Below are positions 1 through 64,000 of a DNA stretch of 64,000 nucleotides, piece by piece. Below the pieces are notes generated by a model. It made no database searches. It was given only the letters and a program-made list of their open reading frames with translations, and was not told the DNA's origin. This DNA is from Streptomyces graminofaciens (GTDB taxonomy: Bacteria; Actinomycetota; Actinomycetes; Streptomycetales; Streptomycetaceae). A program made the translations under genes and the position numbers. The stretch covers positions 10,388,501-10,452,500 of the forward strand of contig NZ_AP018448.1 of assembly GCF_030294945.1 (NCBI RefSeq), given 5' to 3'. The number at the start of each line of letters is the position of its first letter. The stretch's first letter is position 1.

Positions 1-526
1 GCGTGGCGCGGTCGTCACGCAGGGTGCGCGGCACGGCGACTCCATCGCCGTCAACGGCGTCTGTCTCACGGTCGTGGAGCACGAGGACGACTGGTTCACC
101 GCCGACGTCATGGCGGAGACCCTCGACCGTTCCAGCCTCGGCGCCCTGACCGTCGGCTCCCGCGTCAACCTCGAGCGCCCCATGGCCGTGGGCGAGCGCC
201 TCGGCGGGCACATCGTGCAGGGCCACGTCGACGGCACGGGCGAGGTCATCGAGCGCAAGCCGTCCGAGAACTGGGAGATCGTCAAGATCTCGCTCCCGGC
301 CGACCTCACCCGGTACGTGGTCGAGAAGGGCTCCATCACCGTCGACGGCATCAGCCTCACCGTCGTCGAGGCCGGCCCCGACTACTTCACCGTCAGCCTC
401 ATCCCGACCACCCTCGACCTGACCACGCTCGGCCGCAAGCAGCCCGGCGACCCGGTCAACCTCGAGGTCGACGTCATCGCCAAGTACGTCGAGCGGCTGC
501 TGGGACCACAGGGAGCGGCGAAGTGA
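1..526 (+). CDS. ribE: Riboflavin synthase alpha subunit, C-terminal part (5' truncated by window edge)
   Basis: The reading frame is open from base 2 to the TGA at 524-526, so the start codon lies outside the window. The first readable residues include [13 protein letters not shown], the conserved N-terminal barrel motif of riboflavin synthase. The second lumazine-binding repeat shows the matching [17 protein letters not shown]. The trimeric cytosolic enzyme dismutates two 6,7-dimethyl-8-ribityllumazine molecules to riboflavin and pyrimidinedione, the last step of riboflavin synthesis. Its stop overlaps the GTG start of ribM by four bases (GTGA), so the two are probably translationally coupled in a ribE-ribM-ribBA-ribH operon. 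An FMN riboswitch, common upstream of such operons, would lie outside the window and cannot be checked here. Confidence 0.95.
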
Positions 527-1155
527 ACTCCCTCAACTCCGTCGCGTTCACCGCCTTCGGCCAGCAGATCCTCTGGTCGGACATGATCGGAAACATTCTC
601 GGCCTGATCGCCCTCGCCCTGGGTGCCCTGCGCTCCATCTGGAACTGGCCCGTCCAGTTCCTCTCCGGCCTCGTCCTCTTCGGCGCCTTCGTCGGCCATC
701 TGACCGGCAGCGCCGGCAAGCAGGTCATCGTCATGGCCGTCGCCGCGTACGGCTGGTGGCAGTGGAACCGCAACAAGGGCCAGACCGGAGACGGCCACAT
801 CAAGGTCCGGTTCGCCACCTGGCGCGAGCGGGCCTTCCTCATCGGCGGCGCCGCGCTCGGCACCCTCGCCGTGGGCGGCCTCTTCACCGCGTACCCCACC
901 CTGTCCTGGGACCCCTGGCCGGACGCGTACATCTTCACCGGCACGATCGTCGCCATGTACGCCCAGGCGCGCGGCATGGTCGAGTTCTGGTTCGCCTGGC
1001 TGCTGGTCGACCTCGTGGGCGTCCCGCTCAACTTCGCCAACGGCTACGCCTTCTCCGGTTTCGTCTACGTCATCTACGGCGCGCTCGTCCTGTGGGGCAT
1101 GCGCGACTGGTGGCTGCGCACCCGCAAGCCCGCCCTGGAAGGAGCCCCGGCATGA
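523..1155 (+). CDS. ribM: RibM riboflavin transporter (PnuC family membrane protein)
   Basis: A 210-residue membrane protein with about seven hydrophobic segments and the PnuC-family pattern of W-rich helices ([11 protein letters not shown] near residue 45, AAYGWWQW near 78, [12 protein letters not shown] near 127). The family carries nicotinamide riboside, riboflavin or thiamine by facilitated diffusion. In corynebacteria and in Streptomyces davaonensis the homologue inside the riboflavin operon is RibM, a flavin carrier, and this gene has exactly that position between ribE and ribBA. I therefore infer flavin rather than nicotinamide riboside transport. GTG start inside the ribE stop; its own TGA overlaps the ribBA ATG (ATGA). 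Confidence 0.88.
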
Positions 1156-2441
1156 CCACGGCGCCGATCCTCTACACCAACGACGACATCGAGAACTTCG
1201 CGCTCGACCCCGTCGAACAGGCCATCGCCGACATCGCCGCCGGGCGTCCCATCGTGGTCGTCGACGACGAGGACCGCGAGAACGAGGGCGACCTCGTCAT
1301 CGCCGCCGAGAAGGCCACCCCCGAGATCATCGCCTTCATGATGAGCGAGTGCCGGGGCCTGATCTGCGCGCCCATGGAGGGCGACGAACTGGAGCGGCTG
1401 AAGCTCCCGCAGATGGTCGAGGACAACACCGAGTCGATGGAGACCGCTTTCACGGTCTCCGTCGACGCCTCCGCCGCCCACGGCGTCACCACCGGCATCT
1501 CCGCCGCCGACCGCGCCACCACGCTCCAGCTGCTGGCGAGCGGAGACGCGGACGCCACGGACTTCGTCCGCCCGGGCCACATCTTCCCCCTGCGGGCCAA
1601 GCCCGGCGGTGTCCTCACCCGCAACGGCCACACCGAGGCCGCCGTCGACCTCGCCCGCCTCGCGGGCCTGCGCCCCGCCGGGGCGATCGTCGAGATCGCC
1701 GGTGAGGACGGCCGCATGCTGCGCCTGCCCGAACTGATCCCGTTCGCCCGCAAGCACGGCCTGACGATCATCTCCATCGAGGACCTGATCGCCTACCGCC
1801 GCTCCGCCGAACCCACCGTCAGGCGCGAGGCCCAGACCCGGCTGCCCACCGCCTTCGGCGACTTCACGGCGTACGGCTACCGCTCCACCGTCGACGGCGT
1901 GGAGCACATCGCCCTCGTCCACGGCGAGCTCGGCGACGGCGAGGACGTCCTCGTCCGTGTCCACTCCGAATGCCTCACCGGCGACATCTTCCACTCCCTG
2001 CGCTGCGACTGCGGCCCCCAGCTCCAGACCTCCATGGAACGCATCCAGGCCGAGGGCCGCGGCGTGGTCGTCTACCTCCGCGGCCATGAAGGACGCGGCA
2101 TCGGCCTGCTGTCCAAGCTGCGCGCGTACGAACTCCAGGAGCGCGGCCGGGACACCCTCGACGCCAACCTGGAGCTGGGCCTGCCCGCCGACGCACGGGA
2201 CTACGGCGCGGGCGCGCAGATCCTCGAGGACCTCGGCGTCCGCAGCCTGCGCCTGATGACGAACAACCCCGAGAAGACCGACGCGCTCGTCCGCCACGGC
2301 CTGAAGGTCAACGACCGCGAGTCGATGCCCGTCACCGCGGGCGAGCACAACCTCCGCTACCTGCGCACCAAGCGGGACCGGATGGGCCACGACCTGCCCT
2401 GGCTGGACACGACCACCGCGTCCACCTGCGGCAACCAATAA
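1152..2441 (+). CDS. ribBA: Bifunctional 3,4-dihydroxy-2-butanone-4-phosphate synthase / GTP cyclohydrolase II
   Basis: A protein of 429 residues. The N-terminal RibB domain (about 25-225) carries [11 protein letters not shown], which holds the acidic metal/substrate residues, and [14 protein letters not shown]. The C-terminal RibA domain (about 235-415) carries the zinc-binding [17 protein letters not shown] with three cysteines and the downstream [10 protein letters not shown]. RibA opens GTP to 2,5-diamino-6-ribosylamino-pyrimidinone phosphate; RibB makes the four-carbon unit from ribulose 5-phosphate, and RibH joins the products. Length and domain order are normal. The ATG at 1152 was chosen because it overlaps the ribM stop; the frame stays open upstream only as an arginine-rich shadow of ribM. 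Confidence 0.95.
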
Positions 2442-2491
2442 GACAGACGGCAAGACCAGCTCGTACGAGATTCAGGAAACAAGGAGCAACG

Positions 2492-2977
2492 TTGAGCGGC
2501 AAGGGCGCACCCGAACTGTCCGTACGCAACTGCGGCGACCTGCGCGTCGCGGTCATCGCGGCCCAGTGGCACGAGAAGGTGATGGACGGCCTCGTCGACG
2601 GCGCCCTGCGCGCCCTGCACGACCTCGGCATCGACGAGCCGACCCTGCTCAGGGTTCCCGGCAGCTGGGAACTCCCGGTCGTCGCCAAGGTCCTCGCCGG
2701 CCGTGGCTACGATGCGATCATCGCCCTCGGTGTCGTCATCCGCGGCGGCACACCCCACTTCGAGTACGTGTGCCAAGGCGTCACCCAGGGCCTCACCCAG
2801 GTCTCCGTCGACACCGGAGTCCCCATCGGCTTCGGCGTACTGACCTGCGACACCGAGGAACAGGCCCTGGACCGCGCGGGCATCGAGGGCTCCAACGAGG
2901 ACAAGGGACACGAGGCGGTGACGGCGGCCGTGGCGACGGCGGCCACCCTCCGCTCAGTATCCGAACCCTGGCGCTGA
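2492..2977 (+). CDS. ribH: 6,7-dimethyl-8-ribityllumazine synthase
   Basis: 161 residues, normal for the family. It condenses 5-amino-6-ribitylamino-uracil with dihydroxybutanone phosphate to give the substrate of riboflavin synthase; family members assemble as pentamers or 60-mers. Visible landmarks are [13 protein letters not shown] (substrate-binding loop), [17 protein letters not shown] (phosphate-binding GxxxxG..TPH region) and [14 protein letters not shown]. The start is TTG at 2492, with the strong ribosome-binding site AAGGAG at 2481-2486. It follows ribBA by 50 bp and closes the riboflavin operon. Confidence 0.95.
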
Positions 2978-3011
2978 GGCCGGGCGGATAACGCGTAGGG
3001 TGGGCGTCACC

Positions 3012-3284
3012 ATGTCCAAGAAGACGTTCGAGGAGCTCTTCACCGAGCTCCAACACAAGGCTGCCAACGGCGATCCCGCCACTTCCCGCACCGCCGAACT
3101 CGTCGGGAAGGGCGTCCATGCCATCGGCAAGAAGGTCGTCGAAGAGGCCGCCGAGGTCTGGATGGCCGCCGAGTACGAGGGCAAGGAAGCGGCCGCCGAG
3201 GAGATCTCGCAGCTGCTCTACCACGTCCAGGTGATGATGGTCGCCCGCGGCATCTCCCTGGACGACGTGTACGCCCACCTCTGA
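3012..3284 (+). CDS. hisE: Phosphoribosyl-ATP diphosphatase
   Basis: A 90-residue all-helical MazG-like protein with the HisE signature [15 protein letters not shown] and the following [14 protein letters not shown]; the E..EE residues bind metal. It removes pyrophosphate from phosphoribosyl-ATP in step two of histidine synthesis. The ATG at 3012 gives the usual family N-terminus ([10 protein letters not shown]) and follows the purine-rich AGGGTGGG. A GTG at 3000 in the same frame would add only four residues. It sits 34 bp after ribH and 47 bp before hisG, so riboflavin and histidine genes may share a transcript. Confidence 0.94.
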
Positions 3285-3331
3285 GCCCCACCCGCACACC
3301 CGACCCGAACGAAGAGAAGGAAGCTCGCCTC

Positions 3332-4189
3332 ATGCTGCGCATCGCCGTCCCCAACAAGGGTTCCCTGTCAGGCCCTGCGGCGGAGATGCTGCATGAGGCC
3401 GGCTACCAACAGCGCCGGGAGTCCAAGGAGCTGCGGATCGTCGACCCGGAGAACGAGGTCGAGTTCTTCTACCTCCGCCCCCGCGACATCGCGATCTACG
3501 TCTCCTCCGGCCGCCTCGACATCGGCATCACCGGCCGCGACCTGCTGATCGACTCGGGCGCCAACGCCGAGGAGATCCTGCCCCTCGGCTTCGCCCGCTC
3601 CACGTTCCGCTTCGCCGCCAAGCCGGGCACGGCCAAGGGCATCGAGGACCTCGGCGGCATGACGGTCGCCACGTCCTACGAGGGCATCGTGGAGAAGCAC
3701 CTCGCCGACAACGGCATCGACGCCTCCGTCGTCCACCTCGACGGCGCCGTCGAGACCGCCATCGAGCTGGGCGTCGCCGAGGTCATCGCGGACGTGGTCG
3801 AGACCGGCACCTCGCTGCGCAACGCGGGCCTGGAGGTCTTCGGCGACCCGATCATGAAGTCCGAGGCCGTCGTCATCCGCCGCACCGGCGCCGACACCTC
3901 CGACGAGGCCGAGCCCAAGATCCAGCAGTTCCTGCGCCGCCTCCAGGGCGTCCTGGTGGCCCGTACGTACGTGATGATGGACTACGACTGCCGCGTCGAG
4001 CAGCTGGAGAAGGCCGTCGCGCTCACGCCGGGTCTGGAGTCCCCCACCGTCTCCCCCCTGCACAACGAGGGCTGGGTCGCCGTCCGCGCCATGGTCCCCG
4101 CCAAGGAGGCCCAGCGGATCATGGACGACCTGTACGACATCGGTGCCCGGGCCATCCTGACCACGGCCATCCACGCCTGCCGCCTCTGA
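3332..4189 (+). CDS. hisG: ATP phosphoribosyltransferase, long form
   Basis: 285 residues, the long HisG form with a C-terminal ACT-like regulatory domain that binds histidine (about 210-285), so it does not need HisZ. The N-terminal catalytic domain shows RIAVPNKGSLSGPA, the DIGITGRDLL segment and the phosphate-binding region around VATSYEGIVEKHL. The enzyme joins ATP and PRPP in the first committed, histidine-inhibited step of the pathway. The start ATG is preceded by AGAAGGA at a good distance. It lies just after hisE, and the next gene begins 20 bp downstream. Confidence 0.95.
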   Translation: MLRIAVPNKGSLSGPAAEMLHEAGYQQRRESKELRIVDPENEVEFFYLRPRDIAIYVSSGRLDIGITGRDLLIDSGANAEEILPLGFARSTFRFAAKPGTAKGIEDLGGMTVATSYEGIVEKHLADNGIDASVVHLDGAVETAIELGVAEVIADVVETGTSLRNAGLEVFGDPIMKSEAVVIRRTGADTSDEAEPKIQQFLRRLQGVLVARTYVMMDYDCRVEQLEKAVALTPGLESPTVSPLHNEGWVAVRAMVPAKEAQRIMDDLYDIGARAILTTAIHACRL

Positions 4190-4209
4190 GGCCCAGGGAG
4201 CCGTACACC

Positions 4210-4665
4210 ATGTCCGACCTTCCCGCCCTGCCCATCACCTTCCGGCCGGGCCGTACCCGGGCCGTGCTGCTGTCCGCGGGGGCCGCGATCTTCGTGGTGA
4301 TCACGGCGATCGCGCTCCTGCTGCCGAGGCTCGGCCCGGGGGAGCGGCTCAGCTTCGTCTTCACCGCGGCCATGCTCGCCGGGGTGCTGGCCCTGCTGTC
4401 CAGGCCCAAGGTGGTCGCCGAGGAGTCCGGGGTCACCGTCGTCAACATCGCCGGGAAGCGCCAGCTGGCCTGGGCGGAGATCGTCGAGGTGAACCTGCGC
4501 GTCGGCGACCCGTGGGTCTTCCTGAACCTCACCGACGGGACCAGCCTGCCCGCGCTCGGCATCCAGCCGGGCATCGCCAAGCAGCGCGCGATCGAGGACG
4601 CACGTGCCCTGCGGGCCCTGGTCCAGGCCCGCTCGATCACCGAGCCGGAGCAGCGTCAGAGCTGA
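4210..4665 (+). CDS. Membrane-anchored bacterial PH-domain protein
   Basis: 151 residues with two hydrophobic helices close to the N-terminus (about 18-40 and 48-65), then a cytoplasmic beta-rich segment (VVAEESGVTVVNIAGKRQLAWAEIVEVNLR) of the bacterial PH-domain type. The segment ending in LRALVQARS is the usual helix that caps the fold. The biochemical role is unknown. Proteins of this kind are regularly found next to hisG in Streptomyces (recalled from general knowledge). It begins 20 bp after the hisG stop, probably in the same transcript, and is followed by a hairpin at 4784-4812. Confidence 0.82.
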   Translation: MSDLPALPITFRPGRTRAVLLSAGAAIFVVITAIALLLPRLGPGERLSFVFTAAMLAGVLALLSRPKVVAEESGVTVVNIAGKRQLAWAEIVEVNLRVGDPWVFLNLTDGTSLPALGIQPGIAKQRAIEDARALRALVQARSITEPEQRQS

Positions 4666-4783
4666 CCCCCAGCGGCACAAGGGGCGCCCCCCGAACATGA
4701 TCAGGGGCGAAACGTGAGCAAGATCAGGGCTGACTCGGGGAAGTCGCCCCTGCCGCACGAGCCCATGTCTTGATTAATCTGTT

Positions 4784-4812
4784 GGCGGAGGCGTTTTCGT
4801 TGCGCCTCCGCC
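4784..4812 (+). terminator. Hairpin in the 4666-4933 intergenic stretch
   Basis: A perfect 10-bp stem (GGCGGAGGCG at 4784-4793, CGCCTCCGCC at 4803-4812) with a 9-base loop. There is no T-run, as is usual for Streptomyces terminators. It lies between the hisG/PH-domain transcript and the CNNM pair, 120 bp upstream of the next start, so it could instead be in the leader of that operon. Nothing else in this 268-bp gap is recognisable. Confidence 0.55.
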
Positions 4813-4933
4813 GCTGCTGTACCACCCGGTGCTCCAGTGGCCCCCTGCTACCCGAGGAGTGATTCCCTCCAGCGATGGACGGATCGTCCTGTAGTACCTG
4901 CGCCGCCCCCTCCCGACATACCGAGGCGGCGGC

Positions 4934-6274
4934 ATGACCATCCCCCTGCTGCTCCTCGCGGCGGCGTTCCTCCTGATTCTCGCCAACGGCTTCTTCGTGG
5001 CGGCCGAGTTCGGCCTCGTGACGGTCGAGCGACCCGAGGCGGAGAAGGCCGCCGCCGAGGGCGACCGACGGGCCCACAAGGTCGTGGGCGCGCTCAGGGA
5101 GCTGTCGTTCCAGCTCTCCGGCACCCAGCTCGGCATCACCATCACCTCCCTCGTCGTCGGCATGCTCGCCGAACCGGCCCTCGCGGAACTGCTGCACGGC
5201 CCGTTCACGGCCATCGGCATACCCGAAGGCGCGGTCTCCGGTGTCGCCGTGGTCGTCGGCATGCTGCTGGTGTCCGCCGTGCAGATGGTGATCGGCGAAC
5301 TGGTCCCCAAGAACTGGGCGGTGTCCAAGCCGATGCAGGTCGCGCGCTTCGTCGCGGGACCCCAGCACGTCTTCTCCCGTCTCTTCCGCCCGGTGATCGC
5401 CGGGCTCAACGCGGTCGCCAACCGGCTGGTCCGCGCCTTCGGCGTCGAGCCCACCGACGAGCTGGCCTCCGCCCGCACCCCCGGCGAGCTGGTTTCCCTG
5501 GCCCGGCACTCGGCCCAGGCCGGCGCGCTGGAGCAGGACACGGCCGACCTCTTCGTCCGGACGCTGTCCCTCGGCGACCTCACGGCGGAGAACGTGATGA
5601 CGCCCCGGGTGAAGGTCAGCGCCCTGCAGTCCTCGGCCACCGCCGAGGACGTGGTCAACCTGACCCGGGCCACCGGTCTGTCCCGCTTCCCCGTCTACCG
5701 GGAGCGGATCGACGAGATCGTCGGCATGGCCCACCTCAAGGACGCCCTCGCGATCCCGGTTCACGAGCGGCTGCACACGCCGGTCGGCCGGATCGCCAAG
5801 GCCCCGCTGCTCGTCCCCGAGTCGCTGCCCGTGCAGCCGCTGCTGGCCCGGCTGCGCAGCGAGCAGCCCATCGCCGTCGTCGTCGACGAGTACGGCGGCA
5901 CGGCCGGGGTCGTGACCCTGGAGGACATCGTCGAGGAACTGGTCGGCGAGGTCCGTGACGAGCACGACGGGCACGACCTGCCCGAACTCGCCGCGGCCCC
6001 GCCCGAGGACGGCCGCCCCGCCTGGGACGTCGACGGCAGCTGCCGCGTCGACGTGCTCCAGCGCATAGGCCTCGACGTCCCCGAGGGCCCGTACGAGACG
6101 GTCGCGGGCCTCGTCGCCGATCTGCTCGGCCGTATCCCGGCGCCCGGCGACAAGGCGGAACTGCCCGGCTGGCGCCTGGCGGTACGACAGGTCGGCCACT
6201 ACCGGGCCGAACGGGTACGACTCGTCCGCGTCCCCGTCGCGGAGACCGCAGCCGCGTTGGAGGCGGCCCGATGA
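4934..6274 (+). CDS. CNNM/CorC-type membrane transporter protein, paralogue 1
   Basis: 446 residues. The N-terminal DUF21/CNNM membrane domain (1-190) opens with FLLILANGFFVAAEFGLVTVE, the family signature, and continues with the GTQLGITITSLVVGMLAEP segment. Two CBS domains (about 215-335) follow, including NVMTPRVKV and PIAVVVDEYGGTAGVVTLEDIVEELVGE. A CorC_HlyC transporter-associated domain (about 355-440) closes the protein. Bacterial relatives handle magnesium or cobalt or respond to Mg-ATP; the substrate here is not known. Older annotation calls these haemolysins, which is misleading. The start ATG follows GGCGGCGGC. The stop overlaps the second paralogue (ATGA at 6271-6274). Confidence 0.9.
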   Translation: MTIPLLLLAAAFLLILANGFFVAAEFGLVTVERPEAEKAAAEGDRRAHKVVGALRELSFQLSGTQLGITITSLVVGMLAEPALAELLHGPFTAIGIPEGAVSGVAVVVGMLLVSAVQMVIGELVPKNWAVSKPMQVARFVAGPQHVFSRLFRPVIAGLNAVANRLVRAFGVEPTDELASARTPGELVSLARHSAQAGALEQDTADLFVRTLSLGDLTAENVMTPRVKVSALQSSATAEDVVNLTRATGLSRFPVYRERIDEIVGMAHLKDALAIPVHERLHTPVGRIAKAPLLVPESLPVQPLLARLRSEQPIAVVVDEYGGTAGVVTLEDIVEELVGEVRDEHDGHDLPELAAAPPEDGRPAWDVDGSCRVDVLQRIGLDVPEGPYETVAGLVADLLGRIPAPGDKAELPGWRLAVRQVGHYRAERVRLVRVPVAETAAALEAAR

Positions 6275-7362
6275 GCCTGCTGCAACTTCTGTTCGCCCTG
6301 CTTCTGGTGCTCGCCAACGGCTTCTTCGTCGGGGCCGAGTTCGCGCTGGTCTCGGTCCGCCGCAGCCAGATCGAGCCACTGGGCACCGCACGGGCCCGCC
6401 AGGTCCTCTACGGCCTGGAGAACCTGCCGCAGATGATGGCGGCGGCCCAGTTCGGCATCACGGTCTGCTCGCTGACGCTCGGCGCGGTCGCGGAGCCGAC
6501 GGTGGCGAAGCTGCTGGAACCGGTGTTCGAGGCGATCCATATGCCGCACGGCATGATCCACCCGCTCGGGTATGTGATCGCGCTGGCCGTGGTCGTCTTC
6601 CTGCACCTGGTGATCGGCGAGATGCTGCCGAAGAACCTGGCGATGGCGGCGCCGGAGAAGACGGCGCTGTGGCTGAGCCCGGCGCTGGTGGCCTTCGCGC
6701 GGCTCTGCAGGCCGGTGACGGTCGGTCTCGGTTCCTGCGCCCGGGTGGTGCTGAAGCTCTTCCGGGTCGAGCCCAAGGACGAGGTGGAGGCCGTCTTCAC
6801 CAGCGTCCAGCTGGGCCGGCTGGTCGAGGACTCCGGTCAGGCCGGGCTGCTCGACCCCGAGGAGCAGGAACGTCTGGAGGACGCTCTCGAGCTGGGCTCC
6901 CGCCCGGTCACGGACGTCCTGCTGAAGCGCGACTCCCTGGTGACCGTGGGGCCCTCGGTGACCGCGGCCCAGGTCGTGGCGCTGACGGCCCGCACGGGTT
7001 ACTCCCGTTTCCCCGTGGTCGCGGAGACCGGCGCCTTCATGGGCCGCTACCTCCACGTCAAGGACGTCCTGGACCTGGAGGATTCGGAACGGGCCGTCCC
7101 CCAGCAGGTCTGGCGCCCCATGACGACCCTCCGCTCCGAGCTTCCCCTGGACGACGCGCTCACGGTCATGCGCCGTGCCGCCACGCACCTCGCCCAGGTG
7201 GCCGACGCCTCCGGCAAGGTCCTCGGCCTGGTCGCCCTGGAGGACGTCCTCGAACTCCTGGTCGGCGAGGTCCGCGACCCGGCACACCGCGACCCGCGGC
7301 CTCCGGCCCGGGTGACGGAACCGAGGGCGAGCGGGACACCGGAGGGGGTCCTGACGGGCTGA
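6271..7362 (+). CDS. CNNM/CorC-type membrane transporter protein, paralogue 2
   Basis: 363 residues, built like the preceding gene but shorter. The DUF21 membrane domain starts with LLLVLANGFFVGAEFALVSVRRSQIE and contains AAQFGITVCSLTLGAVAEP. A CBS pair follows (VTDVLLKRDSLVTVG, VLGLVALEDVLELLVGEV). The C-terminal CorC_HlyC domain of paralogue 1 is absent, replaced by a short proline-rich tail. The one-base reading shift at ATGA makes translational coupling very likely, so the two may form a hetero-oligomer, an inference from the tandem arrangement. A strong hairpin follows at 7368-7399. Confidence 0.9.
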   Translation: MSLLQLLFALLLVLANGFFVGAEFALVSVRRSQIEPLGTARARQVLYGLENLPQMMAAAQFGITVCSLTLGAVAEPTVAKLLEPVFEAIHMPHGMIHPLGYVIALAVVVFLHLVIGEMLPKNLAMAAPEKTALWLSPALVAFARLCRPVTVGLGSCARVVLKLFRVEPKDEVEAVFTSVQLGRLVEDSGQAGLLDPEEQERLEDALELGSRPVTDVLLKRDSLVTVGPSVTAAQVVALTARTGYSRFPVVAETGAFMGRYLHVKDVLDLEDSERAVPQQVWRPMTTLRSELPLDDALTVMRRAATHLAQVADASGKVLGLVALEDVLELLVGEVRDPAHRDPRPPARVTEPRASGTPEGVLTG

Positions 7363-7367
7363 CGTTC

Positions 7368-7399
7368 CCCGCGCCCCTGAAATCTGGAAGGGGCGCGGG
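7368..7399. terminator. Convergent terminator hairpin of the common Streptomyces GC-rich type
   Basis: A perfect 11-bp stem (CCCGCGCCCCT at 7368-7378 and AGGGGCGCGGG at 7389-7399) immediately after the stop at 7362. A second short stem (CGGGGC/GCCCCG, 7419-7433) follows. The gap of 188 bp separates two convergent genes, so either strand could use it. The core resembles the hairpin at 41703-41718 and the repeats near 21547. Confidence 0.75.
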
Positions 7400-7550
7400 A
7401 AACCGTGCGAACGGGGTCCGGGGCGGAGCCCCGAGTCTCCGGCGTGAGCGGGGTCGAAGGGGCGGTGCCGGTCCTGGGGATGGGACTGCCCCTGGTGATG
7501 GGGCGGGCAGGGGCAGCGGGGGCGAGAAACCCCCACGCCCACCCTGCCCC

Positions 7551-9425
7551 TCACATCCCCGAAGGATCCTGCGGCCCCCGCCCGGACAGCACCTCCCCAT
7601 ACGCCTGCATCAGATCCGGCAGGCGGAGCGTCGACAGGTCGTCCCGAGTGGGAATGCTCGGATACCCCGACAGCCGCAGATCCCGGTACGCACAGCTCTT
7701 CTCGTACAGCGTCCGCAGAAACCGCCCGTTCCCGAGCTCGTCGATCCACCCCTGATCGACGACATGCCCGGCGATCGAGCGCAGCTCGTCCAACGACTCC
7801 TCGTCCCACACGTCCCCGTTCTCCGCGGCGAGCACCTCGCCGATGGAGGTGAGTTCAAGAGGCCGGTACGACGGAAAGTCCACCCGCGTCGTGAAGCGCG
7901 ACGAAAGCCCGGGATTCGCGGCCAGCAGGCGGTCCATCCCCTCCGGATACCCGGCGAGTATCACCACCAGATGGTCCCGGTTGTCCTCGGCCCGCTTCAG
8001 CAGCACCTGCAGGGCCTCGTCACCGTACGCGTCCCCCTTGCCGTATCCGGAGTTCGACAGCGAGTACGCCTCGTCCACGAACAGCACGCCGCCGATCGCC
8101 GAGTCGATCAACTCGTTGGCCTTCACGGCGGTCTGGCCGAGGTACTCGCCCACGAGGTCGGCCCGCTGGGCCTCCACCAGGTGGTCGCCGCCCAGCAGCC
8201 CCAGCGCGTAGAAGACCCGCCCGAGGATGCGCGCCACGGTCGTCTTGCCCGTCCCCGAGGGCCCGGAGAAGACGAAGTGCCGCTTGGGAGGTTGGACCGG
8301 AAGTCCCTGGCCCGCCCGCAGCCGAGCCATGTTCAGCTGTGCCGAAAGCGCCTTGACCTGCCGTTTCACCGGCTCCAGCCCGACCATCCGCTCCAGCTCC
8401 GCGAGCGCCTCCTCCAGCAGATCCGGATCGGTCGGCCCGGCCGGCAGCGGCTGCACGGGCACCACGGACTTCTCCCGTACGACCGTGTCGCCGACCTCGG
8501 GCGGCAGACCGCCCGGTGGCGGGAGGTCGGGATCGGGGCCGGAGAGCTTCACGTCCCGCCCCTCCGTGCCGAAGAGCGGGTCAAGGCCGTCGGGCCCGTC
8601 GAACATGTCCTGCCCGGCCCCGCCGAGCGCGATAGCCGCGAGGTCGACCGCGTCGTCGTACCCGTCTCCCTCGGCGATCGCGGCGAGCCGCGCCGAGGTG
8701 TCCATGAAGGCGGGGTCCACCCGGTGCACGGCCCGGTAGAGAGGAAGGGCCGCGGCGCTGCGTCCCGTGCCCTCGTGGGCCCGGGCCAGCCAGTACCGCA
8801 GTTCCTTGCGCTGCGGCTGTTCGCTGCGACAGCGCATCAGCGCGGCGGAGAGCAGGGGCCCGGCCTGGCCGAACGTCTCCAGGCGGACCCGGGCCATACC
8901 GCCGAACAGGCCCGCCTCGATGCCCAGCATCGGATCGTCGATCAGCGGATCGGTGTGCCGGACCAGCTGCTCCCAGTCCTTGACGAGGTAGGCACGGCAG
9001 GCGTGCAGAAAGCGCACCTGATGATCCGTGTCGACCGGCGGCAGCCCCGCGAGCGCCCGGTCCAGCTCAGGTACATGGCGTCCGTCCAGCCAGTGCGAGG
9101 CGTGCGCGAGGAGCAGATCGCGCGGGCTCTCCAGGACCGGCTGCACCCACCAGCCCAGCCAGTACCAGGAGTTGAGGGTGCGCCCGTGGCGGGTGCGCTG
9201 CTCCCCGAAGCGCTCCCGGTGCCGGAACATCCGTAGCAGCGCGGTTGTCGTGTCCGCCCGCAGCGCGTGCAGCCCGAGCCAGCCGTCGGCCATCCCGGGA
9301 TCCATGCGCACCGCCGCGCGGAACTCTTCCTCCGCCTGCGGATAGGCGCCCATCGTGTAGGCGTCCACGCCTCGCAGCCAGGCGAGGTCGGCCGGGGCCT
9401 CGGGGCCCCGCGAGCCGAAGTCCAT
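7551..9425 (-). CDS. EccA/CbxX-like AAA+ ATPase with N-terminal repeat domain
   Basis: 624 residues from the ATG at 9425. The N-terminal half is helical and TPR-like (GAYPQAEEEFRAAVRMDPGMADGWLGLHA near residue 25). The C-terminal half (about 355-620) is a CbxX/CfxQ AAA+ module. Walker A GPSGTGKTT includes Lys394; Walker B VLFVDEAY includes Asp451 and Glu452; SSRFTTRVDFPSY follows, and NGRFLRTLYEKS is the family's arginine-bearing helix. This layout is that of EccA, the cytosolic chaperone ATPase of mycobacterial type VII secretion, but no esx, eccB-E or mycP genes are nearby, so a secretion role is only a family-based suggestion. A GTG three bases upstream, behind GGGGGAC, is an equally possible start. 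Confidence 0.85.
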   Translation of the reverse strand: MDFGSRGPEAPADLAWLRGVDAYTMGAYPQAEEEFRAAVRMDPGMADGWLGLHALRADTTTALLRMFRHRERFGEQRTRHGRTLNSWYWLGWWVQPVLESPRDLLLAHASHWLDGRHVPELDRALAGLPPVDTDHQVRFLHACRAYLVKDWEQLVRHTDPLIDDPMLGIEAGLFGGMARVRLETFGQAGPLLSAALMRCRSEQPQRKELRYWLARAHEGTGRSAAALPLYRAVHRVDPAFMDTSARLAAIAEGDGYDDAVDLAAIALGGAGQDMFDGPDGLDPLFGTEGRDVKLSGPDPDLPPPGGLPPEVGDTVVREKSVVPVQPLPAGPTDPDLLEEALAELERMVGLEPVKRQVKALSAQLNMARLRAGQGLPVQPPKRHFVFSGPSGTGKTTVARILGRVFYALGLLGGDHLVEAQRADLVGEYLGQTAVKANELIDSAIGGVLFVDEAYSLSNSGYGKGDAYGDEALQVLLKRAEDNRDHLVVILAGYPEGMDRLLAANPGLSSRFTTRVDFPSYRPLELTSIGEVLAAENGDVWDEESLDELRSIAGHVVDQGWIDELGNGRFLRTLYEKSCAYRDLRLSGYPSIPTRDDLSTLRLPDLMQAYGEVLSGRGPQDPSGM

Positions 9426-9902
9426 CACGTCCCCCACAAACCGTGCCCCCGTTGGTAACCGTACGGGCCGGTGCCCGTCGGCAGCCTTCGTCGAACCGCT
9501 GTGCCGCGGACGGGAGTTGCGCCGGTGCGTTGCTGAAGCCGTCCGAAGTCGCACCTTCGGCATCGTACCTGCGGGTCGCTCGCCCTTCGAAGGGTGCCGC
9601 AGGGCTCGTCTTGCGAGGTGGGGGCAGATGGGGCGCACTGCGCACGGTGACCGAGGGTGAAGGAATCGTGTCCCAGGGCGTCCGAAAAACGGGGAGGGGG
9701 CAGAACGAAGCCCCCGATCACGGGGGAACAACCGGGGGCTTCGCGTACAGGGGGCGGCTCGAATAGCCGCACATTGAGAACGTAAGTCCTGTACGGCCGG
9801 TCGGTCAAGCCGAGTTGAAGCAGTCCAGGAAGTTCCCTCCCGGCGCTCTTCACGTGTTCAGCACATTGCCGATGGTTCGTCACCGTGCGTGACGGGTGGC
9901 CC
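9426..9902. other. 477-bp intergenic region with several hairpins, no gene seen
   Basis: It lies between the minus-strand kinase-like gene and the AAA+ gene. It holds CCGAAG/CTTCGG (9543-9560), the perfect palindrome CCCTTCGAAGGG (9593-9604), a 10-bp stem GAAGCCCCCG/CGGGGGCTTC (9707-9716 with 9733-9742), and a small CGGCT/AGCCG hairpin near 9750. The 9707-9742 element looks like a terminator for the upstream minus-strand gene; the others would sit in the leader of the AAA+ gene. No open frame here has convincing coding character. Confidence 0.5.
9707..9742 (-). terminator. Hairpin after the kinase-like gene
   Basis: Ten perfect pairs (9707-9716 with 9733-9742), with an A-rich flank on the right (AACAACC) and AGAAC on the left. 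It is 160 bp downstream of the minus-strand stop at 9903 and 280 bp upstream of the AAA+ start. The placement fits termination of the kinase transcript. Confidence 0.5.
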
Positions 9903-10511
9903 TTATTCGTCGGTTTCAGCAGGTCCCGGGAGCACCTCGTATCCCTCGCGTCCCCGGCGTACCAGAAGATCGGCGAACGGTCGGGAAGGGTCTTCGGCGA
10001 AGTGTTTGCGCTCTTCCCGGACCCAGCCGACCCAGAAGTCACTCTGTTCCGCCCCGTCCCGTGACTGCCCGCGCGCCCAGGCCTCCTCGTGCGGCAACTC
10101 CATCCACAGCAGCCGCGCCAGATACGGCCGCAGCGCGCGACGGCCCACGCCGACCCCCTCGACGAGCACCACGGGCGCGGGTGGCAGGGCACGGGCCGGG
10201 CCGAAGGCGCGCGCACGCCAGTCGTAGGGCGGGTAGTGGGCCGTCTCCCCGCGGCTCAGCGGTTCGATCACCTGGCTCAGCAGCCGGTCCGTCCAGGCGA
10301 ACAGCTCCTCGTGCGTGGCGATGTCGTCGAGGTGCAGCACCGGGGAGTCCCCCAGAGCCGTGGCCAGCAGCCCGGCGAAGGTGGACTTTCCGGAGCCCGC
10401 GTGGCCGTCGACGCCGATCAGCCGGACCGGCCCGCAGGAGGGCGGCAGGGTGCGCAACCGGGCGGCGAGGTCGTGGACGGACGGTTCCGGGGCGGTGGGA
10501 GTGGCGTGCAT
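9903..10511 (-). CDS. P-loop kinase-like protein (uridine kinase / nucleoside kinase type)
   Basis: 202 residues. A clear P-loop, IGVDGHAGSGKSTFA, lies near residue 32 and is followed by LHLDDIATHEELFAW, the position of the uridine-kinase DD motif. A later PVVLVEGVGVG strand corresponds to the Walker B region of uridine kinase/phosphoribulokinase relatives. Length matches the small nucleoside-kinase group; the true substrate cannot be read from sequence. The ATG at 10511 is the first sensible start, but the upstream Shine-Dalgarno is poor and a GTG five codons earlier is possible. It is divergent from the exported peptidase gene (129-bp gap). Confidence 0.8.
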   Translation of the reverse strand: MHATPTAPEPSVHDLAARLRTLPPSCGPVRLIGVDGHAGSGKSTFAGLLATALGDSPVLHLDDIATHEELFAWTDRLLSQVIEPLSRGETAHYPPYDWRARAFGPARALPPAPVVLVEGVGVGRRALRPYLARLLWMELPHEEAWARGQSRDGAEQSDFWVGWVREERKHFAEDPSRPFADLLVRRGREGYEVLPGPAETDE

Positions 10512-10639
10512 ACGGGGATTGAACACTTGGCTGGCGTGGCGCGGGGCGAGGTGCTGGCAGAAGGCCGCCCAGGCCGTCCATAGTGGGCGAACAGCCGCGT
10601 TTCGAACCGAGCCTTCCGGATCTTGGGGGTCATCCGCAC

Positions 10640-12106
10640 ATGACGAGCGCGTCAGAGGCGAGAGCATCGGAGCCGTCGCCCGGAACCGTGCCGGAGTCGT
10701 CCCCCAGGACAGAGCCGGAGCCGTCCCGCAGAACACTCCTGGCAGCCGCCGTGGCGACCGTGGGCTTCGTGGCCACCGGGTCTGCGGCCACGGGCCCGGC
10801 GGCTGCCGCAGCCCCGGAGGCCCCCGCGAAGGCGGCTCAGGACTTCGTGGACAACCGCGCCTGGACCTCTTACGCCGACTGGCGTGGCGGCGATGGGCAG
10901 GGCACCCACGTGGTGGCGGGGGAGCGGCCGGGGGTCGTGATCGACGCCCCGGCCGGGACCAGCGCGTACACCGATCCGCACACCGGGCGGACCGCGACCT
11001 GGGAGTACGCGACCTGGACCTCCCCCGTGCACCGGCTCGCCGTGCCCGCCACCGAGGTCATCGCCTCCTGGAACGCGCGCACCCCGGCCGGTACCTGGCT
11101 CCAGGTCGAGGTGAAGGGCACGTACTCCGACGGCACGGACACCCCGTGGTACGTCCTGGGCCGGTGGGCCGCCGGTGACCGGGACATCCGGCGGACCTCG
11201 GTCGACGGCCAGAGCGACGGCAGGAGCAGCGTGGGCACCGACACCCTCGCCGTCGACGCCCCGGCCTCCGGCCTGCGGCTCACCTCGTACCGGCTCCGCC
11301 TGACCCTCTACCGCACGCCGGGCACGCGGCTCACGCCCACGGTGTGGCGGCTCGGCGCGATGGGCTCCGACGTCCCCGACCGCTTCACCGTCCCGGCCTC
11401 GACGCCCGGGTACGCCGGCGAACTCGACGTTCCGCGCTACTCGCAGGAGATCCACAAGGGCCAGTACCCGGAGTACGACAACGGAGGCGAGGCCTGGTGC
11501 AGCCCCACCTCCTCTCAGATGATCATCGAGTACTGGGGGCGGCGGCCCATCGCCAAGGACCTGGCCTGGGTGAACCCCGAGTACGCGGACCCACAGGTGT
11601 GCCACGCGGCCCGGTTCACCTACGACCACCAGTACGCCGGCTGCGGCAACTGGCCCTTCAACGCCGCGTACGCCGCCACCTATCGCGACCTCCAGGGTGT
11701 GGTGACCCGGCTGGGTTCGCTCATCGACCTGGAGACGCTGATCGAGGCCGGCATCCCGGTCATCACCTCCCAGTCCTTCCTCGCCACCGAGTTGACGGGG
11801 GCGGGGTACGGCACGGCGGGCCATCTGATGACCGTGATCGGTTTCACCGCCGACGGCGACGTGATCGCGAACGACCCGAACTCGCCGAGCAACGAGGCCG
11901 TGCGGCGGGTCTACGACCGGCGCGAGTGGGAGAACATCTGGCTGCGCACCAAGCGGTACAACGCCTCCGCCAAGGTCGTCTCCGGCGCGGGCGGCGTCTG
12001 CTACCTCTACTTCCCGGCACGGCCGACGGTCAGGCAGCGCGCGGCGCTGGCGGCGGTGGGGCTGCGTGAGCCCGTCCCCGGGACGGCGTCCGGCGTGCGT
12101 GTGTGA
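10640..12106 (+). CDS. Tat-exported C39-like papain-fold peptidase
   Basis: 488 residues. A twin-arginine signal (PSRRTLLAAAVATVGFVATG, about 32-51) precedes an Ala-rich cleavage region, so export through Tat is likely. Residues about 70-250 form a beta-rich jelly-roll-like domain. The C-terminal domain is a Peptidase_C39_2 type cysteine peptidase: Cys287 in GEAWCSPTSSQM, His395 in GHLMTVIGF, and IANDPNSPSNE supplying the third polar residue. The target (cell-wall protein or peptide) is unknown. The start at 10640 was chosen because it places the Tat motif properly; an in-frame codon at 10583 would give a long, odd N-terminus. Confidence 0.85.
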   Translation: MTSASEARASEPSPGTVPESSPRTEPEPSRRTLLAAAVATVGFVATGSAATGPAAAAAPEAPAKAAQDFVDNRAWTSYADWRGGDGQGTHVVAGERPGVVIDAPAGTSAYTDPHTGRTATWEYATWTSPVHRLAVPATEVIASWNARTPAGTWLQVEVKGTYSDGTDTPWYVLGRWAAGDRDIRRTSVDGQSDGRSSVGTDTLAVDAPASGLRLTSYRLRLTLYRTPGTRLTPTVWRLGAMGSDVPDRFTVPASTPGYAGELDVPRYSQEIHKGQYPEYDNGGEAWCSPTSSQMIIEYWGRRPIAKDLAWVNPEYADPQVCHAARFTYDHQYAGCGNWPFNAAYAATYRDLQGVVTRLGSLIDLETLIEAGIPVITSQSFLATELTGAGYGTAGHLMTVIGFTADGDVIANDPNSPSNEAVRRVYDRREWENIWLRTKRYNASAKVVSGAGGVCYLYFPARPTVRQRAALAAVGLREPVPGTASGVRV

Positions 12107-12200
12107 CCAAGCTCTCGATCGGAAACGGTCCATCCGGTGGCAAGGTGGACGGAATCGCGGGGGGAGTCCGCAGCACGACCACACCACTCAGCGAGATGCC

Positions 12201-12347
12201 ATGACCGCCACCTCAGCCACCGCCGCCCGCGTCCGTCCCCGCACCGGGGGCCCCGAGGACGACGGCCCGAAGACCGTCGAGCACCTCATGGGCTGGATCC
12301 TGGTCGTGGTTCTCGCGATGTTGGTCACCCAACTCGGTCTGCTCTGA
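12201..12347 (+). CDS. Small single-pass membrane protein, function unknown
   Basis: 48 residues: a polar N-terminal half, then one hydrophobic helix (GWILVVVLAMLVTQLGLL, 31-48) running to the very C-terminus. It lies between the C39-like peptidase and the TetR gene. The third codon positions are G/C-rich, which supports coding. The Shine-Dalgarno is weak (GCGAG, 6 bases away). I do not recognise a family. Confidence 0.55.
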   Translation: MTATSATAARVRPRTGGPEDDGPKTVEHLMGWILVVVLAMLVTQLGLL

Positions 12348-12421
12348 TCCGAACGTGTCCGAAGCTGTCCGATTCTGTCGATCTGGAGTCGAACAAGCTG
12401 GTGGTGCAGGTCTGCCATACT
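12346..12421 (+). promoter_or_regulatory. Helically phased direct repeats and putative promoter of the TetR gene
   Basis: Blocks of about 10 bp share (T)GTCCGA or GTCGA: GATCCGAACG (12346), TGTCCGAAGC (12356), TGTCCGATTC (12366), TGTCGATCTG (12376), GAGTCGAACA (12386). They thus lie on one face of the helix. A CATACT hexamer at 12416-12421 is a plausible -10 element, which would start RNA about 35 bases before the TTG at 12461. Position and phasing suggest an autoregulatory site; this is an inference. Confidence 0.4.
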
Positions 12422-12460
12422 GCGGTTGTCCCGCTGGGCAGTCGGAGACCAGGACCGAAA

Positions 12461-13120
12461 TTGAATAGTAGTCAACAGCGTGCGGTCGAGCCGCCGCGGG
12501 CGCGTGGTACCGACCGGTCGCTGGCACGCCGCGCCGAACTCATCTCCATCGGGCGGAAGTTGTTCGCCGACACGTCGTACGACGCGCTGTCCATGGACGA
12601 CATCGCGCGCCAGGCGCATGTGGCCAAGGGCCTGATCTACTACTACTTCAAGTCCAAGCGTGGCTACTACCTCGCGATCGTCGAGGACTCGGTCGCCGAC
12701 CTGATCACGTTCGCCGCGAGCGGCCTGCAACTGCCGCCGATGCAGCGGGTGCACCGCACCATCGACTGCTATCTGCGCTACGCCGAGGACAACCAGGCGG
12801 CGTACCGCACCATCGTGAGCGGCGGGGTCGGCTTCGACACCCAGGTGCACGCCATCCGGGACGGGGTGCGCGCGGCGATCGTCGCCACCATCGCCGAAGG
12901 CGCTTACGGCCGCAGCGACATAGCGCCGGTGGTCCGCATGGGCCTGTTCGGCTGGGTGTGCAGCGTCGAGGGTGCCACCCTCGACTGGATCGACCGCCCG
13001 GAGCTGTCGCGCGAGACCATGCGCGAGCTGCTGGTGAAGACGCTGGGCGGCACGATGCGGGCCATCGAGGAGATCGAACCGGCCTACTTCGCGCCTGAGC
13101 CCGCTCGCCGGGACGGCTGA
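12461..13120 (+). CDS. TetR/AcrR-family transcriptional regulator
   Basis: 219 residues from a TTG start. The N-terminal helix-turn-helix (about 22-70) reads RRAELISIGRKLFADTSYDALSMDDIARQAHVAKGLIYYYFKSKRGYYLA, shown here in outline: DDIARQAHVAKGLIYYYF is the recognition region. The C-terminal ligand domain (75-205) has no recognisable specificity. AGGA at 12451 serves as ribosome-binding site. The frame is open upstream to 12137, but that part lacks coding character and overlaps the small membrane gene. Neighbours (exported peptidase, chitinase) do not reveal the target. A possible terminator follows at 13129-13153. Confidence 0.88.
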   Translation: MNSSQQRAVEPPRARGTDRSLARRAELISIGRKLFADTSYDALSMDDIARQAHVAKGLIYYYFKSKRGYYLAIVEDSVADLITFAASGLQLPPMQRVHRTIDCYLRYAEDNQAAYRTIVSGGVGFDTQVHAIRDGVRAAIVATIAEGAYGRSDIAPVVRMGLFGWVCSVEGATLDWIDRPELSRETMRELLVKTLGGTMRAIEEIEPAYFAPEPARRDG

Positions 13121-13128
13121 GCGCCCGA

Positions 13129-13153
13129 GGTGGACCCGGGGTGAGGGTCCGCC
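13129..13153 (+). terminator. Hairpin between TetR and chitinase genes
   Basis: GGTGGACCC (13129-13137) pairs with GGGTCCGCC (13145-13153), nine pairs including one T-G wobble, loop of seven. It starts 9 bp after the TetR stop, in a 68-bp convergent gap. Confidence 0.5.
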
Positions 13154-13188
13154 GACCGACCCCCACCCCAAGTGTCTTTCCCCCGTGG

Positions 13189-14436
<1,248 letters not shown>

Positions 14437-14526
14437 CGTGACTCCGGGGGAGGGGAGCGTGGCGAGAGGGGTGGTGCCTGGACCTGCTGTGCCGATTGGC
14501 ATGAACGCGGTAGCGCGTTGGGGGAG

Positions 14527-14567
14527 ACCGTAGTGGACTAGACCATTCGGGTCAATGGTTCGGACCA
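14527..14567 (-). promoter_or_regulatory. Chitinase promoter with two DasR/chitin-response-like operators
   Basis: On the minus strand, -35 TTGACC (14555-14550), a 17-bp spacer and -10 TACGGT (14532-14527). Two 12-bp imperfect palindromes overlap it: TGGACTAGACCA at 14534-14545, inside the spacer, and TGGTTCGGACCA at 14556-14567, abutting the -35. They lie 22 bp apart. The Streptomyces DasR site (dre) and the classical direct repeats of chitinase promoters have the core TGGTCTAGACCA; each copy here differs at a few positions. This predicts repression relieved by (N-acetyl)glucosamine derivatives. Confidence 0.75.
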
Positions 14568-14790
14568 ATTCGGGTGGGTCGGCGCGCGCCGCCGAATGTG
14601 TCGTAATGAACGGTCGTTAACTGGTGACTCGCTGCTCCGGATCGGGCATACTCCAAGCGCCACAGCCTCTGATCAGCGGCTTCCGTGACCCGGGAGGCGC
14701 ATTCTCGTCTGTGGCACGTAAGTCTCGGTGGCGCCGCTCCAACCCCTGTGCGCGTCCGCCGCAGTGCCCGACAGGGAGGAGAGCGTCGCC

Positions 14791-15975
14791 ATGGCCGACC
14801 GCGCAGCGCAGCCGGTGGACCGTCAACTGCCCACGGAGGAGGCCCGGGATCTGATCTCGCTCGTCCGTGAGATCGCCCAGCGGGAGGTCGCTCCCCGGGC
14901 GGCCGAGGAGGAGGACGCCGGCCGCTTCCCGCGCGAACTCTTCGGCCTGCTCTCGGAGTCGGGGCTGCTCGCCCTGCCGTACGACTCGGAGCATGGCGGC
15001 GGCGACCAGCCGTACGAGGTCTATCTCCAGGTCCTGGAGGAGCTGGCGACCGCCCGGCTGACCGTCGGCCTGGGTGTCAGCGTCCACACCCTCGCCTGCC
15101 ACGCGCTCGCCAACTACGGCACCAAGGAACAGCAGGCCGAGCGTCTGCCCGCGATGCTCGGCGGCGGCCTGCTCGGCGCGTACTGCCTCTCCGAGCCCTC
15201 GTCCGGTTCGGACGCCGCGTCGCTGCGTACGAAGGCGGTGCGGGAGGGCGACGACTGGGTGATCACCGGCACCAAGGCCTGGATCACCCACGGCGGCATC
15301 GCCGACTTCTACACGGTCATGGCCCGTACGGGCGGCGAGGGCTCCCGGGGCATCACGGCCTTCCTGGTTCCCGGTGACGCCGAGGGGCTGAGCGCCGCGG
15401 CGCCCGAGAAGAAGATGGGCATGAAGGGCTCGCCCACCGCGCAGCTCCATTTCGACGGGGTGCGCGTCTCGGACGCCCGGCGCATAGGAGACGAGGGCCA
15501 GGGCTTCGCGATCGCCCTCTCCGCGCTCGACTCCGGGCGGCTCGGCATCGCGGCCTGTGCGATCGGCGTGGCCCAGGCGGCCCTGGACGAGGCGGTCGCG
15601 TACGCCACCGGACGGCAGCAGTTCGGGCGGCCCATCTCCGACTTCCAGGGGCTGCGCTTCATGCTCGCGGACATGGCGACGCAGATCGAGGCGGGCCGGG
15701 CGCTGTATCTGGCCGCCGCCCGGCTGCGCGACGCGGGCCGGCCCTTCTCCAAGCAGGCGGCCATGGCGAAGCTGCTGTGCACCGATGCCGCGATGAAGGT
15801 CACCACGGACGCCGTCCAGGTCCTCGGCGGATACGGCTACACCGCGGACTTCCCCGCCGAGCGGTACATGCGTGAGGCCAAGGTGCTGCAGATCGTCGAG
15901 GGCACCAACCAGATTCAGCGGATGGTCATCGCCCGTCACCTCGCTGGTCCCGAGTCACGCGGAACCAGCCGCTGA
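14791..15975 (+). CDS. Acyl-CoA dehydrogenase
   Basis: 394 residues with the full ACAD fold: N-terminal helical domain, FAD-binding middle domain (CLSEPSSGSDAASLRTKA, then GTKAWITHGGIAD) and C-terminal helical domain (QQFGRPISDFQGLRFMLADMATQIEAGRAL; VLGGYGYTADFPAERYMREAKVLQIVEGTNQIQRMVIAR, quoted as landmarks). The glutamate in IVEGTNQIQ is the expected catalytic base of short-chain members. It oxidises acyl-CoA at the alpha-beta bond; the acyl chain is not predictable, and no beta-oxidation partners are adjacent. The ATG at 14791 follows AGGGAGGAG. The last 50 bp overlap a converging hypothetical gene. Confidence 0.93.
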   Translation: MADRAAQPVDRQLPTEEARDLISLVREIAQREVAPRAAEEEDAGRFPRELFGLLSESGLLALPYDSEHGGGDQPYEVYLQVLEELATARLTVGLGVSVHTLACHALANYGTKEQQAERLPAMLGGGLLGAYCLSEPSSGSDAASLRTKAVREGDDWVITGTKAWITHGGIADFYTVMARTGGEGSRGITAFLVPGDAEGLSAAAPEKKMGMKGSPTAQLHFDGVRVSDARRIGDEGQGFAIALSALDSGRLGIAACAIGVAQAALDEAVAYATGRQQFGRPISDFQGLRFMLADMATQIEAGRALYLAAARLRDAGRPFSKQAAMAKLLCTDAAMKVTTDAVQVLGGYGYTADFPAERYMREAKVLQIVEGTNQIQRMVIARHLAGPESRGTSR

Positions 15976-16273
15976 AGGAGCTGCCGTAGGTGCCGTTCGT
16001 GGTGTATCGGTCACTCGTACCGAAGGGGCCGCGCGCCGCGAACGGAACGAAGGCGGTGCCGAACTGGTCGAGACCGCCCGGGGGCGCCACCAGCCGGACC
16101 CACTCCGGGTCGTGGCGCCCCGGCAGGGTGCGGCCCCGGTCGGCCCAAGTCCGCATCAGGGCACGGTAGATCGGCGGGTCCTGCGACTGGACCGGCCCCT
16201 GCGGAACCGATTCTGCCGGGCCGGAGACGATGAGGTGGCGTCGACGCCCGGTTACCGAGTAAGTAGGGGTCAT
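15926..16273 (-). CDS. Hypothetical protein, antisense to the 3' end of the acyl-CoA dehydrogenase gene
   Basis: 115 residues from the ATG at 16273. The protein is soluble, rich in Gly and aromatic residues, with no motif I recognise. Third codon positions are strongly G/C over the whole frame, including the part outside the overlap, which argues for real coding. There is no clear Shine-Dalgarno, and the frame is open for 27 further codons upstream, so the start is uncertain. Its last 50 bp overlap the end of the convergent acyl-CoA dehydrogenase gene. Confidence 0.6.
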   Translation of the reverse strand: MTPTYSVTGRRRHLIVSGPAESVPQGPVQSQDPPIYRALMRTWADRGRTLPGRHDPEWVRLVAPPGGLDQFGTAFVPFAARGPFGTSDRYTTNGTYGSSFSGWFRVTRDQRGDGR

Positions 16274-16503
16274 ACCGGGCAAACGCGCCACGGTCACGGC
16301 GGTCACCGCTTGCGTGAATCGCGCCTGAGTTCGCGCCGGTCCCGAACGGGGCAACGGGGGCCGCAGGCGTGTCGGCCGTGCGGGAGCCTACGCCGGATCG
16401 GGACGCACTGATCCCGCGCCGTGGCGGTCTGCACGCCAGGGCGCGGGAGTGACTGCTGCGTGGAGTACGCGAAGCGTGTGGAGCGGATGTTCCGGAGCCG
16501 ATC

Positions 16504-16522
16504 GGCCGCGGAAGCCGCGGCC
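16504..16522 (-). terminator. Hairpin downstream of the CxxC hypothetical gene
   Basis: GGCCGCGG (16504-16511) and CCGCGGCC (16515-16522) form eight perfect pairs with a three-base loop, 19 bp past the minus-strand stop at 16541. The 267-bp stretch 16274-16540 shows nothing else. Confidence 0.55.
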
Positions 16523-16540
16523 CTGGTGCAGGCCCTGGAG

Positions 16541-16966
16541 TCAGGCGGCCTGACGCCGCATCACCGGTACGCGCATCGGGCGCGAGCCCGGGCCGCCGAC
16601 GTGCGAGAACGGCTGTGTCCGCCAGTCGAGGCCCTGCGGAAGCGTCAACACGACGGCGGTGTCCTGCTCCTCAGGCTCGACGTCCTCGTCCGCGGACCGG
16701 GCCTCGGAGGCCGGACGGCCCGTACCGGCACAGACCGTGAGCCCGAACGGGTTCCACGGCGACACCACCTGCGCGTGCTCGGGCAGGTCGTCCTCGTCGG
16801 ACAGCAGGGCGATTGGCTGCGCGCAGTCCGGGCAGATGACCCGGAACAACTCGAAGGTGTCGTACGCGTCGAACTCGTCGTCCGGTTCGACACTCTCCGG
16901 CTCGGGCTCGATGACCGGCTGGAGGCGCTTGGGCGCGGTACGACCAGGGCGCTTAAGACTCTGCAT
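16541..16966 (-). CDS. Acidic hypothetical protein with a CPDC motif
   Basis: 141 residues. A basic N-terminus (MQSLKRPGRTAPKRLQP) is followed by an acidic stretch and then FRVICPDCAQPIALLSDEDDLPEHA. The CxxC could be half of a zinc knuckle; a third cysteine appears in LTVCAGTGRP, but no clean second CxxC exists. The start at 16966 has an excellent ribosome-binding site (AGGGGGAG, 7 bases away). It resembles small conserved Streptomyces proteins of unknown function. It is transcribed divergently from the Lrp-type regulator across a 267-bp gap. Confidence 0.75.
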   Translation of the reverse strand: MQSLKRPGRTAPKRLQPVIEPEPESVEPDDEFDAYDTFELFRVICPDCAQPIALLSDEDDLPEHAQVVSPWNPFGLTVCAGTGRPASEARSADEDVEPEEQDTAVVLTLPQGLDWRTQPFSHVGGPGSRPMRVPVMRRQAA

Positions 16967-17233
16967 GGGATTCTCCCCCTCGGGCTGGGCCGTGAAGGCA
17001 CTGCGGCCTCGACCACAGCAAGCACTTCCCGCCCGGTCTCGGCGGTAATCACGAGGGCATCACGAAGCCTGTTCGGGTGATGTGGTCTTCGTCACATGCC
17101 GCTCGCAGATGCCCGCTGCGGGGGGCATACCACCCGGGCGGCGCACAGCGGCCTCTCAGCCACATCACGAACCGGCCATGACCTGCGCCACTGAGTATCC
17201 GTGGAGATCACGCTGCCTGTAGGTTCTTGCGTC

Positions 17234-17674
17234 ATGGAGGAGCTGGACCGACAGATCGTGCAGCTGCTCGTCGCGGACGGGCGGATGAGTTACACCGACC
17301 TGGGCAAGGCCACGGGCCTGTCCACATCGGCAGTGCATCAGCGTGTGCGCCGACTGGAGCAGCGCGGCGTCATCCGGGGCTATGCGGCGGTCGTCGACCC
17401 GGAGGCCGTCGGGCTGCCGATGACGGCGTTCATCTCGGTGAAACCCTTCGACCCCAGCGCCCCCGACGACATCGCCGAACGCCTCGCCGGCGTCCCGGAG
17501 ATCGAGGCCTGCCACAGCGTCGCCGGCGACGAGAACTACATCCTCAAGGTCCGCGTGGCGACACCGCACGAGCTGGAGGAGCTACTGGCGCGGCTGCGGT
17601 CCCTCGCGGGGGTCTCGACGCGAACCACGGTGGTGCTGTCGACGCCGTACGAGGCCAGGCCGCCGAGGATCTGA
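17234..17674 (+). CDS. Lrp/AsnC-family transcriptional regulator
   Basis: 146 residues. The N-terminal helix-turn-helix (LDRQIVQLLVADGRMSYTDLGKATGLSTSAVHQRVRRLEQRG, about 4-45, given as a landmark) leads to an RAM/AsnC ligand domain (about 65-140) with the typical IEACHSVAGDENYILKVRV. Such proteins form octamers and sense amino acids. The ATG at 17234 gives the standard MEELDRQI start; a GTG at 17201 would add eleven residues. It lies 83 bp upstream of the amidohydrolase gene, a possible target. Confidence 0.9.
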   Translation: MEELDRQIVQLLVADGRMSYTDLGKATGLSTSAVHQRVRRLEQRGVIRGYAAVVDPEAVGLPMTAFISVKPFDPSAPDDIAERLAGVPEIEACHSVAGDENYILKVRVATPHELEELLARLRSLAGVSTRTTVVLSTPYEARPPRI

Positions 17675-17757
17675 CCGCTGCACGGTCGGCTGCGCCGGGT
17701 GCCTTGAAAGCGTGGCCCAGGTGCAGCGGGGCGGGCGGCAGGCGCGAAACTGTCCCC

Positions 17758-19371
17758 ATGAGTGAGAGCACCGCCAGTCGAAAAGACCATCGCACCGTGT
17801 TGCTGCGCGGTGGGGAAGTCCACAGCCCCGCCGACCCGTTCGCCACCGCGATGGTCGTGGAGCACGGGCAGATCGCCTGGGTCGGCTCCGAGGGCGCGGC
17901 GGACGCGTTCGCGGACGGCGTCGACGAGGTGATCGACCTCGAAGGTGCGCTGGTCACCCCGGCGTTCACCGACGCCCACGTGCACACCACGGCCACCGGC
18001 CTCGCGCTCACCGGCCTCGACCTCTCCACCGCCCCCTCACTGGAGGCGGCCCTCGTTCTCGTACGGGAATTCGCGGTGGCTCGCCCGGCCGACCGTGTCC
18101 TCCTCGGCCATGGCTGGGACGCCGCCCGCTGGCCCGGCCACCGCCCGCCGACCCGCGCCGAACTCGACGAGGCCACCGGCGGCCGCCCGCTCTACCTGAG
18201 CCGGATCGACGTCCACTCGGCGGTCGTCACCACGGCACTGCTCGACCTCGTCCCGGGCGCCGACGGCTTCGCGGACGGCCCGCTCACCCGCGACGCCCAC
18301 CATGCCGTACGGGCCACCGCGCTCGGCGTGGTCACCCCCGCCCAGCGCACCGAGGCGCAGCGCGCCGCCCTCGCGCACGCGGCCTCGCTCGGGATCGGCT
18401 CGGTCCATGAGTGCGGAGGCCCCGAGATCTCCTCCGAGGAGGACTTCACGGGGCTGCTGCGGCTCGCCGCCGAAGAGCCTGGACCGCGGGTCGTGGGCTA
18501 CTGGGCCGAGCGCGATGTGGAGAAGGCGCGCGCCCTGGGTGCCGTCGGCGCTGCGGGCGACCTCTTCGTCGACGGCGCCCTCGGCTCGCACACGGCGTGC
18601 CTGCACGAGCCGTACGCCGACGCCGAGCACACCGGCACCGCCTACCTGGACGCGGCCGCCGTCGCCGCTCATGTGACCGCCTGCACGGAGGCGGGACTCC
18701 AGGCGGGCTTCCACGCCATCGGCGACGCCGCCGTGACCGCCGTGGTCGAGGGGGTGCGGGCGGCGGCCGAGAAGGTCGGCCTCGCCCGTGTCAGGGCCGC
18801 CCGGCACCGCGTCGAGCACGCCGAGATGCTCACCCCCGAGGCGGTCGCCGCCTTCGCCGAACTCGGGCTCACCGCCTCGGTCCAGCCCGCCTTCGACGCG
18901 CTGTGGGGCGGCGAGGACGGCATGTACGCCGGACGGCTGGGCGCCGAGCGGGCCCGCGCCCTCAACCCGTTCGCGGCCCTGCTGCGCGCCGGGGTGCCCC
19001 TCGCCTTCGGCTCGGACAGCCCCGTCACCCCCCTCGACCCGTGGGGCACGGTCCGCGCTGCCGCCTTCCATCGCACGCCGGAGCACCGGGTCTCCGTACG
19101 CGCCGCGTTCACGGCGCACACGCGGGGCGGCTGGCGGGCGATCGGACGGGACGACGCGGGCATCCTGGTGCCGGGCGCGCCCGCCGACTACGCCGTGTGG
19201 CGCACCGGCGAACTCGTCGTCCAGGCCCCCGACGACCGGGTCGCCCGCTGGTCCACCGACCCCCGCTCCGGCACCCCCGGCCTGCCCGACCTGAGCCCCG
19301 GCACCGACCTGCCCGTCTGCCTGCGCACGGTGGTTGGCGGGCGAACGGTCTTCGTACGGCCGGGCGAGTGA
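17758..19371 (+). CDS. Amidohydrolase of the YtcJ / Amidohydro_3 type
   Basis: 537 residues. The composite N-terminal beta domain and TIM barrel are recognisable. FTDAHVHTTATG supplies the HxH metal site, GFHAIGDAAVTAVVEGV supplies a further metal histidine, and AFGSDSPVTPLDPW supplies the catalytic aspartate. The LFVDGALGSHTACLHEPYAD motif is characteristic of YtcJ-like enzymes. The probable reaction is hydrolysis of an amide or imine bond, with unknown substrate. The ATG at 17758 has only a weak purine-rich upstream sequence (GGCGGGCGGCAGG). It may belong with the Lrp regulator just upstream. Confidence 0.85.
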   Translation: MSESTASRKDHRTVLLRGGEVHSPADPFATAMVVEHGQIAWVGSEGAADAFADGVDEVIDLEGALVTPAFTDAHVHTTATGLALTGLDLSTAPSLEAALVLVREFAVARPADRVLLGHGWDAARWPGHRPPTRAELDEATGGRPLYLSRIDVHSAVVTTALLDLVPGADGFADGPLTRDAHHAVRATALGVVTPAQRTEAQRAALAHAASLGIGSVHECGGPEISSEEDFTGLLRLAAEEPGPRVVGYWAERDVEKARALGAVGAAGDLFVDGALGSHTACLHEPYADAEHTGTAYLDAAAVAAHVTACTEAGLQAGFHAIGDAAVTAVVEGVRAAAEKVGLARVRAARHRVEHAEMLTPEAVAAFAELGLTASVQPAFDALWGGEDGMYAGRLGAERARALNPFAALLRAGVPLAFGSDSPVTPLDPWGTVRAAAFHRTPEHRVSVRAAFTAHTRGGWRAIGRDDAGILVPGAPADYAVWRTGELVVQAPDDRVARWSTDPRSGTPGLPDLSPGTDLPVCLRTVVGGRTVFVRPGE

Positions 19372-19979
19372 TCTCCCGGCGCCGAGGTCTCCCACAAGGG
19401 GCCGCCGCCCCGCCGCACGACCTGCGTATCCTCCCCCGCCGACCAGGGATGTAAGGGAAATTCCGCAGGTCGAGGGGCAGTTGACAGCCGACGGCAGGGG
19501 GCAGGTAGGTTCGGCCGGGTCCACCACCGGACGTCCGACCGGGGAACTTCCGCGCGGTCGCCGAAGCGCCGCTGGGTCAGGGGTGGTGTGCCGCACCGGC
19601 GCACCACCACTGGGAGCCAGGCCCAGTGTCCGCGCTGCGGCGAGGGAACGTCGCGGCTCGGTCGGATGGTGCGACTCCGGGAGGGGCCCGGACGTCCAGT
19701 AGACAACGGCTTGAGGTCGACCCGCAGCCAGCGGGGCCCAGGCCGGCCCGAAGGGCGCCGGGCCCCGACCCGCAACCAGCTCCGACAGGGCCCAGGGACG
19801 GCACCCTCCGCCCGGTTCCGCACTTGCTCCGCCCCGTTCTGTGACGGCGCACAGGCGGCTGAGAGCGTGCTCCCACGCAACCCTTGTCGAATCGACACCC
19901 CACTGGACAGGCGCCGACGCTTCATAGCAGGCAGCGCCCACTATGGTGGACCCCTGCGTACGGACTTGAAGGGGCAGTA
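19372..19979 (+). other. 608-bp non-coding stretch upstream of ppm1 with a promoter and stable hairpins
   Basis: No frame looks coding: candidate frames are arginine/proline-rich and lack ribosome-binding sites. It contains a strong promoter-like pair at 19481-19511, then a 12-bp stem (GGTGGTGTGCCG 19582-19593 with CGGCGCACCACC 19597-19608) and a 6-bp stem (ACTGGG 19609-19614 with CCCAGT 19622-19627). It could be a long structured leader of ppm1 or an independent small RNA. It resembles no RNA family I can name. Confidence 0.4.
19481..19511 (+). promoter_or_regulatory. Sigma-HrdB-like promoter in the ppm1 upstream region
   Basis: TTGACA (19481-19486) is a perfect -35 hexamer. TAGGTT (19506-19511) fits the Streptomyces -10 pattern TAGRRT; the spacer is 19 bp. 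RNA would start near 19518, about 460 bases upstream of the ppm1 start. Confidence 0.5.
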
Positions 19980-20780
19980 GTGAACGACGGCGACGGGACC
20001 CCCGCGGCAGCCGGCCAGGAGAGGCGGTTCGGCCCGCTCGGCACGGCCTTGGTGATCATTCCGACCTACAACGAGGCGGAGAACGTCAAGTCGATCGTCG
20101 GCCGGGTGCGGGCGGCTGTCCCCGAGGCGCACGTCCTGGTGGCCGACGACAACAGCCCCGACGGCACCGGCAAGCTCGCCGACGAGCTGGCCGCCGAGGA
20201 CGACCATGTCCAGGTGCTGCACCGCAAGGGCAAGGAAGGGCTCGGCGCCGCCTATCTCGCGGGCTTCCGCTGGGGCATGGAGCACGGCTACGGCGTACTG
20301 ATCGAGATGGACGCCGACGGCTCCCACCAGCCCGAGGAACTGCCCCGTCTGCTGACCGCGCTGAAGAGCGCCGACCTGGTCCTCGGCTCCCGCTGGGTGC
20401 CCGGCGGCCGGGTCGTGAACTGGCCCAAGTCCCGCGAGTTCATCTCCCGCGGCGGCAGCCTGTACTCGCGCGTCCTGCTCGACGTCCCGATCCGTGACGT
20501 CACCGGCGGATACCGTGCCTTCCGCACCGAGACCCTGCAAGGGCTCGGCCTCGACGAGGTCGCCTCCCAGGGCTACTGCTTCCAGGTCGACCTCGCCCGC
20601 CGTGCGATCAAGGCGGGCTACCACGTCGTCGAGGTGCCCATCACCTTCGTCGAGCGGGAGCACGGTGACTCCAAGATGAGCCGGGACATCCTCGTCGAGG
20701 CGCTGTGGCGGGTCACGGCGTGGGGTGTGGGGGAACGCGTCGGGAAGGTCGTGGGGCGGGACAAGCAGCCCGGCGAGTAG
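19980..20780 (+). CDS. ppm1: Polyprenol monophosphomannose synthase
   Basis: 266 residues from a GTG behind AAGGGG. It is a GT2 family Dpm1-type enzyme: ALVIIPTYNEAENVKSIVGRV, VADDNSPDGTGKLAD, the acidic metal motif MDADGSHQPEEL, and GSRWVPGG are all present. The C-terminal GDSKMSRDILVEALWRVT lacks the extra membrane helices of longer forms, so it is a membrane-peripheral enzyme. It transfers mannose from GDP-mannose to polyprenyl phosphate for protein O-mannosylation and cell-envelope glycans. In S. coelicolor the orthologue, with the mannosyltransferase Pmt, is needed for infection by phage phiC31. In mycobacteria the catalytic domain is partnered with an Lnt-like protein; none is adjacent here. 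Confidence 0.92.
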   Translation: MNDGDGTPAAAGQERRFGPLGTALVIIPTYNEAENVKSIVGRVRAAVPEAHVLVADDNSPDGTGKLADELAAEDDHVQVLHRKGKEGLGAAYLAGFRWGMEHGYGVLIEMDADGSHQPEELPRLLTALKSADLVLGSRWVPGGRVVNWPKSREFISRGGSLYSRVLLDVPIRDVTGGYRAFRTETLQGLGLDEVASQGYCFQVDLARRAIKAGYHVVEVPITFVEREHGDSKMSRDILVEALWRVTAWGVGERVGKVVGRDKQPGE

Positions 20781-20906
20781 GGAGCCGGCCGCGGGCCTGG
20801 CGGGGGCGCAAACGGGTGCGCCTCACAGACGCGGGCCTGTGTTCCCACAGGAACGGCTGACCGTTCCCTTATCCCGCACTGAGCAGGGCCCAGGCACACT
20901 GGGACC

Positions 20907-21482
20907 ATGACGACTGGCGCTTCGACCCCCACGTATCCCGTCCGGCCCCCGCGTTCCCGGCTGCGCACGTTTCTGCCGCTGGGTGTCGCCGCTTGGCTGG
21001 TGCTGGAGATCTGGCTGCTCACCGTGGTCGCGGGCGCGGCCGGTGGGTTCTCGGTCTTTCTGCTGCTGGTCGCCGGTTTCCTGATCGGTTCCGCGGTGGT
21101 CAAGCGAGCCGGGCGGCGGGCCTTCCGAGCGCTTTCCGAGACGCTGCAACAGCAGCAGGCGGGTACGGCGTCCGGCCCCGGCAAGAGCGAGGGCAACGGC
21201 TTCCTGATGCTCGGTGGTCTGCTGCTGATGCTGCCCGGGCTGGTCTCGGACGTGGTGGGTCTGGTTCTGCTGATACCGCCGGTGCAGAAGGCGCTCGGGG
21301 GGTATGCGGAGCGGGCCTTCGAGCGGAAGCTGCGGGCGGCTGGGGCCGGGGGTTTGGGGGACGCGTTTCAGCAGGCGCGGATTCATCGGCCGGACGGGAA
21401 GGTCGTGCAGGGCGAGGTCATCCGGGATGAGCCGGGGGCCGGTGCGGGTGGGCAGGATCCTCGTCCGCCGTTGGCCCGCTGA
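20907..21482 (+). CDS. fxsA: FxsA family membrane protein
   Basis: 191 residues. Hydrophobic segments at about 21-40 (PLGVAAWLVLEIWLLTVVAG), 42-62 and 95-120 (FLMLGGLLLMLPGLVSDVVGLVLLIPPVQ) are followed by a polar C-terminal tail. The LPGLVSDVVG...LLIPPVQ signature is typical of FxsA, whose E. coli member affects phage T7 exclusion by F plasmids; its molecular role is unresolved. It follows ppm1 by 126 bp in the same direction. A tandem-repeat tract and a strong terminator follow. Confidence 0.85.
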   Translation: MTTGASTPTYPVRPPRSRLRTFLPLGVAAWLVLEIWLLTVVAGAAGGFSVFLLLVAGFLIGSAVVKRAGRRAFRALSETLQQQQAGTASGPGKSEGNGFLMLGGLLLMLPGLVSDVVGLVLLIPPVQKALGGYAERAFERKLRAAGAGGLGDAFQQARIHRPDGKVVQGEVIRDEPGAGAGGQDPRPPLAR

Positions 21483-21546
21483 GAGCGACCCCGCTGCGCC
21501 TCGGAGTTCGGGTGGGTGGGGTTCGTGGTGGTTGCGCGCGCAGTTT

Positions 21547-21599
21547 CCCGCGCCGCTGAAGGCACCCGCGCCGCTGAAGGCACCCGCGCCGCTGAAGGG
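21547..21599. repeat. 18-bp tandem repeat, three copies
   Basis: CCCGCGCCGCTGAAGGCA starts at 21547 and 21565 identically; a third copy at 21583 ends in GAAGGGG. The unit resembles half of the common Streptomyces terminator core (CCCGCGCCCCTGAA), as if that element had been copied in tandem. It lies 64 bp after fxsA, outside any convincing gene. Confidence 0.85.
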
Positions 21600-21626
21600 G
21601 CACGGGGCACGGGGGACTGCGCGACA

Positions 21627-21730
21627 AAGCCTCACCGGGCCGCAGCACAAAGCCTCAGCCGCAGCACCAAGCCTCACCGGGCCGCAGCACAAAGCCTCAG
21701 CCGCAGCACCAAGCCTCACCGGGCCGCAGC
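21627..21730. repeat. 42-bp tandem repeat, two full copies and a 20-bp partial copy
   Basis: Copies start at 21627 and 21669 and are identical over 42 bp; 21711-21730 repeats the first 20 bases. Each unit itself has two related halves beginning AAGCCTCA and containing GCCGCAGCAC. The array ends at the terminator stem 21739-21778. No CRISPR character: there are no unique spacers. Confidence 0.85.
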
Positions 21731-21738
21731 GAAAACAC

Positions 21739-21778
21739 GACCGCAGGCGCCGTACGAAAACGTACGGCGCCTGCGGTC
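21739..21778. terminator. Strong bidirectional terminator between fxsA and rbpA
   Basis: An uninterrupted 18-bp stem (GACCGCAGGCGCCGTACG at 21739-21756 with its complement at 21761-21778) closes an AAAA loop. It is flanked by A-rich sequence on the left and TTTG on the right. It serves two convergent genes. Confidence 0.92.
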
Positions 21779-21814
21779 TTTGTCGCGCTGTATGCCGCTC
21801 AACCCCCGGAGGGG

Positions 21815-22189
21815 CTACGCGGACTTGCGGCTGTCTCGCGGATGTACCGCGATGTTCATCGCGCCGGAGCGGAGAACCGCCAGGCGCTCCTCGAGGACCT
21901 CTTCGAGTTCCTCGCGGGTGCGCCGCTCCATCAGCATGTCCCAATGTGTACGCGCGGGCTTGGCCTTCTTTTCCTCAGGGCCGTCGCCGTCCACGAGGAG
22001 TGCCTGGGCCCCGCAGACCTTGCACTCCCACTCCGGCGGAATCTCCGCCTCGACCGAGAAGGGCATCTCGAAGCGGTGCCCTTTCTCGCATGCGTACTCC
22101 ACGGCCTGGCGCGGAGCCAAGTCGATGCCGCGGTCCGTCTCGTAGCTGGTCACCACGAGGCGCGTGCCGCGAAGAGCTCGCTCACTCAT
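21815..22189 (-). CDS. rbpA: RNA polymerase-binding protein RbpA
   Basis: 124 residues, normal length. An N-terminal basic segment precedes the RbpA core VEYACEKGHRFEMPFSVEAEIPPEWECKVCG, with the zinc-ligand-like cysteines and histidine. The C-terminal sigma-interaction helix follows (ARTHWDMLMERRTREELEEVLEERLAVLR). RbpA binds RNA polymerase and the principal sigma factor, stabilises the open complex and contributes to rifampicin tolerance in actinobacteria. The ATG at 22189 has GGGAGG upstream. A consensus SigR promoter lies about 60 bp upstream (22248-22277), matching the known thiol-stress induction of the S. coelicolor gene. Confidence 0.96.
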   Translation of the reverse strand: MSERALRGTRLVVTSYETDRGIDLAPRQAVEYACEKGHRFEMPFSVEAEIPPEWECKVCGAQALLVDGDGPEEKKAKPARTHWDMLMERRTREELEEVLEERLAVLRSGAMNIAVHPRDSRKSA

Positions 22190-22247
22190 GAATCGTGCCT
22201 CCCGGGCTTGTCGCCCACAGGACAGGTGTCGCTGTCGTCGTCATCCG

Positions 22248-22277
22248 GTCAACGTCCGGTCGGCGGTAAAGATTCCC
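22248..22277 (-). promoter_or_regulatory. SigR-type (disulfide stress) promoter of rbpA
   Basis: On the minus strand, GGGAAT (22277-22272), exactly 18 bp, then GTTGAC (22253-22248). This matches the SigR consensus GGGAAT-N18-GTT. RNA would begin about 50 bases before the rbpA start. It lies in the gap between the MFS gene and rbpA, so rbpA can be induced independently of the upstream genes. Confidence 0.85.
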
Positions 22278-22455
22278 GTTCCGTGTCCCGTTCCGGGTCA
22301 TGCGTCGCCGTCGTAGCCGCCCTTGTTGTACCCACCCGCGCCCGGTTTGTCACATCTGACAGTAGATGTCACCCAGCGTTTCGGCATCTTTGACGCGCAG
22401 TAACGGTACGCCTGGCAGGCCAAACGCGTACACTACAGCCCTTTCGCTCCCGGTG

Positions 22456-23820
22456 CTAAATCCTGTCGGGTACGGGATTGCCCGCGTCGCCGATCGCCCG
22501 CCGTACGGGGACCCGTGCGAGCAGGGCGAATCCCAGGACGAAGAAGGCCACCAGGGAGATGATCGCGTCCCGATAACTTCCGGTGAGCTGGTAGGTCAGA
22601 CCGAAGAGAAGAGGGCCGAGCCAGCTCATGCCCCGGTCGCTCATCTCGTACGCCGAGAAGTACTCGGCCTCCTTGCCGGGCGGCACCAGGTGGGAGAAGA
22701 GGGAGCGGGAGAGGGCCTGGCTGCCGCCCAGTACCAGGCCGATTCCGGAGGCCAGGACGAAGAACCAGACGGGGGCTCCCGCGGGCAGGAAGTAGCCGGC
22801 GCCCAGGACCAGCGTCCAGGCGACCAGTGAGCCGAGGATCGTGCGCTTCGCCCCGTACCGCCGTGCCAGCCGCCCCATGCCGAGGGCGCCGCACACCGCC
22901 AGGATCTGGACCAGGAGTACCGCCGCGATGAGCGTGGACTGGTCGAGGTCCAGTTCCTCGGAGCCGTACACCGAGGCCTGGGAGATCACCGTCTGGATGC
23001 CGTCGTTGTAGATGAGGTACGCCAGGAGGAAGGCGAGGGTCAGGGGATGGCGGCGCATGTCGCGGACCGTTGCCGCCAGCTGGCGCAGGCCCGGGGACGT
23101 CGCCTCCTTCGCCTCACCTGCCTCGCCCGTCGGGTTTCCGCGGTCGCGCAGTCGGCGGAGCGGGATGAGGGTGAAGGCGCCCCACCACAGGCCCGCCGAG
23201 GCCAGGCAGACGCGGACGGCCATGCCCTCCGAGAGGCCGAAGGAGTCGTGGGCCGTGTACAGGATCAGGTTCACGACCAGGACCAGGGCGCCCGCCGCGT
23301 AGCCGAAGGCCCAGCCCCGGGAGGAGACCGCGTCGCGTTCCTCGGGCGGGGCGATCTGCGGCAGATAGGAGTTGTAGAGCATCATCGCCACGGACTGGGA
23401 GGCGTTGGCGATGATCAGGAGGACGCCGCCGAGGAAGTAGCGGTCTCCGGCGAGGAAGAACATGCCCGCCGTCGCCCCGGCGCCGACGTACGCTGCCGCG
23501 CCCAGGAGGGGCTTCTTGCGGCCCGTGCGGTCGGCGGCCGCGCCCACCAAGGGCATGATCACGACGGCGAGGATCACCGACAGGGACACCGAGTACGCGA
23601 AGAAGGAGCCCGCGCGGACAGGGATGCCCAGCGGATGCACATAGCCGTCGGCGTCCGCCGCGGACTTGGCGACCGAGGTGAGATAGGGGCCGAGGAAGAC
23701 GGTCAGGACGCTCGTCGAGTAGACCGAGCAGGCCCAGTCGTAGAAGTACCAGCCGCGCTGTTCGCGCCGGCGCCCGGCGGCCTCGTCGGCTGAGTCCGTC
23801 CGCACGGTGTCGGTGCCCAC
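22456..23820 (-). CDS. UMF1-type (Atg22-like) MFS transporter
   Basis: 454 residues from a GTG behind GCGAGGG. About twelve membrane helices are visible, with REQRGWYFYDWACSVYSTSVLTVFLGPYL at the start, the typical first helix of the UMF1/Atg22 group, and DRTGRKKPLLGA after helix 3. YNSYLPQIAPPEERDAVSSRGWAFGY is another group mark. Substrate unknown; the yeast relative releases vacuolar amino acids. It lies 43 bp downstream of the GDPD gene and upstream of rbpA on the same strand. Confidence 0.88.
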   Translation of the reverse strand: MGTDTVRTDSADEAAGRRREQRGWYFYDWACSVYSTSVLTVFLGPYLTSVAKSAADADGYVHPLGIPVRAGSFFAYSVSLSVILAVVIMPLVGAAADRTGRKKPLLGAAAYVGAGATAGMFFLAGDRYFLGGVLLIIANASQSVAMMLYNSYLPQIAPPEERDAVSSRGWAFGYAAGALVLVVNLILYTAHDSFGLSEGMAVRVCLASAGLWWGAFTLIPLRRLRDRGNPTGEAGEAKEATSPGLRQLAATVRDMRRHPLTLAFLLAYLIYNDGIQTVISQASVYGSEELDLDQSTLIAAVLLVQILAVCGALGMGRLARRYGAKRTILGSLVAWTLVLGAGYFLPAGAPVWFFVLASGIGLVLGGSQALSRSLFSHLVPPGKEAEYFSAYEMSDRGMSWLGPLLFGLTYQLTGSYRDAIISLVAFFVLGFALLARVPVRRAIGDAGNPVPDRI

Positions 23821-23863
23821 CCGTGCCCTCGCTTCCCCGTGGAGCGGGCCGCGCGAGAGCGCG

Positions 23864-24631
23864 TCAGACCCAGGTCCCCCGGTCCTCAAGCACCTTGCGC
23901 AGCGTGTCGATGTGATCGGTCATGATGCCATCGACTCCCAGGTCGAGGAGCCGGTGCATACGTTGCGGTTCGTTCACGGTCCAGGCGTGGACCTGCAGCC
24001 CGCGCGCGTGGGCTGCGCGGACCAGCCGGCGGTCGAGCACGGGCACACCCGACTGCGCCTCGGGCACCTGCGCGGCGACCGCCGAGCCGCGCAGCCTGGC
24101 CGGCACACCCCACGAGCGCAGCCGCAGCCCCAGGATGCCGCTCCTGCCGTACGAGGTGGCCAGACGGGGACCGGCCAGGCGCTGGGCGCGGGCGACCCGG
24201 GACTCGGAGAAGGAGCCGACGCAGACCCGGTCCCAGGCGTTGGTGCGGGCGATCAGGTTGAGCAGGGGGTGGAGGGCCGGTTCCGCCTTGACGTCGACGT
24301 TCCAGCGCACCTCGGGGAAGGTCTCGAGGAGTTCCCCGAAGAGGGGGACCGGTTCGGCGCCCGCCACGCGCGCGTGCCGGACGTCCTGCCATGGCAGGTC
24401 CGCTATCCGGCCCGCGCCGTCGGTCAGGCGGTCCAGGGTCGAGTCGTGGAAGGCGACGAGCTTTCCGTCGCGCGTGGCGTGTACATCGGTCTCGATATAG
24501 CGGTAGCCCGACTCCACCGCGCGCCGGAACTGGGCCACGGTGTTCTCCAGACCGTCTGCGGCCCCGCCCCGGTGGGCGACGGCGATCGGGCCCGGATGGT
24601 CCAGGTACGGATGGCGAATGGAGGTCGTCAC
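23864..24631 (-). CDS. Glycerophosphodiester phosphodiesterase
   Basis: 255 residues. GDPD fold marks: VAHRGGAADGLENTVAQF (catalytic HR and E), YIETDVHATRDGKLVAFHD (metal E/D and second His), then FPEVRWNVDVKAEPAL and the C-terminal HAWTVNEPQRMHRLLDLGVDGIMTD. It splits glycerophosphodiesters to glycerol 3-phosphate and an alcohol. No signal peptide is seen, so it is probably cytosolic. The GTG start at 24631 overlaps the stop of the YczE-type gene in a GTGA, giving coupling. Confidence 0.92.
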   Translation of the reverse strand: MTTSIRHPYLDHPGPIAVAHRGGAADGLENTVAQFRRAVESGYRYIETDVHATRDGKLVAFHDSTLDRLTDGAGRIADLPWQDVRHARVAGAEPVPLFGELLETFPEVRWNVDVKAEPALHPLLNLIARTNAWDRVCVGSFSESRVARAQRLAGPRLATSYGRSGILGLRLRSWGVPARLRGSAVAAQVPEAQSGVPVLDRRLVRAAHARGLQVHAWTVNEPQRMHRLLDLGVDGIMTDHIDTLRKVLEDRGTWV

Positions 24632-25281
24632 CCGGGCAGTATGGCCCGCTCCGACGGCCCGGCGGCAACGACCGTGCTGCCGCCCGATGCCGTGGGGACG
24701 GCGAACGCGCGCAGGAACAGTTGGGCGAGCGGTCCGATGGAGACGGCGTACAGGACCGTGCCGATGCCGATGGTGCCGCCGAGCGCGAAGCCGGTGGCGA
24801 CCACGGCCACCTCGACGGCCGTCCGCATCAGCCGGATCGAGCGGCCGGTGCGCCGGTGCAGCCCCGTCATGAGGCCGTCGCGCGGGCCCGGGCCGAAGCG
24901 GGCGGCGATGTAGAGACCGGTGGCCACGCCGTTGAGGACGATCCCCGCGGCGAGGAGCGGAATCCGTACGGCCATGGAGTGCGCCTCGGGCACCAGTGCG
25001 AGCGTGGCGTCCATCGCGATGCCGACGACGAAGACGTTGGACACCGTGCCGAGGCCGGGGCGCTGGCGGAGCGGGATCCAGAGGAGGAGCACCGCGGCGC
25101 CGACGATGATCGACACCACGCCGATCGTCAGGCCGGTGAGTTCCGCGAGGCCTTGGTGCAGCACGTTCCAGGGTTCCAGGCCGAGGCCCGCCTCCACGAG
25201 GAGCGCGGAGCTGGCGCCGTACAGCGCGAGACCGGTGTAGAGCTGGAGCAACCGGCGGCCCAGATGGCGCTTGGCGGACAA
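24628..25281 (-). CDS. YczE/YyaS-type membrane protein
   Basis: 217 residues from a TTG at 25281 with AGGGGGG six bases upstream. About five hydrophobic segments, with LYGASSALLVEAGLGLEPWNVLHQGLAELTG, the characteristic loop of the YczE (DUF161-like) group, and GLYIAARFGPGPRDGLMTGLHRRTG further on. Function unproven. In many Gram-positive bacteria yczE is divergent from a MocR-type regulator (YczR), exactly as here with the gene at 25382. It heads a minus-strand run into the GDPD and MFS genes. Confidence 0.85.
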   Translation of the reverse strand: MSAKRHLGRRLLQLYTGLALYGASSALLVEAGLGLEPWNVLHQGLAELTGLTIGVVSIIVGAAVLLLWIPLRQRPGLGTVSNVFVVGIAMDATLALVPEAHSMAVRIPLLAAGIVLNGVATGLYIAARFGPGPRDGLMTGLHRRTGRSIRLMRTAVEVAVVATGFALGGTIGIGTVLYAVSIGPLAQLFLRAFAVPTASGGSTVVAAGPSERAILPG

Positions 25282-25381
25282 AACGTACCCCCCTGTTGGT
25301 GCTGGTGGCCTTACGCATGACACTCTGTGGCTTGGAAGAAGAAGCCATCCATGGCCAATTCTGGGAAGGTGGACTGGAATC

Positions 25382-26881
25382 ATGGCACAGTGGACCTCGG
25401 CAATCGGTGCCGCACAGCTCGCCCGACTGCTCACCTCCCAGCAGGAACGCCCGGCGGGGCCCGGCACACGCCGCCCGCCCGCCTACCGGGCGCTCGCCGA
25501 CGGCATCCGGCTGCTGGTGCTGGAGGGCCGGGTGCCGGTCGCGGCCCGGCTGCCCGCCGAGCGCGAGCTGGCCCTGTCCCTCTCCGTCAGCCGTACGACC
25601 GTCGCGGCGGCCTACGAGGCCCTGCGCGCCGAGGGGTTCCTGGAGTCCCGGCGGGGAGCGGGCAGCTGGACCGCCGTACCGGCCGGGAAGCCGCTCCCCG
25701 CGCGCGGCCTCGAGCCCCTGCCGCCCGAGGCGCTCGGCTCCATCATCGACCTGGGCTGCGCGGCCCTGCCCGCGCCCGAGCCGTGGCTCACCCGGGCTGT
25801 GCAGGGCGCCCTGGAGGAACTGCCGCCGTACGCCCACACGCACGGTGACTACCCGGCCGGACTGCCCGCGCTGCGCTCCACGCTCGCCGAGCGCTACACC
25901 GCGCGCGGGATTCCGACCATGCCCGAGCAGATCATGGTGACGACAGGAGCGATGGGGGCGATCGACGCCATCTGCCACCTTTTCGCCGGGCGTGGTGAGC
26001 GGATCGCCGTGGAGTCGCCGTCGTACGCCAATATCCTGCAGCTGATGCGGGAGGCGGGGGCACGGCTGGTGCCGATCGCGATGGCCGACGGGCTCTCGGG
26101 GTGGGACCTGGACCGGTGGCGGCAGGTGTTGCGGGACGCGGCGCCCAGGCTCGCGTACGTCGTCGCCGACTTCCACAATCCGACCGGCGCGCTCGCCGAC
26201 GAGGACCAGCGGCGGCGGCTGGTCGACGCGGCCCGGGCCGCCGGGACGGTGCTCGTCGTCGACGAGACCATGAGCGAGCTATCTCTGGACGAGGGCGTGG
26301 AGATGCCCCGGCCCGTGTGCGGCTTCGACCCGGCGGGGTCCACCGTCATCACGGTCGGGTCGGCCAGCAAGGCGTTCTGGGCGGGGATGCGGATCGGGTG
26401 GGTGCGGGCCGCGCCCGAGGTGATCCGCAGCCTGGTCGCGGCGCGGGCGTACGCCGATCTGGGGACGCCGGTGCTGGAGCAGTTGGCCGTGAACTGGCTG
26501 ATGAGCACCGGTGGTTGGGAGCGGGCCGTGGATGTGCGGCGGGCCCAGGCCCGGGAGAACCGCGACGCGCTGGTGGCCGCCGTGCGCAGAGAGCTGCCGG
26601 ACTGGGAGTTCTCGGTGCCGGCGGGTGGGCTGACGCTGTGGGTCCGTACGGGTGGGCTGTCCGGGTCGCGGCTCGCGGAGGCGGGGGAGCGGGTGGGGGT
26701 GCGGGTGCCGTCGGGGCCTCGGTTCGGGGTGGACGGGGCGTTCGAGGGGTATGTGCGACTGCCGTTCACCGTGGGCGGTGCGGTGGCGGAGGAGGCGGCC
26801 GTGCGGTTGGGCGCGGCGGCGGAGTTGGTTCGGACGGGGGCGACCGGGGGGAACGACGCGCCGCGGACGTTCGTGGCGTGA
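25382..26881 (+). CDS. MocR-type regulator (GntR winged helix fused to fold-type I aminotransferase domain)
   Basis: 499 residues. The N-terminal GntR winged helix (about 30-100) shows ADGIRLLVLEGRVPVAARLPAERELA and SVSRTTVAAAYEALRAEGFLESRRGAG. The C-terminal domain (about 125-490) resembles an aminotransferase: NPTGALADEDQRRRLVD, VDETMSELSLD and the PLP lysine in VGSASKAFWAGMRIGW. These regulators use PLP as a sensor and usually do not transaminate. The ATG at 25382 follows GGACTGG. The divergent YczE-type membrane gene is the likely target. Confidence 0.9.
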   Translation: MAQWTSAIGAAQLARLLTSQQERPAGPGTRRPPAYRALADGIRLLVLEGRVPVAARLPAERELALSLSVSRTTVAAAYEALRAEGFLESRRGAGSWTAVPAGKPLPARGLEPLPPEALGSIIDLGCAALPAPEPWLTRAVQGALEELPPYAHTHGDYPAGLPALRSTLAERYTARGIPTMPEQIMVTTGAMGAIDAICHLFAGRGERIAVESPSYANILQLMREAGARLVPIAMADGLSGWDLDRWRQVLRDAAPRLAYVVADFHNPTGALADEDQRRRLVDAARAAGTVLVVDETMSELSLDEGVEMPRPVCGFDPAGSTVITVGSASKAFWAGMRIGWVRAAPEVIRSLVAARAYADLGTPVLEQLAVNWLMSTGGWERAVDVRRAQARENRDALVAAVRRELPDWEFSVPAGGLTLWVRTGGLSGSRLAEAGERVGVRVPSGPRFGVDGAFEGYVRLPFTVGGAVAEEAAVRLGAAAELVRTGATGGNDAPRTFVA

Positions 26882-27014
26882 CCCCGTTCTCCGGGGGCTT
26901 GGCGTTCAGGCGCCCGGCGCCTCGGCTGGGGCACTGGTCGTAGGGCGCCCGGTGCTGTGGCTGGGCGGGGGCGGCTTCGCTCACCGGCGCTTGCGGGGTG
27001 CCGCTGCGCCCACC

Positions 27015-27035
27015 CGTGCCGCCCCTGGCGGCACG
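27015..27035. terminator. Hairpin between the MocR and membrane ATPase genes
   Basis: CGTGCCGCC (27015-27023) pairs with GGCGGCACG (27027-27035), loop CCT. It lies 12 bp before the stop of the converging minus-strand gene, so it may serve both transcripts in this 165-bp gap. Confidence 0.6.
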
Positions 27036-27046
27036 ATTGCCCGCGG

Positions 27047-28597
27047 CTAGGACGGGGCGGTCACCTCCGCCGCTGTCTCGTCCGCCGGCGTCGTGCGGAT
27101 CGGTAGCAGCTTCAGGACCGCCTCGCGGTGGGGGGCCGGTGATTCCTCGTCGTACGGGTCCGGGGTGGCCGGGACCTGGAGGCGGAGGACGGGGGGTGCG
27201 CCGAGACGGGCGTACCCGCGGCCCGGTGGGGTGTCCGGGGTGGGGGTCGTGGGCGGCGGGGTGCCCAGGATCGAGGTCAGCTGCTCCTCCGACGCGGGGC
27301 CCAGCACCACGCGCGCGCGTGTGTGCTGTTTCACGGCGTCCGTGAGGGTGTCCAGATGGTCGAAGTTCTCGGCCACGACCACTGTGACGTTCGCTGCGCG
27401 GCCGTGCCGGAGGGGGACCTCGAGCAGGGACTGGGGGTCCGCGCGGCCGTCGGCCGAGGCCAGGTGGGTCAGCGCGCTCGGGCGGTCGAGGAGCAGCCAG
27501 AGGGGGCGCCTGATGTCGTCCGGGGTGGGACGGTTGGCCTGGCGGGCGTGGTTCGTCGCGATCAGGCGGCGTTCCGTCTCCTGGGCCGCCCACTCCAGGC
27601 TCGCCAGGGACCCGGTCAGACCGCACTCGACGGCCAGGACGCCGGCGCGGCCCGTCAGACAGGCGTACTCGCCGCTGCCGCCGCCCTCGACGATGACGAC
27701 ATCGCCGTACTGGAGGGCCTGGATCGCCAGCGAGCGCAGCAGTGTCGTGGTGCCGCTGCCCGGTTCGCCGACGACCAGGAGGTGCGGCTCGGTGGAGCGG
27801 ACGCCCGTGCGCCAGACGACCGGGGGGACGTCGCGCTGTTCGTCGCCGTGGGCGAGCGGCAGGGTGCGCTGGACGTGGGCCGGGTCGGTGAAGCCGAGGA
27901 CCAGCTCGCCGGGGGCTGTCACGAAGCGCTGGGCCGTGATGTCGGTGGGGAGGGGCGCGAGGACCGTGACCGTCAGTTCGTTGCCCTCCTCGTCCCAGTC
28001 GAAGCGGTATTCGCGGCCGCGGCCCGCCTTGGCGTGCAGCAGCTGCTCGATACGGGCCCGCGAGGCCGCCTCGCCGTCCGTGAAGTACGCCGGGTAGCGG
28101 ATCAGGAGACGGCGCACGCGGCCCGTCTGGTCGAAGTCGAAGGAGGGGAACGCCTTGTCCCAGGCGCCGCCGTGGGCGTACAGGGGTTCCGGGTCGTCGG
28201 ACGTGGAGAAGTACGGGACCAGCGCCTCGTAGAGGGACTGCAGGCGCTGGCTCTGGGGCTCGGTGGGGCCCGGGGGCTGCGAGCCGGCGCGTTCGCGGCC
28301 CGCCCAGGCTGCCGCCGCCATCACCGCGATGACGGCGAGCAGCGGTCCGTACGGCACCAGAGCCACGACCAGGACGACCGAGGCGACCAGGAAGAACAGC
28401 GACCCGCGGCGGTCCTTCGGGGTGTCGGCCCACCTGCGCCGCCCGGTCGTCGCCAGGTGGCGCAGTCCACGGCTGATGGTGATCAGCGGATGGAGGACAT
28501 CGGTGGCATTGTCTGCCGCCGTGCGGGCCAGCTCCCGGCTCCTCGCGAGATGCGCGCCGCCGGTGCTCAGAATGCGGGGGAGAGGGAGCCGGGTCAC
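27047..28597 (-). CDS. Membrane-anchored P-loop ATPase (FtsK/SpoIIIE-like architecture), role unknown
   Basis: 516 residues from a GTG with AGGAG seven bases upstream. Two adjacent hydrophobic helices (LFFLVASVVLVVALVPYGPLLAVIAVMAAAAWAG, about 67-100) follow a basic N-terminus. A P-loop (VVGEPGSGTTTLLRSLA, about 275) and a Walker B-like strand (PLWLLLDRPS, about 360) give an FtsK-like core, with a Thr in the usual P-loop Lys position (GSGTTT). This may mean a degenerate nucleotide site. No transfer or type VII secretion genes flank it. The small membrane gene upstream (28635-28829) is probably cotranscribed. Confidence 0.7.
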   Translation of the reverse strand: MTRLPLPRILSTGGAHLARSRELARTAADNATDVLHPLITISRGLRHLATTGRRRWADTPKDRRGSLFFLVASVVLVVALVPYGPLLAVIAVMAAAAWAGRERAGSQPPGPTEPQSQRLQSLYEALVPYFSTSDDPEPLYAHGGAWDKAFPSFDFDQTGRVRRLLIRYPAYFTDGEAASRARIEQLLHAKAGRGREYRFDWDEEGNELTVTVLAPLPTDITAQRFVTAPGELVLGFTDPAHVQRTLPLAHGDEQRDVPPVVWRTGVRSTEPHLLVVGEPGSGTTTLLRSLAIQALQYGDVVIVEGGGSGEYACLTGRAGVLAVECGLTGSLASLEWAAQETERRLIATNHARQANRPTPDDIRRPLWLLLDRPSALTHLASADGRADPQSLLEVPLRHGRAANVTVVVAENFDHLDTLTDAVKQHTRARVVLGPASEEQLTSILGTPPPTTPTPDTPPGRGYARLGAPPVLRLQVPATPDPYDEESPAPHREAVLKLLPIRTTPADETAAEVTAPS

Positions 28598-28634
28598 TGC
28601 GGTCTCCTGGGGGTGCGTACGGAAGGGGGGCGGG

Positions 28635-28829
28635 TCAGAACTTGATCCCGCCCAGGAGGCCCGCGAGGCTTTCGCCGCCCGCCTTGATGCTCGGGGCGAT
28701 GGCGGTGCTCGCGAGGTAGAAGCCGAACAGCGTGACGACGATGGCGTGCGAGGCCTTGAGGCCGTCCTTCCGGAAGAAGAGGAAGACGATGATGCCGAGC
28801 AGGACCACGCCGGAGATGGACAGGATCAT
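28635..28829 (-). CDS. Small membrane protein upstream of the P-loop ATPase
   Basis: 64 residues with two hydrophobic segments (ILSISGVVLLGIIVFLFF, 2-19, and AIVVTLFGFYLASTAIAPSI, 29-48) separated by a short basic loop (RKDGLKASH). AGGAG lies seven bases before the ATG, an excellent site. It precedes the membrane ATPase by 37 bp on the same strand. No family name is known to me; its size and placement resemble the small membrane partners that accompany FtsK-like proteins in actinomycete elements. Confidence 0.8.
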   Translation of the reverse strand: MILSISGVVLLGIIVFLFFRKDGLKASHAIVVTLFGFYLASTAIAPSIKAGGESLAGLLGGIKF

Positions 28830-29136
28830 TTGGGTTCTCCTGGTTGAAGGGGACAGTCACCATGAGTTCTTCCAGGGTCACAGCATGTATCCATACGATT
28901 AAAGGTGCAAATGAGGAAAATTCTCATCATTTCACCTGGATGGTGGACGTGTTGTTGGACCGTCCGAGCTGGGCTGTTGCGGCTGTTGCGCCCGGTGAGG
29001 CCTGATGTGATCTTTGCCTCGCTTGTGTCCGCTCATGTGCGTGAGGAGCCAGTACCCTGGCGATTCACTCGTACGGCGGCGCACCTCGCCGACGTACGCT
29101 GCTGATGTTTCGTAGTGAACGAGAGGCGGTCCCGCG
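28830..29136. other. 307-bp divergent intergenic region
   Basis: It separates the minus-strand small membrane gene from the plus-strand ankyrin gene and must hold both promoters. It is locally less GC-rich around 28890-28935. I find no convincing -35/-10 pair or inverted repeat. Confidence 0.4.
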
Positions 29137-29529
29137 ATGAGCGAAGCCCCCGACCCCGCGGTCGTGGAGCTGGCGACCAAGATCTTCGATCTGGCCCGGC
29201 GGGGCGAGACCGAGGAACTCGTGGCGTATGTCGACGCGGGTGTTCCGGCCAACCTCACCAATGACCGAGGCGACTCCCTCGTGATGCTCGCCGCTTATCA
29301 CGGCCACGCCGAAGCCGTACGGGCGCTGCTCGTGCGCGGCGGTGAGGCCGACCGTGTCAACGACCGGGGCCAGACTCCCCTCGCAGGGGCGGTTTTCAAG
29401 GGCGAGGAGGCGGTCATCCGGGCACTTCTGGAGGGCGGCGCCGACCCGCTCCTGGGGACGCCGAACGCGGTGGACACGGCCCGGATGTTCGGCAGGACGG
29501 GCCTGCTCGAACTGTTCGCAGCACACTGA
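29137..29529 (+). CDS. Ankyrin-repeat protein
   Basis: 130 residues with about three ankyrin repeats: ELVAYVDAGVPANLTNDRGDSLVMLAAYHGHAEAVRALLVRGG, then DRVNDRGQTPLAGAVFKGEEAVIRALLEGGADPLLGTPNAVDTARMFGR, quoted as landmarks. A short N-terminal helix precedes them. No signal peptide, so probably a cytosolic protein-binding scaffold. The start follows GAGAGGCGG at a good distance. Partner unknown. Confidence 0.88.
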   Translation: MSEAPDPAVVELATKIFDLARRGETEELVAYVDAGVPANLTNDRGDSLVMLAAYHGHAEAVRALLVRGGEADRVNDRGQTPLAGAVFKGEEAVIRALLEGGADPLLGTPNAVDTARMFGRTGLLELFAAH

Positions 29530-29830
29530 TCAACATGTCCTGACCAGGCAAAACAAGATAAACGGGGGAGGCGGTACGGGGCCGCCGGATATTTCGGTCG
29601 CGGCAGGAAGAACCACCGGGTCATCATGACGTCGTGATTCACGGACATGATGGCTGGGCAGGTGTTGCCGCACCGCGTGGGCCGTGATGCGGTCCGCATG
29701 GGCCACCGACGAGAGGCAGAGGAAGATGGTCTACAGCAAGCAAGAGACGGCGGGCGCCCCGACGTGTTGTCACGCGGCCAGGTAATGCGGATTCCCGGTT
29801 GCGTCGACGCTTGATGTGAGGCTGTTTCCC
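29530..29830. other. 301-bp intergenic region
   Basis: It contains one near-perfect inverted repeat, ATCATGAC/GTCGTGAT at 29623-29638 (one mismatch), of unknown meaning. No gene is seen; open frames here are short and lack ribosome-binding sites. The promoter of the following HEAT-like gene is expected in the right half. Confidence 0.4.
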
Positions 29831-31249
29831 ATGTTCGAACCGGTCATAGCGCCCAGCGGTACGCTGCTCGGCCTGCTTCAGCGGGGCCGCGGCGACGGTA
29901 CGCTGCACGCGCTCACCGCACCGCGGGCCGAAGCGCTCGCGGCGCTGAACCACTGTGTGCTGAGCGACCCCCGCCACGACTGGCAGGTGGAGAACCGCTC
30001 CCTGTACTACGCCCGTCTCTACCTCGACCTGAGCGGAGAGCTCGACGAGATCGAGCGGCACCTCTTCGACGCCGAGGACCTCCTCGACAGCTGCGAGTCA
30101 CGCACCGGGCTCGCCCTCGCGGTCCTCGGGCACCTCGCCTCCTACGGCAGGCGCGACGCCCTCGCCCTCCTGCGCAGGTACGCGGCCTCCGGCTCCAACT
30201 GGGCCTGGGCCCTGGACGAGCTGGCCCTCAGGGACGACGACGAAGGCCTGCGTGCCCTCGCCGAGCCCGTGCTGGCCCGCTTCACCACCGACGCCGAGGG
30301 CGAGGCCGAACTCGCCGCCGCCGTCCGTGACTCCTTCGAGCCCCGGCCCTGGCGATTGTGGGCCGACGACTCCCGCGAATCGATCGCCACGCGCGTGCGT
30401 GCCGCCCAGGAAACGGGCTGCTTCGACCGCTGGCAGCGGCAGATGAGCAGCTCCGGACCCCGCCCTGGCTGGAGCGTTCGGGCCGTCTTCGAGTGGGCCC
30501 AGCAGGGCATCGAACGCGGCGCGGCCCTCCATGTCCCCGCCGCCCGCTGCCTCATGGCCGTCGCCGGCCCCGAGGACCGGCCGGAGATCCTCCAGGCCGC
30601 CCGCACGGGCGACGACGGCGCCCGTTGCACCGCCCTGCGCTACCTCGCCGACGGCAATGATCCCGACGCCCTCGATCTCATCGAGGGCGCGGTGGCCGAC
30701 GGATCGACTCTGGCCGTGGACGCCGCCGTGGACGCGTTCGAACGGATGCGCAGCATGGCCGCCGTGGACCGGGCCCGCGGCTGGGTCCACCGGCCCGACG
30801 CGCTGGGCGCGGCCGCCGGGCGCATGCTCGCCTGCAGGGGCGGCGCCCAGGACAGCGACCTGGTGCTCGGTGCGCTGCGCGAGGCCGTACGGGGCGAAGG
30901 ACCCGACGCGCCGACCCTGTGGACGCTCGTCGACGGCGCCGGACGCCTCGGCATCGCCTGCGCCGCACCTGTGCTGCGCCATGTCTACCGCGAGACCGCC
31001 TCGTCCCACCTACGTGGCAGGGCCGCCCACGCGCTCGCCGCCACCGACCCCTCCTTCGCCGCCGGCTTCGCCGTCGAATGCCTCTGGGACTGCGAGGAGA
31101 CCACCCGCGAGATCGCCGCCAGACACGCCGAGACCGGAGACGCGCGCGTCGTCGACCAGCTCCGCCGCCTCGCCGCCGACCCGGCCGAGGAGGCCGAGGT
31201 CCAGACAGCCGTACGCAGCCGGATCGGCCCCGAAAGGCCCGCCATGTGA
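29831..31249 (+). CDS. HEAT-like repeat protein, function unknown
   Basis: 472 residues, almost wholly alpha-helical with Ala/Leu-rich helix pairs. Landmarks are GLALAVLGHLASYGRRDALALLRRYAASGSNWAWALDEL near 100, ARCTALRYLADGNDPDALDLIEGAVADG near 270, and LRGRAAHALAATDPSFAAGFAVECLW near 400. The regular helical-hairpin spacing is that of HEAT or PBS-lyase repeats. It has no catalytic motif, signal or membrane segment. Start at 29831 (MFEPVIAPSG) after GTGAGG; a GTG at 29816 would add five residues. It lies 138 bp before the glycosyltransferase operon. Confidence 0.75.
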   Translation: MFEPVIAPSGTLLGLLQRGRGDGTLHALTAPRAEALAALNHCVLSDPRHDWQVENRSLYYARLYLDLSGELDEIERHLFDAEDLLDSCESRTGLALAVLGHLASYGRRDALALLRRYAASGSNWAWALDELALRDDDEGLRALAEPVLARFTTDAEGEAELAAAVRDSFEPRPWRLWADDSRESIATRVRAAQETGCFDRWQRQMSSSGPRPGWSVRAVFEWAQQGIERGAALHVPAARCLMAVAGPEDRPEILQAARTGDDGARCTALRYLADGNDPDALDLIEGAVADGSTLAVDAAVDAFERMRSMAAVDRARGWVHRPDALGAAAGRMLACRGGAQDSDLVLGALREAVRGEGPDAPTLWTLVDGAGRLGIACAAPVLRHVYRETASSHLRGRAAHALAATDPSFAAGFAVECLWDCEETTREIAARHAETGDARVVDQLRRLAADPAEEAEVQTAVRSRIGPERPAM

Positions 31250-31387
31250 ACGCGGGGTGACCCGGACATCAGGTGGGCATGGACACGGCCCGGCTGGAAA
31301 AGTGCGCAGCGCAACGCTCATGGGACGTTCCCCGCCCGGAAAGATCCACGTTGACGCGGCCACGTCCAGTGCGACGACAACACCGTT

Positions 31388-32518
31388 ATGCGCGTCGTCA
31401 TCGTGACCGAGTCCTTTCCCCCCGATGTGAACGGCGTGGCCCACTGCGCCCTGCAGACCGCGCGGCACCTCGCCGCGCGCGGCCACTTCCCGCTCGTCGT
31501 GGCCCCGGCCAACGCCCCCGGCACCGGAACGGGCGCCGACCTCCAGGCGCCCTGTCCCGTCGTCCGCGTCCCGTCCCTTCCGCTCCCGGGCTACCCACAG
31601 GTCCGGGTCGCCCTGCCCAGCCGCAGAGTCGCCGCGGCGATCGTCGAACACCGGGCCGACATCGTCCATCTGGCCAGCCCCTTCGTCCTCGGCGTGCGCG
31701 GCATGGCCGCCGCCGCCCGCCTCGGCATACCGGCCGTCGCCATCTACCAGACCGACCTCGCCGGATACGCCCGCACCTACATGCACGCCGGTGAGGCGGC
31801 CGCCTGGCGCCGGATCCGCTCCGTCCACGCCGCCGCCGACCTCACCCTCGCCCCGTCCAGCGCCGCCCTGCACGACCTGGAGGCACACGGTGTGCCCCGG
31901 GTACGGCTGTGGGCGCGCGGTGTGGACACCGTCCGCTTCCGCCCCGACCTGCGCGACGAGGCGCTACGACGGGAGCTGGCCCCGAACGGCGAACTGATCG
32001 TCGGCTACGTCGGCCGGCTCGCCCCCGAGAAGCAGGTGGAGCTGCTGGCCGGGGTGTGCGGCCTGGACGGCGTACGCGTCGTCGTCGTGGGCGACGGCCC
32101 GAGCGAGCCGGGGCTGCGCGAAGCACTGCCCGGCGCCGTCTTCCTGGGCCGCCGCACCGGCGACGACCTCGCCCGGATCTTCGCCTCGCTGGACGTCTTC
32201 GCCCACACCGGCCCGTTCGAGACCTTCTGCCAGACCGTGCAGGAGGCCATGGCGAGCGGGGTGCCGGTCGTGGCGCCCGCCGCCGGGGGCCCGCTGGACC
32301 TCGTGGCCCATGGCCGTACGGGGCTCCTGGTGCCGCCGCGCGACGCGGCTGCCGTAGGGGACGCCGTACGGGCGCTGGCCGCAGACCCCGCGCTGCGGGC
32401 CGCGTACGGGGCCGCCGGGCGGGCCACGGTCGAGGGGCGCACCTGGGCGGCCGTCGGCGATCAACTCATCGGGCACTACGCCGGTGTGCTGGCGGCGCGG
32501 ACGGTGGCGGCGGCATGA
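31388..32518 (+). CDS. GT4-family glycosyltransferase, probably GDP-mannose-dependent
   Basis: 376 residues. GT-B fold: the N-terminal half starts MRVVIVTESFPPDVNGVAHCA and includes the donor-independent loop DIVHLASPFVLGVRGMAAA. The C-terminal half carries VGYVGRLAPEKQVELLAGV and the EX7E motif in GPFETFCQTVQEAMASGVPVV. The N-terminus resembles the mannosyltransferases MgtA and PimB of corynebacteria and mycobacteria, so a lipid or lipoglycan mannose transfer is a reasonable guess. Its stop overlaps the next gene by four bases. Confidence 0.88.
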   Translation: MRVVIVTESFPPDVNGVAHCALQTARHLAARGHFPLVVAPANAPGTGTGADLQAPCPVVRVPSLPLPGYPQVRVALPSRRVAAAIVEHRADIVHLASPFVLGVRGMAAAARLGIPAVAIYQTDLAGYARTYMHAGEAAAWRRIRSVHAAADLTLAPSSAALHDLEAHGVPRVRLWARGVDTVRFRPDLRDEALRRELAPNGELIVGYVGRLAPEKQVELLAGVCGLDGVRVVVVGDGPSEPGLREALPGAVFLGRRTGDDLARIFASLDVFAHTGPFETFCQTVQEAMASGVPVVAPAAGGPLDLVAHGRTGLLVPPRDAAAVGDAVRALAADPALRAAYGAAGRATVEGRTWAAVGDQLIGHYAGVLAARTVAAA

Positions 32519-33717
32519 ACGAGACCACCGGAAGCCTGCGGATCGTGCGGCTCGCCAACTTCGTGGCGCCCACCTCCGGTGGGCTGCGCACCGCGCTCCG
32601 CGAGCTGGGCAAGGGCTACGAGGCGGCCGGGCACGAGAGCGTCCTCGTCGTGCCCGGTGAGCGGCACACCGACAGGGAGACCGAGCAGGGGCGGGTCATC
32701 ACGCTCCCCGGGCCGCTGCTGCCCGGCACCGGCGGCTACCGGGTCCTCACCGACAAGCGCCGGGTGGCCGCCCTCCTGGCGTCGCTCCGGCCCGACCGGC
32801 TGGAGGTCTCCGACCGGACCACCCTGCGCTGGACCGGGGCCTGGGCCCGGCGGGCCAGGGTGCCGGCGGTGATGGTCTCGCACGAGACCGCGGACGGGGT
32901 GCTGCGGACCTGGGGCCTGTCGGAGGGCATGGCCCGGCGGGCCTCCGACGCCCTCAACGTCCGGACGGCCCACACCTACTCACGGGTGGTGTGCACGACC
33001 GAGTTCGCGGAGCGCGAGTTCGTACGGATCGGCGCCCGGAACGTCGTACGGGCACCGCTGGGCGTCGACCTCGTGGCCCGGCACCCCGCACTGCGCGACC
33101 CGGGGCTGCGGGAGCGGCACGCGCGCGTGGACGACGTTCTGCTGGTGATGTGCTCCCGGCTATCGGTCGAGAAGCGGCCCGGTACGGCGCTGGACGCCCT
33201 GGAGGCGCTGCTGCGGCGCGGACGGCGGGCGGTGCTGGTGGTCGCCGGGGACGGGCCGCTGCGGGCCCGCCTCGTACAGCGGGCGCGGGGGCTTCCGGTG
33301 ACCTTCCTGGGGCATGTGGCCGACCGCGGGATGCTGGGCGCGCTGCAGGCCTCCGCCGATGTGTGCCTGGCGCCCGGGCCCGCCGAGACGTTTGGGCTCG
33401 CCGCGCTGGAGGCGATGGCCTGCGGGACGCCCGTGGTGGCCAGCTCCTCGTCCGCGCTGCCGGAGGTCGTCGGGTCGGCCGGAGCCACCGCGGCCGACGA
33501 CGGGGACTCCTTCGCGGACGCGGTCGAACTGCTGCTGGCCCGCCCCGAGGGCGAGCGCCGGGAGGCCGCACGCGCGCGTGCCGAGCGTTTCGGCTGGCAG
33601 GCCGCGGTGGACGCGTTCCTCGCCGCGCACGACACGAGTGTCGGGCGGTCGGTGCCCTCGGTGCCCTCGGCGCACTCCGGGCCCTCCGCGCCTTCGGTTC
33701 GGGAGGGTGTCGGATGA
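32515..33717 (+). CDS. GT4-family glycosyltransferase
   Basis: 400 residues. It opens LRIVRLANFVAPTSGGLRTALRELGKGY, the donor/acceptor P-loop-like glycine pair of GT4 enzymes. Further marks are LLVMCSRLSVEKRPGTALDALEAL and the EX7E motif in AETFGLAALEAMACGTPVVAS. The last 25 residues are a low-complexity Ser/Pro tail from GTGCCCTCG-like codon repeats. ATGA overlaps at both ends couple it with the first glycosyltransferase and the SGNH hydrolase. The acceptor is unknown; two transferases plus an esterase-like protein suggest building and trimming of a membrane glycan. Confidence 0.87.
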   Translation: MNETTGSLRIVRLANFVAPTSGGLRTALRELGKGYEAAGHESVLVVPGERHTDRETEQGRVITLPGPLLPGTGGYRVLTDKRRVAALLASLRPDRLEVSDRTTLRWTGAWARRARVPAVMVSHETADGVLRTWGLSEGMARRASDALNVRTAHTYSRVVCTTEFAEREFVRIGARNVVRAPLGVDLVARHPALRDPGLRERHARVDDVLLVMCSRLSVEKRPGTALDALEALLRRGRRAVLVVAGDGPLRARLVQRARGLPVTFLGHVADRGMLGALQASADVCLAPGPAETFGLAALEAMACGTPVVASSSSALPEVVGSAGATAADDGDSFADAVELLLARPEGERREAARARAERFGWQAAVDAFLAAHDTSVGRSVPSVPSAHSGPSAPSVREGVG

Positions 33718-34562
33718 GACCCCTGCGTTTCGTGGCCCTCGGTGACTCCCTCACCGAGGGCGTGGGCGACCCCGTGGGCGAGAACTGGCGTGGCTGGGCC
33801 GCCCTGCTCGCCGACGGGCTCGGCCCGGATGTGGAGTTCACCAACCTCGCCGTCAGCGGCTCCCAGACGCGTGACGTCCTCGAACGACAGCTCCCGGCCG
33901 CGCTCGCGCTCCGCCCGGACCTCGTGTCCGTCGTCATCGGCGTCAACGACACCCTGCGCCGCACCTTCGACATCCACGCCGTCGCCGCCCGCCTCGACGA
34001 GGTCTACGCGGCCCTGCGCGCCCGGGACGTGGCCCTGCTCACCGCGTGCCTGCCCGACCCGGGCGCGATGCTCGGGCTGCCCGGCGCGCTCGCCGGCCCC
34101 CTCGCCCGGCGCCAACGGGCCGTCAACACCGTCGTCCACGCCCTGTCCGAACGGTACGAGGCGGTTCATCTGCACGCGTCCGAGGGGGCTTGGCTGACGG
34201 ACCGCGCGATGTGGAGCGCCGATCGGCTGCACCCCGGCGAACGCGGGCACCGGCAGCTCGCCGTCCGCTTCCACACCCTGCTCGCGGAGGCGGGGCTCGC
34301 GACGGGGGCCGGTCCTTGCCCCGAGCCCGAGTTCCCCGCACCCACCCGCTCTGCCGGCCTGTGGTGGCTGGCCACCGCAGGTACCGGCTGGGTCGCCCGC
34401 CGCTGCACCGACCTCCTTCCGCAGCTCCTGACCCTCGCCGCCGCCGAGGTGCGCCACAAGGCGCGCGGCTCCAGTGCCCGGCTGGACCTGTCGGCCTCCC
34501 ACGCGGTGGCGGCGGCGCTGGCCGCGCTGTCCGGACCGGAGCAGCGGCCGGAGGTGGCGTGA
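33714..34562 (+). CDS. SGNH/GDSL hydrolase
   Basis: 282 residues. Block I FVALGDSLTEGVGD (nucleophile Ser), block II NLAVSGSQTRDVL, block III VIGVNDTLRR and block V SADRLHPGERGH (Asp-His) are all present in order. No signal peptide is visible, so it is probably intracellular and acts as an acyl or acetyl esterase. The C-terminal 80 residues extend beyond the usual domain (GLWWLATAGTGWVARR..). Third gene of a tightly coupled operon with two glycosyltransferases. Confidence 0.88.
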   Translation: MRPLRFVALGDSLTEGVGDPVGENWRGWAALLADGLGPDVEFTNLAVSGSQTRDVLERQLPAALALRPDLVSVVIGVNDTLRRTFDIHAVAARLDEVYAALRARDVALLTACLPDPGAMLGLPGALAGPLARRQRAVNTVVHALSERYEAVHLHASEGAWLTDRAMWSADRLHPGERGHRQLAVRFHTLLAEAGLATGAGPCPEPEFPAPTRSAGLWWLATAGTGWVARRCTDLLPQLLTLAAAEVRHKARGSSARLDLSASHAVAAALAALSGPEQRPEVA

Positions 34563-34615
34563 ACCGGGGGAGCAGAGAGTGGCCGACGCGGATGGGGCCG
34601 GTTGCCTACGGCGGT

Positions 34616-35485
34616 TCAGCGGCGCCGTACCGCCACGAACCGCACCGGAGTCCCAGGCGCGGCCTGGGCCGCGCCCGCCAGGTCCGCCGGGTGGACGACG
34701 GCGATCACCGGATAGCCCCCGGTGGTCGGATGGTCGGCCAGGAAGACGACCGGCCGGCCGTCCGGCGGCACCTGGACGGCACCCAGCACCATGCCCTCGC
34801 TGGGGAGCTCGCCGGGCCGGGCGCGCTCCAGAGCGGGGCCGTCCGTGCGCAGGCCGATGCGGTTGCTCGCGGAGGAGACCGCGTACGGGTGCGTGACGAG
34901 CGTGCGGCGGGCCGCCGCCGTGAACCAGTCGTCACGGGGGCCGAATGTCATGCGCAGAACCAGCTCAGAGGGTGGCGCCGGGTGCGGAACGACGTCCACG
35001 CGCGCGTGTGCCCGCGCAGGCCGTCCCAGGGGCAGCACGGTGCCGTTCGTCAGCGGGGGCGGACCGAGCCCCGACAGCAGGTCGGTGGAGCGGCTGCCCA
35101 GCACCGGCTCGACGGCCACCCCGCCCGAGACGGCCAGATAGCCGCGTACTCCCGCGCGGGCGGCCCCGATGTCCAGCAGAGCCCCTTCGGGGACGCGTAC
35201 GGGTGCTCCCCAGGGGGCCGGGCGGCCGTCCACGGTGACCGGGCAGGGGGCGCCGCCGACGGCCACGACGACCGTCGAACGGGGCCGTACGGAGCAGCCG
35301 TTGAGGGTGGTCTCCAGGACGGCCGCGTCCGGCGGGTTGCCCACCAGGCGGTTGACCAGCGCGGCGGTCGGTGCGTCCAGCGCGCCCGAGCGCGGCACGC
35401 CGAGATGGGCGTATCCGGGGCGGCCGAGATCCTGCACGGTGGTCAGGGCGCCGGCGCGGACGACGACGAGGGCACGGTCGGTCAT
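34616..35485 (-). CDS. pxpC: 5-oxoprolinase subunit PxpC (biotin-dependent carboxylase-like, KipA family)
   Basis: 289 residues. Marks of the AHS2/KipA family: VRAGALTTVQDLGRPGYAHLGVPRSGALD at the start, ALLDIGAARAGVRGYLAVSGGV, and the C-terminal SEGMVLGAVQVPPDGRPVVFLADHPTTGGYPVIAVV, quoted as landmarks. With PxpB it forms the ATP-using 5-oxoprolinase, with PxpA, that opens 5-oxoproline to glutamate. ATG at 35485 overlaps the pxpB stop. Last gene of the pxp operon. Confidence 0.93.
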   Translation of the reverse strand: MTDRALVVVRAGALTTVQDLGRPGYAHLGVPRSGALDAPTAALVNRLVGNPPDAAVLETTLNGCSVRPRSTVVVAVGGAPCPVTVDGRPAPWGAPVRVPEGALLDIGAARAGVRGYLAVSGGVAVEPVLGSRSTDLLSGLGPPPLTNGTVLPLGRPARAHARVDVVPHPAPPSELVLRMTFGPRDDWFTAAARRTLVTHPYAVSSASNRIGLRTDGPALERARPGELPSEGMVLGAVQVPPDGRPVVFLADHPTTGGYPVIAVVHPADLAGAAQAAPGTPVRFVAVRRR

Positions 35486-36093
35486 GCCGCGCCCACCGGG
35501 GTGAAGCGGACTCTGGTGCCCGGCGCCAGCAGAGCCGCGGGCACGCGCGCGTGGTCCCACAGCACCGTGTCCGTCGTACCGATCAGCTGCCAGCCGCCCG
35601 GCGACGAACGCGGGTACACACCCGTGTACGGCCCCGCCAGGGCGACCGAACCCGCCGGGACGGCCGTGCGTGGCGTCGAGCGGCGCGGCACCTCGCGCGG
35701 CAGGCCGGTGAGGTAACCGAAGCCCGGCGCGAAGCCGCAGAAGGCCACCCGGAACTCGGCCGCCGCGTGGATGGCGGCCACCTCCGCCGCGTCGACACCC
35801 CAGTGCGCGGCGACGTCCGCCAGATCCGGGCCGTCGTACCGTACGGGGATCTCGACGACCGCTTTCGCGCGCGCGGGAACCGGCGGAACCTCCCAGGAGG
35901 CGAGCCGGGCGGCGAGGCGGGACGGGGCGTCGAGGCCGTCCAGGAGGACCGTACGGGCCGCGGGGACGATCTCGGCCACGACGAGGTCACCCGCCGCGCG
36001 GCGGCGCAGCAGCTCGGCGTGCAGGGCCTCGGCCTCCTCGCCCGATCCGACCTCGATCAGCAGCGCGCGGTCCCCGACCGGCAGCGCCCTCAT
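35482..36093 (-). CDS. pxpB: 5-oxoprolinase subunit PxpB (KipI family)
   Basis: 203 residues. AHS1/KipI signature: ALPVGDRALLIEVG at the start, VVEIPVRYDGPDLADVA, and FCGFAPGFGYLTGLP followed by VPRRSTPRTAVPAGSVALAGPYTGVYPRSSPGGWQLIG. The homologue in Bacillus also inhibits the sporulation kinase KinA, but the enzymatic role is the general one. Four-base overlaps (ATGA) with both pxpA and pxpC show coupling. Confidence 0.93.
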   Translation of the reverse strand: MRALPVGDRALLIEVGSGEEAEALHAELLRRRAAGDLVVAEIVPAARTVLLDGLDAPSRLAARLASWEVPPVPARAKAVVEIPVRYDGPDLADVAAHWGVDAAEVAAIHAAAEFRVAFCGFAPGFGYLTGLPREVPRRSTPRTAVPAGSVALAGPYTGVYPRSSPGGWQLIGTTDTVLWDHARVPAALLAPGTRVRFTPVGAA

Positions 36094-36848
36094 ACGAAGG
36101 CCTCCACGCGCACCCCCGAGGACTCCAGCCCGCCGCGCACCCGCCTGGCCAGTTCCACGGCGCCCGGTGTGTCGCCGTGCAGGCACAGGGAGCGGGCGCG
36201 GACGGGAATGCGCTCCCCGGAGTGGGAGGCGACCGTGCCGGAGCGGGCGAGGTCCACCGACCGCTCGACCACGGCGTCCGCGTCGGTGATCACGGCACCG
36301 TCCTGACCGCGCGGCACCAGCGTGCCCTGCTCGGTGTACGCACGGTCCGCGAACGCCTCCGTGACGGCCGGCAGCCCGGCCCGTTCGGCCACCTTCAGCA
36401 AGCGCGAGCCGGGCAGGCCGAGCACGGGCAGCGTGGCGTCGGCGAGGACGACGCCGTCCACCACGGCCGCCGCCTGCTCCTCGTCGTGCACGACACGGTT
36501 GTAGAGCGCGCCGTGCGGCTTCACGTACGACACGCGCGTGCCGGCCGCACGCGCGAAGACCTCCAGGGCACCGATCTGGTACGCCACCTCGGCCGCCAGT
36601 TCGGCGGGCGGCACGTCCATCGCGCGCCGCCCGAACCCCGCCAGATCCCGGTACGAGACCTGGGCACCGATCCGCACGCCGCGCTCGGCCGCCAGCTCGC
36701 ACACCCGCCGCATGGTGACCGCGTCCCCGGCGTGGAAGCCGCAGGCCACGTTGGCGCTGGTGACGACGGACAGCAGCCGCTCGTCGTCGGTCAGCCGCCA
36801 GCGGCCGAAACCCTCGCCGAGGTCGGCGTTGAGATCGATGGAGATCAT
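36090..36848 (-). CDS. pxpA: 5-oxoprolinase subunit PxpA (LamB/YcsF family)
   Basis: 252 residues. YcsF-family marks: IDLNADLGEGFGRW at the start, VTSANVACGFHAGDAVTMRR, GAQVSYRDLAGFGRR, VKPHGALYN and RSLCLHGDTPGAVELARRV. It is the catalytic partner of PxpBC in 5-oxoproline hydrolysis. The start was placed at 36848 (MISIDLN); an ATG at 36857 is nearly on top of AGGAGA and is less likely. Confidence 0.93.
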   Translation of the reverse strand: MISIDLNADLGEGFGRWRLTDDERLLSVVTSANVACGFHAGDAVTMRRVCELAAERGVRIGAQVSYRDLAGFGRRAMDVPPAELAAEVAYQIGALEVFARAAGTRVSYVKPHGALYNRVVHDEEQAAAVVDGVVLADATLPVLGLPGSRLLKVAERAGLPAVTEAFADRAYTEQGTLVPRGQDGAVITDADAVVERSVDLARSGTVASHSGERIPVRARSLCLHGDTPGAVELARRVRGGLESSGVRVEAFV

Positions 36849-36888
36849 GGCTCCCATTCTCCTGGTCGGTTCCTGCTGGTCTCGCCGC

Positions 36889-37716
36889 TCAGAGCACGCG
36901 GTACTGGTCGTCGCGGACGTCGGTGAGGAACATCTGGCCCGGTGCGTGGGTGATCGCGAACGGCGGGCGCGAGGCCATCACCGCGGCCTGGGGCGTGACC
37001 CCGCAGGCCCAGAACACCGGGATGTCGTCCGGCTCGGCGGCCACGGGGTCGCCGAAGTCCGGGCGGGACAGGTCCGCGATGCCGAGGCCCGTCCCCTCGC
37101 CGCAGTGCACCGGGCCGCCGTGCACCGCCGGGAGCAGACTGCTCTCCCGGATCGCGGCCTCCAGATGCTCGGGTGGCACCGGCCGCATCGACACCACCAT
37201 CGGCCCGCGCACCCGCCCGGCGGGGCGGCACTGCCGGTTGGTGACGTACATGGAGACGTTGCGGCCCTGCTCGATGTGACGCATCGGGACGCCCGCCCGG
37301 GTGAGCGCAGACTCGAAGGTGAAGCTGCACCCGATGAGGAACGACACCAGGTCCTCGCGCCAGACGTCGACCACGTCCGTGGGCTCGGCCACCAGCTCAC
37401 CGTGCTCCCACACCCGGTAGCGCGGCAGATCGGTGCGCAGGTCCGCGCCCCCCGCGAGCGGGGTCGTCCAGGAGCCGGCGTCCGTGACGTCCAGCACCGG
37501 GCAGGGCTTCGGATTGCGCTGGCAGAACAGCAGCATGTCGTACGCCCAGTCGGCCGGGACCGCGATCAGGTTCGCCTGGGTGTGCCCGGCGGCGACCCCG
37601 GCGGTGGGGCCCGAGACGCCCGAACGGAACTCGGCGCGGGCCTTTTCGGGGGTCCACGCGTGCGCGTGCGGCTCGACGAGGGTCAGTGCGCGGTCCTCAG
37701 CGGTGCTCCGGTTCAC
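36889..37716 (-). CDS. DUF1445 / YcsI-family putative hydro-lyase
   Basis: 275 residues from a GTG with AAAGGAA upstream. Family marks: [40 protein letters not shown] and [22 protein letters not shown], then [13 protein letters not shown] near the end. Annotated in databases as putative hydro-lyase; related to one domain of mammalian D-glutamate cyclase, which makes 5-oxo-D-proline. In B. subtilis ycsI sits in the same kind of cluster with pxpABC. The start overlaps the MFS stop by four bases (GTGA). Confidence 0.85.
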
Positions 37717-39032
37717 ACCAGTTCCTTTCCACGGGTCTCGGGGAGTCCGAGCAGCGCCACCGCCGCCAGGGCGTAGCCGATCGCGCCGAAGACCAGCGCG
37801 CCGCCCACGCCCCAGCTGTCGGCCAGGAAACCGACCGTGGTGGGGAAGGCGGCGCCCACGGCACGCCCGGTGTTGTACGTGAAGCCCTGCCCGGTGCCGC
37901 GCACGGCCGAGGGGTACAACTCGCTCAGATAGGAACCGAAGCCGCTGAAGATCGCCGACATACAGAAACCGAGCGGGAAGCCGAGCACGAGGAGGAGGGT
38001 GTCGGCGCCGCTCGGGATGTTCGCGTACGCCAGGATGCACACCGCCGAAAGGACCGCGAAGAGCCAGATGTTCCGCCTGCGGCCCAGCCGGTCGGTGAGA
38101 TAGCCGCCGGTGAGGTAGCCGCCGAAGGCGCCGGAGATCAGGAACGTGAGGTAGCCGCCGGTGCCGACGACCGACAGTCCGCGTTCGGTCTTGAGGTAGG
38201 TGGGCACCCAGGTGGCCAGTGTGTAGTAGCCGCCCTGGACGCCGGTCGAGAGCAGCACCGCGAACAGTGTCGTGCGCAGCAGACCGGGAGCGGTGGGCGT
38301 GCCCCGCCGGAAGATCGCGGCGAACGAGCCCTTCTCGGCACTCTTCTCCCGCGCGGCCGCGGCCTCGGGTGCGTCCTCGACCGAGCGGCGCACCCAGATG
38401 ACGAGCAGCGCGGGCAGCGCGCCGGTCCAGAACATCACGCGCCAGGCGAGGTCGTCGTCCAGCAGGGAGAAGACCGTGGTGTAGACGATCACGGCCAGTC
38501 CCCAGCCGACGGCCCAGGAGCTCTGGATCGCGCCGAGCGTACGCCCCCGGTGCTTGGCGCTCGCGTACTCGGCGACCAGGATCGCGCCGACCGCCCACTC
38601 ACCGCCGAAGCCCAGCCCCTGGAGGGCCCGGAAGACCAGCAGGGTCTCGTAGTTGGGCGCGAAGCCGCAGGCCACGGTGAAGACCGCGTATGTGATCACG
38701 GTGATCATCAGCGCCTTCACGCGCCCGATCCGGTCCGCGAGCACGCCCGCGACAGCGCCGCCGATCGCGGAGACGACCAGGGTGACCGTGGTGAACAGGC
38801 CGGTCTGGCCGTTGTCCAGGCCGAAGTAGGCCGTGAGCGCGACCATGCTCAGCGGCAGCGTGAAGTAGTCGTAGGAGTCGAGGGCGTAGCCGCCGAACGC
38901 GCCGGCGAAGGCGCGGCGGCCCCGCGGGCCGAGCGCGCGCAGCCAGCCGAACGCGCCGCCGTCTGCGGTCGGTTCGTCGGGGCCGGGGAGAGGGGTGGTC
39001 GTCGGCACCTGGGACGAAGGGGTCGTGCTCAT
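37713..39032 (-). CDS. MFS transporter of the metabolite:proton symporter type
   Basis: 439 residues, twelve helices. The loop 2-3 motif [14 protein letters not shown] and the second repeat's [15 protein letters not shown] are classic; [23 protein letters not shown] is the helix 4-5 motif of the aromatic acid/sialate symporter group. First gene of an operon with DUF1445 and pxpABC, so an uptake role for 5-oxoproline or a related acid is likely by context. In Bacillus the corresponding slot holds an Nramp-type transporter. GAGG lies six bases before the ATG. Confidence 0.88.
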
Positions 39033-39140
39033 GGGCACCTCGCAATGAGGGACGGAGGGTGCGTGAGGGACTGATCCGTGCTGAGCCGTGCGGAAGTACG
39101 GGCGCCGGAGAAGGGGTCGAACGCGCGGCGCCTGCCCAGC

Positions 39141-39170
39141 AAGGTAGAGGATCGTTGAACGATCCCTCAA
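39141..39170 (-). promoter_or_regulatory. Promoter of the MFS-DUF1445-pxpABC operon with palindromic operator in the spacer
   Basis: On the minus strand, TTGAGG (39170-39165), 18 bp, TACCTT (39146-39141). The spacer is almost filled by the perfect palindrome GGATCGTTGAACGATCC (39149-39165). FadR-type GntR regulators typically bind short palindromes of this kind. The regulator gene starts 50 bp to the right, divergently, so it probably represses the operon and itself. Confidence 0.75.
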
Positions 39171-39214
39171 TACCCGTGTTGTTTCGTTCTTGTCTCTGCG
39201 GTTGAATTCCGGGC

Positions 39215-39910
39215 ATGGCCGCCGAACTGACGGGACTTGCAGACGACCGGGCCCTCCTGGGGCGCACCAGCACCGCCGAACGGGTTTCGGACATCCTCCG
39301 GAGCCGGATCGCCGAGGGCTTCTTCCCACCGGGGACACGGCTGTCCGAGGACAGCATCGGCGGCGCCCTCGGTGTCTCCCGCAACACCCTCCGCGAGGCG
39401 TTCCGCCTGCTCACCCACGAACGGCTGCTCGTGCACGAGCTGAACCGCGGGGTCTTCGTCCGGGTGCTGACCGTCGAGGACGTCGAGGACATCTACCGCA
39501 CCCGCCGGCTCGTCGAGTGCGCCGTCGTACGCGGGCTCGGCGCGCCGCCCTACGACGTCGACGGGCTCGCCGACGCCGTCGCCGAAGGGCAGCGGGCGGC
39601 GCGGCAGGGTGACTGGAAAGGGGTGTCCACCGCCAACATCCACTTCCACCGCGAACTGGTCGCCCTCGCCGGCAGCGCCCGCACCGACGAACTGATGCGC
39701 AGCGTCTTCGCCGAGCTGCGGCTCGCGTTCCACGTCGTGGACAATCCGCGCAAGCTGTACGAGCCGTATCTGGCGCGAAACGTACTGATCCTCGAGACCC
39801 TTCGGGCGGGTGAGCACGAGGAGGCCGAGCGGATGCTGGCGGCGTACCTCGACGACTCGCTGCGGGGGTTGGTCGAGGTGTACGGGCGAAGGGTGGCCGA
39901 GGCGCTGTGA
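39215..39910 (+). CDS. FadR-type GntR regulator (GntR-FCD)
   Basis: 231 residues. N-terminal winged helix (about 22-85: ERVSDILRSRIAEGFFPPGTRLSED, GVSRNTLREAFRLLTHERLLVHE) and C-terminal FCD helical domain (about 95-215) with NIHFHRELVALAGS and the metal-ligand-type histidines. Such regulators sense small organic acids. It is divergent from the MFS-DUF1445-pxpABC operon with the palindrome at 39149-39165 between them. There is no good Shine-Dalgarno, so translation may be leaderless. Confidence 0.88.
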   Translation: MAAELTGLADDRALLGRTSTAERVSDILRSRIAEGFFPPGTRLSEDSIGGALGVSRNTLREAFRLLTHERLLVHELNRGVFVRVLTVEDVEDIYRTRRLVECAVVRGLGAPPYDVDGLADAVAEGQRAARQGDWKGVSTANIHFHRELVALAGSARTDELMRSVFAELRLAFHVVDNPRKLYEPYLARNVLILETLRAGEHEEAERMLAAYLDDSLRGLVEVYGRRVAEAL

Positions 39911-40087
39911 CGTGACCGGTCGCTCCTGCTGAGAGTGGGCGTTCATGGTGCGAGCAGGCCGTTCACGGTGCTCGCGCGTGGTTCACGGTGCGAGCGGTCG
40001 TTCCCGGCCTCGGCCGGGTGGCCCGCCGGGCCTTTGCCGGTGGAACGATTTGGGTCGTTGTCAGACCCAGGACCTAGTCTGTGCACC

Positions 40088-41611
40088 GTGACTTCACCCG
40101 CATCGACGGACAGTGTTCCGCCCCAGCTCAGCGCGGGGCCGCGCCCCGCTCCGGGCCCGGCCGCCGACGAGGGACTGGCGCGGCGGCTGCGCGCGCTCGC
40201 CTGCACCGCGCCGCTGCACGACCTGGACGCGCGCAAGGCGAACCTCGCGGGTGAGTACACGGTCTACGGCATGGCCGAGGTCGCTCTCGCCGCCATCGAC
40301 CTGGTCACACTGAACATGGACTTCGACACGGGCGCGGACCACGACCAGATCGTCGCCCGGCTCATCCCGCGCATCGCCGCCCAGGCCCCGCAGCGGCCCG
40401 TCGCCGAGCACGAGCGGGTGGCCCGCTGGGTCCTGGAGAACCTGATCAACGTCGGCAGCGTCGACCGTGGCTTCCGGGCCGTGTACGGCACGTTCGCACC
40501 CGACGGCACGTATGTGCGCCGTGACTACGACTTCAAGCTGCTCGAAGAGGTCCCCGGGTACGGCGGCGGGGTCTACCTCCGTACGACCGACGAGGCCGTC
40601 AACGTCCTCGTGGGCGCCCTCGACACCGATGTCACCAGCGCCCAGATCGCCGCCGAGGTCAAGCTGGAGGTGCTGATCAACCGAGGCCGCCTCGCCGACG
40701 CCCAGCTCGCCGCCGAGCAGGCGCGATACCGCACGGTGCAGTACTCGGAGACGCTCAGGAAGGCCCTGGACGCCACGCGGCGCAATGTCCGCGCGGTCGA
40801 CTGGCTCCAGGCCGTGCCCGACATGATCGCCGAGGCCCTCGACCACGTAGCCGACCGGTACCGCCACGAGAACGCGATCCTCACCAACATCCGCAAGGCC
40901 CGCGACGAGTCCGAGGACCCCGAGCAGAAGCGGCGCGCCGCGGAGCTGGTCGACATCGTCAAGGACTGCATCCGGCGACACACCCAGCTCCAGTCCCGAC
41001 TGCTCGAGGCCGGACCGCTGTTCCGCGCCGAGCAGGACCGGCAGGCCTTCGCCACCCCCATGACGACCTCGGGGATCGACCTCTACGGACACCTGGTCGC
41101 GCCGCTGCTGCCGCTGCCCATGGAGCAGGCGAGGCGGGTGACCGACGCGTTCTTCGCCCGGGGGACCGGGCTGCGTACGCCGGTGTCCGTGCGGGTGGGG
41201 GACCTTGTCGACCTGCTGTTCACGCCGCCGGTGGAGCGGGAGCACCTGGGGGCGGAGATGCCGGAGCCGGACCTGATCGCCACGCCGGACGACAGCCGGT
41301 TCAGCGAGGAGCAGTTGGCCGCCGCGAAGGAACTGCTCGATCTGCCCGCGGACGCGCCGCGGCGGTTGTCGGGGTTGTTGGCGGAGGCGCGCCGCTCGGA
41401 TCCCGAATTGCCTTATCTGGTCGCCCTGTTGGCTGTTCATGCGGCCAGTCCGCCGGTCGGTACGGCTTATCGGCAGGGGGAGGAGAAGCTGTTGTTCTCC
41501 GTGGACGACGGGACGGTGTTGGACGATCCGGAGTTCGGTGGCGCCGATTTGATCGTGGGGACGGCTCTGCTGGACGCGGTGGGAATGGCTGCGGACAGGG
41601 AAGCGGCATGA
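40088..41611 (+). CDS. Kleisin-like protein of an SMC complex (MukF/JetA-like)
   Basis: 507 residues from a GTG. Mostly helical, no signal or membrane segment. An N-terminal winged-helix-like region (LARRLRALACTAPLHDLDARKANLAGEYTVYGMAEVALAAIDLV) is followed by a helix-rich middle. The long amphipathic stretch VKLEVLINRGRLADAQLAAEQARYRTVQYSETLRKALDATRRNV and the RRHTQLQSRLLEAGPLFRAEQDRQAF segment match the MukF/JetA middle domain in style. A C-terminal wing follows (VGDLVDLLFTPPVERE, LPADAPRRLSGLLAEARR). First gene of a trio with a KITE-like protein and an SMC-like ATPase. The Shine-Dalgarno is poor (AGGA about 14 bases away). Assignment rests on context and fold-like pattern; sequence similarity is not measured. 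Confidence 0.65.
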   Translation: MTSPASTDSVPPQLSAGPRPAPGPAADEGLARRLRALACTAPLHDLDARKANLAGEYTVYGMAEVALAAIDLVTLNMDFDTGADHDQIVARLIPRIAAQAPQRPVAEHERVARWVLENLINVGSVDRGFRAVYGTFAPDGTYVRRDYDFKLLEEVPGYGGGVYLRTTDEAVNVLVGALDTDVTSAQIAAEVKLEVLINRGRLADAQLAAEQARYRTVQYSETLRKALDATRRNVRAVDWLQAVPDMIAEALDHVADRYRHENAILTNIRKARDESEDPEQKRRAAELVDIVKDCIRRHTQLQSRLLEAGPLFRAEQDRQAFATPMTTSGIDLYGHLVAPLLPLPMEQARRVTDAFFARGTGLRTPVSVRVGDLVDLLFTPPVEREHLGAEMPEPDLIATPDDSRFSEEQLAAAKELLDLPADAPRRLSGLLAEARRSDPELPYLVALLAVHAASPPVGTAYRQGEEKLLFSVDDGTVLDDPEFGGADLIVGTALLDAVGMAADREAA

Positions 41612-41702
41612 GAGCGCCGGTCGACCTTAGGCCGTCGTTCGTGTGCGGACCGTCTGTGGCTGATCGCGCACACGCGGCGGAGCCGCACATGCCATGGCCC
41701 CG

Positions 41703-41718
41703 CGCCCCTGAAGGGGCG
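41703..41718 (+). terminator. GC-rich hairpin between the kleisin-like and KITE-like genes
   Basis: CGCCCC (41703-41708) pairs with GGGGCG (41713-41718) around TGAA. It is the core of the same Streptomyces hairpin family as 7368-7399. Inside the 148-bp gap of an otherwise single-direction trio, it may partially terminate and set a lower level of the downstream two genes. Confidence 0.45.
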
Positions 41719-41759
41719 GCTGCACTTGACCCCTGTCACGAGATCAAGGAGTTTTCGCC

Positions 41760-42641
41760 GTGAGCGAGCACGTCGAGTGGAGTGAGCCGGAGGCCGTCGC
41801 CGCGCCGGCGGCTGCCGCCCCCCTCACGCCCGCCGACGCCGCCGATGCCGCTCGGCTCGTCGCGTTCGGGCTTCAGCCCAAGTTGCAGCCCGCCCGTGAT
41901 CAGGAGTACGGCGAGTTGCTGCGACGGTACCGGGAGGACTCGGCGTTCGCCCGGCTCGCCGATGCCGTGGCCGCCGGTCTCGGGCTGGTCGTGATGGAGG
42001 TGTCCCCGCGCGCCGGCATGGCGGTGACGGCCGCCGAGGACTCGGTGTTCGCCGTACGCATGGGGGACTACGCGCGGCGGACCTCGGCCGATTCGGTCGA
42101 CCGGTTCCTGCACGGGCTCGCCCATCTCGCGGTCGCCGCCATGGCGTTCCCCCGGCCCGAGGACCTCGCGGACGACGGGTACATCGGGCGGGTCTCGGTC
42201 AACGGCGTCGACGCCTTCGTACGGCAGGCCTGCCGACGGCTGGAGGAGCGGGCCGAGGAACAGGGAGAGAACACCGACCCGGCGAGCGACGCGCCCGGAC
42301 TGGAGGCTGCCTGGCGGATCTGGGCGAGACGCAGTTCGACCGGGGCCACCAAGGACGCGCGCCGGCTGGCCGGGTCCACCACCGGCATCGTCGGCAAGGC
42401 GGTGGCCTTCCTCACCGACTCGGGTTTCCTGCAGCGCACGGGTGACGACAACGGCGGTACGTATCGCACGACCGCCCGCTATCAGCTCCAGGTGCGTGAC
42501 ATGGCGGGCAGTGCCGCGATGGCCGAGCTGCTGGAGCTGGGGATCGTCCCGGTGACCGACGGCACCGCCACACTGCTGCCCGCAGAGGACACCGACGATC
42601 TGGAGCTGGTGTCCGACGCCGGGCTGCCGTTCCACTCCTGA
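41760..42641 (+). CDS. KITE/MukE-like winged-helix subunit of the SMC complex (JetB-like)
   Basis: 293 residues from a GTG with AAGGAG at ideal distance. N-terminal Ala-rich linker, then helical and winged-helix pattern: DAARLVAFGLQPKLQPARDQEYGELLRRYREDSAFARLADAVAAGLGLVVMEVSPRAGMAV (residues about 27-90). A second winged-helix pattern follows, GSTTGIVGKAVAFLTDSGFLQRTGDDNGGTYRTTARYQLQVRDM (about 205-250), including a beta-wing. Two winged helices in a small acidic protein between kleisin and SMC genes are the hallmark of KITE subunits. The SMC-like gene starts 78 bp downstream. Confidence 0.65.
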   Translation: MSEHVEWSEPEAVAAPAAAAPLTPADAADAARLVAFGLQPKLQPARDQEYGELLRRYREDSAFARLADAVAAGLGLVVMEVSPRAGMAVTAAEDSVFAVRMGDYARRTSADSVDRFLHGLAHLAVAAMAFPRPEDLADDGYIGRVSVNGVDAFVRQACRRLEERAEEQGENTDPASDAPGLEAAWRIWARRSSTGATKDARRLAGSTTGIVGKAVAFLTDSGFLQRTGDDNGGTYRTTARYQLQVRDMAGSAAMAELLELGIVPVTDGTATLLPAEDTDDLELVSDAGLPFHS

Positions 42642-42719
42642 TCGCCCCTCCCGGATCCCCGAACCCGACCACCCCGACCACCGACCGCACCACCGTCACG
42701 ACCGCGAAAGTCCGCCGCC

Positions 42720-45700
42720 ATGTACGAGCTGTCCCGGGTCCGCCTCTACTCCATCGGGCCGGCCGGTGCGCGCTACGCCGACACCGTGCTGGACCTGCGG
42801 GGTGTGGGCGACATCGTGCCCGACCCCGCGCCCCAGCAGGCGGAGTTCTTCGAGGAGGAGCCCACCGGGCCGCCGCGCCGGCCGGCGCCCGCCGGTGTGC
42901 TCTTCCTGGAGAACGGCGGCGGCAAGTCGGTCCTGCTCAAGCTGATCTTCTCGGTGATGCTCCCCGGCCACCGGAACACGCTGGGCGGTGCCAGCTCCGG
43001 TGTGCTGCGGAAGTTCCTGCTCGCCGACGACTGCGGGCATGTGGCGCTTGAGTGGCAGCACACGCTCACCGGCGAGTGCGTGGTCGTGGGCAAGGCGAGC
43101 GAGTGGCGGGGGAGGCAGGTCTCCAACGACCCCAGGAAGTTCGCCGAGGCCTGGTACTCGTTCCGGCCCGGGCCGGGCCTGAGTCTCGACAACCTCCCCG
43201 TCGCCGAGTCCACCGCCGTACGGCCGCCCGTCGAGGGCGCCTCCGGCGCGCAGGGGCGGCGGCGGACCATGAAGGGCTTCCGGGACGCCATCACCGAGGC
43301 AGGCAAGGCGTATCCGCACCTCGACGTGCACTGGGAGGAGGGCCACGACCGCTGGAACGAACATCTGACGGATCTCGGCCTCGACCCGGAACTCTTCCGC
43401 TACCAGCGGGAGATGAACGCCGACGAGGGTGAGGCGGCCGGTCTCTTCGCGGTGAAGAAGGACTCCGACTTCACCGACCTGTTGCTGCGCGCCGTGACCG
43501 ATACACGCGACACCGACGGGCTCGCCGACCTGGTCGGCGGCTTCGGCAACAAGCTGGGGCGACGGGCCGAGCTGATCGCCGAACGGGACTTCACCGCCGG
43601 GTCCGTGGATCTGCTCGGGCGGATCGTCGAGGCCGCCGAGGGGCGCTCTCGCGCACGGGACGTGCACGCGAGCGCCGAGCGGCGGACCCGCACGCTGGCG
43701 CGGCGGCTGTCGGCGCGGGCCGCGCGGGAGCGGCTGCGGGGCACCGACCTCGCCCAACGGGTCACCGCCGCCGCGTACGCGGTCACGCACACCGAGTCCG
43801 CCCGCGACCGCGGCTCGCTGATCGCGGCCGAACTCGCCTACCGGCACGCCTCGTTGGCGCTGGCCGCCGCCGAGAAGTCGGCCGCCGCGCAGAAGCGGGA
43901 GCTGGCCGACGCGCGCACGCTGCACTCCGCCTGGCAGGCCGCCGAGGCCGTGCTCAGGCACCGGGCCGCCGCCGACCGGGTCGCCCGCGTGGCCGCCGCG
44001 ATCCAGGAGGCCGAGCGGGACGCGGCCCCGGCGCTCGCCGCCCGCGCCAAGGCCGCCGTCGACCTCGTACGGGCGCTGCAGAGCGCGGCCCAGAGCGCCG
44101 AGGACCTGGCGAACGAAGGGGAAGAGCGCTCCGCCGAGCTGCAGGCGGTCGGTGAGGCCGCACACCGGGACGCGACGGCCGCCGCCACGCAGGCGCAGCG
44201 GGCCCGTAGTGAGGTCGGGCATCTGCGGCAGCGACTCAGCGAGGTCGAGCAGGAGACCGCGGAAGCCGTGCGCGCGGGCTGGCTCGACGACAGCGCGCCC
44301 GACGCCGACCCGGCGCGGGCCGCCCTCGCCGCCAGCGACGCCGAGAAGACCGCTGTCGCCGCGTGGGACACCGCGCGCGAGGCCTCCCGCCGGGCCTCCG
44401 AACACGCCCGGGAGGCGGCCTCCGCCGAGTCCCGCGCGGAACTGACGGCCGCCCGCGCGGCGGACGCGGCCATCGCCGCCGAGCGAGCGTACGACGGGGA
44501 GCGGCGCACGGCCGAGGCCCTGGCCGGGGAGGAGCGGCTCGTCGAGCTGCTGGGCCTCGGCGCCAAGGGCGGAGCACACAAGGTGGTTCCGCAGCCTCGG
44601 CGTGACGGCGGCGCCACGGCGGAGAGCGGTGCACAGGGCGACGAAGGAGGCCCGCTCACTCCCGAGGAGCTGGACCGTTTCGCCGACGAGTTGCGCGAGC
44701 TGCTCGACGAGAACGTGGCCTCCGCCGAGCGGCATCTCTTCGAGCTGCGCACCGCCGCGGCCGACGACTCCCGCATCCTCGGCGCCCTCGGCGACGGCGG
44801 GCTGCTGCCGCCCGGCCCCGATGTGCTGGCCACCGTCGAGTACCTCGGCGAGCACGGCATCCCGGCCCTGCCCGGCTGGCGGTATCTCGCCCAGGCCGTG
44901 GATCCCGCCGACCACGCGCGTGTACTGGCCGCCCGCCCCGAGCTGGTCGACGGCGTGATCATCACCGACCCGGACTCGTACCTCCGGGCCCGCGAGGCGC
45001 TCGGCGACGCTGCCCTGCTCCCGCGGTCCGCCGTGGCTGTCGGCACGGCCGCCGCGCTGCTCGCCCCGCCTCCGGCGGCCGACGCGAGCAACAGTGACGT
45101 CTTCCTCGTACCGCCGAACCCGGCCATGCACGACGAACACGCCGCCGACGAGGAGCGGCAGGCGCTGCGCGCGCGGGCCACCGAGCGGGACGAGGAGATC
45201 CGGGCGCTCGCCGCCCGGCTCGGCAAGGACCGGGAGCTGGCGGCCCGGCTCGCCGCGTGGCGCACGGGCTGTCCGGCGGGGCGGCTCATCGAGCTGGCGA
45301 CCGCAGCCCAGGAGGCGCGCGCCTTCGCCGAGGAGGCCGAGGCGGAGCTGGCGGAGGCACGGACCGTGCGCACCGAAACCGAGGAGACGTCGGCCGAGGC
45401 GGCCCAGGTGCGCGACGAGCGGCAGGAGGCCGCGCAGAAGGCCCGCCGCGCCGCCGACGCGCTCGCCGGACTCGCCTTCCGGCTGCGCGAGCGGGCCGGC
45501 TGGCAGGTCAAGGTCCGTGAACTCGCCGACGAGGCCACGGAGTCCGAGGCCCGCGCCCAGGCCTGTCTGGAGCGCGCCCGCGCCGCCGACGAGGACCGGC
45601 GGGCCGCCCAGCGCGGCGCCGACGACGCCCGCCGCACGGCGCGTGCGCTGCGCGCCGAGCGCGCGGAGATCGCGGGTGCCCCCGACGACGTACCGGAGGA

Positions 45701-47366
45701 CGCCGCCGACACGCCCAGGCACCCCCTCGCCGCACTCCGCGAGGCCTACCGGGCCGCTTCCCAGGTGTACGAGAAGGTCGGCGTCGACGCCGACCTGCGC
45801 GCCGAGCAGGCCCGGGCCGAGAGCGACGAGAGCGCCGCCATCGCCGAGCTGGACCGGCTGACCAACAAGGTCCGCAACCGCGCCGAGCAGCTGCTGCAGT
45901 CACCCGACGGCTCCGACGGGCCGTCCCGGCAGGCCGCGGCCGCCCGTGCCGAGGAGCTGGTCCAGCTCCTCGAAACCCGGGTGTCCACCGCGAGCGAGCA
46001 GCTCGGGCGGCTGCGCGGCGAGGCCGAGCGGCACGCCCCCGAGGACGGCGAGGCACACACCGAGCTGCCCGAGGAACTGCTCCCGCGCGACGCCGAGCAC
46101 GCCCAGGCACTGCTGCGCACCGCCACCGCCGAACTGGCCTCCCGCACCGAGGCGTTGACCCAGGCCCGCGAGGCCCACGCCGAACTGCTGGACGCCCACC
46201 GCGCCGCCGAGGACGCGGCCGGCGGCTTCGACGAGACCGCCGCCCTGCTCCGGGACCTCCTCCGCGACCACACCGCGGACGACGAGCAGGAAGAGCCCGA
46301 GCCCTACCCCGGCGGCCTCGAAGAGGCCCGCAAGGCCGCAGCCGAGGCCCGCCGCTCCCTGCGCGGCTGCGCCGCCGACCTGTCCGCCGCCGACGGCGCC
46401 GTACGCGAGGCCAGTGACGTCCTCGTACGGCACGCCAACTCCACGCGCTACGAGCAGGTGCGCACGCCCGCCCGGCAGCAGATCCGGGAGCTGCCCGCGT
46501 CCTCGCTGCCCGAGCACGCGCAGAAGTGGGCGGAGGCCTTCGCGCCCAGGCTCCGGGTCCTGACCGACGAGCTGGCTCAGCTGGAGCGCAACCGCGACTC
46601 GATCGTGGACCGGCTGCGGGGCCTCGTGGAGTCGTCCCTCGCCACCCTGCGGTCCGCCCAGCGGCTGTCCCGGCTGCCCGAAGGGCTCGGCGAGTGGTCC
46701 GGGCAGGAGTTCCTGCGCATCCGCTTCGAGGAGCCCGACCAGGCCACACTCGGCGAACGGCTCGGCGAGGTGGTCGACGAGGCGACCCGCGCGGCCGTGA
46801 AGAAGAACTCCGACATGCGCCGCGACGGCATGTCCCTGCTGCTGAGGGGCGTGAGCGCGGCGCTCGAGCCGAAGGGCGTGGCCGTCGAGATCCTCAAGCC
46901 CGACGCCGTACTGCGCGCCGAGCGCGTGCCCGTCGGCCAGATGGGCGACGTCTTCTCGGGCGGCCAGCTGCTCACCGCCGCCATCGCCCTCTACTGCACG
47001 ATGGCCGCGCTGCGCAGCAACGACCGGGGCCGGGACAAGCACAGGCACGCCGGCACACTGTTCCTCGACAACCCCATCGGCCGCGCCAACGCGACCTACC
47101 TGCTGGAGCTCCAGCGGGCCGTGTCGGACGCGCTGGGCGTCCAGCTCCTCTACACCACCGGCCTGTTCGACACGACGGCGCTGGCGGAGTTCCCGCTGGT
47201 CATCCGCCTGCGCAACGACGCCGACCTCAGAGCGGGCCTGAAGTACATCAGCGTGGAGGAACACCTCCGCCCGGGACTGCCGCAGCAGCCCCAGGCGGGG
47301 GAGGCGGTGCACAGCGAGATCACGGCGACACGGATGTTCAAACGGCCCGCTTCGGCGAGCAGTTGA
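42720..47366 (+). CDS. SMC-type coiled-coil ATPase (MukB/JetC-like)
   Basis: 1548 residues, near MukB in size. The N-terminal ATPase lobe has the Walker A motif ENGGGKSVLL with Lys69. Long Ala/Glu/Arg-rich heptad regions run from about 270 to 620 and 810 to 1360. A globular insert at about 625-800 (GLLPPGPDVLATVEYLGEHGIPALPGWRYL..) stands where a hinge would be. The C-terminal lobe carries the ABC signature FSGGQLLTAAIALYCTMAALR (Ser1413) and Walker B TLFLDNPIGRAN with Asp1450. The next residue is Asn1451, whereas ABC ATPases normally have the catalytic glutamate. A possible D-loop/H-loop region follows (QLLYTTGLFDTTALAEFP). Probably a DNA-organising or plasmid-defence motor with the two upstream products. 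RNA-level coupling is uncertain (78-bp gap, weak Shine-Dalgarno). Confidence 0.85.
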   Translation: MYELSRVRLYSIGPAGARYADTVLDLRGVGDIVPDPAPQQAEFFEEEPTGPPRRPAPAGVLFLENGGGKSVLLKLIFSVMLPGHRNTLGGASSGVLRKFLLADDCGHVALEWQHTLTGECVVVGKASEWRGRQVSNDPRKFAEAWYSFRPGPGLSLDNLPVAESTAVRPPVEGASGAQGRRRTMKGFRDAITEAGKAYPHLDVHWEEGHDRWNEHLTDLGLDPELFRYQREMNADEGEAAGLFAVKKDSDFTDLLLRAVTDTRDTDGLADLVGGFGNKLGRRAELIAERDFTAGSVDLLGRIVEAAEGRSRARDVHASAERRTRTLARRLSARAARERLRGTDLAQRVTAAAYAVTHTESARDRGSLIAAELAYRHASLALAAAEKSAAAQKRELADARTLHSAWQAAEAVLRHRAAADRVARVAAAIQEAERDAAPALAARAKAAVDLVRALQSAAQSAEDLANEGEERSAELQAVGEAAHRDATAAATQAQRARSEVGHLRQRLSEVEQETAEAVRAGWLDDSAPDADPARAALAASDAEKTAVAAWDTAREASRRASEHAREAASAESRAELTAARAADAAIAAERAYDGERRTAEALAGEERLVELLGLGAKGGAHKVVPQPRRDGGATAESGAQGDEGGPLTPEELDRFADELRELLDENVASAERHLFELRTAAADDSRILGALGDGGLLPPGPDVLATVEYLGEHGIPALPGWRYLAQAVDPADHARVLAARPELVDGVIITDPDSYLRAREALGDAALLPRSAVAVGTAAALLAPPPAADASNSDVFLVPPNPAMHDEHAADEERQALRARATERDEEIRALAARLGKDRELAARLAAWRTGCPAGRLIELATAAQEARAFAEEAEAELAEARTVRTETEETSAEAAQVRDERQEAAQKARRAADALAGLAFRLRERAGWQVKVRELADEATESEARAQACLERARAADEDRRAAQRGADDARRTARALRAERAEIAGAPDDVPEDAADTPRHPLAALREAYRAASQVYEKVGVDADLRAEQARAESDESAAIAELDRLTNKVRNRAEQLLQSPDGSDGPSRQAAAARAEELVQLLETRVSTASEQLGRLRGEAERHAPEDGEAHTELPEELLPRDAEHAQALLRTATAELASRTEALTQAREAHAELLDAHRAAEDAAGGFDETAALLRDLLRDHTADDEQEEPEPYPGGLEEARKAAAEARRSLRGCAADLSAADGAVREASDVLVRHANSTRYEQVRTPARQQIRELPASSLPEHAQKWAEAFAPRLRVLTDELAQLERNRDSIVDRLRGLVESSLATLRSAQRLSRLPEGLGEWSGQEFLRIRFEEPDQATLGERLGEVVDEATRAAVKKNSDMRRDGMSLLLRGVSAALEPKGVAVEILKPDAVLRAERVPVGQMGDVFSGGQLLTAAIALYCTMAALRSNDRGRDKHRHAGTLFLDNPIGRANATYLLELQRAVSDALGVQLLYTTGLFDTTALAEFPLVIRLRNDADLRAGLKYISVEEHLRPGLPQQPQAGEAVHSEITATRMFKRPASASS

Positions 47367-48977
47367 TCAGCTGCCGTCCTTCAACAGGTCCGCGCACTTC
47401 TCGCCGATCATCATCGTCGTGATGCACGGATTGACGGTGACGAGGTCCGGCATGACCGACCCGTCCGCGACCCTCAGACCCTCGACCCCCTTGACCCGCA
47501 GCCGTGCGTCGAGCGGGGCCGAGGGGTCGTCGTCCGCGCCCATCTTCACGGTGCAGGCCGGGTGGTAGACGGTGTTGTGCGTCTTGCGGATGTAGTCGAG
47601 CAGTTCGTCGTCCGACCGGACGTCCGGCCCGGGGGCCAGCTCGGCGCCCGCCCAGCCGCTCAGCGCGGGCTGCGCGGCAATACGACGGGCCAGCTTCAAG
47701 CCGTACGTCATCACCCGCACATCGTGCTCGTGCGTGAAGTAGCGCGGGTCGACCCTAGGCTTGTCCCGGTAGTCGCGGGTACGCAACCGCACCGTCCCCC
47801 GCGACTTCGCCCGCGTCACGTTCGGCGTGAGGCAGAACGCGTTCTCGGACGTGGGATAACCGTGCCGGGCCGTGTTCATGTCGAACGGCACCGACCCGTA
47901 GTGGAACATCAGGTCGGGCCGGTCCAGACCCGGCTCGGTGTCGTAGAAGATGCCCGCCTCCCACCACTGGCTGGACGTGGTGGTCATCGGCTGCGCGGCC
48001 TCCCACATGACGACGCCCTCGGGGTGGTCCTGGAGGTTCTCGCCGACGCCCGCCGAGTCGACGACGACCTCGACCCCGACCTCGCGCAGGTGTTCGCCCG
48101 GCCCGATGCCCGACAGCATCAGCAGTTTCGGTGAGTCGATCGCGCCGCAGGACACGACGACCTCGCGCCGCGCCCGGACCGTACGGGTGTGGATGAGGTC
48201 CGGGTCCAGATACTCGGCGCCGACGCACCGCCGCCCCTCCAGCACCAGCTTCTTCGCCCGTACGCCCGTGCGTACGACCAGGTTCGGCCGCTTGTCCATG
48301 ACCGGGTGGAGGTACGCCACCGAGGACGACTGCCGGATGTTGTTCTCGTCGGAGTTGATCTGGAACCAGTTCGCACCCCGGACCACGGTCGTACCGGTGT
48401 TGAAGTCGGCGGTCGGAATACCCGCCTGCGCGCACGCCTCCAGCAGCGCGGTCCCGCACGGGTCCTCGCCCTTCAGCGTGCGCAGCCTCACCGGGCCGGA
48501 ACGGCCGTGGTGGTCGCCCGGGGCGTCGTTGTTCTCCAGCCTCCGGTACAGCGGGAACAGGTCGGCCGCGCTCCAGCCCGCGCAGCCGGCCGCCGCCCAG
48601 TCGTCCAGGTCCTCCGCCGGTGCCCAGAAGGCGATGCAGGAGTTGTGGGACGAACAGCCGCCCAGGACCTTCGCCCTCGCGTGCCGCATGAAGCTGTTGC
48701 CGCCGGACTGCGGCTCGACCGGGTAGTCCCAGTCGTAGCCGGACTCCAGCAGACCCATCCAGCGCTCCAGTTTCAGCACGTCGTCGTCACCGACGTCGCT
48801 GGGTCCCGCCTCCAGTACGCAGACCGTGACCGATGGATCCTCGGAGAGACGGGCCGCGACCACATTGCCGGCGGTGCCGCCGCCGACCACGACGTAGTCG
48901 AACTCTTCTGCGTTCGTCGGGGCGTTCGTCGAGGCTTCCATCGGGGTGTTCATCGGGGTGTTCACGGAGACGTTCAT
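47367..48977 (-). CDS. GMC-family oxidoreductase (choline dehydrogenase-like)
   Basis: 536 residues. N-terminal FAD Rossmann motif YVVVGGGTAGNVVAARLSE, GMC signature 1 GGCSSHNSCIAFWAP, signature 2 SCGAIDSPKLLMLSGIGPGEHL and C-terminal active-site His region NTVYHPACTVKMG, with VNPCITTMMIGEKCADLL at the end. The family oxidises alcohols to aldehydes. With the permease and aldehyde dehydrogenase on the same strand this looks like choline to glycine betaine conversion. AGGAGGT stands ideally before the ATG at 48977; in-frame ATGs within the repeated N-terminus are alternatives. Confidence 0.9.
   Translation of the reverse strand: MNVSVNTPMNTPMEASTNAPTNAEEFDYVVVGGGTAGNVVAARLSEDPSVTVCVLEAGPSDVGDDDVLKLERWMGLLESGYDWDYPVEPQSGGNSFMRHARAKVLGGCSSHNSCIAFWAPAEDLDDWAAAGCAGWSAADLFPLYRRLENNDAPGDHHGRSGPVRLRTLKGEDPCGTALLEACAQAGIPTADFNTGTTVVRGANWFQINSDENNIRQSSSVAYLHPVMDKRPNLVVRTGVRAKKLVLEGRRCVGAEYLDPDLIHTRTVRARREVVVSCGAIDSPKLLMLSGIGPGEHLREVGVEVVVDSAGVGENLQDHPEGVVMWEAAQPMTTTSSQWWEAGIFYDTEPGLDRPDLMFHYGSVPFDMNTARHGYPTSENAFCLTPNVTRAKSRGTVRLRTRDYRDKPRVDPRYFTHEHDVRVMTYGLKLARRIAAQPALSGWAGAELAPGPDVRSDDELLDYIRKTHNTVYHPACTVKMGADDDPSAPLDARLRVKGVEGLRVADGSVMPDLVTVNPCITTMMIGEKCADLLKDGS
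48912..48977. repeat. Degenerate 12-bp tandem repeat encoding the N-terminus of the GMC oxidoreductase
   Basis: Six units of GTTCRTCGGGGY-like sequence run from 48912 to the start codon at 48977. On the coding strand they give a four-residue period (NTPM, NTPM, EAST, NAPT, NAEE). The array precedes the FAD domain and probably encodes a disordered N-terminal tail, expandable by slippage. Confidence 0.75.
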
Positions 48978-49029
48978 GGGGAGTTGACCTCCTGTATTGC
49001 TGGGGCGCCGGGTGTTGCGGGGTCGGCTC

Positions 49030-50649
49030 TCAGTCGGCCGCCGGGGAGGCGACGGGCGGGGCGGGCGGCGTCGGTGGCGCGGGCGGTGTGGTTCCGGTCT
49101 CGGACTCGGTCTCGGCGACCTCCAGCCGGTGCTCGGCGAGAACGCCCGTGCGGTGCCGCTGGACGAACCAGTAGTAGGCGAAGCCGCCGCCGGCGATGAC
49201 CCCCACGAAGAGGACGGCGCCCCACCTCAGGTACCAGTGGAACGGCTCGGCCGCGTTGTACACCGAGGCACGCGGCCAGATCAGGTTGAGGGTCATGCCC
49301 GCGCCCCACACCACGGCCACGATGTTGACGAGGAGGCCCCAGCGGCCCAGCGAGAACCTGCCGTCCCCGGCGGGCTGCCACGTGCCGCGCAGCCGCGCCC
49401 ACAGCATCGGCCCGGTGACGCCCAGGTAGGCGAGGTAGATCATGATGATGCCGATGCTGGTCACCACGGTGAAGATCTGCGGCTGGCGGATGTTCACCAC
49501 CAGGATCGCGAGCGCCAGGATGCCGATGATCACGGCCGGGAGAACCGGGGTCTGGAAGCGCGGGCTGACCTTGGCCAGCAGCGTGGACGCGGGCAGGTTG
49601 TTGTCGCGGGCCATCGCGAAGGCCAGGCGGATCGCCGCCGTGTGCACGGCCAGCGCGCAGACCGTGACCGCGATCAGCACGCACCACAGCATCGCCTTGC
49701 CGGCCGTCGGCCCGAGCACGTCGAGCACCACGTACTGCAGACCGTCCGTGGACAGCTTCTCGCCCTTCAGGCTGGAGACGCTCATCAGCGCCAACAGCAG
49801 GATCAGGCCACCGAGGACGAAGGAGGCGATGATCGCCCGGATGATCGCGCGCGGCGCGTTCCGCGTCGGGTCCAGGGACTCCTCACCGAGCGAGGCCGCC
49901 GTGTCGAAGCCGTACATGACGTACGCCGACGCCAGAGAGGCCACGAGGAACGCGCCCAGGTAGCCGGCACCGCCGTAGCCCTCCCCGGTGCCGTTCGTCT
50001 CCATGACCACCTGCGGGCCGCGAGTGATGTGCACGGCGAACAGCACGATCAGCACGACGGTGGCGACGAGTTCGATGAAGACGCCCGCGGTGTTGATGGT
50101 GGCCATCAGCTTCACGCCGAAAGCGTTCACCAGGGTGGTGAAGAGGATGAGCACCGCGGCCAGGATCACCGCGTTCGTCGCCACGTCGTACGTGCCGGTG
50201 CCGTCCCCCACGATCTGGAACACGTCGGAGATCTGCGGCAGCGTCAGCTGATAGGCGAGGGCCACCGCCGCGATCGACACGATCGAGGCGATCAGCATCA
50301 TCCAGCCGGCCAGCCAGCCCAGATGCGGATTGCCTATCTTCTTCGACCAGTTGTAGACGGAGCCCGCGACCGGATAGCGGGCGGCCAGCTCGGCGAAACA
50401 GAGCGCGACCATGAACTGGCCGACGAACACCATCGGCCACGACCACCAGTAGGCGGGGCCGCCGCTGCCGTAGCCGAAGTAGAACAGCTGGAACGTGCCG
50501 GTCAGGATCGAGATGTAGCTGATGCCCGCGGCGAAGGTGTGGAAGTTGCCGAGGGTGCGCTTCAGCTCGGGTTTGTAGCCGAACTCGGCGAGTTCGGCGT
50601 CGTCTCTCGGGTGCTGGGCGCCGGACGGTGGTTGCTCGGTTGTTGCCAT
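49030..50649 (-). CDS. APC-family amino acid/choline-type permease
   Basis: 539 residues, about twelve membrane helices. First-helix motif FHTFAAGISYISILTGTFQLFYFGYG and the AELAARYPVAGSVYNWSKKIGNPHLGWLAGW segment are APC (GABA/choline permease) marks. A Pro/Thr-rich cytosolic C-terminus ends the protein (TTPPAPPTPPAPP). Between the aldehyde dehydrogenase and GMC genes, so it probably imports their substrate. AGGAG seven bases before the ATG at 50649. Confidence 0.9.
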   Translation of the reverse strand: MATTEQPPSGAQHPRDDAELAEFGYKPELKRTLGNFHTFAAGISYISILTGTFQLFYFGYGSGGPAYWWSWPMVFVGQFMVALCFAELAARYPVAGSVYNWSKKIGNPHLGWLAGWMMLIASIVSIAAVALAYQLTLPQISDVFQIVGDGTGTYDVATNAVILAAVLILFTTLVNAFGVKLMATINTAGVFIELVATVVLIVLFAVHITRGPQVVMETNGTGEGYGGAGYLGAFLVASLASAYVMYGFDTAASLGEESLDPTRNAPRAIIRAIIASFVLGGLILLLALMSVSSLKGEKLSTDGLQYVVLDVLGPTAGKAMLWCVLIAVTVCALAVHTAAIRLAFAMARDNNLPASTLLAKVSPRFQTPVLPAVIIGILALAILVVNIRQPQIFTVVTSIGIIMIYLAYLGVTGPMLWARLRGTWQPAGDGRFSLGRWGLLVNIVAVVWGAGMTLNLIWPRASVYNAAEPFHWYLRWGAVLFVGVIAGGGFAYYWFVQRHRTGVLAEHRLEVAETESETGTTPPAPPTPPAPPVASPAAD

Positions 50650-50796
50650 GAGCGGGACTCCTGATGGGCTTCGGGGAGCAGGGAGGAGGGTGGCTCGTGC
50701 GGGTGCCGAAAACAGTGAGGGGGGAGTGGTCGGTGGTGCGTTCGAGTGAGAGGGAAGTTACTACCTACGCGTCAACTACCCCTGGTTACAAGGGAG

Positions 50797-52269
50797 TCAG
50801 GCGAACCAACCCTGTGGTTTCGGATCGGTGTTGCGCCAGATGTGCTTCGCCTCGCGGTACTCGGCGAGCCCCGAGGGCCCGAGTTCGCGGCCGAAGCCCG
50901 ACTGCTTGAAACCTCCCCACTCGGCCTGCGGCACATACGGGTGGTAGTCGTTGATCCACACCGTGCCGATCCGCAGCCGGGCCGCGACCCGCTGCGCCTT
51001 GGCCTCATCGGTCGTCCACACGGCACCGGCCAGACCGTAGATCGTGTCGTTGGCCAGCCGTACGGCCTCGTCCTCACCGCCATCGCTGAACCGCTCCACG
51101 GTCAGCACCGGCCCGAACGACTCGTCCCGGACCACGGACATGCTGCTCGTGCACTCGTCCAGCACGGTCGGCACATAGTAGAAGCCCTGCTCGTACGCGT
51201 CCCCGGACGGCCGCTCGCCCCCGCAACGCAGTACCGCGCCCTCCGCGAGGCCATTCGCGACGTACTCCTCGACCTTCGCGCGATGCGCCGCCGAGATCAG
51301 CGGCCCGGTCTGCGCCCGCTCGTCGAACGGTCCGCCGAGTCGGATCTCACGCGCCCGGCGTACGACCTCGTCGACGAACCGGTCGTGCAGCGAGTCCTCC
51401 ACCAGCAGGCGCGCCCCCGCCGAGCACACCTGCCCCGAGTGCAGGAAAACGGCGGTCATCGCCATGTCGACGGCCGCCTCGAAGTCGGCGTCGGCGAAGA
51501 CGATGTTCGGGTTCTTGCCGCCGAGTTCGAGCGCGACCTTCTTCACCGTCCCGGCGGCCGTGGCCATCAGCCGGCGCCCGGTCTGCAGACCGCCAGTGAA
51601 GGAGACCAGGTCCACGTCCGGGTGGTCGGCGAGCGGGGCGCCCGCTTCGGGGCCGGCGCCCAGGACCAGGTTGGCGACTCCGGCCGGCAGCCCGGCTTCC
51701 TCCAGCAGCCGCATCAGATGGATCGCGGTGTGCGGGGTCAGCTCGCTCGGCTTGAGCACGAAGGTGTTTCCGGCGGCCAGTGCCGGGGCGACCTTCCAGG
51801 CCGTCTGGAGCAGGGGGTAGTTCCACGGAGTGATCAGTGCGCACACCCCGACCGGCTCGTACACGACGCGGCTGTCGACGCCTGCCTGGCCGGTGTCGAC
51901 GACCCGGCCCGTCTCGGCCGCGGCCGCGCGCGCGAAGTAGCGGAAGCAGTTCACGATGTCGTCGATGTCGTACTCGCTCTCCACCAGCCGCTTGCCGGTG
52001 TCGAGGGACTCGGCGCGGGCCAGCGCGTCCTTGTCGCGTACGAGCAGATCGGCGACCCGGAGCAGCAGGTCACCGCGTTCGACGGCCGGGGTGGACGGCC
52101 ACGGGCCCTCGTCGAAGGCGCGGCGGGCGGCCGCGATCGCCTCCACGGTGTCCTTGCCGCCACCCTCGTCGACGACCGCGACCAGGCTGCCGTCGGCGGG
52201 GCAGCGGATCTCGCGGGTCCGCCCGTCGAGCGCGGATCGCCACGCTCCGCCGATGAAGAGTTCAGGCAT
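50797..52269 (-). CDS. Aldehyde dehydrogenase, betaine-aldehyde type
   Basis: 490 residues. NAD-binding and catalytic marks: ITPWNYPLLQTAWKVAPALAAGN, the base Glu in LELGGKNPNIVF, and Cys282 in HSGQVCSAGARL. The C-terminal YVPQAEWGGFKQSGFGRELG is the typical substrate-channel region of betaine aldehyde dehydrogenases. It oxidises aldehydes to acids with NAD(P)+. AGGAGG stands seven bases before the ATG. First gene of the minus-strand trio with permease and GMC oxidoreductase. Confidence 0.93.
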   Translation of the reverse strand: MPELFIGGAWRSALDGRTREIRCPADGSLVAVVDEGGGKDTVEAIAAARRAFDEGPWPSTPAVERGDLLLRVADLLVRDKDALARAESLDTGKRLVESEYDIDDIVNCFRYFARAAAAETGRVVDTGQAGVDSRVVYEPVGVCALITPWNYPLLQTAWKVAPALAAGNTFVLKPSELTPHTAIHLMRLLEEAGLPAGVANLVLGAGPEAGAPLADHPDVDLVSFTGGLQTGRRLMATAAGTVKKVALELGGKNPNIVFADADFEAAVDMAMTAVFLHSGQVCSAGARLLVEDSLHDRFVDEVVRRAREIRLGGPFDERAQTGPLISAAHRAKVEEYVANGLAEGAVLRCGGERPSGDAYEQGFYYVPTVLDECTSSMSVVRDESFGPVLTVERFSDGGEDEAVRLANDTIYGLAGAVWTTDEAKAQRVAARLRIGTVWINDYHPYVPQAEWGGFKQSGFGRELGPSGLAEYREAKHIWRNTDPKPQGWFA

Positions 52270-52323
52270 GTTCTCGTTCCTCCTGGTCAGCGCCCTACGG
52301 CGGGCGCTCTCGCGGCTGGGCGT

Positions 52324-52760
52324 CTAACCGGACACCCGTGGTTCATGCCGAATGTGACGGCCGACACGCCTGGTCGGCTCGGCTGTCTGCCGGGGCTGAC
52401 CGGTGCCTGCCGAGGGGGCGACCGCCGGCTTCTGGATCAGCCACTCATGGAAGATCCCTATGCGGTTCCTGGGCGGTGCTTGGTCGGCACCAGCACACCA
52501 CCCTTCCGGCTGCGCGCGGGATGCCGTCGCGGGCCGCGTCTGTCCAGAGGCCTCGAAGCCCTGGTCGTTCATCCAGGTGGAACGGCTCCACGGACTTCTG
52601 CGCATCCGCTCCGGACTCCACGACCTTCGACGCGTAGAGCCAGTCGCGCCCCGTGATCGGGCGGTTCTCGGCAGGCGGGGACATGCGACATGCGGTGCAG
52701 CATCACATGGCCCGGTACGAGGTTGATGAAGATCAGCCAAGCCCTGGCTGCCCTCGAGCG
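52324..52760 (-). pseudogene. Remnant of a Rieske ring-hydroxylating oxygenase alpha subunit, C-terminal part
   Basis: Three reading frames must be joined to recover a family-like C-terminus: LIFINLVPGHVMLHRMS (52697-52760), then PPAENRPITGRDWLYASKVVESGADAQKSVEPFH (frame change), then NDQGFEASGQTR ... GIFHEWLIQKP (second change). The first change is explained by an exact 7-bp tandem duplication, GACATGC at 52680-52686 and 52687-52693. Rieske alpha subunits commonly carry LMPxxVMLHRM, VxSGAD..KSVExFH and FHxW in this order. The N-terminal Rieske centre is missing. It points away from the reductase remnant and sits just upstream of the aldehyde dehydrogenase gene. Confidence 0.7.
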
Positions 52761-52926
52761 CGAAGCCGGACATCCTTGCCGCACTCGGCGCCGTGGCCCA
52801 CATTCACGGGGCGGCGGTGCCGTGGTGGAGGCCGGCTCGTCGGCCAGGCCGCCCAGGCGTAGCCGAGCAACTCGCGCGACGGGACCCTTTTCAGGCCGTG
52901 CTGGAGATTGCGGAGACTGCTGCGGC

Positions 52927-53440
52927 GGATCCCGCCTTGGGGCCTCGCGCACCGGGACCTACGCGGCCCGCGCGCTGTGGACCCAGGGTTTCGACGGCCG
53001 ACTCGTCAATGTCGTGACGTGTCCACCAGCCGTACGACCGCCCGACCCTGGCCAGGTGGCTTCGGTCGCGGGCCGGCTACCGAGGCCCGCCTCGCCCTCA
53101 TCGACGCTGAGGAGGCCACTGAACGAGGCCACTGAACTCAACGCCGCGCGGCTGCTGGGCGTGCGGGCCGGGGTCTCGGAGCCCGGGGCCGCACGGTACC
53201 CCTCGACCACGGCCGCACGGTCTCCTCGGACGGCGTCGTCATCGCCACCGGTGCCTCGGCCGACGTCTCCAGGGCGACCGGCTTGCCGGAGCGCATACCT
53301 CGCAAACCACCCTCGACCATGCCCGGGCCTTCAGGGGCGCACTGGCCCAGGCCCCACGAACCCGTCACCAGAGACGGCACTTCGACGGTCGTGTCGTCGC
53401 GGCTGGCATCAGCGTCGGCGCCGCACTGGTACGACGCCCG
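52927..53440 (+). pseudogene. Remnant of an FAD-dependent ferredoxin reductase
   Basis: Segments from at least three frames align in order with rhodocoxin/ferredoxin reductases. GASRTGTYAARALWTQGFDGRL near 52940 gives the first Rossmann fold (degraded Gly pattern). ATELNAARLLGVRAGV lies near 53130, HGRTVSSDGVVIATGAS near 53210, and LDHARAFRGALAQAPR near 53315. Frames change between each, so no functional protein can be made. It is divergent from the Rieske oxygenase remnant, which would have used it as electron donor. Confidence 0.68.
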
Positions 53441-53722
53441 CATCCAGTGCGCCGGACGGCACAGCGGCGGTGCCCCCGTCCGCGTCCCCGAGGGCGGGAC
53501 CGCGGACTGCGCTCCGGCCAAGACCGATTCCTCGCGTCCTGGACCGCTGCGACATGACGACCGCCCGTGCTCGCTCGCCATGAACGCCCGCGCAAACAGA
53601 CTCGGCGTCAACTGGTCCACATGACAAGCGGGGTGGCGCCGAAACGGCGGGCTGAAGCAGGGGACCGACCCGGGGCGAGGCGATACGAAGGCCGCTCGCC
53701 CCAAGCCGGAGGCCCAGTTGCC
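53441..53722. other. Decayed or non-coding sequence
   Basis: 282 bp between the reductase remnant and the minus-strand membrane gene. Probably the tail of the degraded gene. No intact frame with normal composition is seen. Confidence 0.4.
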
Positions 53723-54277
53723 CTACGGGTGCGACAGCTGCCCGGCGCCACCCCGCCGACGTATCCGCTCCTGGGCGCGCTCCGCGGCCCGCGCCTCGCG
53801 GCGGGCCCGGCGACGCTCGCGCCGCAGGGTGCGGGCGGTGCTGCTCGGGGCCGAGACCACTCCGTTGCGCTGGTTCCACATCTGGCGGGTCACCCAGACG
53901 TCCAGCACGCCCCAGGTCGACATGACCGTGCTGGCCACGGTGCTGAGCACCATGGGGAACGCCAGCCAGGAACCGGCCAGCGTGCTCAGGAAGGCCACCA
54001 TCGCCTGAATCAGCGTCACCGCGATGATGAGGACGGCGCGCACGGCCGACGTTCGCACCGGGTCGGGCAACCGCCGTTTCCGCGCGGGCTCCTCGATCCA
54101 CAACGGCCGGTAATGCGCCCGCTCCCGGCCGCCGCTGTCGCCTGAGGACCGCCGTCCGCTCCCCGCCTCACCCCCGCTCGCCGCGAGGCCACGATCCGGT
54201 GCCTGAGCGCCCCGCAGCACCGCCTCGCGCGTCGCCACACCGTTCTCGTGCGCTACGCGCCGCTCCGCCGTGCCCAT
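53723..54277 (-). CDS. Membrane protein of unknown function
   Basis: 184 residues. A polar N-terminal half (MGTAERRVAHENGV...) precedes two hydrophobic helices (AVLIIAVTLIQAMVAFLSTLAG, 91-112, and LAFPMVLSTVASTVMSTWGVLDVWV, about 115-140). A very basic tail (RRERRRARREARAAERAQERIRRR) ends it. GGAG lies nine bases before the ATG at 54277. I do not recognise the family; the basic tail after the helices suggests a cytosolic nucleic-acid- or membrane-facing end. Confidence 0.65.
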   Translation of the reverse strand: MGTAERRVAHENGVATREAVLRGAQAPDRGLAASGGEAGSGRRSSGDSGGRERAHYRPLWIEEPARKRRLPDPVRTSAVRAVLIIAVTLIQAMVAFLSTLAGSWLAFPMVLSTVASTVMSTWGVLDVWVTRQMWNQRNGVVSAPSSTARTLRRERRRARREARAAERAQERIRRRGGAGQLSHP

Positions 54278-54695
54278 CAACTTGTCACTCCCCACCGCCG
54301 GTGGACCGATGGCGCCGGGATCACGAGATCCCGGCTCTTCTCTGGTGCCCGGCTTGCGTCGACTCACGCCACCTGGGTGCAGCCTGCGGCGCCTGAAGCC
54401 CATTCCGCCCCCAATTCCCGTACAGAAAGACGATCGACGAACGCCGAAGATTCCCAACGAGCGAAGAAATCCGGCCAACCGGCCAACTTCCCCGACGGGT
54501 TGCGATGGGTTCAAGTGCCGGACAGAGGGAGGCAATCTCCCGTAATGAACTGACAACTCCCCATGTCCTGTTCCCCTCCCGAGCAGAGTGCGGGTGGGTG
54601 GGCCTTCGAGATACGTGTGTGTCGGTAGTAGGCTCACGCCGTTTGTTGACGCACGTGTGTACCCCCGGGCCGACGGGGGCGAGCTGGGGGAGGCC
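54278..54695. other. 418-bp divergent intergenic region upstream of the conservon
   Basis: It must hold the promoters of cvnA and of the minus-strand membrane gene. TAGGCT at 54629-54634 could be a -10 element for cvnA, but no good -35 accompanies it. No gene is seen. Confidence 0.4.
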
Positions 54696-57566
54696 ATGCG
54701 CTTTCGCGGGAAATCGATCCGCCGGAAGATCGTGGCGCTGCTGCTCGTGCCCCTTGTGGCGCTGACCGGTATCTGGACGTTCGCCACGGTCATCACCGGC
54801 CGGGAGGCAAGCGATCTCTTCAGGGTGGCCGACATCGTCGAGGAGATCGGCTTCCCGACCGAGGACGCCATCCGGGTCCTCCAGCAGGAACGCCGCCAGA
54901 CCCTCGTCTATCTGGCCGACCCGGGCGCCTCCGGCGCGCTCAAGGCACTCGAGCGCAGCCAGGCCGCCACGGACGAGGCTGTCGAGAGGTTCCGCGAGCA
55001 CACCAGGGACTCGGAACTGCGGGACGACATGGGAGAGGGCACCGCGACGCGCCTCACGGCCATCCTGGACGCCCTCGACACTCTGCCGCCGCTGCGGGAG
55101 ACCGTCGAGCAGGGCACGGTCGACGTCACCCAGGCCCTCACCTCCTACAACCAGTTGGTGGACCCCTGCTTCACCCTGCTGTCCAACCTCCCCGCCCTCG
55201 ACAGCGTGGAGATGGACAAGGAGGGCCGGGCGCTGATCAACGCCGCCCGTGCCCGCGAACTCCTCTCACGCGAGGACGCCCTGCTCAGCTCCGTGCTCGT
55301 CGGGGACCGGATCACCCAGGACGAGATCCGCGATGTCTCCGACCTCGTGGCGCAGCGCACCCTGATGTACGAGATCAGCCTGCCGATGCTGCCTTCCACG
55401 GAGCGCGAACGCTTCGCGGACTACTGGAACAACGCGAGCACCGCACCCCTGCGGTCGGTCGAGCAGGCCGTCATCGGCGCCGATCCGGGTGAGCCCCACG
55501 GTGTCACCGCCAAGAGCTGGGACAGCGTGGCGGCGCCCGTCCTCAAGGACCTCGCTGACCTCAACATCGAGGCGGGTGAGCGTTATCAGGACCGCGTCCG
55601 GCCCCTGGCCACCAACGTCATCCTCAAGGTCGTCATCGCCGGCGTCCTCGGCCTCGCCGCCCTCCTCTTCTCGCTCTTCATGTCCGTACGCATCGGCCGG
55701 GCCCTCATCAAGGACCTGCGCAGCCTCCGCCACGAGGCCAACGAGACCGCCGGCGTACGGCTGCCCAGCGTGATGCGCCGACTCGCGGCGGGCGAGCAGG
55801 TCGACGTGGAGACCGAGGTACCACGCCTGCAGTACGACAAGAATGAGATCGGTGAGGTCAGCCAGGCCCTCAACACCCTGCAGCGCGCCGCCGTCGAGGC
55901 CGCCGTCAAGCAGTCCGAACTCCGCAGCGGCATCTCCGAGGTCTTCGTCAACCTCGCCCGGCGCAGCCAGGTCCTGCTCCACAAGCAGCTCACCCTGCTC
56001 GACACCATGGAGCGCCGGACCGACGACACCGACGAACTCGCCGACCTGTTCCGCCTCGACCACCTGACGACCCGTATGCGCCGACACGCCGAGGGCCTGG
56101 TCATCCTCTCCGGCGCCGCCCCGTCCCGGCAGTGGCGCAAGCCCATCCAGCTCATGGACGTCGTGCGCGCGGCCGTCGCGGAGGTCGAGGACTACGAGCG
56201 CGTCGAGGTCCGCCGACTGCCCCGCGTGGCCGTCACCGGCCCGGCCGTCGCCGACCTCACCCATCTGGTGGCCGAACTCCTGGAGAACGCCACGGTGTTC
56301 TCGCCCCCGCACACCGCCGTACAGGTGCTGGGCGAGCGCGTCGCCAACGGCTTCACCCTTGAGATCCACGACCGGGGCCTCGGTATGGCCGCCGAGGCGC
56401 TGCTCGACGCCAACCTGAAGCTCGCCGAGACCCCCGACTTCGAACTCTCCGACACCGACCGGCTCGGCCTGTTCGTGGTCAGCCGTCTCGCCCAGCGGCA
56501 GAAGGTCCGCGTCTCGCTCCAGCCGTCGCCGTACGGCGGAACCACGGCCGTGGTCTTCATCCCCGACGCCCTGCTCACGGACGAGGTCCCGGACACCAAC
56601 GGCATCGGCTTCCGTCTCGACCGCGTCCACCCCAGCCGGGAGGCCGAGCTCGAGGAGGAGCGCCAGGCCGCGCTCGCCCAGGTGCCGATCCGTCTTCCCG
56701 GGCTGTCCGCCTCCCTGCTGGACGGCCCGGTCGAGCTGGAGGCGCCGGTCGACCTGGACTCCCTCGGCGGCTTCCCTGGCGCCCTCGGCGACGAGGACAG
56801 CGAACGTGGACTGTTCCGCTCGCGCGGCCCTCTCGCCGGAGCCTCCGGTGACCAGCACCAGGCCCCGCACGACGCCGAAGGACAACAGGCACCCTTCGCC
56901 GATCCCGACCCCACCGTGGGCCCCATGGCACTGCCCCAGCGCCGGACACCGCATCTCGTCAGCTCGCACGGCCGCCCGGTGACAGGTGCGAGGCCCCGCC
57001 GCGCGGACGAGGAGCGCCCGCAGAGCCGTGCACCGCAGACGCCCGGCCTCCCCGACTCCAGGCCCATCACCGCCCTGCCCGGGAGCCACCCGGAGCCGCC
57101 CCACCTCGGCACCGACCACACCGGACTCGCCATCGGCCCCGGCGCGGGCCGGGCCGGAGTCCTGCTTCCCGGTGGCCACGAGCCCCCCGTCCTGCCGCAA
57201 CGCCGTCGCACGACCCCGTCCGGCGGCCCGGGCGGGACGGCTTCGCACGGCGGCACCGGCGAGCCCACCCGACGCACGGACGCCGTGGCCGACCAGGCAG
57301 AACCAGCCCCGGGCCCGCTGCCCCGCCGCGTCCGCCAGGCCAATCTGGCCCCGCAGTTGAAGGACGGGCCCGCACGCAGGGCCGAGCGCGACAGCTCCCG
57401 CACCGCGACGCGGCCGGAGCTCGCGGATCGCGACGCCGACGAAGTTCGCAGCCGTATGGCCTCGCTGCAACGAGGATGGCAGCGCGGCCGCGAGGAGAAC
57501 GCCGAGGGCGACGGGGCCCGGGACGTCTCAGCACCACGAGGAACGACTAAGGGGGACGGTCGATGA
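54696..57566 (+). CDS. cvnA: Conservon sensor-kinase-like protein CvnA
   Basis: 956 residues. Basic N-terminus and first helix (IRRKIVALLLVPLVALTGIWTFATVI), a large extracytoplasmic nitrate/nitrite-sensing-type domain (about 35-300), second helix (VILKVVIAGVLGLAALLFSLFM, about 305-328) and a HAMP-like segment. The GHKL-like ATPase domain (about 490-640) contains LVAELLENATVFSPP (N-box), HDRGLGM (G1) and DRLGLFVVSRLA. The last 300 residues are Pro/Arg-rich and disordered. CvnA proteins form membrane complexes with CvnB, C and D, by analogy to eukaryotic GPCR systems. The ATG at 54696 follows GGGGGAGG. Confidence 0.9.
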   Translation: MRFRGKSIRRKIVALLLVPLVALTGIWTFATVITGREASDLFRVADIVEEIGFPTEDAIRVLQQERRQTLVYLADPGASGALKALERSQAATDEAVERFREHTRDSELRDDMGEGTATRLTAILDALDTLPPLRETVEQGTVDVTQALTSYNQLVDPCFTLLSNLPALDSVEMDKEGRALINAARARELLSREDALLSSVLVGDRITQDEIRDVSDLVAQRTLMYEISLPMLPSTERERFADYWNNASTAPLRSVEQAVIGADPGEPHGVTAKSWDSVAAPVLKDLADLNIEAGERYQDRVRPLATNVILKVVIAGVLGLAALLFSLFMSVRIGRALIKDLRSLRHEANETAGVRLPSVMRRLAAGEQVDVETEVPRLQYDKNEIGEVSQALNTLQRAAVEAAVKQSELRSGISEVFVNLARRSQVLLHKQLTLLDTMERRTDDTDELADLFRLDHLTTRMRRHAEGLVILSGAAPSRQWRKPIQLMDVVRAAVAEVEDYERVEVRRLPRVAVTGPAVADLTHLVAELLENATVFSPPHTAVQVLGERVANGFTLEIHDRGLGMAAEALLDANLKLAETPDFELSDTDRLGLFVVSRLAQRQKVRVSLQPSPYGGTTAVVFIPDALLTDEVPDTNGIGFRLDRVHPSREAELEEERQAALAQVPIRLPGLSASLLDGPVELEAPVDLDSLGGFPGALGDEDSERGLFRSRGPLAGASGDQHQAPHDAEGQQAPFADPDPTVGPMALPQRRTPHLVSSHGRPVTGARPRRADEERPQSRAPQTPGLPDSRPITALPGSHPEPPHLGTDHTGLAIGPGAGRAGVLLPGGHEPPVLPQRRRTTPSGGPGGTASHGGTGEPTRRTDAVADQAEPAPGPLPRRVRQANLAPQLKDGPARRAERDSSRTATRPELADRDADEVRSRMASLQRGWQRGREENAEGDGARDVSAPRGTTKGDGR

Positions 57567-58000
57567 CCGCACCGAAGGCCGAAGGGTCCACCGCGACCGG
57601 CACGTCCGGCGAGCTGAACTGGCTCCTGGACGAACTGGTGGAGCGCGTCGCCAGCATCCGCAAGGCGCTTGTGCTCTCCAGCGACGGACTGCCCACAGGG
57701 CTCTCCAAGGACCTCACCCGCGAGGACAGCGAACACCTGGCCGCCGTCTCCTCCGGCTTCCACAGCCTCGCCAAGGGCGTCGGCCGCCACTTCGAGGCGG
57801 GCAACGTCCGGCAGACCGTCGTCGAACTCGACGAGGCCTTCCTGTTCGTCACGGCCGCCGGCGACGGCAGCTGCCTCGCCGTCCTCGCCGACGCCGACAC
57901 CGACATCGGGCAGGTCGCGTACGAGATGACGCTCCTGGTCAAGCGGGTCGGCGTACATCTGGGTTCCGCTCCGCGCAACGACATGCCCCAGGGCGGGTAG
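57563..58000 (+). CDS. cvnB: Conservon roadblock/LC7 protein CvnB
   Basis: 145 residues with the roadblock/LC7 fold pattern: LNWLLDELVERVASIRKALVLSSDGLPTGLSKDL at the start and VVELDEAFLFVTAAGDGSCLAVLADADTDIGQVAYEM in the middle. Roadblock proteins regulate small GTPases; CvnB works with the CvnD GTPase. ATGA overlap with cvnA shows coupling. Confidence 0.93.
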   Translation: MTAPKAEGSTATGTSGELNWLLDELVERVASIRKALVLSSDGLPTGLSKDLTREDSEHLAAVSSGFHSLAKGVGRHFEAGNVRQTVVELDEAFLFVTAAGDGSCLAVLADADTDIGQVAYEMTLLVKRVGVHLGSAPRNDMPQGG

Positions 58001-58009
58001 TGGGATGGC

Positions 58010-58405
58010 ATGAGCCGAGACGGTCAGGGAAGCAGCCACTGGTTCGACGACGACGCCGGACCAGTGGTCCGTCCTTACGCCATGACGCGGGGCCGGACCA
58101 GCCACGCGGTCCAGCACCGCCTCGATCTGATCGCCGTGGTCGTCACGGAACCGCACGTCGACGACCCGGAAGAGGACCACTCGCTCTCCCCGGAACACGT
58201 ACGCATCGTCGAGCTCTGCCGTGACACCCCGCAGTCGGTGGCGGAGCTCGGCGCCGAACTCGATGTTCCCGTCGGGGTGGTGCGCGTCCTCGTCGGGGAC
58301 CTCGTGGACGAGGAAATGGTCCATGTGACACGCCCCGTACCGCCTGCCGAACTGGTCGACGAGAGTATTCTGCGCGACGTGATCAACGGCCTCCGGGCGC
58401 TCTGA
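58010..58405 (+). CDS. cvnC: Conservon DUF742 protein CvnC
   Basis: 131 residues, DUF742 family: VVRPYAMTRGRTSHAVQHRLDLIAVV, then a winged-helix-like end with VAELGAELDVPVGVVRVLVGDLVDEEMV. In conservons CvnC is thought to contact CvnA and CvnD. It starts 9 bp after cvnB. The next gene is not cvnD but the oxoprolinase-type gene. Confidence 0.92.
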   Translation: MSRDGQGSSHWFDDDAGPVVRPYAMTRGRTSHAVQHRLDLIAVVVTEPHVDDPEEDHSLSPEHVRIVELCRDTPQSVAELGAELDVPVGVVRVLVGDLVDEEMVHVTRPVPPAELVDESILRDVINGLRAL

Positions 58406-58429
58406 GCAGCGCGGAAGCGGAGTGGAGAC

Positions 58430-61400
58430 GTGACAGGCTGGCAGTTCTGGGTCGACCGGGGCGGTACGTTCACCGACATTGTCGCGCGACGCCCGGACGG
58501 CCGTCTGCTCACGCACAAGCTTCTCTCCGACAGCCCCGCCCAGTACGCGGACGCGGCCGTCGCAGGCGTCCGAGAGCTTCTGGACGGCTCCGACGCCCCC
58601 GTCGAGGCCGTCCGCATGGGCACCACCGTCGCCACCAACGCCCTGCTGGAACGCAAAGGTGAACGCACCCTCCTCGTCATCACCCGCGGCTTCCGCGACG
58701 CCCTGCGCATCGGCTACCAGAACCGCCCCCGCATCTTCGCCCGCCGAATCGAACTCCCCGAGCTGCTGTACGAACGAGTGATCGAGGCCGACGAACGCAT
58801 CGCCGCCGACGGCACCGTGCTGCGCGCCCCCGACCTGGACGCACTCACCGAGCCGCTCCGCAAGGCCCACGACGACGGGATCCGTGCCGTCGCGGTGGTC
58901 TGCATGCACAGCCATCTCCACCCGGCCCACGAACAGGCCATCGGAGAGTTGGCCGCCCAGATCGGCTTCCCGCAGATCTCGCTCTCCAGCGAGGTCAGCC
59001 CCCTGATGAAGCTCGTCCCGCGCGGCGACACGGCCGTCGTCGACGCCTACCTGTCGCCCGTGCTGCGCCGCTACGTCCAGCACGTCGCCGACGAGTTCCA
59101 GGGCGTACGACTGATGTTCATGCAGTCCAACGGCGGGCTCACCGAGGCCGGGCAGTTCCGCGGGAAGGACGCCATCCTCTCCGGGCCCGCCGGCGGCATC
59201 GTCGGCATGGCCCGTATGTCGCAGCTCGCCGGCTTCGACCGGGTCATCGGCTTCGACATGGGCGGCACCTCGACCGACGTCTCGCACTTCGCGGGCGAGT
59301 ACGAGCGGGTCTTCACCACACAGATCGCCGGCGTCCGGCTGCGCGCCCCCATGCTGGACATCCACACCGTGGCCGCGGGCGGCGGCTCGGTCCTCCGCTT
59401 CGACGGCTCCCGCTACCGCGTAGGGCCGGACTCGGCGGGCGCGGACCCGGGGCCCGCCTGCTACCGGGGCGGCGGCCCGCTCACCGTCACCGACGCCAAC
59501 GTCATGCTGGGCCGCATCCAACCCACCCACTTCCCCCGGGTGTTCGGCCCCGACGGCGACGAGCCGCTCGACGACGCCCTGGTCCGCGACCGCTTCGCCG
59601 CCCTCGCGGGCGAGATCCGTGACAGCACCGGCGACGACCGCACCCCGGAGCAGGTCGCCGAGGGATACCTGCAGATCGCCGTCGCCAACATCGCCAACGC
59701 CGTCAAGCGGATCTCCGTCCAGAAGGGCCACGACGTCACCCGCTACGCACTCACCACCTTCGGTGGCGCGGGCGGCCAGCACGCGTGCAGGGTCGCGGAC
59801 TCGCTCGGCATCCGGACCGTCCTCGTGCCACCCATGGCCGGTGTGCTCTCCGCCCTCGGCATCGGCCTCGCCCACACCACGGCCATGCGTGAACAGTCCG
59901 TCGAGGTACCCCTGGAGTCCGCCTCGATGCCCCAGGTCCGCAGCACCGCCGACGACCTGGAGAACACCGCCCGCGCCGAACTCCTCGCCGAGGACGTCCC
60001 CGAGGAACACATCCGGATCACCCGCCGTGCCCAGCTCCGCTACGACGGCACGGACACGACCCTCACCGTCGAGCTCACCGAGCCCGGCACCATGCGGCAC
60101 GTCTTCGAAGAACGTCATCGCGCCACGTACTCCTTCACGCTCGACCGACCGATCGTCGTCGAAGCCCTCTCCGTGGAAGCCACCGGACTCACCACACCCC
60201 CCGATCTCCTTGCCCTCGCCCCTTACGAAGGCCACACCGCCACCCCGGAGACGGTCAGCCTCCACACGGGCGGTGCCTGGCGCGACGTCCCCCTGCACCG
60301 CCGCGAGGAACTGCCCCCCGGCGAAACCGTCACCGGTCCGGCCGTCGTCACCGAGGCCAGTGCGACGACCGTCGTCGACGAGGGCTGGCAGGCCGCGACG
60401 ACCGACGACGGGCATCTGGTCATGGAACGCGCCGCGATCACGGAGAGTTCCGGTCTCGGCACGAAAAGTGATCCCGTGCTCCTGGAGGTCTTCAACAACC
60501 TCTTCATGTCGATCGCCGAACAGATGGGCGCCCGCCTGGAGTCCACGGCCCAGTCGGTCAACATCAAGGAACGCCTCGACTTCTCCTGCGCCCTCTTCGA
60601 CCCCGAGGGCAACCTCGTCGCCAACGCCCCGCACATCCCCGTGCACCTGGGCTCCATGGGCACCAGCGTCAAGGAGGTCATCCGGCGCCGCGGCACCTCG
60701 ATGCGCCCGGGCGACACCTACGCCGTCAACGACCCGTACCACGGCGGCACCCACCTGCCCGACGTCACCGTGATCACCCCGGTCTTCGACACGGAGAGCG
60801 ACCGGATCCTCTTCTACGTGGCCTCCCGCGGCCACCACGCCGAGATCGGCGGCATCCAGCCGGGCTCCATGCCGGCGAACAGCCGCACCATCGAGGAGGA
60901 GGGCATCCTCTTCGACAACTGGCTCCTCGCCGAGAACGGCCGCTTCCGCGAACAGGAGACCCTCCGCCTGCTCACCGAGGCCCGGTACCCCTCCCGCAAC
61001 CCGAGGACCAACCTCGCCGACCTACGGGCCCAGATCGCCGCCAACCAGAAGGGCGCCGACGAAGTCGCCCGAATGATCGACGACTTCGGGCTCGACGTCG
61101 TCCAGGCCTACATGAGGCACGTCCAGGACAACGCGGAGGAAGCCGTCCGTCGTGTCATCGACGCCCTGGACGACGGCGAGTACGCCTACGAGACCGACTC
61201 CGGCGCCGTCATCCGCGTACGCGTGCGCGTGCGCGTGGACCGTGATAACCGCCGCGCGACCGTCGACTTCACCGGTACGTCCCCGCAGCTCACCAGCAAC
61301 TTCAACGCCCCCTTCGCCGTCGTCAACGCGGCCGTCCTGTACGTCTTCCGTACCCTGGTCGCCGACGACATCCCGCTCAACGACGGCTGCCTGCGCCCCC

Positions 61401-62053
61401 TCGACATCGTCGTCCCGCCCGGCTCCATGCTCGCTCCCGAACCACCTGCCGCCGTCGTCGCAGGCAACGTCGAGACCTCACAGGCCATCACCGGCGCCCT
61501 GTACGCGGCCCTGGGCGTCCAGGCCGAGGGCTCCGGCACCATGAACAACGTCACCTTCGGCAACGAACGCCACCAGTACTACGAGACCGTGGCCTCCGGC
61601 TCCGGCGCGGGTGACGGCTTCCACGGCGCACCCGTGGTGCAGACCCATATGACGAACTCACGGCTCACCGATCCCGAGGTGCTGGAGTGGCGACTGCCCG
61701 TCCGTCTCGAGGAGTTCCGGGTTCGGAGGGGCAGCGGCGGTAGGGGACACTGGAGGGGCGGCGACGGCTCCGTCCGCCGGATCCGGTTCCACGAGACCAT
61801 GACCGTGTCCACACTGTCGCAGCACCGCAGGGTCCCGCCCTACGGGATGGCCGGCGGCGGCCCGGGAACACTCGGCGCCAACCGCGTGGAGCGCGCCGAC
61901 GGCAGCGTCGTACATCTCCGCGGAAGTGATTCGACAGAAGTCGCGCCCGGCGACGTACTAGTCATCGAAACCCCCGGCGGCGGAGGCTACGGGCCACCGC
62001 CGCGCGACAACCATCCAGCAGGAGAAGAGACCGATGATCCTCGGGCGCACTGA
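58430..62053 (+). CDS. Fused HyuA-HyuB hydantoinase/5-oxoprolinase, inserted within the conservon
   Basis: 1207 residues. The HyuA half (1 to about 670) begins [21 protein letters not shown], a nucleotide-binding DRGGTFTD motif, and continues with [16 protein letters not shown] and [21 protein letters not shown]. The HyuB half (about 680-1190) has [55 protein letters not shown] and [18 protein letters not shown]. This single-chain layout is that of eukaryotic-type 5-oxoprolinase, which uses ATP to open 5-oxoproline to glutamate; other members open hydantoins. GTG start after GGAG. The 3' end overlaps cvnD by 20 bp. Confidence 0.92.
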
Positions 62054-62639
62054 GCGCGGCATACCTCCGGTCGAGCCCGTCACGCTCAAGATCCTCGTGG
62101 CCGGCGGTTTCGGCGTGGGCAAGACGACCCTCGTCGGCGCGGTCAGCGAGATCAAGCCGTTGCGCACCGAGGAGGTGCTCACCGAGGCGGGCCGTCCCGT
62201 CGACGACATCACCGGTGTGGAGGGCAAGCACACCACCACCGTCGCCATGGACTTCGGGCGCATCACCCTCCGCGAGGACCTCGTGCTGTACCTGTTCGGG
62301 ACCCCCGGACAGGACCGCTTCTGGTTCCTGTGGGACGAGCTCGCCTCCGGTGCCCTCGGCGCGGTGGTGCTCGCCGACACCCGCCGTCTGGAGGACTGCT
62401 TCGCCGCCGTCGACTACTTCGAACGGCGCTCCATCCCGTTCGTGATCGGCGTCAACTGCTTCGACGCGGCCGCCCACTACCCGGCCGACACCGTCCGCCA
62501 GGCCCTCGACCTCGACTCCGCGGTGCCGGTCGTACTGTGCGACGCGCGCAACCGGGAGTCGGTCAAGGACGTCCTCGTCTCCGTCGTCCGGCACGCCATG
62601 GCGTACGCGGCAGGGCACCGCGACCCCGTGGCCACCTGA
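62034..62639 (+). CDS. cvnD: Conservon small GTPase-like protein CvnD
   Basis: 201 residues with G-protein motifs: G1 [17 protein letters not shown]3-like [20 protein letters not shown]4-like [13 protein letters not shown] lies ideally before the ATG, inside the end of the oxoprolinase-type gene. CvnD binds GTP/GDP and works with CvnB/CvnC. Only the intervening 3.6-kb gene separates it from cvnC. A perfect 13-bp terminator follows. Confidence 0.93.
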
Positions 62640-62643
62640 GGTT

Positions 62644-62677
62644 CGGCTCGTACCCCCACCGACAGGGGTACGAGCCG
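62644..62677. terminator. Convergent terminator between cvnD and glpK
   Basis: CGGCTCGTACCCC (62644-62656) pairs perfectly with GGGGTACGAGCCG (62665-62677) around an eight-base loop. It begins 4 bp after the cvnD stop and lies about 70 bp from the glpK stop, so it can serve both. Confidence 0.88.
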
Positions 62678-62746
62678 TGGCCCCGCGTGCGCGCACGTGG
62701 AGCCCCTTCTCGGAAAACGATCGGCACGCGTGCGTGGAGCTCGATT

Positions 62747-64000
62747 TCAGCCCACGCCGTCTTCGTGCCAGCCGAAGCTCTTCTCCACCGCCTTGCGCCA
62801 GTTGTGATATTCGCGGTCACGGACGGACGCCTCCATGGCCGGCGTCCACTCGACGTCCTTCTGCCAGTGCGACTTCAGTTCGTCGAGGTCGTTCCACACC
62901 CCGGTGGCGAGGCCGGCCGCGTACGCGGCGCCCAGACAGGTCGTCTCGGAGACCTTCGGCCGGATCACCGGCACGTCCAGGACGTCCGCCTGGTGCTGCA
63001 TCAGAAGGTTGTTCTTCGTCATGCCGCCGTCGACCTTCAGGGTCGTGATCCGTACCCCGGAGTCCTGGAACATGGCGTCCACGACCTCACGCGTCTGCCA
63101 GCTCGTCGCTTCCAGCACCGCACGCGCGAGATGCGCCTTGGTGACGTACCGCGTCAACCCGGTGATGACACCGCGTGCGTCGGACCGCCAGTACGGCGCG
63201 AACAGACCCGAGAAGGCCGGCACGATGTACGCCCCGCCGTTGTCGCTCACACTCGCCGCCAGGGGCTCGATCTCGTCGGCGGTACGGATGATGCCGAGCT
63301 GGTCGCGGAACCACTGCACCAGGGCGCCCGTGATCGCGATCGACCCCTCCAGGCAGTACACGGGCGCCTCGCCGCCGATCTTGTACCCCATGGTGGTCAG
63401 CAGCCCGCTCTTCGACGGCACGGGCCGGTGCCCGGTGTTGAGCAGCAGGAAACTGCCGGTGCCGTACGTGTTCTTCGCCGTGCCCACGTCGTAGCAGGCC
63501 TGCCCGAACACCGCCGCCTGCTGGTCTCCGAGCGCCGACGCGACGGGCACGCCCGCGAGTTGACCCACGGCGGTGCCGTACACCTCGGCGGAGGACCTGA
63601 TCTCCGGCAGGACCGCCTCCGGGACGTCCATCGCCGAGAGGATCGAGGAGTCCCACTGCAGGGTCTCCAGGTTCATCAGCATGGTGCGTCCGGCGTTGGT
63701 GACGTCGGTGACGTGCCGTCCGCCGTCCGTGCCGCCCGTCAGGTTCCAGATCAGCCAGGAGTCGATCGTGCCGAAGGCGATCTCGCCGCGCTCGGCGCGG
63801 GCCCTGAGCCCCGGCACGTTGTCGAGCAGCCAGGCGGCCTTCGGACCGGAGAAGTAGCTGGCCAGCGGCAGTCCGGTCTGTTCGCGGAAACGGTCCTGCC
63901 CGTCCGGGCCGCCGAGTTCGTTGCAGAGCGCGGAGGTACGCGTGTCCTGCCAGACGATCGCGTTGTGCACCGGCTTTCCCGTCGCCCGGTCCCACAGGAC
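62747..64000 (-). CDS. glpK: Glycerol kinase, C-terminal part (5' end beyond the window)
   Basis: The last 417 codons are present; the frame is open to base 64000. Family marks: [20 protein letters not shown] near the left edge of the protein fragment, [62 protein letters not shown], and [27 protein letters not shown]. It phosphorylates glycerol to sn-glycerol 3-phosphate. In Streptomyces it is usually part of the gyl operon with glpF and glpD, which would lie outside the window. Confidence 0.96.

Follow-up and report, generated by a model that had tools for sequence, protein, structure and literature searches.

The 64,000-nucleotide stretch of the Streptomyces graminofaciens chromosome analyzed here (the window) carries, at positions 40088 to 47366, genes for a Wadjet type III JetA and JetC flanking that for a JetB homolog, with no gene for JetD. 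On balance, the three genes probably encode a Wadjet III-derived SMC-kleisin-KITE complex that has dispensed with the JetD nuclease, belongs to the core genome of the Streptomycetaceae, is placed behind a promoter of DNA damage class, and serves in the care of the chromosome. The absence of a cutting part together with a DNA damage-type switch suggests a turn from defense to genome care.

Gene content of the locus

Three plus-strand open reading frames of 507, 293, and 1548 amino acids occupy the locus, as the first-pass annotation had described, and their features are as follows.

39215-39910, plus strand: GntR/FCD regulator upstream of jetA, a conserved neighbor
40058-40080, plus strand: promoter element of jetA, TTGTCAG-N10-TAGTCT, RecA-NDp/PafBC class; -10 hexamer at 40075-40080, 7 nt before the GTG
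40088-41611, plus strand: jetA, GTG start, 507 aa; JetA3, presumed MukF/JetA-type kleisin; probably leaderless
41760-42641, plus strand: jetB, GTG start, 293 aa; presumed KITE subunit
42720-47366, plus strand: jetC, ATG start, 1548 aa; SMC-type ATPase
42909-42929, plus strand: Walker A of jetC, ENGGGKS (aa 64-70); FLENGGGKS in 98/100 core JetC sequences
46956-46964, plus strand: ABC signature of jetC, SGG of FSGGQ (aa 1413-1415); FSGGQ in 100/100 core JetC sequences
47055-47075, plus strand: Walker B of jetC, TLFLDNP (aa 1446-1452), with Asn after the Walker B Asp
47367-48977, minus strand: GMC oxidoreductase in the place expected for jetD

The listed open reading frame of jetA opens further upstream, at 39935, and the start at 40088 is supported because the -10 hexamer of the promoter ends 7 nt before this GTG. 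Profile searches identify the first product as JetA3 (PADLOC PDLC00567; E = 7.4e-186, 617 bits, aa 24-505) and the third as JetC3 (PDLC00588; E = 0, 1399 bits), which bears out their earlier description as kleisin-like and SMC-like. JetB had no significant match in the profile libraries searched, PADLOC included, and profile searches with JetA and JetB against PDB sequences returned nothing below an E value of 1. For the kleisin half of the predicted kleisin/KITE pair, the structure model of JetA (pLDDT 70.8) fits a kleisin of the MukF/JetA type; the AlphaFold model of JetB has a pLDDT of only 43 and is unusable. JetB shares 49% identity with its positional counterpart in a JetABCD operon that S. 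graminofaciens also carries, and we presume it to be the KITE subunit by homology of position only. The ATPase motifs of JetC are intact across the core set, and the Asn after the Walker B Asp is common to JetD-paired JetC proteins as well. JetC had also been called longer than usual; the median aligned length is indeed 1545 aa in the core set versus 1479 aa in JetD-paired relatives, but the matched type III JetC profiles already span 1451 to 1486 positions.

No nuclease gene adjoins the set, in agreement with the first reading of the locus: the GntR/FCD regulator precedes it, and the GMC oxidoreductase follows on the minus strand, with its stop abutting that of jetC. A neighborhood comparison found the regulator in 73/80 loci. 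The oxidoreductase was considered as a functional fourth gene and rejected, as only 12/80 loci have it. The S. graminofaciens genome also contains a canonical Smc and, 4.4 Mb from the window set, a second, complete Wadjet III operon (JetABCD), to which the window JetABC proteins are 37 to 53% identical.

Distribution, conservation, and loss of jetD

Core jetA is present in 118 of 121 Streptomyces genomes, and a second sample, which overlaps with the first, has the core set in 132/132. Across the Streptomycetaceae, the set occurs in 119/121 genomes and in 16 of the 17 sampled genera. The core JetA copies are 80 to 96% identical, and their tree follows the taxa. The SMC gene does not travel alone, with jetA, jetB, and jetC found in 78, 79, and 80 of 80 loci, respectively; over these loci, median identity is 93, 90, and 88% for jetA, jetB, and jetC versus 84% for the GntR neighbor. 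No plasmid record has a JetA match at 60% identity or above. The class-wide search scored no more than six candidates per genome and may have passed over weaker copies of JetA, and a few JetA copies were left out (G294:C3, the G331 fragment, G576:C743, and three G586 copies).

JetD is distributed quite differently. It lies beside none of the core copies at the 80 named loci and near none of those in the 118 and 119 genomes, whereas it adjoins a divergent JetA in 26/26 of the loci that were fetched and are uncut, including one from S. graminofaciens. Strong type III JetD genes occur in 11/121 Streptomyces genomes, adjoining their own divergent JetA, and these JetD-carrying copies are patchy. 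The remote effector that had been proposed for a defense system is unsupported in the case of JetD, since 101/121 Streptomyces genomes match neither JetD model.

The core genes are under purifying selection, with dN/dS values of 0.096 (jetA), 0.103 (jetB), and 0.152 (jetC). Close JetD-paired relatives give 0.114 to 0.185 for jetA and 0.258 to 0.33 for jetC, so the core is lower in both, while the values for jetB overlap between the two kinds. All are simple Nei-Gojobori counts over nonindependent pairs. Core pairs were kept at a dS of 0.2 to 0.8 and JetD-paired ones at 0.05 to 1.0; of the latter, we quote only pairs with dN <0.2 (12 for jetA, 13 for jetB, and 7 for jetC), a limit chosen afterwards because wider pairs were seen to be saturated.

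With JetD carriers as the root, the trees imply that jetD was lost once or twice. In the first JetA tree, which covers 13/81 Streptomyces loci and excludes both L069, where JetA is missing, and the short L097, the Streptomycetaceae core and a second JetD-less family (f20) form one clade with an SH-aLRT support of 95. This support falls to 57 once Pseudonocardiaceae and other homologs, which may or may not be accompanied by JetD, are added; these later trees omit eight long-branched rows (L091 to L094, L103, L136, L137, and L144). The JetC tree, built from 41 chosen rows (18 JetD carrying, 7 from f20, 9 from other genera, and 7 from Streptomyces), calls for two jetD changes but may also fit one. 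Both results weaken our initial idea of one single loss. If a slowly evolving Pseudonocardiaceae lineage is JetD-less, its union with the other JetD-less groups is not rejected (p-AU = 0.081). All of these are quick trees with a rooting of our own choice, and they came with a program warning about long branches joining one another.

A damage-class promoter upstream of jetA

The element TGTCRG-N10-TANNNT precedes core jetA in 79/79 readable Streptomyces upstream regions, at a spacing of 7 nt to the jetA start in 77/78, and the jetA mRNA is probably leaderless. By its consensus, we take the element to be of the RecA-NDp (PafBC) class. Its TT form has its sole match in the window at this site, where 0.02 are expected, and in 1.6 Mb of the genome it has seven matches at spacing 10 versus two at 14 other spacings. 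The same element stands before recA, yoaA/dinG, pcrA, and recD2 of S. graminofaciens. Elsewhere in the genome, 3/7 strict and 5/13 looser sites precede repair genes, leaving out the open reading frame behind one loose site (C1:4409673).

RecA-NDp promoters precede recA and SCO6735 of Streptomyces coelicolor, the latter being UV inducible (PMC5087735). In Streptomyces venezuelae, the mycobacterial PafBC motif seemed not to be conserved in a first motif search, according to PMC9380542, which adds that a PafBC-type damage response in Streptomyces remains to be shown. No Wadjet-related member of the RecA-NDp/PafBC regulon appears among the literature matches listed. From its promoter, jetABC is probably induced by DNA damage.

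The distribution of the element qualifies its meaning. It is found in 10/27 JetD-carrying loci as well, so that control by DNA damage could be an ancestral trait and, taken alone, need not signify repair. Family f20 has it in 0/11 loci, and of the loci in other genera of the Streptomycetaceae, 6/19 do not show the pattern. The roughly 500 nt upstream of smc do not contain the element.

Proposed function and relation to known SMC systems

We propose that a Wadjet type III complex lost its JetD nuclease and that the remaining complex would then have become a vertically inherited core component of the Streptomycetaceae beside canonical Smc. The operon would be transcribed from the RecA-NDp promoter, with PafBC as the likely regulator and probably as a leaderless mRNA, and from such a promoter, DNA damage is expected to switch on or step up production of the complex. 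Two JetC-JetA-JetB units may load on DNA and extrude or hold loops at the expense of ATP, without cutting. In this way, chromosomes that are damaged or unresolved would stay compact and tethered and could still segregate while repair proceeds. The putative chromosome-organizing role raised by the first-pass annotation gains support from the genus- and family-wide conservation, the taxon-following tree, the purifying selection, and the damage-class promoter. We put forward more tentatively that this damage-induced, nuclease-free complex is a bacterial counterpart of Smc5/6 beside Smc-ScpAB and belongs to a PafBC-type, RecA-independent regulon in Streptomyces.

Continued service in defense is rather unlikely but is the main rival. 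Without JetD, the complex could capture and silence small circular or invading DNA in the manner of Smc5/6, or hand it to a general nuclease, with the promoter sensing invasion. Close homology to Wadjet III and the promoter class shared with JetD-carrying loci fit this account, as does the location of the set 1.2 Mb from one chromosome end, given that Wadjet is reported to be enriched toward the ends of Streptomyces chromosomes (PMC10482375). However, a near-universal, taxon-following, slowly evolving set is unlike the patchy JetD copies, and the search of plasmid records points the same way. Improbable in our estimate is a general condensin of the mycelial or sporulating life cycle that works beside Smc from a variant housekeeping promoter free of damage control. 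It would explain the core status throughout the family and has a precedent in MksBEF of Pseudomonas aeruginosa, but the spacing from TGTCRG to the -10 hexamer equals that at recA, pcrA, and recD2, the TT form is nearly absent from 1.6 Mb at other spacings, and some 500 nt before smc lack the element. A defense system that borrows JetD in trans from a different operon is very improbable: the complete operon of S. graminofaciens could supply it there but cannot explain other genomes, most of which have core jetA and no JetD-model match, and the JetC proteins of the two operons are only 37% identical. A decaying Wadjet relic accounts for the missing nuclease gene and is otherwise scarcely credible, contradicted by dN/dS values of 0.10 to 0.15, intact ATPase motifs, and jetC in 80/80 loci, while a true relic looks like locus L124, which retains jetD plus a piece of jetC.

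The chromosome care complex that we favor resembles Wadjet type III in its JetA3 and JetC3 profile matches, A-B-C gene order, ATPase motifs, and identity to JetABCD, but in Streptomyces it lacks JetD, is core rather than patchy, has lower dN/dS in jetA and jetC, and keeps a fixed promoter spacing. With MukBEF and the MksBEF of Pseudomonas it shares a three-gene operon (kleisin, middle gene, and SMC) without a nuclease, and its JetA model is compatible with MukF. The window set has no Pfam or NCBIfam match, however, and so falls outside the MukB, MukE, and MukF families; it is actinobacterial, and its nuclease loss would be a separate one inside type III. MksBEFG/EptABCD of Corynebacterium and Mycobacterium is likewise an actinobacterial SMC system beside canonical Smc, but it carries the MksG/JetD nuclease and acts against plasmids (PMC10123090 and PMC10586767). 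The likeness to the RecA-NDp/PafBC regulon lies in the jetA element and its spacing, which are as at recA of S. graminofaciens.

Surveys of defense systems for which JetA3 together with JetC3 is sufficient would score nearly all Streptomyces genomes as Wadjet positive. If our reading is true, almost every Streptomyces has a second, overlooked SMC complex annotated as hypothetical proteins, and Wadjet III offers a further case in which plasmid-cutting immunity became genome maintenance through nuclease loss. The parental JetABCD type persists in some of the same genomes and allows a direct comparison. The promoter common to jetA, recA, pcrA, and recD2 may then mark a PafBC-type, RecA-independent damage regulon in Streptomyces, and it makes testable both such a response and the action of an SMC complex of Wadjet origin that is unable to cut.

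A jetABC gene set and its JetD-bearing paralogue

The window belongs to a genome assembled as one contig of 11.6 Mb (G000:C1:10388501-10452500). PADLOC profiles assign jetA and jetC to Wadjet type III, and a second, complete Wadjet III operon lies elsewhere on the contig.

Genes of the window set and the second operon
40088-41611, plus strand: jetA, matching JetA3 (E 7.4e-186)
41760-42641, plus strand: jetB, with no profile match, 49% identical to the gene in jetB position of the JetABCD operon
42720-47366, plus strand: jetC, matching JetC3 (E 0)
Around C1:5975100, minus strand: JetABCD operon encoding JetA (508 aa), JetB (272 aa), JetC (1490 aa), and JetD (382 aa; JetD3 E 1.6e-123)

Pfam and NCBIfam searches found nothing above cut-offs in the three window genes, and the best 120 listed homologues each of JetA and JetB are annotated solely as hypothetical, uncharacterized, DUF3375, membrane protein, or similar. 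Among the best 80 named JetC relatives, 79 are from Streptomyces and one is labeled 'Actinobacteria bacterium'. The single genomic match to JetD_C, one of our two JetD models, lies at C1:5975100 within the second operon. The window set is a paralogue of this operon (identities of 53%, 49%, and 37% for A, B, and C). A set with the nuclease and a set without it can therefore be compared inside this one genome. SMC proteins usually carry a catalytic Glu after the Walker B Asp; an Asn takes this position (LFLDNP) in the window JetC (47055-47075) and its paralogue (locus L002), and it is common to type III JetC with and without JetD.

Upstream of the GntR-jetA pair, positions 35482-39338 (minus strand) encode a carboxyltransferase C/D domain protein, a D-glutamate cyclase, and an MFS transporter, the cyclase being kept in 65 of 80 loci and the transporter in 69. 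This segment might be an oxoproline/lactam-use cluster adjoining the GntR regulator.

Distribution and descent of the core set

We assessed overlapping genome samples at genus, family, and order level for the core set, meaning the window genes and their close orthologues. JetA with at least 80% identity is present in 118 of 121 evenly drawn Streptomyces genomes, G000 included (80-95% leaving out G000). The remaining three are G050 (82% complete), G079 (78% complete), and G073 (98% complete, 1140 contigs). The order-level sample has core JetA in all 132 Streptomyces genomes (82-96%), while of its 15 genomes from other families just 2 have any JetA match (33% and 45%). In the family sample, 119 of 121 genomes have core JetA, covering 16 of 17 genera (74-94% leaving out G000); one genome, G188, has no JetA match, and the sole genome of genus g10 has just a 26% copy with JetD adjoining (L103). 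A class sample of 246 genomes added one further family, f20 (60-63% identity, 11 genomes), within which 19 of 35 genomes have a match. Only 5 JetA matches, each below 60%, occur among 72,556 plasmid records, the best being from Rhodococcus with JetD adjoining, and 50,697 phage records contain no JetC match.

JetD was not found at any core locus examined. The JetD_C and JetD3 models match in 16 and 19 genomes of the genus sample, respectively (union of 20), and, as judged by comparing coordinates by eye, no match has a core copy within 20 kb on its contig. Strong type III JetD occurs at 12 sites in 11 of these genomes, each time with a divergent JetA (25-52%) less than 10 kb away. JetD3 is found in 14 of 121 family-sample genomes, in no case close to a core copy. 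The 80 named core loci contain jetA in 78, jetB in 79, jetC in 80, and JetD in none; one contig (L043) stops 0.7 kb past jetC, and the others extend at least 2.9 kb further. Profile typing of fetched loci likewise found JetD in none of the 19 core loci that represent Streptomycetaceae genera other than Streptomyces, in none of 11 f20 loci (2 of which stop before or within jetC), and in all 26 uncut divergent loci. L101 and L102 are one further divergent locus, split by a contig break within jetC, and L104 and L137 stop too early for typing. Where f20 loci extend past jetC, the next genes are mostly convergent. One locus (L124; G193:C1:1233000-1251000) holds jetD and only a piece of jetC, and looks like the remnant of a Wadjet III operon. 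Equal-score copies of JetA in G090:C1 and of JetD_C in G049:C1 lie close to both chromosome ends, as if within terminal inverted repeats.

In JetA and JetC trees that we rooted on JetD carriers, the Streptomycetaceae core forms one clade (SH-aLRT 98 and 100, respectively) nested among JetD carriers, and the absence of JetD thus looks derived. Family f20 may or may not share this loss: its grouping with the core had a support of 95 in the first JetA tree and 57 after homologues were added, and the JetC tree takes two changes for the absence of JetD in f20 and the core, a single change not being rejected. JetA homologues P0267-P0360 (Amycolatopsis, Prauserella, Saccharomonospora, and others, which we take to be Pseudonocardiaceae) are ~59-66% identical to that of the window on short branches, and are possibly another core, JetD-less lineage. 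The core genes are constrained, with median dN/dS of 0.096 (A), 0.103 (B), and 0.152 (C) over 3046-3225 pairs each. Close JetD-paired relatives give 0.114-0.185 for A (12 pairs), 0.258-0.33 for C (7 pairs), and 0.066-0.228 for B (13 pairs), the last overlapping core B. Median identity across loci is 93% for jetA versus 84% for the conserved GntR neighbour.

A DNA-damage-type promoter element

Conservation of the GntR-jetA intergenic region (75 sequences) is confined to about its last 40 bp, which contain TTGTCAG-N10-TAGTCT ending 7 nt ahead of the jetA GTG. This element fits the consensus of RecA-NDp promoters, reportedly that of Gamulin et al. 2004. Of 81 Streptomyces core loci, 79 have a readable upstream, and TGTCRG-N10-TANNNT precedes jetA in all 79; in 52 of these it starts with an additional TT (TT form). 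The remaining Streptomycetaceae genera have the pattern at 13 of 19 loci, and f20 at 0 of 11. In 77 of 78 cases, 7 nt separate the -10 from a GTG, which implies a leaderless jetA mRNA. The pattern also precedes jetA in 10 of 27 JetD-carrying loci (L088, L089, L090, L092, L095, L099, L100, L101, L142, and L143), so full Wadjet III may likewise be under DNA-damage control.

At least 64 of the 66 occurrences of the TT form in 5.86 Mb of fetched loci (both strands) are jetA promoters, and its one match in the window (0.02 expected) is at jetA. In 1.6 Mb of G000 it has 7 matches at spacing 10 versus 2 summed over 14 other spacings, and 3 of the 7 precede repair genes.

TT sites in 1.6 Mb of G000, with distance to the gene behind
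recA: a pair of sites separated by 168 nt, the closer one 7 nt ahead of the first possible start codon
YoaA/DinG helicase gene: 9 nt
Intein-bearing thyX: 21 nt
SWIM protein gene: 6 nt
eccE: 21 nt, doubtful
One site with no ORF behind it

The thyX gene behind its RecA-NDp-class site is split by an intein that carries a domain of the HNH endonuclease type (L166:1557-3227; G000, C1 ~4371557-4373227). A looser TGTCRGTG form has 13 matches, 5 of them ahead of repair genes (recA twice, yoaA/dinG, pcrA at 9 nt, and recD2 at 6 nt). Among the remaining sites are those before phoH (58 nt) and rimO (7 nt), and some face ORFs without assignment or scan. The loosest form, TGTCRG-N10-TANNNT, matches 11 times in the first 0.8 Mb on both strands, so a chance match in any single jetA upstream would be rare. 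The element was not found in the ~500 nt ahead of smc.

A probable Wadjet-derived complex without its nuclease

Published work places RecA-NDp promoters upstream of S. coelicolor recA and the UV-inducible SCO6735 (PMC5087735; also PMC9411070) and describes activation of such promoters by PafBC in mycobacteria (PMC8223512, PMC6789036, PMC11804915). Counting against this, PMC9380542 states that an initial search suggested a lack of conservation of the mycobacterial motif in S. venezuelae, where a response independent of RecA/LexA has, according to that paper, yet to be shown. PMC10482375, whose main text does not contain the word JetD, reports an enrichment of Wadjet in Actinobacteria and toward the ends of Streptomyces chromosomes. 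In open-licence PMC literature we found neither a description of the Streptomyces complex nor a link of Wadjet to RecA-NDp/PafBC.

By homology, the window set resembles the motor part of Wadjet III; however, it lacks the defining JetD and is therefore not filed as Wadjet. It is a conserved three-gene set without JetD, behind a promoter of the RecA-NDp/PafBC class, and probably represents a nuclease-free, Wadjet-derived SMC complex that is induced by DNA damage and acts on the chromosome. The data bear out its composition, conservation, lack of JetD, and promoter class; damage induction, the regulator, the handling of DNA loops, and the biological role are inferred.
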